Position numbers and translations under genes: made by a program
Assembly (NCBI GenBank): GCA_029261155.1
Contig: JAJDBW010000015.1
Coordinates: 1 to 32,381, forward strand
Direction of reading: 5' to 3'
Source: Nitrospirota bacterium
Lineage (GTDB): Bacteria > Nitrospirota > Nitrospiria > SBBL01 > JAADHI01
DNA: 32,381 nucleotides
Part shown: positions 1 to 32,381 of the stretch, one piece after another
How positions within the stretch are numbered: position 1 is the stretch's first letter
Layout of the letters: every line of letters starts with the position of its first letter
Notes under the pieces: generated by a model
What the model was told of the DNA's origin: nothing
Seen by the model: the letters and a program-made list of their open reading frames with translations, nothing else
The model's database searches: none

Positions 1-184
1 AACAATCACTGGGCCTGCGCTTAAGTTTCAACTGTTGTTGAGGACGAAGTCATTGAGCCGATGTAGACAAAGCGTTCTCAAATTGATGTCTCGGTCTTTT
101 TTGAAGAACCGGAAGACGACTTTTTCAGCAAGCCCTAAATAGCCTCAAGTTGCATCCTGTATAACATGTAATTTCACACCATCA
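1..184. other. Window edge downstream of the PRTRC cassette, no gene seen
   Basis: No convincing coding frame with a start and ribosome binding site is visible on either strand. On the minus strand, right after the thiF stop, the segment near 120-180 reads GGGCTTGCTGAAAAAGTC, which resembles the terminal sequences of some insertion sequences. A short frame just before it (KLHVIQDAT) vaguely resembles a transposase segment. This may be the worn edge of an insertion sequence abutting the cassette, but that is weak inference. Confidence 0.3.
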
Positions 185-994
185 TTATGTTTTAGCTTTC
201 TTGCTTTTCCGGCCTCGTCCATAGCGATACCCAAACCGTTTCCACACCTTGGGATCGATCGGAAGACTCCCCATGGTTCGTGGCTCCAGATTGATGTAGG
301 CAACCGAATACTCCAAAAACCCGTAACGAAAGGCCTTCCAGAGCATCTCAGAGGCCTCCAGGGCCATAAATGCATTGATATAAAGATCCTGGTGTTGAAT
401 GGCCTCCGCTAAGGAACAAGAAGGCCCCTGATCGTCACCCGGCCGGTCTTTCGCCAATTCTGGATAGAGATCGAGCACCGTGGGCAAGCGATTAACGGTT
501 TTCTTTTGTTGCCCCTTGGGTTGTTTTACCTGACCGCATAAGCCAAAAACCACTTGACCGGATCGCTTCATATTGCCGCAATCGAGCCAATAAATATGTC
601 CATAGTTCTGCTTTAAGGCCTTGCCGATCTTGATTCTCGCCTTGGCGCTATCGACCGCGGTAATGACGATATCCGGTGTGCCCGCGCAAGGCGCTGGATA
701 TGACCTTGGGATACCCATCCAGCGAAAGTCCGTGCATTGGTTAATCCGAGTCACAAGGACCGTGACTTTCGGTAATCCGATGTCCTGGAAGTAGAATAGT
801 TGCCGGCCGACATTGGCCTCACTGACCAAATCAGGATCGTACATCGATACCTCGATACCGGGATGCCCTAAGGCCAATAAGGTCGTATTGAGTTGCACAA
901 GTCGGGTGGCCAAGTGGCTTCCCGTTCCCCCACATCCGACAAGATGAATTTTTATTGGGTGTTGAGAGCCTTGCAGATTAAAATAGTGTCTCAT
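185..994 (-). CDS. PRTRC system ThiF family protein (E1-like)
   Basis: This is an E1/ThiF-superfamily adenylating enzyme of 269 aa. Its Rossmann nucleotide-binding loop GCGGTGS is at residues 20-26. The acidic and Arg/Asn residues expected of the ATP site follow (D53-P-D55, N61, R64, Q65), and D115 and the DCGN at 138-141 complete the fold. C193 in GPSCSLAEA is the best candidate catalytic cysteine. E1-like enzymes adenylate the C-terminal glycine of a ubiquitin-like or sulfur-carrier protein; here the likely partner is PRTRC protein C. The ATG overlaps the stop of the protein A gene by 4 bases (ATGA), which implies translational coupling. It is the last gene of the cassette in transcription order. 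The family is recognised from the motifs and the gene order; the substrate is inferred. Confidence 0.9.
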   Translation of the reverse strand: MRHYFNLQGSQHPIKIHLVGCGGTGSHLATRLVQLNTTLLALGHPGIEVSMYDPDLVSEANVGRQLFYFQDIGLPKVTVLVTRINQCTDFRWMGIPRSYPAPCAGTPDIVITAVDSAKARIKIGKALKQNYGHIYWLDCGNMKRSGQVVFGLCGQVKQPKGQQKKTVNRLPTVLDLYPELAKDRPGDDQGPSCSLAEAIQHQDLYINAFMALEASEMLWKAFRYGFLEYSVAYINLEPRTMGSLPIDPKVWKRFGYRYGRGRKSKKAKT

Positions 995-1632
995 GGCTGA
1001 GCCTTCAACCGGCGCGTCCAGACTTTATTTAGATCGAGATCGAAGAAAAATCCTGAAAGACACAAGCGGATGACACTATTTACTTCAGAAAGGACACTCC
1101 CTATGTCACACAGCCCCAATACCAGGGAGAAATGCGCCAGGCCTTGATCCGATGTATTGTCCGTGCTGGAAAAGAAAGCCCGGCCGATACCGTGACTGTG
1201 CATGTCCAATACAAGATGTTGATCGACCGCAAGTTTTGGCCATGTAAATTCGACGGAACCCGGTGATTGTTCAGTCATGTTCAATTCGAGATAAGCCCAG
1301 CCCTTATTTTCGCTCCATAGGATCCAAGCGGCCGTCTCCAGTCCCTCTTTCGCCGCCTGATGCGCTTGTATTGCAAATTGCTCGACCAGGTTAAGCGGAA
1401 TGGTCCCACAGAAGAGCTCAATTTCTTCTTTTACCTGCCCGTAGGGCAAGGCGCGCGGACTCGCATAGAGGGGTTTCATAAACCGGCCCCAAGCGGTTTT
1501 CGATTCAATCCATAAGCCCTCAGCCGACATGAGAAAGCGCGAGGCGTTTTCCCTCAAGGCGCTCAAGGCCTCGAATTTCGGAACCATGAGGGTCGGCAGG
1601 TGTTGTTGCAACAAAAGATCATTTCCGTTCAT
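991..1632 (-). CDS. PRTRC system protein A, JAMM/JAB-type metallopeptidase
   Basis: This 213 aa protein has an intact JAMM zinc-peptidase signature: H145-S-H147, seven residues, then S155-x-x-D158. E99 in the preceding strand is the likely catalytic glutamate. JAMM enzymes cleave isopeptide or peptide bonds after the C-terminal glycine of ubiquitin-like proteins, or act in sulfur-carrier maturation. In this cassette the natural substrate would be protein C, which has residues beyond its Gly-Gly. The ATG follows GAGAGGCTAT and overlaps the end of protein B by 14 bases. The C-terminal 50 residues show no recognised motif. The family call is strong; the reaction in vivo is inferred. Confidence 0.88.
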   Translation of the reverse strand: MNGNDLLLQQHLPTLMVPKFEALSALRENASRFLMSAEGLWIESKTAWGRFMKPLYASPRALPYGQVKEEIELFCGTIPLNLVEQFAIQAHQAAKEGLETAAWILWSENKGWAYLELNMTEQSPGSVEFTWPKLAVDQHLVLDMHSHGIGRAFFSSTDNTSDQGLAHFSLVLGLCDIGSVLSEVNSVIRLCLSGFFFDLDLNKVWTRRLKAQP

Positions 1633-2338
1633 ATAGCCTCTCCTCCAATAAAAGCTGTTTTAAGGTCTTCTTGGCAGGCTTGAGCCATGAATAGGGGAAT
1701 CGTTTCCTTTTGCCCGAGAGCAAGTCCCCCCATAGTTTTTCCAATGTGCCCTGCAGTAAAAAATCTTCGTTATTGGCGTTGGGGTGCGTGAAGGCGCTTT
1801 TGTAAAAGGCCTCCGACCACGCATCGAGGGTTGATGGCGTGCATTTTGGAGGAATCTTGCTTTGACCAATACAAACTTTGTGGTTGTAATACACATTGTA
1901 AAAAGGGGCGCAATAAAGCGGCGTGCTTAATTCCGGTCTTTTATCCCCCCGAACGACATACACGGACAAATCTCTAGGACTGGCCACCATAACCAACGCG
2001 GGCCAAGGCGCCATGCCGCTTTTTAAGGGCGCGCCCCGGCCGAAGTAGATCGGTCTTCTCACGGAAGGACGAAAAAAGACCAAGGGGCCGCTCATTCCCG
2101 AACCGTAAGCAAGTAAGTCCTCGTCGATCCATCCCGTGTTGCTCACAAGCGAGGGGAGCACTGCTTTACAAAGGGCCTCTATACATTCTTGGGTCATCCC
2201 TCGCCCGGCCTCCAGATGTGGAACCCCGTTTTGATCTATACGGATGGGATGGACTTGCCAGTAGTGAGTAGTGCTACTTGGCTCCTCCCCCGTATATTGC
2301 AATAACGCCGTGTTTAAGCGAAGCGGGTGTATGGGCAT
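1619..2338 (-). CDS. PRTRC system protein B, E2-like
   Basis: This 239 aa protein matches PRTRC protein B by position and by its core, where an APFYNVY segment leads into V155-C156-I-G and then FTHPN at 183-187. As I recall, this family is assigned to the prokaryotic E2-like group (Prok-E2_D). The cysteine of the VCxG segment would then be the equivalent of the E2 thioester-forming residue, and C156 is present here. Its role would be to accept an activated ubiquitin-like protein from the ThiF protein. The start follows a very strong GAGGAGG site nine bases after the protein F stop. No membrane segment or signal peptide is seen. Confidence 0.85.
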   Translation of the reverse strand: MPIHPLRLNTALLQYTGEEPSSTTHYWQVHPIRIDQNGVPHLEAGRGMTQECIEALCKAVLPSLVSNTGWIDEDLLAYGSGMSGPLVFFRPSVRRPIYFGRGAPLKSGMAPWPALVMVASPRDLSVYVVRGDKRPELSTPLYCAPFYNVYYNHKVCIGQSKIPPKCTPSTLDAWSEAFYKSAFTHPNANNEDFLLQGTLEKLWGDLLSGKRKRFPYSWLKPAKKTLKQLLLEERLYERK

Positions 2339-2347
2339 GTATCCTCC

Positions 2348-3415
2348 TCAATTGGTGTCTTTATCCGATAACAAACTGGCTTCGATAAAAAGTTCGATCC
2401 ATTGTGAGAACCTTGAAATGGCGGTAAGGCTATTGGCTGTCTGCGTGGCGGTATCGATTGGAAAAGCCATCAGTCCTTCTTCGCCCGATTGCGCTTGTGA
2501 ATCGAGCAGCTCCCAAAAGAAGTCCATTAACCGCCCCGGTACATTCCAAAGAAAAGGGGTCAGATAGCCGTGATCGACCTGCTCCCTATAGGTCGAATCG
2601 TTATCCAAGAAATCGGGAATGGGCGCCTCCCACGAACCCGTAACCTCCGCCGTCTTTTTTGCCCAATGCCACCAGGCATTCAACCAAGCGTCTTCAGGCG
2701 GGCATTCTGGAAACGAGGGGAATTCAGGGCGTGTATCGTTTCTAAAAAGGGATCGATATTCGGGTGGAATTTCGTTTTTGGCTTCTTCTATATCTTGGAG
2801 GATTGCTTTCCGCTCAGCCTCGGAAAGATCGAGATCATCAAGTTGCTCTCCATGCCAGTCCTGAAACTCTTCGAAACAATCGTCAAAATTATAACCGTAT
2901 TTAAACCAATAGAGTGTCTTAAAGGCCGCCCGCACAACGGCCTCAAGACCGGCATTTTCTTCCGCCATCGCCGACAGGACATTGCAAGACAAGACATAGA
3001 CGGTTCTGGGAAAATAAAGGTAAAGGGCGGCTGCGGCACCGCCGTCGAAGTGGTCATTGGATTCAAGTTCGATCGAGAAATCATAGGCCTCCATTACACT
3101 CGAGCGCAGGGCTGCAAGCAGCGCTTCTATCCAAATGAGCAAATCGGCCTTGATTTGATTATTTTCGGTGACGCCCTCCCAAGGCCCCGGCTTGGCAATG
3201 TCCATCGGCTTCGATGCCTGAGCGATCCAGAGACCGATTCGAGACAGTTGATGACTTGAAATCCCAAATTCGGCAAAATCGAATGTCGAAGGCGCCGCGT
3301 TAATTCGGGGCAGCGGAATTAAGGCAGCAGGGAGAGGGGAAGGCTTCTCACGGTGTTGTTGGGGTCTATTGTTCCATGAAGTCTTAACAGATCGCTTAAG
3401 AGTTTGTGAGGACAT
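2348..3415 (-). CDS. PRTRC system protein F
   Basis: This 355 aa protein is assigned by its place between C and B and by the family-like opening FDFAEFG...LSRIGLW at about residues 45-65. It is Trp-, Asp- and Glu-rich (for example WLNAWWHWA near 240) and has no catalytic motif that I can recognise. The function is unknown; it is always found with the other PRTRC proteins and may be a scaffold or substrate adaptor. The start at 3415 is supported by AGGAG six bases before the ATG. That start lies inside the 3' part of the protein C frame, so the two genes overlap by 97 bases in different frames. The first 40 or so residues (Pro-, Arg- and Gln-rich) look poorly conserved. Confidence 0.8.
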   Translation of the reverse strand: MSSQTLKRSVKTSWNNRPQQHREKPSPLPAALIPLPRINAAPSTFDFAEFGISSHQLSRIGLWIAQASKPMDIAKPGPWEGVTENNQIKADLLIWIEALLAALRSSVMEAYDFSIELESNDHFDGGAAAALYLYFPRTVYVLSCNVLSAMAEENAGLEAVVRAAFKTLYWFKYGYNFDDCFEEFQDWHGEQLDDLDLSEAERKAILQDIEEAKNEIPPEYRSLFRNDTRPEFPSFPECPPEDAWLNAWWHWAKKTAEVTGSWEAPIPDFLDNDSTYREQVDHGYLTPFLWNVPGRLMDFFWELLDSQAQSGEEGLMAFPIDTATQTANSLTAISRFSQWIELFIEASLLSDKDTN

Positions 3416-3717
3416 GGCGCACTCCTGTCTTTATTCTCGGTGTCTTTGTCGGTGTCTTTGTCGGTGTCTTTTTGCAGAGCAAGGGTTTCGACTGTGACGG
3501 GGGGCGAAAGATCGCCCCCCTTGGTCCCGACAGCACGGTGAATTGCATAGATGAGGCTGTCTCCGCGTCTTTGCGGCTCGTCAATCACGGCCTGAGCCAA
3601 CTCCGGATAGACGTTTGCGTAAAAGACCTTCACCTCTTCTGGATGCATTGTTGGATCGGGATCATCGAGCACCATCCCGTTGTATTCGAACGATCGTGTG
3701 ACCTTTCGTACTTCCAT
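3319..3717 (-). CDS. PRTRC system protein C, ubiquitin-like, with C-terminal extension
   Basis: Residues 1-68 match PRTRC protein C: the opening TRSFEYNGMVLDDPDP, then HPEEVKVFYANVYPEL, ending in AVGTKGG at 62-68. Members usually stop close to this GTKG, at about 70 residues. As I recall, the family is assigned to the prokaryotic ubiquitin-like group (Prok_Ub). Here the frame continues for 64 more residues, including a KDTDKDTDKDTE repeat, and runs 97 bases into the protein F gene. The start follows CAGGAGGAG. The Gly67-Gly68 pair would be the conjugation end if the tail is removed, for example by the JAMM protein encoded in the same cassette. An alternative is that the tail is untranslated after a frameshift or is a recent stop-loss. 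Confidence 0.82.
   Translation of the reverse strand: MEVRKVTRSFEYNGMVLDDPDPTMHPEEVKVFYANVYPELAQAVIDEPQRRGDSLIYAIHRAVGTKGGDLSPPVTVETLALQKDTDKDTDKDTENKDRSAPCPHKLLSDLLRLHGTIDPNNTVRSLPLSLLP
3439..3474. repeat. Three tandem 12 bp units inside the protein C tail
   Basis: On the plus strand GGTGTCTTTGTC occurs twice in succession and is followed by a third, imperfect unit (GGTGTCTTTTTG). Read on the minus strand the array encodes Lys-Asp-Thr-Asp units. The unit length is a multiple of three, so changes in copy number would keep the frame. It lies just before the protein F start codon. Confidence 0.9.
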
Positions 3718-3756
3718 CGCTTACTCCTCCTGTTGGGTTTATCCAACTGTTAGGGT

Positions 3757-4176
3757 TTATCCAAAAAGCTGAAGATTTTTATCGCCGGCCGCAGAGGGCT
3801 CGGAGGCAGGGACTTTTTGTGTGGGCTTTGGCGTCTCTTTTTCACTTTCTTTCAGGTCTTTTCCTTCTTTCGTCTCGATGGCCTTTTGTATGGCCTCCTG
3901 CTTTTTATTAAAGGCGTGGTGGAGCCCCTCTTCTTCTGTCCGGGTATTTTTCATAATGTTCATGAAATCCGCATTCAATTCTTCAGGTGTCCCTTCCAGG
4001 ACCAAAGGCGTGCGGGCCTGTGTGTAGGCTTTTTCTTCTTTTCCTGTTAATCCATCTATCTTTGGGTAGATAGGCTGGACCAGAACGATCAATCGGCCGC
4101 TTCGGCCGGGCGTTACGCTAAAGTTAATACTTCCTTGCGGTGGAATCAGATCCTTGATCATCGCGAAATCAATCAT
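3757..4176 (-). CDS. PRTRC system protein E
   Basis: This 139 aa protein matches PRTRC protein E: the N-terminal half carries FSVTPGRSGRL, VQPIYPK and the TPLVLEGTPEELNADF segment, and it ends in QLFG. The second half (about 85-130) is Lys- and Glu-rich and probably disordered or helical. The function is unknown. The ATG follows GGGAG at a good spacing. It was probably cotranscribed with parB, about 40 bases upstream before the insertion sequence landed between them. The insertion lies 31 bases upstream of this ATG, so expression of E, C, F, B, A and ThiF may now depend on readthrough or on a promoter in the insertion sequence. Confidence 0.85.
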   Translation of the reverse strand: MIDFAMIKDLIPPQGSINFSVTPGRSGRLIVLVQPIYPKIDGLTGKEEKAYTQARTPLVLEGTPEELNADFMNIMKNTRTEEEGLHHAFNKKQEAIQKAIETKEGKDLKESEKETPKPTQKVPASEPSAAGDKNLQLFG

Positions 4177-4199
4177 TTTATTACTCCCTATTTAATATG

Positions 4200-4232
4200 G
4201 ATGTAACCATGCCTATCCGGTTGACGCAGGTT
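4200..4232. repeat. Left target duplication and left terminal repeat of the IS1595-type element
   Basis: The 8 bp target copy GATGTAAC (4200-4207) is followed by the left terminal repeat at 4208-4232, which begins CATGCCTATCCGGTT. It matches the reverse complement of the right end over 25 bases, with three mismatches. Confidence 0.9.
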
Positions 4233-5309
4233 GTCCCTCTGGGGCACTATTCTCTGCATGTCAGGCTTCCCCGAGAGTCTGCTGGAATTCCAGCAGCTTT
4301 TCCCTGATGAGACGGCCTGCAACCGCCACCTGGAGCAGACTCGGTGGCCGGGAGGTTTCGAATGCCCGTCATGTGGTCGCGTTGCTGAGCCGTGGCGACT
4401 TCAGTCCCGCCCACGCGTGCTCGAATGCCGGCACTGCGGTCACCAAGTCAGTCTCACAGCAGGCACCGTCATGCACCGCACGCGACAACCCCTCCCGGTC
4501 TGGTTCTGGGCGGCTTACCTCGTCACGACACAGACTCCAGGCATGAGCGCCTTGCAATTCCAACGGCAGCTCGGTATCAGACGTTACGAGACGGCGTTCC
4601 AGATGCTCCACAAGCTGCGTGCCGCGATGGTCCGGCCGGGCCGAGACCGGGTCGGCACCGAGTGGCCGGTCGAAGTAGACGAAACATACGTCGGCGGCGC
4701 GACGCAGGGAGAAGGGCGCGGGCGGCACCACAAGACGCTTGTTATCGGTATTGTCGAGGTGCGACCACGGAGGAAGTCTCCCGGTTCCGACCCAAATCTA
4801 TCCTCCGGCCAGCGTCCGCAACACCGCGGGGGTCACGGGCGCGGCTTCATCGCAGGCAGGTTGCGTCTCCGGGTCATCCCGAACCGTAAGCAGGAAACAC
4901 TGGAGCCGGTCATCCTCTCCAACGTGCAGCCGGGAACGGAAGTGAGCACGGACGGGTGGACTGGCTACGACAACTTGGATAAGCTGGGCTATCGGCACAA
5001 TGCCGTGTCGGTCCGGGGTGACCATGTCAAGACGGACCGGCACCTCCCCATGATTCACATCGTCTTCGGGAACCTTGATACGTGGCTTCTGGGAACGCAC
5101 CACGGGGTCAGCCCGAAACACTTGCAGGGCTATCTCAACGAGTTCGTGTTCCGATTCAACCGCCGGTTCTGGCCGATGGTTACTTTCGACAGCGTGCTGA
5201 AGATCGCCACCCGGGTGAAGGCGGCGACCTACAGGGAATTGTACGAAAGCGCACGGACACATCCGAATCCGGCGAGACTCATATGACCTGTGTTAACCGG
5301 ATAGGCATG
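4208..5309 (+). mobile_element. IS1595-family insertion sequence, 1102 bp, complete
   Basis: The element is bounded by 25 bp imperfect terminal inverted repeats and flanked by an identical 8 bp direct repeat, GATGTAAC. An 8 bp duplication is the size expected for IS1595. It carries one complete transposase gene reading opposite to every other gene in the window. It is visibly richer in G+C than its surroundings, which suggests recent arrival from a different genome. The intact duplication and open reading frame indicate that little decay has happened since insertion. It separates parB from the rest of the PRTRC cassette. Confidence 0.92.
4258..5286 (+). CDS. IS1595-family transposase (ISXO2-like DDE domain)
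   Basis: This 342 aa protein is read from ATG 4258; an earlier TTG at 4231 is in frame but has no convincing ribosome site. An N-terminal zinc ribbon (C36-x2-C39 and C57-x2-C60) is typical of IS1595 transposases and precedes a DNA-binding helical region. The RNase H-like catalytic core has D141 in VEVDETYVGG, D232 in STDGWTGYDN and a late acidic residue, probably E295 in YLNEFVFRFNRR. A basic Arg/Gly-rich stretch at 168-205 sits between the first and second core strands. It appears intact. It is the only plus-strand gene and its codon use is GC-rich compared with its neighbours. Confidence 0.93.
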   Translation: MSGFPESLLEFQQLFPDETACNRHLEQTRWPGGFECPSCGRVAEPWRLQSRPRVLECRHCGHQVSLTAGTVMHRTRQPLPVWFWAAYLVTTQTPGMSALQFQRQLGIRRYETAFQMLHKLRAAMVRPGRDRVGTEWPVEVDETYVGGATQGEGRGRHHKTLVIGIVEVRPRRKSPGSDPNLSSGQRPQHRGGHGRGFIAGRLRLRVIPNRKQETLEPVILSNVQPGTEVSTDGWTGYDNLDKLGYRHNAVSVRGDHVKTDRHLPMIHIVFGNLDTWLLGTHHGVSPKHLQGYLNEFVFRFNRRFWPMVTFDSVLKIATRVKAATYRELYESARTHPNPARLI

Positions 5310-5317
5310 GATGTAAC
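5285..5317. repeat. Right terminal repeat and right target duplication of the IS1595-type element
   Basis: The right terminal repeat occupies 5285-5309 and ends CCGGATAGGCATG. It is followed by the second copy of the 8 bp target GATGTAAC at 5310-5317. Removing the element and one target copy restores a 40 base gap between the parB stop and the protein E start. Confidence 0.9.
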
Positions 5318-5326
5318 GAGCTGGAC

Positions 5327-7033
5327 TTATCCCTGCAGTGTTTCCGGCTTGAGCCATTTGGGCAGGACCGGGAAGGTAAATCCGGAATTTAAAATCCCTT
5401 CGATGAAACTTGCTTTCGGTTTGTTGGCTAGTTTTTTGAGCGATCTTCCCTTGGCATCGAGGTAGCCGGCAAGACCGATCTCGTCAATCGTGGCTTCGAT
5501 CTCGACTTTTGTCAGAAGCGAGAGATAGTCTTTTTCAACGGAAAAGAGGGCCTCAGAATTATGCTTCAAATCGATAAAGATCATCTGTTCGACGGTTTCA
5601 ATGGGCAACTTTTCGATCACATGAGCTGCAAGTCGCCCTAAACCCTGCATCAGCGCGTTTATCTCCAAGCCCCGTGTTAATTCCAAGGTTTTAAGGGAAA
5701 AGGGCTCTCCGTCCGATTGCCCTGAGAGTTCTTTTAGAATCGCCCGGGCCGGTTGATATGAGGACCATGTGGAGTCGCTCATCGCTATAAACGCAAGCCG
5801 TAGGATATTCTCATCGCTTTCCTTTACAAAACGATCTTTGAGGAAGGCATCATAGCGTTTCCGCTTAAATTCCTTGACCCGTGAGGGCGCATGCTTGGCC
5901 GTCATCTTTAGCGCTGTGGGTGTCCCTTTTTCCTGAGCCGGAGGGGTCTTCTTTTTGCTCTTTCCATGCTGGGTTTTTGTTCTCTTTTGTTCCCGGTTGT
6001 CTTTTCGAAAGGCCTGTGAGCGTTCCTGGTAACACGTTTTCTGCGTACAGATGTTCTGCTGAAGCAAGTGCCCCCTTGCGGAGACAAAAACCACCAGGAA
6101 TTGGCAGCTTTGACAATCGGCTAAATTGGACTCTCCTAGCTCCGCGCCGTTGTGCATCAAAGACTGGGTGGCGTCCACATCGGGAGGTAGATCGGCGATG
6201 CCAACGGCCTGTTTTTCGGTCAGAACCGCGCGAGGCCCCATCGCCTCGATTTGCTTAATGAGCTCGTCGCCCTTTGTCCTTTCTTTAATCCGCCAGCAAT
6301 CCGCATTCAGGCAATGGCCAAGGCCTGTGACCTCCGGGGCAAATAAATCGGCTTGTCCCGCGCTATTGTGTATGCAGCTCAGGCATTCCTCTGTGTCGAA
6401 GGTCGCCATTTTGAGTTCCCGGCTTTTTTGCTGCATCAAGAGATTCGAGAGCTGGACCGCGTTGAGTTTCTGGTCTTCAACAAGGGATAAAATGTCTCCT
6501 TGCTTCTCGGCCGGCAGGCAGGCCAGTTGTTCCGCAACGGCAAGGGGGATTTCCTTCTTCCTAAGCTTCTTGCGAACGGCATCGCTTAATTGCCTCAACT
6601 TTAATCGGCGTTGAACATAGGATTGCTCCCGGTTGATAAAGGCCAGCAATTCGGCCATGGGCTGCGTTTCGAGAAATCTCGCAAAGGTGTCCGCTTCATC
6701 GAGCGGCGGGAGGTCTTCTCGATGAAGATTCTCGGCGAGGAGAATGGCTTGAATCTCAGACTCAGAGAGCCCTTCGCGCAGGTTTGCGGCAATGGTTTGA
6801 TAACCAAGATCTTCGCAGGCCAACTGCCGGCGCTGCCCCGCAAGGCGGTAGTAGCCCCCTTCGGGCCTGAGGGTTACTGTAATCGGATTGATCAGGCCGT
6901 TCGCCTTGATATTTTCCCTAAAATTCTCCATCGGGCCGAGATCGATAGACGAGCGCGGCTCTAAAGGGTGCGCATGAATCTCCTCAAGGGGGATTTGCAC
7001 AATATTCATCTTCTCTTCTACATTAATGTCCAT
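5327..7033 (-). CDS. PRTRC system ParB family protein
   Basis: This is a ParB-like protein of 568 aa from ATG 7033, chosen because ATAAGGA lies just upstream; the longer reading from 7117 has an unlikely opening. The ParB/Srx N-terminal domain has the segment IVQIPLEEIHAHPLEPR near 11-27, AGQRRQ at 65-70 in place of the usual GERR, and ENLHRED at 101-107. A helix-turn-helix region follows (about 115-220). The middle carries paired cysteines (CLSC, GHCLNADC, CQSC, CTQKTC) suggesting zinc binding, typical of the long PRTRC form. A Lys-rich linker and a C-terminal helical domain complete it. It may bind a centromere-like site or use the CTPase-like fold in the cassette. No ParA gene lies nearby in this window. 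Confidence 0.88.
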   Translation of the reverse strand: MDINVEEKMNIVQIPLEEIHAHPLEPRSSIDLGPMENFRENIKANGLINPITVTLRPEGGYYRLAGQRRQLACEDLGYQTIAANLREGLSESEIQAILLAENLHREDLPPLDEADTFARFLETQPMAELLAFINREQSYVQRRLKLRQLSDAVRKKLRKKEIPLAVAEQLACLPAEKQGDILSLVEDQKLNAVQLSNLLMQQKSRELKMATFDTEECLSCIHNSAGQADLFAPEVTGLGHCLNADCWRIKERTKGDELIKQIEAMGPRAVLTEKQAVGIADLPPDVDATQSLMHNGAELGESNLADCQSCQFLVVFVSARGHLLQQNICTQKTCYQERSQAFRKDNREQKRTKTQHGKSKKKTPPAQEKGTPTALKMTAKHAPSRVKEFKRKRYDAFLKDRFVKESDENILRLAFIAMSDSTWSSYQPARAILKELSGQSDGEPFSLKTLELTRGLEINALMQGLGRLAAHVIEKLPIETVEQMIFIDLKHNSEALFSVEKDYLSLLTKVEIEATIDEIGLAGYLDAKGRSLKKLANKPKASFIEGILNSGFTFPVLPKWLKPETLQG

Positions 7034-7123
7034 ATTTTCCTTATGTCTACAGGATTTCAAACTCAAGGGGTCGAGGGAATGAGCGCCAACCGACTCGTCA
7101 TCCCCCCGTCCCCTCATTCCGGC

Positions 7124-7549
7124 TTAATTCTTATTTTTTAGGATCGTGGATTCTTTCCACTCCACAACAACAGTCCTGAGATCGCATACGATGCCTTTCT
7201 TCTCCAGAACTCTGCAGCGCCGGGCGATTTCATTGGCGTATTTGCTTGCCGTCTTTGTCTGCGCCCATTTTGGTCTATAACACTCAACCAAGTGTCCCTT
7301 CCAATACACATATCCCATGACATCGATCGTGAGATGACGAATGCCGTGAAACCAGCAATGATATCGATCTTCCAGAATCGATTTGTGAAGCGCGAAGACG
7401 GCGGCTTCACCTTTTTCGTTCAAGTAGCGCTTCTTGGCCAGATCCAGCAATAAGCGATCTTCAGGAAGCAAGGCCGCTCCCCCGGAACTCCGCTTTAATA
7501 TGGCCCGGCGAGATTGGATCAGGTCTTTCTGCTTTTGATTGCTCTTCAT
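7124..7549 (-). CDS. Conserved hypothetical protein upstream of parB
   Basis: This 141 aa protein is read from ATG 7549, which has GGAG at a good spacing; the in-frame GTG at 7606 lacks one. The N-terminus is Lys/Gln-rich and probably helical. The centre, with HGIRHLTIDVMGYVYWKGHLVECY at about 70-93, looks like a compact alpha/beta domain with aromatic residues. No family is recognised. An inverted repeat (GGAATGAG at 7076-7083 and its complement at 7113-7120) lies between it and parB. It follows the zinc-protein gene and precedes parB on the same strand, so it is probably part of the same transcript. Confidence 0.7.
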   Translation of the reverse strand: MKSNQKQKDLIQSRRAILKRSSGGAALLPEDRLLLDLAKKRYLNEKGEAAVFALHKSILEDRYHCWFHGIRHLTIDVMGYVYWKGHLVECYRPKWAQTKTASKYANEIARRCRVLEKKGIVCDLRTVVVEWKESTILKNKN

Positions 7550-7627
7550 AAATATCTCCGGTGTTCCCGATTCTTCCGGAAGCGTTCCAGGAAGATTAAA
7601 TTCCACAATTTAGTGAGCACCAAGGAT

Positions 7628-8791
7628 CTATCGCTCATCGGGATAGCAGATCGTGACCACCCATCCCTCCTCATGGCGCTCGGGTATGCCCCAGATTTCT
7701 CCGGTGACATGTTGGACTTTAATGATGCCGGAGATCCCTTCATAAAACCGTCGTAGGACCGGTTCTACGATCTTCTCGACATCGGAAAGTGCCGCGACAG
7801 TCGAGGTGGTACAAAGGCGAAAGGATCTCTGTCTTGCCTTGTACTGGGAGTATTCAGGGGGAATGGGACAGCCCTTGAGTTTTAAAAAGCGGAGCATGAA
7901 GATGACGCTCCAATCGCCGCAACCTCCACAAAAGGCCATGCCGGCGTTCTCGTCGCAAGAAGCCAGATATGCCTTCGCCTCCTCCATCGTCTTGGGATCG
8001 TTTTCCATCATATTCGCGCAGGCCGGACAAATCGGATGCGCGCAATTCGGACAGACAGGTAGCTCGGATTTCGTAAGGGACCGCGGATACATCGCCGGAG
8101 GCGGCCCGCAGATATCACATTCAATGGCCTGGATTCGGATTTCCTTCAACACCGCCTCTTCTTCGAGTTCCGAGGCGCTTCGGTATAATTCTCTTTTTTC
8201 TTGCTCGATCTCCCGATCTCTTTCATGAGCGGCCTTATGGTTGCCGTTGTGTTGCCTTTTCTCTTCTTTTTTTCGTTTGGCCGAATCGATTAGGTCCTGG
8301 ATGCGATTGGCGGCCTCGGCGGATATTTGCCGGACATCTCCCGTATCGGCATATTTCCCGTCCTCCGCGATAGGCGGATAGCTAATTAAATGGAAGGCCA
8401 AGGCGACTTTCGCGTCGTTGTTTTTATCGATATGGTTTAAGAGCAGAGGCAAGCCCTGCCCCCGTGAATGGCAAGATAAGAGTTGTGAAACGATCGCCTT
8501 CGAATACCTGCCTCTTAATGCCACTTCCTGGTCCGGAACCTCGTTTTCGAGCAACCATTCTTTGAGGATCGTATCGCCGGCGGCCAGCTCGAGGGGTTTC
8601 ACTTCTTGAGAAGAGAGGTCTGTAGAGAGCCATCCAACAAACAAAGTACGCAGCGCATGACCCACTGCGGATTGCTCGAAATAGCGTTTTGTCTCGATAT
8701 CGCGCAAGCGCTCATAATCACTTGTTCTTAAGGATTCATAGAGGGTTTCTCCTGTTTGTTTTGTCAGTTCATAAACATATTTTACGGTCAA
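7628..8791 (-). CDS. Multi-zinc-site protein with coiled coil, function unknown
   Basis: This 387 aa protein is read from TTG 8791, chosen because AAGGAG lies six bases upstream; no ATG nearby has such a site. Residues 1-160 are helical with no motif. About 163-217 is highly charged (Lys/Glu/Arg) and probably a coiled coil. Then comes a cysteine-rich block: C225-x2-C228, C247-x2-C250, C255-x2-C258, C279 and C288-x2-C291, enough for two or more zinc sites. The C-terminal 90 residues are alpha/beta. A strong hairpin with a U-tract precedes the gene. It lies between the Hsp90-like gene and parB. No enzyme activity can be assigned; it may be a protein-protein or DNA-binding adaptor. Confidence 0.72.
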   Translation of the reverse strand: MTVKYVYELTKQTGETLYESLRTSDYERLRDIETKRYFEQSAVGHALRTLFVGWLSTDLSSQEVKPLELAAGDTILKEWLLENEVPDQEVALRGRYSKAIVSQLLSCHSRGQGLPLLLNHIDKNNDAKVALAFHLISYPPIAEDGKYADTGDVRQISAEAANRIQDLIDSAKRKKEEKRQHNGNHKAAHERDREIEQEKRELYRSASELEEEAVLKEIRIQAIECDICGPPPAMYPRSLTKSELPVCPNCAHPICPACANMMENDPKTMEEAKAYLASCDENAGMAFCGGCGDWSVIFMLRFLKLKGCPIPPEYSQYKARQRSFRLCTTSTVAALSDVEKIVEPVLRRFYEGISGIIKVQHVTGEIWGIPERHEEGWVVTICYPDER

Positions 8792-8816
8792 GTTGTTCTC
8801 CTTGAAGATGGATAGT

Positions 8817-8858
8817 GAAAACAAAACGGCCCGCAACAGATGAATCTGAAGCGGGCCG
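8817..8858 (-). terminator. Intrinsic terminator or attenuator before the zinc-protein gene
   Basis: On the minus strand an 8 bp GC-rich stem (CGGCCCGC with GCGGGCCG) encloses a second 5 bp stem (CAGAT with ATCTG) and is followed by TTTTGTTTT. It lies 37 bases after the Hsp90-like stop codon, and the U-tract ends about 26 bases before the TTG start of the next gene. That leaves no room for a full promoter between them. Confidence 0.85.
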
Positions 8859-8894
8859 CCATAGGAGGAAGTGAAATTTAACGAAGGATTGTCT

Positions 8895-10547
8895 TTAGGG
8901 AATCAAAGAGACCTCCAAAGCGCCATTTTCTGATCGAATTGAGAATTTGTGGCCGTCTAGGGCCTCGCGGTAGTCAGCGATCGCACTGTGGATCAGACCG
9001 CACAGATCGTTTTTCATAATGGCGATTTGCGCGCGGAAGTCGTTCATGGCATTGTCGTAGGCCGTTTCGTCAAAATCCCCGAACTCCATTTGAAAATAAA
9101 AGGCCTGGTCGATAGGGTAATAAAAATGTGCCGTCCGATCGATGATCCAGAAGGTATCCTCAATGAAGGCGTCTTCCGTGACCTCCTTCGCGCCGTATCC
9201 TTCCAACGTAAGAAAGAAGCGCTTACAGAGGACGACCTTTTTTCTCCTCCAGTTTCCTTCGGCGACCCGGTCCTCCTCTTGAACTTCTATAGAAAGGGCA
9301 TGGGCGTAAAAGTCATCCAAGGACTCGCCCTGAGCGGTTTTAGAAAACCAATGGTCCGGATCGTCCCAGGAATCGAGAAAGGGGATCTTAAATTGAGAGG
9401 CCGCAAAGAGATGGCCGAGGGTTTCTTCTTCCAGGCCAATATAGGAGAAATTCCTGATGAAACGAAGATCATTTTCTGGTTTCGGAATCAGGTCTTTTTT
9501 CAATTGTTCAGTCGCATAATCGATATCCTCGTCCTCGTAATGCGGCAGATGCAGGGAAGATGTTATCGAATGCCAGCGATCGGGGGGAATGGGGCAGTTT
9601 CGAATGGCCTCGCAATATCCCCATGAGAGGAGCACGTCGAAATATCTCCTTGATTCTCCGGCCTCAATAATATGCCGGACGGCCCTATCGATCAGGTCGC
9701 GATCGAGTTGACGGACATCCTTGTCAGTCTGATCGGAGCGGTAGAGCGCCATTCGGTCCGGAACCCGAAGGCGCCAGCGATGGGATTGAAGATGCATAAA
9801 AACCCGCATGCCTCTATGACCAAAGTTCGGCCAGGAATGGAGGCGGGTATTTTCTGAAATGTTGAGCCCTTGAAAGAAGGTTTTGCTCCGGCTGTCGTGG
9901 TTGCCGATTTCAGGATCGAGTTCGAGCAGCGCAACACCGTTTTCGAAATTAAAGCGGAGCCCCTCCCAAACATCGAGGGCGTAGGGCCGGTTAAGTGCAA
10001 CGTCGTTGAGATACACGGGAATGGGAAACCCTTCAACAAGGGCTTCGAGCTGCTTTTGCATCTCTTCTTCGGAGGGATTCTCCGAGGGCCAAGGCGACTT
10101 TTTAAGGCGTATACGAATCGTCGTGCCGACCGGGGTTTCCCGCCATTGAGGCTTTACCTTCTCCCCGTTCAATACTTTTTCGGGTTCAATCACCAGATGT
10201 TGATTGTTCGATAGAATCTCTAGCCTTTCAGCGGCATAGAGCGCCGCGTAGAATCCGAGGCCAAAAGGGTTTTCCTGTCCAATGGTCGCCGGATCCCAAC
10301 CCGAGCCGCCCAGCGTGAGCAAGGCTTGAAAGTCGGGGATGCCGCAGCCGTCATCTTTGATGCATAAAGCGCAATCGTCCAGTGGACTGGTCACGATTTG
10401 AATTTCCGAGGCCTGGGCGCGCCGTGCGTTTTGCAGCAGCTCCCGAATCCAAATCCGGTCTCCCGAAAAGGCCTCTCCAAAATTTCTAAGTAAGGCGGGA
10501 AGATTTACATCCACGTGCAGGTCTTGCTTTGAATTAATCTTTGTCAT
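8895..10547 (-). CDS. Hsp90-like GHKL ATPase
   Basis: This 550 aa protein is read from ATG 10547, which has GGAG six bases upstream. It shows the Bergerat ATP-binding fold: the N box ELLQNARRA with E36 and N40, the G1 box DDGCG at 65-69, and the G2-like box NPFGLGFYA at 93-101. The closest general pattern is the HtpG/Hsp90 N-terminal domain, but the protein is shorter than HtpG and the C-terminal half does not show the usual dimerisation signature. ATP hydrolysis and client remodelling are plausible; the client is unknown. It lies between a DNA methyltransferase gene and a zinc-protein gene on the same strand, so a role in DNA transactions is possible. Confidence 0.82.
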   Translation of the reverse strand: MTKINSKQDLHVDVNLPALLRNFGEAFSGDRIWIRELLQNARRAQASEIQIVTSPLDDCALCIKDDGCGIPDFQALLTLGGSGWDPATIGQENPFGLGFYAALYAAERLEILSNNQHLVIEPEKVLNGEKVKPQWRETPVGTTIRIRLKKSPWPSENPSEEEMQKQLEALVEGFPIPVYLNDVALNRPYALDVWEGLRFNFENGVALLELDPEIGNHDSRSKTFFQGLNISENTRLHSWPNFGHRGMRVFMHLQSHRWRLRVPDRMALYRSDQTDKDVRQLDRDLIDRAVRHIIEAGESRRYFDVLLSWGYCEAIRNCPIPPDRWHSITSSLHLPHYEDEDIDYATEQLKKDLIPKPENDLRFIRNFSYIGLEEETLGHLFAASQFKIPFLDSWDDPDHWFSKTAQGESLDDFYAHALSIEVQEEDRVAEGNWRRKKVVLCKRFFLTLEGYGAKEVTEDAFIEDTFWIIDRTAHFYYPIDQAFYFQMEFGDFDETAYDNAMNDFRAQIAIMKNDLCGLIHSAIADYREALDGHKFSIRSENGALEVSLIP

Positions 10548-10602
10548 CGTAATCTCCAAAATTAAATCTGATCATGGGGTGAAGCGGTCAATCCGGCTGG
10601 GA

Positions 10603-13188
10603 TTAGGCCGCGGAACTGAGTTGCCGGATCTTCCTAATCGGCCGGTCCGGGGCCTCCAAGACCTTGATGCCTTGCTGGATCTCGTCGATATGGCTACGGG
10701 TTTTACCCAATAGATTTTGAAACTTGATGGCCGTCATCGGCGATTGGGTCAAGCCTTTTAGGTAATGCCGATACTGCCGTTGTTTTTCTAAAAACTTCAT
10801 TTCCTCCATGGCCTCATTGATCTCTTTGCGGCGTATTGCATATTGCCGAATGACCGACAAGACCCTATGCCCGATGCCTTGAACAAAAGGGTTCTTCACG
10901 ACAAGTAGAGGCTGAATTTCTTTCTTTTTTGGGAATGTTCCGATCAGCAGATTTTGATACCAGTCCCCGCCAAGCGTTTCTTGAAGAATTTCTTCCGCTC
11001 TTCTGCCGGTAAGATTGAAGCGTGCGACATTACGATTAAGGTCGAAGGTCTTTCGTTTAAGGTCTCCTAAGACCGCTTTTTGTTCAATCTCCGGAAAGGC
11101 CTGAAGAATGCGAACGATTTCCCTATCCTTCAATATATAAAGTGAAAAGGGATAAGGAACTCGCCCTAATACGGGATGGTCTGTCGTAAAATGGAGCCCA
11201 TTGTATGGCCCGTACAAACGTGAGATTGCTTGGCTGGTCTCAATCGGAAAGAGCGAGGAGTAAAGATAGCATCTGGAAAAAACTCGATTGGAGGTCGAAA
11301 GCGCCGAGCGAGAAGCGCGACGAACCACATCTTCCACCTCAGGCGAGACGGTCCTGTCTTCACCTTGCTTCGAGAGGAACTTTCTTAAAGGATTTTTCTT
11401 TAAGATTCCTGTGATGGGCTCTTGAAGGGGCATTCGCCAGCGTTTTTCAAGCACCTGTACCCATGTGTAGAGCGCATTGAAGGTCGGGATTTGAGAGAAT
11501 CGTTTTGTTTTAACTTCTTGAATGGACTTCTCTAATTGCTTGGACCGATCCGGCTGATATCGGCGTTTGGCCGCCTGTCTTTCGGCTTCGAGATGGGCCA
11601 AGGCGGCCGCTTTGACCTGATGGAAAAGGCGTAGCACATTCGCCGTCTGAAGCATCTGCATGGAGGGGCCCAAGACACGATGCTCGAGCGACTGCCATCG
11701 CCTTGGACTAAGACAGTGCTGTACGAACATCGGCAAATCCTTCACGTCGAGATGGATTAGATCGCATTCGGAGAAAGATGCGGTCTTTCCCGTCACCTCC
11801 CGGCTAGAGGCAAGGACATTGATCGATATAAAGCACTCCGCCTTGATTTGTTTCTTTTCTGTGAGGGCCCCGTCTTCGAAGGAATAGGCCGGCATGGAGA
11901 CCCCCAACAAATTTGCATCGTTTAACGAGAAGGCTTGACCCGAGATTCCCAAAACCATGATGGGATGGCTGAGGGTTCCATTATCGTGTTTTACCCTTTT
12001 GAAGTTGTTGGAGCGCGAAGAGGTGATCATGATCGATATTCCGCCTTCCCGGAGCTTCATCGGGAGAATTTTGCGGGTAAATTCCGTTAAGGAAATCCCT
12101 TCCTTACGGCTTTTTAAGCCCATGGCGTTAAATTTTTGTTTGATCCGCTTAGCCGGTTCGTCGAAAATATATGGCGGATTAGCAATCAACAGATCGAAAT
12201 GGTCATCCGGAAGGGCCTCCGTAAGTCGAAACGCGTGCATCTTGGCAACGATGCAGTTGCTTGCGATGGGAAGCGGTTTTTTATTCTCACAAGATTGGGC
12301 CATTCGAGAGGGATTCACCATTGTTGTTAGAGCCGTGACCTCAGCGGAGATGGGATTGAGGTCGTTGGCAAAGATTAAAACGCCGGGCTTATGCACCAAC
12401 GGCCGAATAAGACTCCCTTTGCCCACGTTTGGCTCTAATACGTTTATTTCCTGCCCGGAAAGGGCGGTCAAGGGAATCAAGCGCAGTAATTCTTGAAACA
12501 GCTCCGGGGAGTAGTAAGCCCCGTTCCCCTCCTCAGAGTTCAGAGAGTAATTTTCGCTAAGACCTGAGTCGACCCCTGTGGCAGATTCGATTTGTTCTAA
12601 ATTGTTAAGTAAAAAGTGAATACGCGCGGTGCTGATCTCTCCGGAAGAAAGCGTTTTTAGCTGTTCTACAATGGACGCCACCCATCCCCTGGCATCTCCC
12701 GAAAAATTAGTGCCGCCCAAGTAGCTGTGCAGGCCTGCAAGGAGCAAGCGTCTTTGCTCTATGGGCGAATGATGTGCTTGAAGAAAGGTCAAGTGCGCCC
12801 TGACCAGTGCGTTGCTTATCGGCAAGCCGCCTTCCCCTGAATATTTTAAATAAATCGATTGTTGAATTTCCTCGACTTCTCTCCATTCTAAGGCCAAGGA
12901 AGGATGAGGATTGTTCTGTGTCTCTGCACTGAGGCGCTCTATTCGGCGTCGAAGATCAGAGAGGTCAGAGACGGCATCGATGTAGCTAGCACTTCGAGCG
13001 TTTTTATCTTGAAAAGAGGTGACCCAAGTCGAAGCGGATATACGATGTGAAAAAAACTGAAACCATGACGGGTCTTCTTCTTTTTTGGCTCCGTCTTCAG
13101 AGACGAGCATCTTTGTCGACGTTTCGTTCTGGGTAGATGAATTAAATAAACCGAATAGATCGAGTTGTGTCGCTTGCTTTACTCCCAT
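10603..13188 (-). CDS. Large N6-adenine-type DNA methyltransferase-domain protein
   Basis: This 861 aa protein is read from ATG 13188, with AGG six bases upstream; an ATG at 13194 and a longer frame from 13230 are alternatives. The N-terminal 220 residues are helical. A class I SAM-dependent methyltransferase domain follows: GAYYSP near 225, motif I LEPNVGKG at about 251-258, and motif IV NPPY at 337-340, the signature of amino-methyltransferases that act on adenine in DNA. The C-terminal 450 residues include a basic helical region (about 515-560) and no nuclease motif that I can see. It could be a stand-alone modification enzyme. The gene starts just downstream of an intrinsic terminator, so its expression may be attenuated. 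Confidence 0.82.
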   Translation of the reverse strand: MGVKQATQLDLFGLFNSSTQNETSTKMLVSEDGAKKEEDPSWFQFFSHRISASTWVTSFQDKNARSASYIDAVSDLSDLRRRIERLSAETQNNPHPSLALEWREVEEIQQSIYLKYSGEGGLPISNALVRAHLTFLQAHHSPIEQRRLLLAGLHSYLGGTNFSGDARGWVASIVEQLKTLSSGEISTARIHFLLNNLEQIESATGVDSGLSENYSLNSEEGNGAYYSPELFQELLRLIPLTALSGQEINVLEPNVGKGSLIRPLVHKPGVLIFANDLNPISAEVTALTTMVNPSRMAQSCENKKPLPIASNCIVAKMHAFRLTEALPDDHFDLLIANPPYIFDEPAKRIKQKFNAMGLKSRKEGISLTEFTRKILPMKLREGGISIMITSSRSNNFKRVKHDNGTLSHPIMVLGISGQAFSLNDANLLGVSMPAYSFEDGALTEKKQIKAECFISINVLASSREVTGKTASFSECDLIHLDVKDLPMFVQHCLSPRRWQSLEHRVLGPSMQMLQTANVLRLFHQVKAAALAHLEAERQAAKRRYQPDRSKQLEKSIQEVKTKRFSQIPTFNALYTWVQVLEKRWRMPLQEPITGILKKNPLRKFLSKQGEDRTVSPEVEDVVRRASRSALSTSNRVFSRCYLYSSLFPIETSQAISRLYGPYNGLHFTTDHPVLGRVPYPFSLYILKDREIVRILQAFPEIEQKAVLGDLKRKTFDLNRNVARFNLTGRRAEEILQETLGGDWYQNLLIGTFPKKKEIQPLLVVKNPFVQGIGHRVLSVIRQYAIRRKEINEAMEEMKFLEKQRQYRHYLKGLTQSPMTAIKFQNLLGKTRSHIDEIQQGIKVLEAPDRPIRKIRQLSSAA

Positions 13189-13199
13189 AGGCATCCTAT

Positions 13200-13243
13200 A
13201 AAAAAAGGGAGTCCGGTGTGCCTTGGGCACACACGAACTCCCC
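13200..13243 (-). terminator. Intrinsic terminator or attenuator before the methyltransferase gene
   Basis: On the minus strand GGGAGT pairs with ACTCCC, and an inner stem GTGTGCC pairs with GGCACAC around a 3-base loop. Seven U residues follow. The ATG of the methyltransferase lies only about 11 bases after the U-tract, and the leader TATAGGA is shared with the terminator before the primase gene. Confidence 0.88.
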
Positions 13244-13396
13244 TAAGATTGATAAAATTATTTCTGAATATTTCTAGGTTTTGAGCACCTTCATGTCACT
13301 GATTTCGACACAGCCTATCGCCTTCTCTACGTCGAACAAGCGGTTGAGTAGGAGAACTTGCTGGCAATCATTTGCCTTGCGGTTAGAAGACTATTC

Positions 13397-13669
13397 TTAA
13401 AAATACTCATTATCTTCGCAATCATCGCATCCCTCACAATCTGTTTCACCGTGAAGGTGACATACGCAACAATCTCCTCCACAATAGCAATAAATGACAC
13501 CTGATCCATTGCAAGGACTATCAAGATATTGATGATCGAATAATTGATCGAAGGTTCCTTTAGCTCCGCACCAACATTGCATTTCAATATCCTCTTCAAT
13601 TTTATTGTTCACCTTTGCCCCGCTTTGTTGGAAATCATTTACCTTATCGCCTTTTTTCTTTAACGACAT
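13397..13669 (-). CDS. Small cysteine-rich protein
   Basis: This 90 aa protein has a Lys-rich N-terminus followed by a cysteine-rich C-terminal half: CWCG near 32-35, then CYCGGDCCVC at 61-70 and a final CEGCDDC at 78-84 within an acidic tail. The spacing suggests metal binding (zinc or another metal). No enzyme motif is present. The ribosome site is weak (GAGAAAAAGAT before the ATG). A frame of the same length on the same strand (13327-13599) overlaps it, but lacks this cysteine order and is unlikely to be real. Same-frame coding-like sequence continues past its stop. Confidence 0.65.
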   Translation of the reverse strand: MSLKKKGDKVNDFQQSGAKVNNKIEEDIEMQCWCGAKGTFDQLFDHQYLDSPCNGSGVIYCYCGGDCCVCHLHGETDCEGCDDCEDNEYF

Positions 13670-13686
13670 TATCTTTTTCTCATAGG

Positions 13687-14019
13687 CTAATGTCCATTTC
13701 CCTCAGAGTTTCTTTGAGCGTCAAAGAATTCATTAATGCGGGCTTGCAAGAGTGAGTGTTTGTAGTGTTGCCTGCTGTGGGTTTCGTCGTGATTGAGATT
13801 TTCTGCTAATTCGTTTGGGGAGTCGATGCCATAACTTGCCAATGTCTCCTTAATCTGTGGTATAGACATTCCCGGATTTTCAAGATCCATATTTGAGAAA
13901 ACAGGGGTCCAAGGATTAGTCTCCACTACCTTGTAAATGACCAAGAAACAATATTGAAGCGGATCATCCCAGCCGTATAGAACTTTATAGTTTTCATTTT
14001 GAAAGTGATATTGACTCAT
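13687..14019 (-). CDS. Small hypothetical protein
   Basis: This 110 aa acidic protein begins with an aromatic-rich segment (YHFQNENYKVLYGWDDPLQY, residues 4-23) typical of a compact beta domain and ends in a helical, Asn/Glu-rich tail. GGAGG lies 11 bases before the ATG and a second AAGG lies closer. No family is recognised. It is spaced 17 bases from the cysteine-rich gene, so the two are probably cotranscribed. Confidence 0.65.
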   Translation of the reverse strand: MSQYHFQNENYKVLYGWDDPLQYCFLVIYKVVETNPWTPVFSNMDLENPGMSIPQIKETLASYGIDSPNELAENLNHDETHSRQHYKHSLLQARINEFFDAQRNSEGNGH

Positions 14020-14094
14020 CCTTACGAAATCCCTCCTTTTTGGTGTTCTGGCGCCGCCCGATTGGGCGCATTTTTTCGAGCAGACGCCAAAGGC

Positions 14095-14697
14095 CTAAAG
14101 TTTATTCGGGAAATGGATGCCGATCCTATTTGAAGGATCGCGTGGATCGATGATATATCCCCGCTCTCGCACAAGATCGAACAGGCCCTTCGTTAAAAAC
14201 ACATCGTTTAGACAATAATCGATCACGGTTCCAATACGTCCCCGTTGCCATTGGATCGGGGCATCGGCGCCGTCGGTTTTTTTATTCAACCCTAAATTTG
14301 CTAAGGAGCAGGCGCTTAAACTGAAGGTTTCATAATCCTTTTCCATAAAAGGAGAAGAAAGGCCTGCACTCAATAAAATTTCGTTAAGAAGATCCCATGA
14401 TTTGCGATCCTCTATATTGATTTGGTTGGCGCGGCAGAGCGGATTATCGAAAACCAATGAGTTGTACCCAATGACGACATCGGATTGATCCACTAAGGTC
14501 CGAAACGCGTCCATGTTATCGGCGGTAAAGACGCGATAGCGATCTGCCTGGAAATCATAGGCACAGATAACAGAGATCCCCATGTTTTTAAAGTCATGCC
14601 ATCCCGCACACGTTTTAATGTCTTTTAATTCGGTTTTTACGTTAATTGCATTGATAATCTCACAATCGTAAATAATGATCTTCATTCCCTCATTCAC
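14095..14697 (-). CDS. DEDDy-type 3'-5' exonuclease domain protein
   Basis: This 200 aa protein shows the three exonuclease motifs of the RNase H-like DEDD family: Exo I D11-C-E13, Exo II N79-x4-D84 in GYNSLVFD, and Exo III Y161-x3-D165 in DYCLND. The Tyr in the last motif places it in the DEDDy subclass, like the proofreading domain of family B polymerases. No polymerase domain is attached and the protein is shorter than most relatives. It would trim 3' ends of DNA or RNA using two metal ions. It follows the DUF2786 gene by 11 bases. The start could be M1 or M5. Confidence 0.8.
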   Translation of the reverse strand: MNEGMKIIIYDCEIINAINVKTELKDIKTCAGWHDFKNMGISVICAYDFQADRYRVFTADNMDAFRTLVDQSDVVIGYNSLVFDNPLCRANQINIEDRKSWDLLNEILLSAGLSSPFMEKDYETFSLSACSLANLGLNKKTDGADAPIQWQRGRIGTVIDYCLNDVFLTKGLFDLVRERGYIIDPRDPSNRIGIHFPNKL

Positions 14698-14708
14698 TTT
14701 CGATCGCC

Positions 14709-15419
14709 TTAGCGGATTTGCGAAGATACCGGTCCCCTTTTAATTCCACGCCTGTTTAATTTCACGGTCTCTCCGCTTCGCTCTCCGGCCTTAAGTCCCT
14801 CGAAATTCAAATTGTTGATGCCCGATGACTTATTGTTTTTCGTTTTTAAATTCGATTGAATCCAGGCTACAACCGATTTTTCGGAACTGACGACAAGCGC
14901 ATTTCTCTCTGTCTCATTCGATGCAGGGGCTTTCATTTGTGCCTGGTATCGCTTATGGACCGTAAGGGCAAACGCTCTGCGAAACGAAGCGCGGAATCCC
15001 TTTTTTGTCAGTGCTTTTTTCTCTTCCCGTAAACACTCTAATTGGCATATATACAACAAATATTCGAAAATATGAACAGCGACTTCCCGATCGCTCTTTC
15101 GGCCGACAAAACTAATTTTTGTCGAACGGATATGCGTGATGGCCTTGCAATAGTGGGCGATAGCGACGACACTCGCGAGAGTGCTGACCCAATAGTGGGC
15201 TTTCTGTCCCGCCCGAATATGGGGAGGATCGATAATCTCCTGACCGATCGGGTCTTGTTGGTTTAAGGTTTCTGTGTCTACCTCAGACATGGACAGTTTA
15301 TGTTTGGTCAATAATTCCTGTACTTTAGCGGCATAACTCAATGCCGCCGCCGTATTTCCGTTTTTCTCGAAAGAATCCGCCGAAGACTGTAACTTCGCTA
15401 TTAAATTCAGGATGCTCAT
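14709..15419 (-). CDS. DUF2786 domain-containing protein
   Basis: This 236 aa protein has an N-terminal DUF2786 match in the first 45 residues: the pattern of a helix LNLIAKLQSSAD, then NTAAALSYAAKVQELLTKHKL. The middle (about 70-160) resembles the domain usually found after it (DUF7168) and includes REVAVHIFEYLLYICQLECL. The C-terminus is basic. Proteins of this type are common on plasmids, ICEs and phages; the function is unknown. The ATG follows AAAGGG. It is probably cotranscribed with the exonuclease gene downstream. Confidence 0.8.
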   Translation of the reverse strand: MSILNLIAKLQSSADSFEKNGNTAAALSYAAKVQELLTKHKLSMSEVDTETLNQQDPIGQEIIDPPHIRAGQKAHYWVSTLASVVAIAHYCKAITHIRSTKISFVGRKSDREVAVHIFEYLLYICQLECLREEKKALTKKGFRASFRRAFALTVHKRYQAQMKAPASNETERNALVVSSEKSVVAWIQSNLKTKNNKSSGINNLNFEGLKAGERSGETVKLNRRGIKRGPVSSQIR

Positions 15420-15449
15420 ACTGCGCCCTTTCTCATTACCGTATACATT

Positions 15450-15701
15450 CTAATGAATCCTCTTGAGTCGATTCAGATGTGCGTCTAACCACGCTTGTTC
15501 CGCGGATAAGGCTAGAGAGCGTTTCTCGAAGGGGCCAAGGCAGGGCCCTCCAACAGGAGAGAGATCCGCTATCCAGGCACCGCCTTCTCTCGGCTCAACA
15601 TGAGAGGCCCGGTGATGGGACAAATGTCCCAGCTGATATAAATCGATTTTTTCCGAATAGACCGAGATCGCGGTGCCGTCAGCATGGAACACAATCTTCA
15701 T
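15450..15701 (-). CDS. Small conserved hypothetical protein of mobile elements
   Basis: This 83 aa protein is read from ATG 15701, overlapping the preceding gene by 23 bases. The core, with RASHVEPREGGAWIADLSPVGGPCLGPF at about 31-58, resembles a type of short protein I have seen often on phages and ICEs, followed by a helix with ALSAEQAWL. The function is unknown. The overlap suggests translational coupling to the DUF3150-like gene. Confidence 0.72.
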   Translation of the reverse strand: MKIVFHADGTAISVYSEKIDLYQLGHLSHHRASHVEPREGGAWIADLSPVGGPCLGPFEKRSLALSAEQAWLDAHLNRLKRIH

Positions 15702-16593
15702 GAGGCGCCCCCTCTCGATCGGATGTTGGTTCTTCCTGGGTATTAAACCGGAGTTTTCTTTTCGGCCGCGGCACCATCATCCGGTCGAGGGCTTCTTGGA
15801 TCGTCTCCATTTTGTCGGCGAGGGCGGCTCTGAATAAATCGTTGGACCGGAGGGCTTCCGCCTCGACCCCGGAAATAACGGACCGGCAGCGCTCGACTTG
15901 AAGCGATAAGGCCTCGTCATGGTTAATGTTGAGTTTCTCGAAATCCGTTAAAAAAGTTGTGATGTGGTCAATCATGGAATCCCGAAATACCTTCTTTTCT
16001 CCGGAGAGCCGGTCCACCATATGATCGACCAGCTCGGCGAAGCGGGTTCTTAATGTCGTGACAGCCATGGATTGAAATTCTGCCATCGTTTTTTGAAAGT
16101 TTTCTTTCTCGCGCCTATATATTTCTGGACTGAGCACCCCGCTCTGGCCGGGGGCATCGATTACAAAAAACTGCCAGGAGAAGGAAAACCGGGAGCCGAT
16201 ATCGGCTGGATAATCCATCGGGTTGTAGAGGTGATCTAAGCGCCCTTTCACAGCGCTTTGAAAAAGATCGAAGTGGCGTTCAAAATAGGCGGTTCGAGCA
16301 TAAAAGAGTTGCTGGAATTGTTTCAGGATCGTGTCCACCTCACTGAGGATATCTTTTGGAATGAACAGCACACGCTTTATTGGAAAAGGCAGCGTTTTGC
16401 CGTACAAAACCTTTCTGGCCTTGTGACGAATTTGCTTAATCGGTTTGAGACAATCCCGGTCCACCAGATATTTCGTTGCACGAATCAGCTCTTTATCGGC
16501 ATCGACCTGAATATCATGGCTTGGCAGATTGATCCGGCCTTCCCAAACGCTCGTATCCAACTTTATAAGGCAGCCGCTTTCAAAAATATTCAT
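15679..16593 (-). CDS. DUF3150-like protein
   Basis: This 304 aa protein opens with CLIKLDTSVWEGRINL and has CLKPIKQIRHKARKVL near 48-63, the pattern of DUF3150 proteins found on conjugative elements next to AAA+ ATPase genes. The rest is mostly helical, with a probable coiled coil near 160-235, and a basic C-terminal tail. The ribosome site GAGG is seven bases from the ATG. In this window it follows the AAA+/DUF1257/DUF2997 genes, which supports a shared complex. The assignment is moderate; no catalytic motif is visible. Confidence 0.65.
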   Translation of the reverse strand: MNIFESGCLIKLDTSVWEGRINLPSHDIQVDADKELIRATKYLVDRDCLKPIKQIRHKARKVLYGKTLPFPIKRVLFIPKDILSEVDTILKQFQQLFYARTAYFERHFDLFQSAVKGRLDHLYNPMDYPADIGSRFSFSWQFFVIDAPGQSGVLSPEIYRREKENFQKTMAEFQSMAVTTLRTRFAELVDHMVDRLSGEKKVFRDSMIDHITTFLTDFEKLNINHDEALSLQVERCRSVISGVEAEALRSNDLFRAALADKMETIQEALDRMMVPRPKRKLRFNTQEEPTSDREGAPHEDCVPC

Positions 16594-16626
16594 CTTTTGT
16601 CCTCTATGAATTTCCTTTCAACTCCC

Positions 16627-16815
16627 CTAATGACTCTGTTTTAGGCGCTCACTGGCTTCTCGTTGGTAGTATTGCGCAGTGGGTTTTTTTATTGCGACCT
16701 CCCCCAAGGCCTTTTCGATAAATTGAGAGGCCTCGTGACATGCCTTCCCGGCAAATCCGGGCATCTCAATCATCAGCTCTCCATTCACATCGAACGTGAG
16801 CCTTATTGCTTTCAT
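16627..16815 (-). CDS. DUF2997 domain small protein
   Basis: This 62 aa protein matches the DUF2997 pattern: IRLTFDVNGELMIEMPGFAGKACHE, then FIEKALGEV and a final QYY near 48-50. DUF2997 genes commonly lie next to DUF1257 (Ycf35-like) genes. Its ATG overlaps the DUF1257 stop codon by one base (TGATG), so translation is coupled. A run of eight G residues just upstream doubles as a ribosome site. The role is unknown; it probably forms a complex with its neighbours. Confidence 0.75.
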   Translation of the reverse strand: MKAIRLTFDVNGELMIEMPGFAGKACHEASQFIEKALGEVAIKKPTAQYYQREASERLKQSH

Positions 16816-17243
16816 CAGACCCCCCCCGCAGTGGAAAGATTTAATACCACTGCACCGCTGTCTTGTTTTATTTCCTGCACCAGATAGCCCTTTCGACGTG
16901 CCTCCCGCTTCGCCTTTTCTATACCGTAGGCCTGCATCAAGAGCCCCGCGTTTTCACCTAAAATTTTCTCCAGTCCGCCTCCCTGCCAATGGTCCCAGAG
17001 AAGCTGGTATTCTTTCTCATGTTTTCGAACGCCGACCTCGTAGGTCGCGCCGGGCACGATAATGGCGTGGTCACAGACGCCGGGAGATTCTAAAGTCATG
17101 TCTTCCGGGATTCTCCCGGTCGAACTCCCATACCAGACATAGTTTTTTTGCCCCTCGGAAAAAACGAGGTTCATCCTTTTACAAGCAGCTTTTAGCACTC
17201 CTAAATCGGTGACTTTTATCTTAATCTCAGTAATGTGCGACAT
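16815..17243 (-). CDS. DUF1257 (Ycf35-like) protein
   Basis: This 142 aa protein opens with MSHITEIKIKVTDLGVLKAA, the classic start of DUF1257/Ycf35 proteins of cyanobacteria and plastids. The middle contains YEVGVRKHEKEYQLLWDHW and the C-terminal half is a basic helical region ending in a beta strand and STAGGV. The molecular function is unknown. AGGAG precedes the ATG, and the gene lies 31 bases after the AAA+ ATPase. The last codons contain eight consecutive G residues that could be a slippage site. Confidence 0.8.
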   Translation of the reverse strand: MSHITEIKIKVTDLGVLKAACKRMNLVFSEGQKNYVWYGSSTGRIPEDMTLESPGVCDHAIIVPGATYEVGVRKHEKEYQLLWDHWQGGGLEKILGENAGLLMQAYGIEKAKREARRKGYLVQEIKQDSGAVVLNLSTAGGV

Positions 17244-17274
17244 ACAGCACTCCTATTGTTTAAAGTGTGGCGGT

Positions 17275-18687
17275 TTAGTTGTTATGAAATGGACGGGATA
17301 TCTTACGGACAGAGGCCGGTTTTACCGGTATCGACGCGGGGATGGTCTTGCTTGCAGCCCACTCCCGAAGGTCAGTAAGTTGCTTACCCATGCTCTTGGA
17401 CAAGGGCGTGATATATTGTGCGGCCTCCTTCATGGGAATGTCCATCATGGCGCCGATCCGGCAAAGCGATCGAATTTCAGCGCCCGACCAGTTCGTTATA
17501 TCGGGCATTTCCGAAATTTCGATGTCGAATTCCTTCGAGTGAATTTCTAATATGGCATTGCGCTCCTCCTTGGTCGGGAGATCCACGAAGAAGATCGCGT
17601 CCCATCGTTCGGCCCTTAGAAACTCGGGCGGAAGATGGGCGATATTGTTGGTTGTGGCCACGGTAAAAACCTGGCTTCGATGATCGTTAAGCCAAGTGAG
17701 AAAAGTGCCGAAGATGCGGGATCCAACACCGCCATCGGATTGGTGAGAAGACCCCACGCCGGACAAACCCTTATCGATCTCGTCGATCATCAACACACAA
17801 GGCGCCATGGCGTCCGCAACCGCCAAGGCTTGACGAATGCGTTCTTCGGACTGCCCGACTAAAGATCCGAAAAGTTGTCCAAAATCCAGCAAGAGCGTCG
17901 GGATGCCGAGCTCCCCTCCGAGCGCCTTGGCAAAGTGGCTCTTACCGCAACCGGGAACCCCGAGGAGTAGGAGTCCACGGGCAAGCGGTGAGCGGGCGAT
18001 TTTGGAGGCGAAATTTTTCAGTTGCTTCAAACCGCCGAGTTTCTCAAAACCTTCCGTCGCGCTATGGATCTCGATAGAGGCGTTTTTCTTAACGATCTGG
18101 GCTTTTTGTTCCGTGATAATTTTTGCCGAAAACCCGTTGGGACTGGATGCGGCAAGGGCAAAGGCATTTTCCGCTTCGAAAGTGGTCAGCCCCTTTGCTA
18201 TATCCAAAATAGCGGCCTCATTCTCCGGCATCGGCTTTTTTGCGGAATCCGCAATCATCTTGAGGATGGAATGCAGTTCTGTTCGCTCCGGCAATTCGAA
18301 GGACAAGAGGGTAAAGATCCGCTCCAGCTCTAAGGGTATTTTAACCGCCGGCGCCACGACGATGAGCGATTGCCCCTTGGATTTCCATTCGTCCAGACGA
18401 TTTTGAACGCCCTGGATAATTTCGATACCTTGAAGAAAGTAGTGATAGTTCCAGGCAAATAGGGTGGTATTTTCCGGGGCCTGACTCAATTGTTGCAAAA
18501 CTTCGAGGGCGTCACAGGCCTCGCCCCGTCCGTCCTTTATCATCCCTTGATGGAGGTCCCAAACGACCGGAATCCCCTTCATCTCCGTGACTTCTTGAGT
18601 CAAGGTTTCAATAGCGCGCGCGGGTTCGAGCGTTTTGAGGTACAAGGCGGGGTAGCCTGCCGCAAGATATTCTTTTAACCTGTACAT
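17275..18687 (-). CDS. Ycf46-like AAA+ ATPase
   Basis: This 470 aa protein has a degenerate N-terminal ATPase-like domain (about 1-200) with no Walker A and a functional C-terminal AAA+ module. That module has Walker A GVPGCGKS at 243-250, Walker B LMIDEID at 299-305, sensor 1 TTNN at 345-348 and a likely arginine finger region at LRAERWD (357-363). The two-part architecture is that of Ycf46. AAA+ proteins of this class form rings that remodel proteins or nucleic acids. The ATG follows AGGAG. The downstream DUF1257, DUF2997 and DUF3150-like genes probably encode partners. The target is unknown. Confidence 0.87.
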   Translation of the reverse strand: MYRLKEYLAAGYPALYLKTLEPARAIETLTQEVTEMKGIPVVWDLHQGMIKDGRGEACDALEVLQQLSQAPENTTLFAWNYHYFLQGIEIIQGVQNRLDEWKSKGQSLIVVAPAVKIPLELERIFTLLSFELPERTELHSILKMIADSAKKPMPENEAAILDIAKGLTTFEAENAFALAASSPNGFSAKIITEQKAQIVKKNASIEIHSATEGFEKLGGLKQLKNFASKIARSPLARGLLLLGVPGCGKSHFAKALGGELGIPTLLLDFGQLFGSLVGQSEERIRQALAVADAMAPCVLMIDEIDKGLSGVGSSHQSDGGVGSRIFGTFLTWLNDHRSQVFTVATTNNIAHLPPEFLRAERWDAIFFVDLPTKEERNAILEIHSKEFDIEISEMPDITNWSGAEIRSLCRIGAMMDIPMKEAAQYITPLSKSMGKQLTDLREWAASKTIPASIPVKPASVRKISRPFHNN

Positions 18688-18739
18688 TGGATTGCTCCTA
18701 TTTAAATTTGAGGGTGATCAAACTATAGAACCACTGGGC

Positions 18740-18907
18740 TCACACGATGCCATGATCGATCTCGATGAGGCGCTTCACGCAGTCATCAATCTCTAATCGG
18801 TTTGCCTGCCTTATTGCTTCCTTGACTCTTCTTTCGAATATTTCGGCGTCCTTCCGGTCTTCATCGAGACCGCTTTGACTCAAAACATATTTTTCTTCAA
18901 TTTCCAA
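18740..18907 (-). CDS. Small acidic protein, TTG start
   Basis: This 55 aa ORF starts at TTG 18907, five bases after a strong AAGGAG. The product is acidic and predicted helical: it contains EEKYVLSQSGLDEDRKDAEI and then ERRVKEAIRQANRLEIDD. No family is recognised. It fits tightly before the AAA+ ATPase gene on the same strand, and its ribosome site and codon pattern support translation. Confidence 0.6.
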   Translation of the reverse strand: MEIEEKYVLSQSGLDEDRKDAEIFERRVKEAIRQANRLEIDDCVKRLIEIDHGIV

Positions 18908-18983
18908 TTCATCTCCTTAACAAACGTAGAAGCTCTAAAATTCCTGAGTGAATTCTTCGTTGTGGCAGATTAGCGGCTTGCGC

Positions 18984-19400
18984 TTAATAGGGGATCTTTT
19001 CGTTCGGAAGCATGATCGTAATGACTTGGGTGTAGAGGAGGTCCTTCGAAATAACCGCTTTTAGATTGAACTTTTTAATTTCCTTGCCCTTTCTGATGTA
19101 AACGGGAAAAGGAGTTGAAGACGGGCCCCGGGTATATTTCAATGCGAGATGGAGCATATAAACCACACTCCAAATCCGGTCCATCGTCACATCGGAATCC
19201 ATTGGATATTCCGAACACCCCGTGGTCTTCGAGACCTGAGCCGTCATGGCCACGGGAAAGCGGATTTCGGCTTCTTCGGCAAGGGAGGACACATTGATCA
19301 GGCTTCCGTCTTTCAAAGCCTGGTCTCTGGGAGAACGGGATTGAGTGGGTTCTGCACAGATGGATCCGGACTGAATTTTATTCTTTTTCCAAGATTTCAT
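18984..19400 (-). CDS. DUF6573 family protein
   Basis: This 138 aa protein is read from ATG 19400, which has GAGG five bases upstream. It fits the DUF6573 pattern: RDQALKDGSLINVSSLAEEA, then FPVAMTAQV, a helix DRIWSVVYMLHLAL and a final VITIMLPNE. Members of this family are widespread on plasmids, phages and ICEs and have no assigned biochemical function. The basic first 25 residues are probably flexible. A terminator-type hairpin precedes the gene. Confidence 0.75.
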   Translation of the reverse strand: MKSWKKNKIQSGSICAEPTQSRSPRDQALKDGSLINVSSLAEEAEIRFPVAMTAQVSKTTGCSEYPMDSDVTMDRIWSVVYMLHLALKYTRGPSSTPFPVYIRKGKEIKKFNLKAVISKDLLYTQVITIMLPNEKIPY

Positions 19401-19433
19401 GGGCACCTCATGATTTGATGTTTCGCTTTCAAT

Positions 19434-19463
19434 AAAAAAGGCCCTGGTTTCCGCCAGGACCTT
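19434..19463 (-). terminator. Intrinsic terminator or attenuator before the DUF6573 gene
   Basis: On the minus strand CCTGG pairs with CCAGG around CGGAAA, extended by flanking GG/CC pairs, and is followed by six U residues. The DUF6573 ATG is about 33 bases after the U-tract. The DUF6166 gene ends at 19494 just before it. Confidence 0.85.
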
Positions 19464-19493
19464 CGATGGGTATTGTTTATTGAACGAAAGAGA

Positions 19494-19787
19494 CTAAACC
19501 GGCTGTTTTTTCCGCAGCCAATTGAATACCTCAGCTTCCTCAAGTTGAAAATCCGCTTGAGGTAGAGGGACGATCACTTCGTGTTTGAAGTCCTGATAGT
19601 GAGTCAGGGCTGTATCTCGATCCGTCAGTTCGATCAGGATGCTCAGTGCAAGCTGAGACGGGCCCGAGCCCATGTATCCCCAGGAAAACCCAGTGGGAGC
19701 ATGGTTCCGAAGCTTCAGGCTGTCTTCCAACAATAGTCGCTTTCCATTAATCGATACCGTGTTGTTTCTCCAAACCCCTTTAATCAT
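19494..19787 (-). CDS. DUF6166 family protein
   Basis: This 97 aa protein matches the DUF6166 pattern in its core: SINGKRLLLEDSLKLRNHAP, then TGFSWGYMGSGPSQLALSIL, followed by an acidic region and a C-terminal WLRKK. The short GYGGSGPxQLALA-like motif is the hallmark of the family, which is common on phages and ICEs. No function is known. The ATG has AGGAG eight bases upstream and overlaps the preceding gene by 8 bases. Confidence 0.8.
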   Translation of the reverse strand: MIKGVWRNNTVSINGKRLLLEDSLKLRNHAPTGFSWGYMGSGPSQLALSILIELTDRDTALTHYQDFKHEVIVPLPQADFQLEEAEVFNWLRKKQPV

Positions 19788-20226
19788 GCGCAGCTCCTAT
19801 TTTTATCGATTCGATGGTTCCGCCGAATATTTTTTTGATCGAATGAATTTTCTTTAAATTCTCGTCGGACCAGTTGGCCTTTTTAATCCGCATGACTTCT
19901 TGAGGAAAATACCCAACTTCTTGCGCCGGAATCTTGTCCATCAACTTTTTATGGCCAACGATCCAAACCGTTTCTCCTAGCTTTTCGCTCTCGATTTTTA
20001 CCATCAGTCCTTGCACCGACCGGAGATAGGCCCGGACCGCAGCCGCTTCGCCTTTAATGCGCCGGCTTAAGTTGAGTTTCTTTTTTTCTCTTTCCGTATC
20101 CGAGTCCCCTGCGTCCATAAGGGGATCGGATAAGACGATTTCATTTCCATCTATGTCGGGATCGAGTCCCATCTCCCAGGCTTCCGCGATGATCGGATGA
20201 ATATCCTGCAATATTTTGAGGTTCAT
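19780..20226 (-). CDS. Hypothetical protein upstream of DUF6166
   Basis: This 148 aa protein has no recognised family. The first 45 residues are acidic (GLDPDIDGNEIVLSDPLMD), the next 40 are basic and helical (REKKKLNLSRRIKGEAAAVR), and the rest is mixed. AAGGAG precedes the ATG. It lies between the helicase gene and DUF6166 with an 8-base overlap at its 3' end. It is probably part of a transcript with the helicase. Confidence 0.65.
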   Translation of the reverse strand: MNLKILQDIHPIIAEAWEMGLDPDIDGNEIVLSDPLMDAGDSDTEREKKKLNLSRRIKGEAAAVRAYLRSVQGLMVKIESEKLGETVWIVGHKKLMDKIPAQEVGYFPQEVMRIKKANWSDENLKKIHSIKKIFGGTIESIKIGAAHD

Positions 20227-20266
20227 GTGTGCCTCTCCTTTTTATAGAGTAAGGATGCTCATTGTG

Positions 20267-22150
20267 TCATTCATTGACCGCTGAGGCCTTGTTCTCTATC
20301 TTCCGTGAATCCAATCGACCGAGTTCGTCGACGAATAAAGATCGTTGCCGCACTTCGTTCCCGATATATCGCGCGTGCGTAATGTACAACTGCTCTTTCG
20401 CTCGGGTGATACCCACATACATCAGCCGACGCTCTTCTTCTACCTTCCCATGGATATGGGGTAGATTTCCCTGCGTCGCCCCCATCAGAAAGACCACCTT
20501 GAATTCGAGGCCTTTGGCGCTGTGGAGGGTGCTTAATCGGATGCTTTTTTTGTCTTTGGTTACACCGCCTTGAATTGCGGCAATCGCCATCTCATTAATA
20601 AAGTTGATCAAGCCGGGTCCGGACTGCAATTCAAACTCGTTCGCCATACGGGCAAGATCTTTTAAACGCTCCACGCTCCGATTAAAGTCCGCCTCCCCGC
20701 GCGAGACTTTCTTTAAGTGGTCGACGTAGTTGAATGCCGCTGCGCAAGCCCGCATCAAATCGGAAATACAAAGCTCGGAGATGCGCCGGCGCAGGCCATC
20801 GATGCGTTCTAGAAAGCGCTTGAGGGCGATACTCGGCTCCCCACTGACATAATGTTGTTCTACCGCAAGCTCCAAGGCGTGATACAGACTGATCTCATTA
20901 CGTTCCGAGAGATCCTCCAGTAGATCCATGACCGATTTCGGTACGCCTTTTTCGATCTTTAACACGCGTTCCAAGGCCGCGGTATTCTCAGGCAGCGCCA
21001 GAACGGTAATATAGGCCATCATGTCGCGGATCACCCGGTATTCGTAAAAGGACCGCTCGGCCGTTTTTCGTGTCGGGATCTTAAGCCGCTTGAGGGCGTC
21101 TTCCGCCCGGGCCAGGTCGGCATTGCGGCGGCCCAGGACGCCGATTTCTTCCGGGGGAAGGCCCTGACCCAACAGGATTTGGATCCGGCCGGCGGTAAAA
21201 TCTGCTTCCTCGCCTTCCGAACCAAAGCCATGAACTTCTAAACAGCCGGTATCATTTTTTGCGCAAGTCAATTCTTTTTCATAGCGGCCCAAATTGTTCT
21301 GGATTAAGGCGCAGGCGGCTTCTTGAATCGCTCTGGGAAGCCGGTAGGTTGTTTTTAGGATCACGATCTCCGGTGAAAAATCCTTCTCGAACAGGCCCAG
21401 GACTTCAGGCGTCGAGGATCTAAACGAATAAATGGATTGATCGTCATCGCCGACGACCACAATACCCTTGTCCTTGCCCAAAAGAGAGATCAGGGCGTAT
21501 TGCGAGAGATCGCAGTCCTGAAATTCGTCGATGATCACATGCTGCCAAAGGTCCCTGATTTCGGCCAAAGCCTCGGCGTCTTCAGTGCACAGCTTTAAGG
21601 TGAGATAAACCAGGTCATCGAAATCGATCAGGGCCTGATCCTTCATTTTTTCTTGATACCCCAGGAAAATGGCGCCTAGGGTTTTATTTTCGATGGTGTC
21701 TTGGGTCACAATGACCTCGCCGGACGCCTTAATACGCGAGATATCCCGTGCAACCTTGTTTGCATCCCATGTCGCCTCAGACAGATTGAGCGACCGAATC
21801 ACTTCTTTTAAGGTTTTTTTGGCGAGTTCTAAGGAGGCGATTTGAAAGGCGTTACTATAGCCCAATTTATGGATATGTGTGCGCAGCAATTGGGCGAAGG
21901 CCCCGTGTATGGTCCGAATCCAGGACGGCCTTTTTCCGGTAAGCGTCAAGATTCGCTCTATCATCTCTTGCGCCGCTTTATTGGTAAAAGTGATCGCCAG
22001 AATCCGGTCCGGATTCACTTCTTCACGAATGAGGGCCGCAAAACGTTCGACGATGGTTTGGGTCTTTCCCGTTCCAGGTCCGGCTAAAACCAAGACCGGT
22101 GCATTTCGAATGGAAACCACTTTTTCCTGATCAGGATTGAGCGTATCCAA
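20267..22150 (-). CDS. UvrD/Rep/PcrA-type superfamily 1 DNA helicase
   Basis: This 627 aa 3'-5' helicase has the Q motif with Q8, Walker A AGPGTGKT at 23-30, motif Ia TFTNKAA, Walker B DEFQD at 208-212, motif III GDDDQSIYSFR at 234-244, TTYRLPR as motif IV, and VGITRAKE as motif VI near 585. All catalytic motifs look intact. The start is a TTG, six bases after AGGAGG; no closer ATG exists. It overlaps the end of the primase gene by 20 bases, so primase and helicase are coupled. The pair could serve element replication or repair of replication forks. Confidence 0.93.
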   Translation of the reverse strand: MDTLNPDQEKVVSIRNAPVLVLAGPGTGKTQTIVERFAALIREEVNPDRILAITFTNKAAQEMIERILTLTGKRPSWIRTIHGAFAQLLRTHIHKLGYSNAFQIASLELAKKTLKEVIRSLNLSEATWDANKVARDISRIKASGEVIVTQDTIENKTLGAIFLGYQEKMKDQALIDFDDLVYLTLKLCTEDAEALAEIRDLWQHVIIDEFQDCDLSQYALISLLGKDKGIVVVGDDDQSIYSFRSSTPEVLGLFEKDFSPEIVILKTTYRLPRAIQEAACALIQNNLGRYEKELTCAKNDTGCLEVHGFGSEGEEADFTAGRIQILLGQGLPPEEIGVLGRRNADLARAEDALKRLKIPTRKTAERSFYEYRVIRDMMAYITVLALPENTAALERVLKIEKGVPKSVMDLLEDLSERNEISLYHALELAVEQHYVSGEPSIALKRFLERIDGLRRRISELCISDLMRACAAAFNYVDHLKKVSRGEADFNRSVERLKDLARMANEFELQSGPGLINFINEMAIAAIQGGVTKDKKSIRLSTLHSAKGLEFKVVFLMGATQGNLPHIHGKVEEERRLMYVGITRAKEQLYITHARYIGNEVRQRSLFVDELGRLDSRKIENKASAVNE

Positions 22151-23165
22151 TATAGGCCTCCTCTTGATTAAAATAGTCGTTGATGTCCATGCCTAAGGGT
22201 AGATCGAAATGAGAATAGCTTATGCCCTGCGCATCGCAGGCTTCCTCAAACCATTCGGACGCAAGCTTAGATCCGGCATCGTGATCGAGACAGAGCACCA
22301 CATGCTTATTCGCCAGCAAGGCAAACCATTCTTCCCTAAAACTGCTTACCCCCGGAATGCCAATGGCGCAATGGCCGCGTTGGAGCAAGGTCAAAGTATC
22401 GATTTCGCCTTCACAGAGGTAAACCTTCGTTGACGAAGAAAGGGTGTCTTGGTTGTACAGAATACCGGCCGGTTCTGTAGCGACAAAGCGATTGATTTCC
22501 CTGAGGTCCGCTTCTTTTTTGGTGAGGAGACAGCGTGCTTTAATGAGATGAATCCGTCCTTGATGCCGGTATGGAAATAAAAGAAACGATAATCCTTCTC
22601 TCGCAAGGAGGAAGAAATGGCTTAGGCCACACTGTTTGAGCGTTTTACGGCCGTAGAGATCGATCATCACCTTGTAGAGGCTGCAGAAGGCTTCCGGTTG
22701 TAAAAAGCCGACGCCCATGGACTCGGCAGTGGCGGTGTCGATGCCGCGCGCGTTTAAGTACTTGAGCCCTTCCGGCGCCATGGGAGAGACGTCGAGCAAG
22801 GTATTAAAGATCGTGTTTTTATATTCCAGAGAGATGGCGGGTGACGAAACTTTCTGATTCTTCTTTTGCCGCTTGGGTTCTGGAAAGCGACGATTGTGGT
22901 GATTGTGGGTGAAATGATTTGGGTTGAGTTCGTCTAGTGCTTCTTTGAACGAGCAGTTACGGACCTGCATGACCAAATCGATGACGGACCCGTGTGTGTC
23001 CGGGCAGACATAACATCGAAACCTGTTCGTCGTCGGATTGAAAACCAACGAGGGATGCCGATCGGGACTGTGCGAGAAACAATGCGCGCTTCGCCCTTTG
23101 ACCACAATACCGAGACCTTCGGCAACTTCCAGGATGGGAATGGCTTTAATTTCATCAAGCCTCAC
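22131..23165 (-). CDS. DnaG-type DNA primase with CHC2 zinc finger and Toprim domain
   Basis: This 344 aa protein is read from GTG 23165, which has AGGAGG with ideal spacing. The zinc finger has C29-x2-H32 and C51-x2-C54 with the PDRHPSL segment of CHC2 primases. The Toprim core carries EGE at 252-254, DHD at 294-296 and GMDINDY at 325-331. The C-terminal helicase-interaction domain of chromosomal DnaG is absent, as in plasmid and phage primases. It would lay down RNA primers for element replication. An intrinsic terminator precedes the gene, leaving little room for a promoter. Confidence 0.9.
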   Translation of the reverse strand: MRLDEIKAIPILEVAEGLGIVVKGRSAHCFSHSPDRHPSLVFNPTTNRFRCYVCPDTHGSVIDLVMQVRNCSFKEALDELNPNHFTHNHHNRRFPEPKRQKKNQKVSSPAISLEYKNTIFNTLLDVSPMAPEGLKYLNARGIDTATAESMGVGFLQPEAFCSLYKVMIDLYGRKTLKQCGLSHFFLLAREGLSFLLFPYRHQGRIHLIKARCLLTKKEADLREINRFVATEPAGILYNQDTLSSSTKVYLCEGEIDTLTLLQRGHCAIGIPGVSSFREEWFALLANKHVVLCLDHDAGSKLASEWFEEACDAQGISYSHFDLPLGMDINDYFNQEEAYIGYAQS

Positions 23166-23179
23166 AGTTTTCCTCCTAT

Positions 23180-23217
23180 AAAAAAAGAGGCCCTGAAGCA
23201 AAGTGCTTCAAGGCCTC
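23180..23217 (-). terminator. Intrinsic terminator or attenuator before the primase gene
   Basis: On the minus strand GAGGCC pairs with GGCCTC and TGAAGCA pairs with TGCTTCA across a 3-base loop, followed by seven U residues and TATAGGAGG, the primase ribosome site. The GTG start is about 15 bases past the U-tract. Confidence 0.9.
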
Positions 23218-23242
23218 CCGATGTGTAATAGAAAAAAAAGAT

Positions 23243-24730
23243 TCAAAAAATGGACGAAACTTGTCCTTGGGCTTTAGGAATGACCGATGCCCGGTGAGGC
23301 AGGTGAGAAGGTTTCTTATGCTGGCATTTTAAACAAAGCGGCGCTTTATATTTTTCGATGGAATAGGTTGCCACCTTTTGAGTCAGATCGGAGCGACAGG
23401 TCGCGCACTTAAAGACAGCGCTTTGTTTTTTCGCATCGAGGACCTTTTGGCGCAATGCCGATGCCTCTTCCAGGCTCAGCCCATCGAATTCCTCTTTTCC
23501 GCATTGAGCCAGGAAATCCTTGACGACCTGCAAGGAAACGGTACCGATGGGATCGATCTCTTGGTAGATCTGCTTTCCAATCTCATTGAGAAGCGCTTTA
23601 GGGTCTTCACAAGAGTCCTGCTTTTCTTCCGTCTTACTGGCTCCTCCCTGATTGTCTGCCGCCTTGGGTGTATCGGGCGTTTTCTCCTCCTGCAGCGAGA
23701 CCGGTGTTCTCTCTTCCTTTTTATTTGGTAGCCGCTCGGCAGCGGCTTGCACCTCCTTTATGTCAGTTGAAAGCTTGTTATCCTTTTCCGGTAAGGGAAA
23801 ATCGAAGCCCGAGGTTTGCACGATGAAATTGGCGAGCGGAAGCTCCGGACTGTCAATGCGGAAAATCCATTGTTTTGTTCGGACAAGCCCCATGCCCGGC
23901 TCCCAGCGCGAGAGATTTGCCTGAACCTTGTAAAGCGTAAAGGGAAGGCCGACGATGCTCTTTCCCCTTTTATGAAGCAGGCGCTGAAAGTGTGTGAGTT
24001 TTTTATAAATACCTCCGATGGCGTGCCATGAGCTTGACGGCAGACGCCACAGATCGGCACCTGGAATGCCTAGGATCATAAAATGGAGTATTCCGGAGAA
24101 CGAACAGCCCTTGGCTTGATAAATGGGACACTCATCCGGAAGACAGGGCAAGGTCATCTTCTCTCTTTTAAACACCCGTTTTCCAGGGCTCCCCTTCCGC
24201 TTTGCAGTGTCGGGTTCCGGATTTCTGGACGCGATCAGCTGACCCGCGATGCGCTCCGAGCTGCAGTACAAACCCGATGCTCTAAAAGCCGCCAACTTGT
24301 GCGGTAGATACTCCCACCAATTTTCTGAAACAAGAATGACTTTCAGCCGTTGAATGTTTCCTTCGGCATCGCCGTAGAGGGAGCGGATCTGGTCCGCATG
24401 GTCGGGATTACTGAGACATTCGGAGCGATAGACCGAAAAATAAGGTACGTTAAACGGTCGCAGGGATTTCCCCAATGCTTTTTCGATTTCATCTGGAGAT
24501 TTTTTCTCCCGAAACATCCTGTTATAGGATTGAGTTTCTTCCTTCGTGAGTTTAGAAGGGCCATCCTTACAGGGGACTTTAATCCCTGGGCGAATAACCC
24601 CCGCATAGTTGGGTGGAATTTTTGAATCGTTTAGAATAGATTCCGGTCCGGTGGATAGATGAAGCGTTTGATTGGAAATGGCATTCGATACATGGACTGG
24701 ATGCTGTCCTTGTTCAAGGGTTTCAGGCAC
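23243..24730 (-). CDS. Recombination directionality factor / metal-binding-like protein
   Basis: This 495 aa protein is read from GTG 24730, which has AAGGAG five bases before it; an ATG at 24811 in the same frame has no ribosome site. The N-terminal 330 residues resemble the group annotated as recombination directionality factor or metal-binding protein of phages and ICEs, with a probable zinc cluster C156, C196, C201 and C209 followed by GCSFSGILHFMILGIPGADLW. A Lys/Glu/Pro-rich linker follows. The C-terminus has a zinc ribbon (CATC and CLKC, about 440-470). If it is an RDF it would control excision, although no integrase lies in the window. Replication or repair roles are also possible. 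Confidence 0.6.
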   Translation of the reverse strand: MPETLEQGQHPVHVSNAISNQTLHLSTGPESILNDSKIPPNYAGVIRPGIKVPCKDGPSKLTKEETQSYNRMFREKKSPDEIEKALGKSLRPFNVPYFSVYRSECLSNPDHADQIRSLYGDAEGNIQRLKVILVSENWWEYLPHKLAAFRASGLYCSSERIAGQLIASRNPEPDTAKRKGSPGKRVFKREKMTLPCLPDECPIYQAKGCSFSGILHFMILGIPGADLWRLPSSSWHAIGGIYKKLTHFQRLLHKRGKSIVGLPFTLYKVQANLSRWEPGMGLVRTKQWIFRIDSPELPLANFIVQTSGFDFPLPEKDNKLSTDIKEVQAAAERLPNKKEERTPVSLQEEKTPDTPKAADNQGGASKTEEKQDSCEDPKALLNEIGKQIYQEIDPIGTVSLQVVKDFLAQCGKEEFDGLSLEEASALRQKVLDAKKQSAVFKCATCRSDLTQKVATYSIEKYKAPLCLKCQHKKPSHLPHRASVIPKAQGQVSSIF

Positions 24731-24820
24731 ATTTTCTCCTTCTATGAGTATAGGTTCAATTGAATGTCGGAGCGCTATTAAAGCCCCTCTCCTATAGGTG
24801 GAAACGGACATTTTAGAAAC

Positions 24821-24850
24821 AAAAAAGCCCGGAGAAAATCTTTTCCGGGC
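24821..24850 (-). terminator. Intrinsic terminator or attenuator before the RDF-like gene
   Basis: On the minus strand GCCCGG pairs with CCGGGC, with further A/T pairs AAAA and TTTT inside the loop, followed by six U residues. It lies 27 bases downstream of the PIN toxin stop codon and about 90 bases upstream of the GTG start of the next gene. Confidence 0.87.
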
Positions 24851-24877
24851 CCATCGTCACTATTAGATAAGAAGGGA

Positions 24878-25285
24878 CTATAAACGTTTGGAAAATTCAG
24901 CGGGTGTGACGATTGGATATCGATCAGATAGGCTTAACAAATCCTTATCCCCAGTCACCAAAACCTCTGCGTTCGATTCGATCAATGCAGCGAGGATAGG
25001 GACATCGTCTTGATCTCGTAATTCCTCGAATTCCTGCATGGACGGATCGACGATGAGGCCCTTGAACTTCAGGAGCAGGATAAAGCGATCTATTCTATTT
25101 TCCGACCACTTCAATCTTTTCAAAATTTTCGGATACATCAAGGTACGCCTGATTTCTTCGAGTATCGCATCCGATATAACGATATCGAACCGAGCTTCGC
25201 GCCAGGCTTGTACGATCCGGCCGGGAACACTTTTTGGCAGGATGAGGCCCGACAGGATGACGTTGGAATCCAGGACGGCCTTCAC
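24878..25285 (-). CDS. PIN-domain toxin (VapC-like, PIN_3 type)
   Basis: This 135 aa toxin has the PIN nuclease acidic residues: D6 in AVLDSNVI, E43/E44 in ILEEIRR, D94 in QDDVPILAA and D113 in VTGDKDLL. PIN domains of this group usually cleave RNA. The GTG start overlaps the antitoxin stop by four bases (GTGA), so expression is translationally coupled. It lies immediately downstream of the antitoxin gene, forming a two-gene operon with a mapped promoter. It is intact and likely functions in plasmid maintenance. Confidence 0.88.
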   Translation of the reverse strand: MKAVLDSNVILSGLILPKSVPGRIVQAWREARFDIVISDAILEEIRRTLMYPKILKRLKWSENRIDRFILLLKFKGLIVDPSMQEFEELRDQDDVPILAALIESNAEVLVTGDKDLLSLSDRYPIVTPAEFSKRL

Positions 25286-25560
25286 TTTCTACGGTGCTTC
25301 GTTGCGGCGCGCTTGGCTTGTTTCAATAGACCGTCCACCGCTTCGATGGATTCCCCTTTAAAGGCGGCCTGAAGATCGGCAACGGCATTCTCGAACTCGG
25401 TCTCGAATAAACGGATTTTATTAAAAAGCGCCATGTCGACGATCGCGGCAACGGGTTTCCCTGAGCGCGTCACCACAACGCTGTCATGACGCAGCTGAAC
25501 TTCGTTAATCAATTCTCCAAAATTCTGCCGTACTTTCATAGCCGAAGCTTCTTTAATCAT
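25282..25560 (-). CDS. Phd/YefM-type antitoxin
   Basis: This 92 aa protein is read from ATG 25560 with GGAGG at good spacing. The N-terminal 55 residues match the Phd/YefM DNA-binding fold: KVRQNFGELINEVQ, then VVVTRSGKPVAAIVDM. The C-terminal part is helical and Lys-rich, the usual toxin-neutralising segment. It would bind the PIN toxin and repress its own promoter through the adjoining palindrome. Confidence 0.88.
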   Translation of the reverse strand: MIKEASAMKVRQNFGELINEVQLRHDSVVVTRSGKPVAAIVDMALFNKIRLFETEFENAVADLQAAFKGESIEAVDGLLKQAKRAATKHRRK

Positions 25561-25571
25561 ATCAACCTCCA

Positions 25572-25595
25572 TGATTCATATAATTGATATAATCA
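25572..25595. promoter_or_regulatory. Palindromic operator of the PIN toxin-antitoxin operon
   Basis: A 24 bp imperfect palindrome has outer arms TGATT/ATCA and inner arms ATAT/ATAT around AATTG. It sits between the -10 box and the antitoxin start, the usual place for autorepression by Phd-type antitoxins. Confidence 0.7.
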
Positions 25596-25623
25596 TAATA
25601 TCATGAGTTGGGAAAGGGGTCAA
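25595..25623 (-). promoter_or_regulatory. Promoter of the PIN toxin-antitoxin operon
   Basis: On the minus strand -35 TTGACC (25618-25623) and -10 TATTAT (25595-25600) are separated by exactly 17 bases, a near-consensus sigma-70 promoter. The -10 abuts the palindromic operator. Confidence 0.75.
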
Positions 25624-25637
25624 TGGGATATTGTGCT

Positions 25638-25859
25638 TTACCGATTTCTGCAGACGCGGCATATCTTTTTCCTCAATGATTGAATCTTTCCTTTCACCCG
25701 GTCCAGATATTTCGGGGAAACGCCTTTTAAGTCCTTTTGGAATTCTTTATTTAGGATGGCCTCAAGTACCAGACGATCTTCGACGCTTAACGAGGCGGCG
25801 GCCACTTCTGTAGGAAGCGCCGGGATACCTTTTGGTTGTCTTACATGTTTATTATCCAT
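25638..25859 (-). CDS. Small hypothetical protein
   Basis: This 73 aa basic protein has an ordered middle region SVEDRLVLEAILNKEF and a Lys/Arg-rich helical C-terminus ending CRVCRNR. The ribosome site is a moderate AGGATAGAG before the ATG. No family is recognised. It lies between the zinc-ribbon gene and the toxin-antitoxin promoter. Confidence 0.55.
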   Translation of the reverse strand: MDNKHVRQPKGIPALPTEVAAASLSVEDRLVLEAILNKEFQKDLKGVSPKYLDRVKGKIQSLRKKICRVCRNR

Positions 25860-25898
25860 CTCTATCCTTATGTTTGACGATGAGGTTTTACCCTGTGC

Positions 25899-26081
25899 TC
25901 AGGGTTTCGATATTTTTTCTTCGTCGACTGGCGGAAAGAGCACCGTGGCGCAATGGTGGCATTTGCGGGCGATGACTTCCCATTCTTCCGTCGAAAGCAG
26001 GTCTAGCATTCTTTCTTCATGCATAAGCCCACCGCATTTCGGGCAGTCAAAGATCAGGGTGGTTTCCGCGATTGGGTACAC
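25899..26081 (-). CDS. Small zinc-ribbon protein
   Basis: This 60 aa protein is read from GTG 26081, which has GAGG five bases upstream. Two CxxC pairs (CPKC at 13-16 and CHHC at 41-44) and the sequence between them make a zinc ribbon. It is located directly after the ribonucleotide reductase gene on the same strand, beyond a long hairpin. It may be a nucleic-acid or protein-binding adaptor. Confidence 0.65.
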   Translation of the reverse strand: MYPIAETTLIFDCPKCGGLMHEERMLDLLSTEEWEVIARKCHHCATVLFPPVDEEKISKP

Positions 26082-26093
26082 GATGACCTCTAA

Positions 26094-26122
26094 AGAGAGA
26101 GGCGGCGAGGCCGCCTCTCTCT
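26094..26122 (-). terminator. Perfect 13 bp hairpin between ribonucleotide reductase and zinc-ribbon genes
   Basis: A perfect inverted repeat has AGAGAGAGGCGGC paired with its complement around a 3-base loop. It follows the reductase stop codon by 11 bases. The downstream U-tract is short (TTTA), so it could be a weak terminator or an RNA-stabilising 3' structure rather than a strong terminator. Confidence 0.6.
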
Positions 26123-26133
26123 AAGGTTTTAAA

Positions 26134-28353
26134 TTAACACCGGCTCCAAGAACAACGCGTGCAGCTAAGACAACCCTCTTGCATCCGCACCGGGGAGAAG
26201 CTGCACTCAGGACAGGGTAGATCCATTGCCGTATTGCCTTTGAGGAGGGACATGACGGCAGCCAAACTTTTAATCAGTGCGTACACATCCGTGCTCATGT
26301 CGCCGAATTGGGCATTGGACTTGAGCATCTGCTCCATGTTCTTTTCGATCGGTTTTCCGTCTACGAGGGAATCGCTGACCAGCCGGCAGATTAAATCCAG
26401 GCTTTCCCTGTTTTTAATGTGCGGCGAAGGAGACAAAAACAATTGGTGGAATCGGCCTTCCCGTTTCAATATTTCTAAAAACTGGGACATGCCCGTCTCC
26501 CCCATCTGGAAGGCGACATGGACATAGGAGCTGCCTTGGCGCGTTTTGACCTTCACCCGGAGTTCAGGGGTCAATTCCAAGGACGTATTCGGGCCGGAAC
26601 CATTTTGCTTATGATCTTCAGTGCCCACATTTAAGACCTGATGGTCTCTGGACCCGTCCCGGTAGACCGTAATCCCTTTGCATTCCAGGGTGTAGGCCAT
26701 GAGGTAGGCGCTTCTAATGTCCTCCACGGTTGACGAGGGGGGAAGGTTGATGGTTTTGGAAACGGCGGAATCGGAGTATTCCTGAAAGGCCGCCTGCATG
26801 ATCACATGCCATTCCGCTTGAATGTCGTGAGAAGTGACAAAGACCTTCTGCCAGCGTTCCGGGACCTGTTCGAGACCTTCTACGGATCCCTTGTTCTCAA
26901 TCACGCGATCCAGCAGATCTTCAGTGTAGAAACCCTCCCGCTTTGCGATCTCGATAAAATGGTCGAGCACATAAGGCAGGTGTTCGCCATCCATCACATT
27001 TTTGTACCAGACGAGGGAGAATTCGGGCTCGCATCCTCCGGAGGTGTCCGCAATCATAGAGATTGTCCCCGTGGGTGCGATGGTGGTCACATATGAGTTT
27101 CGAAGCCTTTGATTCCGAGCCTCGTGCAAAGACCCGGGCCAGTTGGGATAAACGCCTCTTTCCTCCGCAAGACGGGCGGATGCCTCATCCCCTATCCGTT
27201 TAATAAAGGCCATGACTTCCTTGGCCGTCTTGACCCCTTCATCGGAATTGTAAGGAACCTCCAACTTGAAGAGCATTCGGGCAAATCCCATCACCCCAAG
27301 CCCTATTTTGCGGTTGGCCTTTGTGATTTTCTCTATCTCGGCAATCGGATAGCGGTTCATGTCGATGACGTTATCGAGAAAGCACACAGCGGTACGCACG
27401 GTGTCTTCGAGCAGGGCCCAGTCGATTTGGTATTTTCCGCCCTCTTTTTTAAGATGGCGGTCCAAAACGATGCTCCCAAGGTTACAGCTTTCGTAGGGAA
27501 GCAGGGGCTGCTCTCCGCAGGGATTGGTTGCTTCGATCCCTGCCACATGCGGAGTCGGATTCGTCCGGTTGGCCGCGTCGATAAAGAAGAGCCCCGGTTC
27601 GCCGGTGCGCCAAGCCTGCTCCGCGATTTGATCCATGACTTCCTTCGCTGGCAGACGACGGACCACCTCTCCGGTCCGGGGAGAGATCAAGTCGTAGTCC
27701 GCTCCGTGATGATAGGCCTCCATAAAGGCGTCGGTGATGGCCACGGAGATATTGAAGTTGGTGATTTCATTTGTATCGGACTTACACGAAATAAAGTCGA
27801 GAATATCGGGATGATCCACGCGCAGAATTCCCATATTGGCGCCCCGGCGTGTTCCCCCCTGTTTGACGGCTTCGGTCGCATGGTTAAAGACCTTCATAAA
27901 AGAGATCGGGCCCGAGGCCACGCCTCCTGTGGTCTTCACCCGGTCGTCCTTCGGTCGAATCTGGGAGAAGGAAAATCCGGTCCCGCCCCCCGTTTTGTGA
28001 ATAACGGCTGCTTGTTTAAGGGTTTCGAAAATGCCCTCCATGGAATCGGGCACAGGTAGGACAAAACAGGCCGAGAGTTGTTGAAGGTCACGGCCGGCGT
28101 TCATCAAGGTGGGTGAATTGGGTAAAAAGCGGAGCGAGGTCATCAGCCGATAAAAGCGGTCTTCGACTTTGGCGACGTCCACCTGGGAGTCGTATAACAC
28201 TTCGGCCTGCGCGATATTTTTCGCAACCCGGCGAAAGAGGTCCTCCGGGACTTCAAGCACGTCGCCTTGATCGTCTTTGACCAGGTAGCGTTTCTCCAAG
28301 ACCTTAAGGGCGTTATCCGTAAGTTTTAAAATTGGTTTTTTTGTTTTATTCAA
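26134..28353 (-). CDS. nrdJ: Adenosylcobalamin-dependent (class II) ribonucleoside-diphosphate reductase
   Basis: This 739 aa enzyme converts ribonucleotides to deoxyribonucleotides using coenzyme B12. The active-site residues are present: C96 (SACFVLPV) and C290 would form the redox pair, and N277, C279 and E281 lie in NPCGEQPLLPYESCNLGS, with C279 as the thiyl-radical residue. The C-terminus has a cysteine cluster (CPEC, then CLSCTRCSWSRC) that transfers reducing equivalents. It has the single-subunit architecture of class II enzymes and needs no oxygen. The start is TTG, nine bases after AGGAG. No cobalamin riboswitch is visible in the upstream region. It would supply dNTPs to the element or host. 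Confidence 0.93.
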   Translation of the reverse strand: MNKTKKPILKLTDNALKVLEKRYLVKDDQGDVLEVPEDLFRRVAKNIAQAEVLYDSQVDVAKVEDRFYRLMTSLRFLPNSPTLMNAGRDLQQLSACFVLPVPDSMEGIFETLKQAAVIHKTGGGTGFSFSQIRPKDDRVKTTGGVASGPISFMKVFNHATEAVKQGGTRRGANMGILRVDHPDILDFISCKSDTNEITNFNISVAITDAFMEAYHHGADYDLISPRTGEVVRRLPAKEVMDQIAEQAWRTGEPGLFFIDAANRTNPTPHVAGIEATNPCGEQPLLPYESCNLGSIVLDRHLKKEGGKYQIDWALLEDTVRTAVCFLDNVIDMNRYPIAEIEKITKANRKIGLGVMGFARMLFKLEVPYNSDEGVKTAKEVMAFIKRIGDEASARLAEERGVYPNWPGSLHEARNQRLRNSYVTTIAPTGTISMIADTSGGCEPEFSLVWYKNVMDGEHLPYVLDHFIEIAKREGFYTEDLLDRVIENKGSVEGLEQVPERWQKVFVTSHDIQAEWHVIMQAAFQEYSDSAVSKTINLPPSSTVEDIRSAYLMAYTLECKGITVYRDGSRDHQVLNVGTEDHKQNGSGPNTSLELTPELRVKVKTRQGSSYVHVAFQMGETGMSQFLEILKREGRFHQLFLSPSPHIKNRESLDLICRLVSDSLVDGKPIEKNMEQMLKSNAQFGDMSTDVYALIKSLAAVMSLLKGNTAMDLPCPECSFSPVRMQEGCLSCTRCSWSRC

Positions 28354-28782
28354 TGAATTTTTCTCCTAACAAAATAAACGTTGAAGATCTGTTTTCTTGT
28401 TTCTTCAATGGAAGATGGAATATCTCTTCAGCAAGCGCCATGCCGCTGAGTAGGCCTTCTAAAAGCGGCGCTTTCAATCAAGCTGTAACAAATCCGAACA
28501 GGACTGATACAAAAGCGCACACATTAAAGCCTTGGGGCAAAAGAACAGGAAAAAGTCATCCTGACCTTTAACCCTATTGTTGTTTATTTTTTTGTGAATT
28601 TTGTAGTCTTGATGTAGACGCCTATCCGATGATTCAGGAAAGGGCAAAGGCGGGGGTCATATTCCTGTAGCAAGGATTTTTAATTAGGGTAATACCAAAA
28701 TTACAAAATGGGAATCGAAATTTTACATTGATACTAAGGCGTCACAAACGACCTCTATTTTTGGAATGGAAAATCAAATTTT
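28354..28782. other. Non-coding gap upstream of nrdJ
   Basis: This 429 base stretch separates nrdJ from the membrane-protein gene. I see no convincing gene, riboswitch consensus or tandem repeat. A 6 bp inverted repeat (GCCGCT at 28442-28447 with AGCGGC at 28464-28469) may form a hairpin in the nrdJ leader. A plus-strand open frame of 28 codons ending at about 28670 (tail DVDAYPMIQERAKAGVIFL) has a protein-like composition but no start codon. The region is AT-rich towards the membrane gene. The nrdJ promoter must lie here or in the last 100 bases. Confidence 0.5.
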
Positions 28783-29160
28783 CTATTCTATATTCCGTCT
28801 TAAGACAAAATAATCTCCAATAATATAAAATGTTAAGTAATAAATAATACTTATGACGAGTGCCCCTTTGTAGACAGTTAATGTCGGATTATATCCCTTG
28901 ATGAAATATGATAAGTAAGAATTTCCTATGAGTGTCGCGCTAAAGGGGATTATACCTATTCTAAAATAACGGCGCAGTCCTAAACGCAGGCTATTTAAGA
29001 TAGTCGCAATAACGGCTGCCATTAATATCCAACTCCTCGCAATCATTTCCGTGACCTTTGAATCAGTCAATAAAATTATGGCGTAAGTGATGATAAAAAA
29101 AACCCAACAATAGAAATAGAATCGAACAATTTGTTTACTTACCTCGGCACTATTATTCAT
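28783..29160 (-). CDS. Small integral membrane protein, AT-rich gene
   Basis: This 125 aa protein is read from ATG 29160, which has AGG six bases upstream; a longer frame to 29310 is less likely. Four hydrophobic segments are predicted at about 12-31, 41-57, 69-85 and 96-116, with basic loops (RLGLRRYFR). No family is recognised. It is clearly more AT-rich than its neighbours, suggesting separate acquisition. It follows the RES toxin gene with a 112 base gap. It may be a bacteriocin-immunity or transport-type protein, but nothing decides this. Confidence 0.65.
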   Translation of the reverse strand: MNNSAEVSKQIVRFYFYCWVFFIITYAIILLTDSKVTEMIARSWILMAAVIATILNSLRLGLRRYFRIGIIPFSATLIGNSYLSYFIKGYNPTLTVYKGALVISIIYYLTFYIIGDYFVLRRNIE

Positions 29161-29272
29161 AGGCAACCTATCCGATACATTTATTCTCCAACAAAAAGTT
29201 AACTGATGTCTAACTATTAAATACGCATTAGCACATTGGGATTGTCGAAATGCCCTAGAATATTCACAACGT

Positions 29273-29749
29273 TTAATTCTTTTTAGACGGCTTGTGAAGC
29301 CGCTCATCATATATGAAGTTTTCGACCTCGAGGATTCTGACCGACTTCATATCGGGGTGGCTTGGATTGATCAGGATATTAAACTCATGCATCACAACTG
29401 CAGAAGGAACGCGCAGGAGTAGGCTTTCCATGCTGGATACCCAGTTTGTGCCGATTTCTCCCAAAGAGAAGGGAGCAGGACTATGGCGCCAATCGCCCGG
29501 AAGCTTAGCCGAATCGATTTGTTTCGGAACAATCGATTTTGGAATTCCGATCGATGAGATTTTAATTTCCGGCGGGATGTTCGCTAGGGACACATGGACC
29601 AAGTATTCCATCGCCGCAAGCGACCTGCTCTCCGAGGTGTATATGACTGCCGTTTCCTTCGTGTTCCATCGCCCTCCTGTCAGCCTAGCCCCCCTACCGG
29701 ACAGATCGCGTGCATGTTTTGCCAGGGAGATCCGATAGACCTGCCTCAT
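29273..29749 (-). CDS. RES-domain toxin, NAD+-targeting family
   Basis: This 158 aa protein has the RES hallmark residues: RLTGGRWN at 22-29, IYTSESRSLAAMEYLVH at 36-52 and NILINPSHPD near 124-133. Toxins of this family break down cellular NAD+ by phosphorolysis or ADP-ribosylate targets. The ATG overlaps the antitoxin stop by four bases (ATGA). The partner upstream is a DUF2384 antitoxin, the usual pairing. The reading frame is complete. Confidence 0.9.
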   Translation of the reverse strand: MRQVYRISLAKHARDLSGRGARLTGGRWNTKETAVIYTSESRSLAAMEYLVHVSLANIPPEIKISSIGIPKSIVPKQIDSAKLPGDWRHSPAPFSLGEIGTNWVSSMESLLLRVPSAVVMHEFNILINPSHPDMKSVRILEVENFIYDERLHKPSKKN

Positions 29750-30192
29750 GCATAGACGCCGTATTCGATTCGGCCGAGCTCATCCATGACCATTTGGGTG
29801 CCGGTTTTAAGATTGACCAGATCGCAGGGCACCTCTCCTCCTAATGCCTTACTTGGCGTATTAAACCAGCTCATAAATTTCTCAAGTGAACCGAAAACCT
29901 CAATCCCTTTCCCCACTAAAAACACCAACTGAATGATATGTTCGGATATGCTCGGGCTGAACTTCTGGCGACTGGAGTATCGCTGAATCGTGCGCAGGGT
30001 AATCGGCAGCAGATCCGCGAATTGATCCGGCGAATAGTTTAAAAATCGGACAAATTTCATGAGCGAGGCTTTGGTGATGCCTTCCTTGCTCATTTCGATG
30101 ACATCCATATTGGATTTTAATTGCTTATGGAAGATCTTTGCGAAGATCTCATCCGTTTGGGTGTCGTGCTGTGATATTGTAAGGGTTGCCAT
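29746..30192 (-). CDS. DUF2384 / ParS-MbcA-type antitoxin
   Basis: This 148 aa protein is read from ATG 30192, which has GAGG five bases upstream. The N-terminal half is an Xre-like DNA-binding region (TKASLMKFVRFLNYSPDQFA, then LRTIQRYSSRQ) and the C-terminal half is the DUF2384 domain (GIEVFGSLEKFMSWFNTPSKAL, then LGRIEYGV). It neutralises the RES toxin and represses the operon through the palindrome upstream. The gene pair is preceded by a near-consensus promoter. Confidence 0.9.
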   Translation of the reverse strand: MATLTISQHDTQTDEIFAKIFHKQLKSNMDVIEMSKEGITKASLMKFVRFLNYSPDQFADLLPITLRTIQRYSSRQKFSPSISEHIIQLVFLVGKGIEVFGSLEKFMSWFNTPSKALGGEVPCDLVNLKTGTQMVMDELGRIEYGVYA

Positions 30193-30219
30193 GTTCACCT
30201 CTCTGTTCTATATGTGACC

Positions 30220-30235
30220 TACGACATATGTCGTA
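30220..30235. promoter_or_regulatory. Perfect 16 bp palindromic operator of the RES/DUF2384 operon
   Basis: TACGACATATGTCGTA is a perfect palindrome just downstream of the -10 box. Related half-sites (ATGTGAC, ATGTCAC and ATGTCAA) flank it in the next 45 bases, so several antitoxin dimers could bind side by side. Confidence 0.85.
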
Positions 30236-30264
30236 ATAATATCGAAATATGTCACTTATGTCAA
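30236..30264 (-). promoter_or_regulatory. Promoter of the RES/DUF2384 operon
   Basis: On the minus strand -35 TTGACA (30259-30264, consensus) and -10 TATTAT (30236-30241) are 17 bases apart. This is the strongest promoter match found in the window and abuts the palindromic operator. Confidence 0.85.
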
Positions 30265-30347
30265 GTTAGGGGCACTAGATCTGAAAACCCAAGGCGGGCG
30301 ATTAAAGGTCCTTCTAGCTGACGCGTCGTCCTCTTCGACACCGCGAA

Positions 30348-30686
30348 TTAGGCGGCAATGATCTTAATTTTTAGATCATGGTGTAGCTTTTCTGCATACC
30401 CTGCAAGCCGATCCAAAGTAAAATGCGTAATCTTACCGCGTAAAATATCGCTAACCCGTGATTCATCTACGCCAATCTGGATAGCGAGATCCTTTTGAAG
30501 CAGCTTATGCTCTCTGCGGTATTTGGCGATCAGCTGACAAAGTTGGTACTTGGCCCGATCGACTTCCGAGGCATCCGCTGGTAAAGCGATATTGCCGCCC
30601 GAGTAGTTTGGATCGGATAGCTTGTCGCGAACCCTTTTTAAGCTTTTGGCCTCAGGAAATTTTGCCTGAGATTGTCGTTTTTTCAT
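30348..30686 (-). CDS. HigA2-like XRE-family antitoxin
   Basis: This 112 aa protein has an Xre helix-turn-helix in its second half (LLQKDLAIQIGVDESRVSDI at about 74-93), typical of HigA-like antitoxins that follow the toxin. The basic N-terminal 35 residues are probably flexible. GGAGG lies close to the ATG and the toxin stop is only three bases upstream. It probably represses its own promoter and neutralises the protein encoded by 30690-30980. Confidence 0.82.
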   Translation of the reverse strand: MKKRQSQAKFPEAKSLKRVRDKLSDPNYSGGNIALPADASEVDRAKYQLCQLIAKYRREHKLLQKDLAIQIGVDESRVSDILRGKITHFTLDRLAGYAEKLHHDLKIKIIAA

Positions 30687-30689
30687 TAT

Positions 30690-30980
30690 TTACCTCCGAA
30701 AGCAATTAATGATTCCGATGAATAAGCACTGAGCTCGCATACACCAGACCAAGCGATACAGCTTTCCCTCATGTTCGAGCTGATCCAGCATGAAGTACTC
30801 CCAGTCACCCTCAGATTCTTCAGGTAAAAACTCTCTACCGTCCAAATATCCGACTAATTCCAAGATTAGGGCATAATCGATATCCGAATGTTTTTTCTCA
30901 AAGTGCGGGTCAATGACCACCTCATTAATGTCTCGACCATTTATATTGATGTTGACTGCGTAACTGCGGCGTTCGTTCAT
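30690..30980 (-). CDS. Putative HigB/RelE-like toxin
   Basis: This 96 aa protein is read from ATG 30980, which has GGAG six bases upstream. It has an alternating charged and hydrophobic pattern and ends in a strand-rich segment (LYRLVWCMRAQCLFIGIINCFRR), which fits a small ribonuclease-type toxin fold. Order (toxin first, Xre antitoxin second) and a palindromic operator fit HigBA-type modules. No catalytic residues can be assigned with confidence. Confidence 0.6.
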   Translation of the reverse strand: MNERRSYAVNININGRDINEVVIDPHFEKKHSDIDYALILELVGYLDGREFLPEESEGDWEYFMLDQLEHEGKLYRLVWCMRAQCLFIGIINCFRR

Positions 30981-30990
30981 CTTATCTCCT

Positions 30991-31020
30991 AGAATAGGTG
31001 ATCTTGCTATATTTAGCAAG
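30991..31020 (-). promoter_or_regulatory. Promoter and operator of the HigBA-like module
   Basis: CTTGCTATATTTAGCAAG at 31003-31020 is an 18 bp palindrome with 7 bp arms. On the minus strand a -35-like TTGCTA (31014-31019) is 17 bases from TATTCT (30991-30996), so the operator overlaps the -35 element. It suits autorepression. Confidence 0.65.
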
Positions 31021-31100
31021 TACATTCAGGTTTCGGCCGAAGGCAGAGAAGGAAGTCGTCTTGACCTTCCTCCCCTCTTTTGCCTCCGGTCCGATGAATC

Positions 31101-31517
31101 TTAAGCCGCGGCCTTGAGTTGAACCCCTGCCGGCGCTGCAAATCGGTACTGTACATAACGAATCACCTCGCGTCGCACAGAAGCACAGGTATCGGCACGA
31201 TCAAAATCGATCCGGGTCACCACAAGGATGACGATGGCATCGAGGATCTCTTGTATTGAACCGCGAAGCAAAGCGATCTCCCGCACCCAGGTCTCCATCG
31301 CTTCAAGAAAGGCCTGATTCGTCTCCCCGTTCACCAGGTAGATGAAGTACGAGATTCGATGGGCTTCCGGATAACGCAGACCGTATTTCCGCACGAAGAA
31401 ATGTGCCTGGCTACCTTGCAACTGAGATGGGTTTTTCCTTGCTCGGTTAAAGCGGTTGATCAGATTGTGAATGGCCGCCGTTCCTTGAGTGGATTGAATT
31501 GTATTTATTGTATGCAT
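31101..31517 (-). CDS. Hypothetical protein
   Basis: This 138 aa protein, mostly helical with a hydrophobic central stretch (ILDAIVILVVTRIDF at about 87-101), has no recognised family. The basic N-terminal half ends in HFFVRKYGLRYPEAHR. A single transmembrane helix is possible but not strong. AGGAG precedes the ATG with a longer than usual spacing (eight bases). It is followed by the HigBA-like module and preceded by a small ORF on the same strand. Confidence 0.6.
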   Translation of the reverse strand: MHTINTIQSTQGTAAIHNLINRFNRARKNPSQLQGSQAHFFVRKYGLRYPEAHRISYFIYLVNGETNQAFLEAMETWVREIALLRGSIQEILDAIVILVVTRIDFDRADTCASVRREVIRYVQYRFAAPAGVQLKAAA

Positions 31518-31576
31518 TGTGTGTCTCCTTTGAAGTGGGTTGATTGAAAAGATGGGTGTTCAATGCGGCGAAGAGC

Positions 31577-31741
31577 TCAGAAGGACCAGACGCGCGCGCC
31601 ATCGGATGCAACACTGAAGTTATAGATCCGATCCGCCTCCGACTGCCCTTTCTGATAACGTAGCGGACTCATGTCGCGTCCCTGGGGTCCTCTGCCTTGA
31701 TTGTGGTGTAAAAACTTCCCGCCTAGATTCCGTGTTTTCAT
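31577..31741 (-). CDS. Small basic protein
   Basis: This 54 aa ORF starts at ATG 31741 with a very strong GGAGGAG ribosome site. The product is Arg-, Gly- and Gln-rich in its first 40 residues and ends VWSF. The strong site and its place directly after an intrinsic terminator support translation. No family is recognised. Confidence 0.55.
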   Translation of the reverse strand: MKTRNLGGKFLHHNQGRGPQGRDMSPLRYQKGQSEADRIYNFSVASDGARVWSF

Positions 31742-31778
31742 CTTTTACTCCTCCTTGTCAGTTGAATTTCCTATTGAC

Positions 31779-31842
31779 AAAAAGGCCCCCACTCAGTAGA
31801 CTCATTCTTGTCTTACTAAGAATGTCTCTGAGTTTGGGGGCC
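31779..31842 (-). terminator. Long intrinsic terminator or attenuator before the small basic protein gene
   Basis: On the minus strand GGCCCCC pairs with GGGGGCC and the next ACTCAG pairs with CTGAGT, with an inner AAGAATG/CATTCTT stem, making an unusually long hairpin. Five U residues follow. The small gene starts about 38 bases beyond. Confidence 0.85.
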
Positions 31843-31863
31843 TTCTCGAATTAAAGGGATCAA

Positions 31864-32184
31864 TCAGTTACAGCTGGTTGATCCTTTTTTTGTCTGAAGC
31901 ACACTTACTGACCTTCTAGACCCGGTTTCTCCTTCCAGATCGATCACATCGTTCTCCTGCAAAAACCCAGTCCAAACGCTAAAGACCTTCAGGCTTCCGA
32001 AGAAGAGCAAGCCTGTGACAAAGATCAAGAACAAGGTTACGAGCAGGTTGTTCATCGATCCGAAGGTCTGTTGGGTAATGGTGCCAATGCCGACGACCAT
32101 GAAACAGCCAGTGGCCAGGGCAAAAGCCAGGGTGGTTACGATCAGGATTAACGAAGTGGCAATATCGTTTGTTCTTTCTATCAT
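31864..32184 (-). CDS. Small membrane protein with two transmembrane helices
   Basis: This 106 aa protein has two hydrophobic segments (about 10-34 and 45-68), the second followed by a polar, acidic C-terminal tail (ENDVIDLEGETGSRR). GGAGG sits five bases before the ATG. There is no recognised family. It may be an inner-membrane accessory or entry-exclusion-type protein, but nothing in the sequence decides this. Confidence 0.6.
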   Translation of the reverse strand: MIERTNDIATSLILIVTTLAFALATGCFMVVGIGTITQQTFGSMNNLLVTLFLIFVTGLLFFGSLKVFSVWTGFLQENDVIDLEGETGSRRSVSVLQTKKGSTSCN

Positions 32185-32203
32185 TGATTCCTCCTTGGTT
32201 GGG

Positions 32204-32236
32204 TTATCTTTCCTTCTTTCCTTCTTTCTTTCCTTC
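32204..32236. repeat. Polypyrimidine/polypurine tract
   Basis: Repeated CTTTCCTT and TTCTTTCC units on the plus strand (purine-rich on the minus strand) lie upstream of the membrane-protein gene. The tract may influence DNA structure or slippage; no function is assigned. Confidence 0.6.
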
Positions 32237-32265
32237 CGATGGTGCGCGTAGATCTGTCTTCAGTC

Positions 32266-32370
32266 CTACAGTCCCATCACCCGGTTTAACCGCGTTTCTC
32301 TCAGGTGGTGCTTGAGATCGCTGAAATCAGAATCAACGTTTGAATTTCGGTGGGTTCGGTTGCTGGGCAT
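32266..32370 (-). CDS. Possible 34 aa ORF at the window edge
   Basis: ATG 32370 opens a 34 aa frame, MPSNRTHRNSNVDS and on to a stop at 32266. There is no good ribosome site, and the window ends just upstream, so upstream context is missing. It may be non-coding or part of a larger unit. Confidence 0.25.
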   Translation of the reverse strand: MPSNRTHRNSNVDSDFSDLKHHLRETRLNRVMGL

Positions 32371-32381
32371 ACTTTTTTCTT

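Follow-up and report, generated by a model that had tools for sequence, protein, structure and literature searches.

What does a gene cassette whose products resemble the parts of a ubiquitin pathway do on a plasmid-like contig, and which protein would it label? The window analysed here is that entire contig (32,381 nucleotides), part of a Nitrospirota draft genome of 3.56 Mb in 90 contigs; the named plasmids closest to it are those of Candidatus Manganitrophus. In the list of open reading frames (ORFs) of the window, the cassette genes are all on the minus strand and run ParB, E, C, 'F', B, A, ThiF (Table 1). It is a real, apparently intact example of an already known type of system, and probably represents a ubiquitin-like conjugation system carried by mobile elements, of the PRTRC or Iyer 6d type, that acts on DNA-maintenance proteins.

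Table 1. Features of the PRTRC cassette in the window
Feature	Position	Strand	Evidence
ThiF, PRTRC family, E1-like adenylating enzyme, 269 aa	185..994	-	TIGR03736 6.7e-75
Protein A, PRTRC family, DUF2016 + JAMM metalloprotease	991..1632	-	TIGR03735 5e-51, Prok-JAB 4e-12
Protein B, PRTRC family, E2-like	1619..2338	-	TIGR03737 9e-50, Prok-E2_D 1e-34
F-position protein, 355 aa	2348..3415	-	named by position
Protein C, PRTRC family, putative ubiquitin-like precursor	3319..3717	-	TIGR03738 5e-24, Prok_Ub 4e-23
Protein E, PRTRC family, 139 aa	3757..4176	-	TIGR03741 1.6e-10
IS1595-type insertion sequence	4208..5309	+	transposase ORF, TIRs, TSD
ParB family protein, cassette head gene	5327..7117 (start possibly 7033)	-	TIGR03734 2e-64, ParB_N, HTH_ParB

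Cassette genes and the insertion between ParB and E

ThiF, A, B and C are adjacent genes, each above its PRTRC profile cut-off, and E reached 40.9 bits against TIGR03741 (cut-off 37.95) and 24.9 bits against Pfam PRTRC_E (cut-off 26). The cassette described in an earlier note on this DNA, with ThiF, A, B, C, E and ParB, was thus borne out by matches of ThiF, A, B, C and E to PRTRC or Pfam families. ParB scored 218 bits against TIGR03734, below the curated cut-off of 278.6, with position and domains as expected for a PRTRC ParB. The ORF in the F position, which shares its first 97 nt with the end of C, had no significant hit in Pfam or NCBIfam, nor to PRTRC_F (TIGR03742), and is therefore called F by position alone; when its Nitrospirota relatives were compared with annotated F proteins, the hhalign profile E-value was 0.37. 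A pooled alignment gave 1e-5, so a distant relationship to annotated F may exist. The presence of ParB, E and F, also claimed earlier, accordingly stands for E by profile and for ParB by position and domains, but for F by position only. Across the cassettes compared, an F-position ORF is found in 39/40 with A and 50/51 without A, and E in 38/40 and 48/51. A search for PRTRC_D, run without a positive control, found none in the genome. We also noted two Cys-rich, metal-binding-looking clusters (CxxC...CxxxxC) in the window ParB and, at 24878-31025 of the same contig, a ribonucleotide reductase along with toxin-antitoxin-like pairs, among them PIN-domain and RES-domain ones.

ParB and E are separated by a complete IS1595-type element, which the earlier note does not mention; its transposase is at 4231-5286, and its terminal inverted repeats (TIRs) are 25 bp long. 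Both flanks carry the 8-bp target site duplication (TSD) GATGTAAC (4200-4207 and 5310-5317), and the draft genome holds no other copy of the element. A second PRTRC cassette of the same genome (L017, on contig C33) is uninterrupted, with no IS at the corresponding site; together with two upstream flanking genes, it is 61-89% identical to the window, protein by protein. Through the insertion, transcription of E-ThiF in the window copy may have become separated from that of ParB. It is also possible, though we regard it as unlikely, that the insertion has silenced the window copy, leaving a remnant that is unexpressed and decaying. This would fit the location of the element between ParB and E, and a scan of the IS region for a sigma-70 consensus promoter found none, which is weak evidence since consensus scans overlook promoters of other kinds. 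However, all seven cassette ORFs and their catalytic motifs are intact, and a ribosome-binding-like AGGGAG is preserved on the E side of the element. In another cassette, on the Pseudomonas aeruginosa plasmid pSE5369-NR (L031), IS21-type genes lie between B and ThiF, the usual place of A, and no A was found.

E1-like, E2-like and ubiquitin-like proteins

Family profiles, motifs and structural models support the assignment of the four central proteins as E1-like, E2-like, ubiquitin-like (UBL) and JAMM proteins. In ThiF, the GCGGTGS nucleotide loop on which the earlier E1-like reading was based was located, together with N61-V-G-R64-Q, and a PDB profile search returned UBA3 and UBA6 as the best chains, with UBA1 also matched. 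The candidate catalytic cysteine, C193 (codon 416-418), lies within P-S-C-S-L, and the S-C pair has near-identical surroundings in 107/108 thinned ThiF relatives. The motif resembles F-P-M-C-T-I of UBA3, as read from PDB chains, the Cys of which is the UBA3 catalytic cysteine. Protein A was likewise correctly described as having an intact JAMM motif (HxHx7SxxD; H145-S-H147...S155xxD158, at 1159-1200), and the motif is intact in 78/79 A proteins, the exception being that of a Shewanella cassette (L034) whose C is tail-less.

By family profile, motif and model, protein B is E2-like (Pfam Prok-E2_D). Its candidate catalytic cysteine C156 (codon 1871-1873), already singled out in the earlier note, has N148 eight residues upstream, so that N148-V-x5-V-C156 parallels the N-I-x5-I-C of E2 proteins and N148-x7-C156 reproduces the E2 spacing. 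Relatives of B mostly read N-V-x3-G-x-[VI]-C-x-G (107 with exact spacing), in agreement with N-I-x3-G-x-I-C in UbcH5. The His of the HPN motif is Phe in the window B, and among 105 relatives it is His in 9 and Phe or Tyr in most, an absence already noted for the E2-like proteins of operon 6d (Iyer 2006, PMC1779556).

The UBL part of C comprises residues 1-67 and is followed by a tail of 65 residues (68-132), likewise absent from the earlier note. An AF2 model of C had a pLDDT of about 96 for residues 11-60 and of 48-66 over most of the tail, which is predicted to be disordered; the pLDDT of the B model was 90. The earlier note had proposed to look for an E2 fold in B and a beta-grasp fold in C. 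Upon VIA re-ranking, E2 entries occupied all of the best 50 listed places for B, where the top Z was 5.1 and 128 residues superposed with an rmsd of 5.0. Ubiquitin or UBLs occupied the best 50 listed for C almost throughout; here the top Z was also 5.1, 55 residues superposed with an rmsd of 2.4, and residue 66 of C was aligned with ubiquitin residue 76. A VIA Z near 5 is by itself weak evidence of fold, and Foldseek alone gave no PDB match under E 0.001 for either model. PDB sequence-profile searches with B or C found no chain.

The conserved end of the UBL part is an invariant Lys-Gly, K66-G67 (G67 codon 3517-3519), which is internal here and lies before the tail. It aligns with the terminal Lys-Gly of short family members, which stop exactly there, and long C proteins continue after the Gly with G, A, C, N, T, Q, D or W. 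The description of C as ubiquitin-like with Gly-Gly thus stands in its first part (TIGR03738, Prok_Ub and the model), but the second Gly is variable.

Given a ThiF that is homologous to ThiF/MoeB and also matches ThiF profiles, and a single C-terminal Gly as in ThiS/MoaD, we considered whether C might be a sulfur carrier that ThiF activates as a G67 thiocarboxylate for biosynthesis, without conjugation. This reading appears highly doubtful, as an E2-like protein whose candidate Cys is conserved accompanies nearly all cassettes, P-S-C-S-L matches the catalytic-Cys motif of the E1 UBA3, and no sulfur or cofactor gene was seen among the identified recurrent neighbours. Conjugation by the window cassette is likely but unproven.

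The tail of protein C and protein A

The C proteins with tails have the pattern expected of a processed precursor, with a sharp drop in conservation after K66-G67 that suggests cleavage at this point. Among 25 thinned C proteins with tails of at least 30 residues, the K and the G have an entropy of 0, the position after them has 2.35 bits, and those further on have about 2.6-3.4. A KDTDKDTDKDTE repeat at residues about 84-93 of the window tail is missing from the sister copy, and this region appears from its sequence to be an indel-prone linker.

We scored 162 cassettes for both the tail, defined as more than two residues past the Gly, and protein A. C has a tail in 54/74 cassettes with A and in 0/88 without A; after removal of near-identical ThiF rows, the counts were 34/45 and 0/63. 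This distribution fits A as a tail-cutting protease, which is suggestive, not proven. On the ThiF tree, A was gained or lost only 3 times, and the A-less cassettes fall mostly into one Bacteroidota-rich clade, so that shared inheritance may be the source of the link. An independent-pairs test on this tree, with 2-3 independent contrasts, was not significant; so few changes of A make such a test incapable of significance. Since 20/74 A-bearing cassettes are tail-less, tail removal is not the sole job of A.

These tail-less cassettes would also fit an explanation to which we assign a rather low probability, namely that the tail is simply additional coding sequence or arose as a side effect of the F overlap, with A acting as a deconjugase only. 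In line with this, the tails of different lineages have no visible likeness, and from residue 101 on the window tail overlaps the start of F. In contrast, residues 68-100 lie outside the overlap, and a SPPxTVxxLA-like stretch there is kept in close Nitrospirota relatives; moreover, the K-G is invariant within long C proteins, and no tail was seen among A-less cassettes.

From the parts, motifs, predicted folds and tail/A association, which come from sequence or models, we infer the following catalytic steps, target and purpose. C would first be a precursor, from which the JAMM protein A would cleave the 65-residue tail after K66-G67. ThiF would adenylate G67 and then hold C as a thioester on C193, from which C could pass to C156 of B. 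C would then be joined to a target, with the F-position protein and E as possible helpers, and A may also be able to remove C from the target. The likeliest targets would be proteins responsible for retaining or replicating the DNA of the element itself, with ParB as the best candidate here and an element-encoded sliding clamp elsewhere.

Candidate targets, carriers and known systems

Judging from gene order, ParB is the best candidate target in the window cassette. The earlier suggestion that ParB might be the labelled partner can apply to a subset of cassettes only, as ParB is upstream in 20/40 A-bearing ones and in 1/51 of those lacking A. Another recurrent neighbour is dnaN, which encodes the sliding clamp and lies on the same strand in 22/87 cassettes with enough flank, with at least 13 changes on the tree. 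In 15 cassettes (L040, L142, L039, L138, L038, L045, L041, L050, L123, L130, L043, L057, L055, L037 and L059), no more than 33 bp separate the end of dnaN from the E reading frame, the gaps being approximate as frames were taken from the first start codon. In Azospira (L029), dnaN is directly upstream of E at 93 bp, and in L033 and L035 the order is dnaN-parB-E. An additional dnaN is found elsewhere in two of the host genomes (G396 and G397). With one query, dnaN was found in 422/72,556 plasmid records, indicating that it is rare on plasmids generally, in a count made without control for plasmid size. The dnaN product was rejected as a target in the window, which has no dnaN; the single copy of the genome is on another contig. 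DnaB, topoisomerase and helicases are further frequent neighbours.

Several hundred sequenced plasmids carry PRTRC operons, among them megaplasmids of Pseudomonas aeruginosa, and pMOL28 of Cupriavidus metallidurans is a cassette carrier from a cultured host; many text matches to 'PRTRC' were look-alike strings (pRtrCIAT899, PRtrc promoters) and were discarded. We also detected a cassette in an isolated tailed phage, Burkholderia phage BgVeeders33 (L115), in the order E-C-F-B-A-ThiF beside structural genes. The genes of this cassette are mostly annotated as hypothetical, and PHROGs gave nothing for its C, F, B or A at E 0.001. These observations suggest that PRTRC operons travel on plasmids and phages beside DNA partition or replication genes.

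The carriers also bear on whether the cassette serves anti-phage or anti-plasmid defence by labelling invader proteins, as Bil does. The part set equals that of Bil (E1, E2, UBL, JAMM; PMC11354881), and ThiF scores on PADLOC E1-E2 models. Yet the cassettes are carried by plasmids and an isolated phage, are linked to ParB and dnaN, and have A, B and C proteins that matched no PADLOC model, such that a defence role seems quite unlikely, although one mobile element may use the cassette to defend against another. We continue to favour action on DNA-maintenance proteins for the window cassette. As a rule for the whole family, in which PRTRC would be a DNA-maintenance modification of mobile elements, A would mature the UBL, A-less cassettes would encode a ready-made UBL and the targets would be ParB or the clamp, the combined proposal is a long shot. 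If true, A-less cassettes conjugate without that deconjugase, and modification of ParB or the clamp would be a bacterial counterpart of PCNA modification.

The E1/E2/UBL/JAMM reading of the window is not new, as operon 6d, with UBL, JAB, E1-like, E2-like and helical proteins, was described in 2006, when JAB cleavage was also proposed for other UBLs (Iyer, Burroughs and Aravind 2006, PMC1779556). Based on the matching parts, we equate the PRTRC cassette (NCBIfam TIGR03734-TIGR03742) with operon 6d. In a literature search of incomplete coverage, we found no report of tailed C precursors or their restriction to A-bearing cassettes, of dnaN-headed PRTRC operons or of a phage-borne cassette; no PRTRC function paper, family biochemistry or demonstrated conjugation was found either. 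The presence of a C tail past the glycine only where A is present, across 162 cassettes, is thus new as far as the literature was searched, and suggestive. Together with the ParB-or-clamp head gene, this tail/JAMM rule makes the target of the PRTRC label directly testable and, if the reading is true, ubiquitin-like regulation would extend to plasmid and phage replication or partition.

Like operon 6d, the window cassette has a UBL, a JAB protein with an extra N-terminal domain, an E1-like, an E2-like and one further protein, and it shares the order E-C-F-B-A-ThiF with annotated PRTRC plasmids. It differs from both in the 65-residue tail of C, an F without profile match and the IS1595-type element between ParB and E. 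With CBASS Cap2 and the eukaryotic E1, E2 and ubiquitin it has in common the adenylation domain, the catalytic-Cys motifs and the UBL fold; unlike in eukaryotic E2 proteins, the HPN His is absent from most B, and the PDB sequence searches with B or C were empty. Among bacterial systems, Bub operons were reportedly defined by Gong 2025 and Ye 2026. They are bacterial ubiquitination-like operons (PMC13373217). The PRTRC cassette also shares E1, E2, UBL and JAMM proteins with the anti-phage conjugation operons BilABCD, in which BilC trims BilA to expose a C-terminal Gly (reviewed in PMC11354881). Two UBL domains are present in BilA, and the E1 of Bil, BilD, is pseudodimeric and carries a Cys domain (PMC11354881), in contrast to the window, where C has a single UBL domain and the E1 is short; PRTRC cassettes also differ from Bil in adjoining ParB or dnaN.
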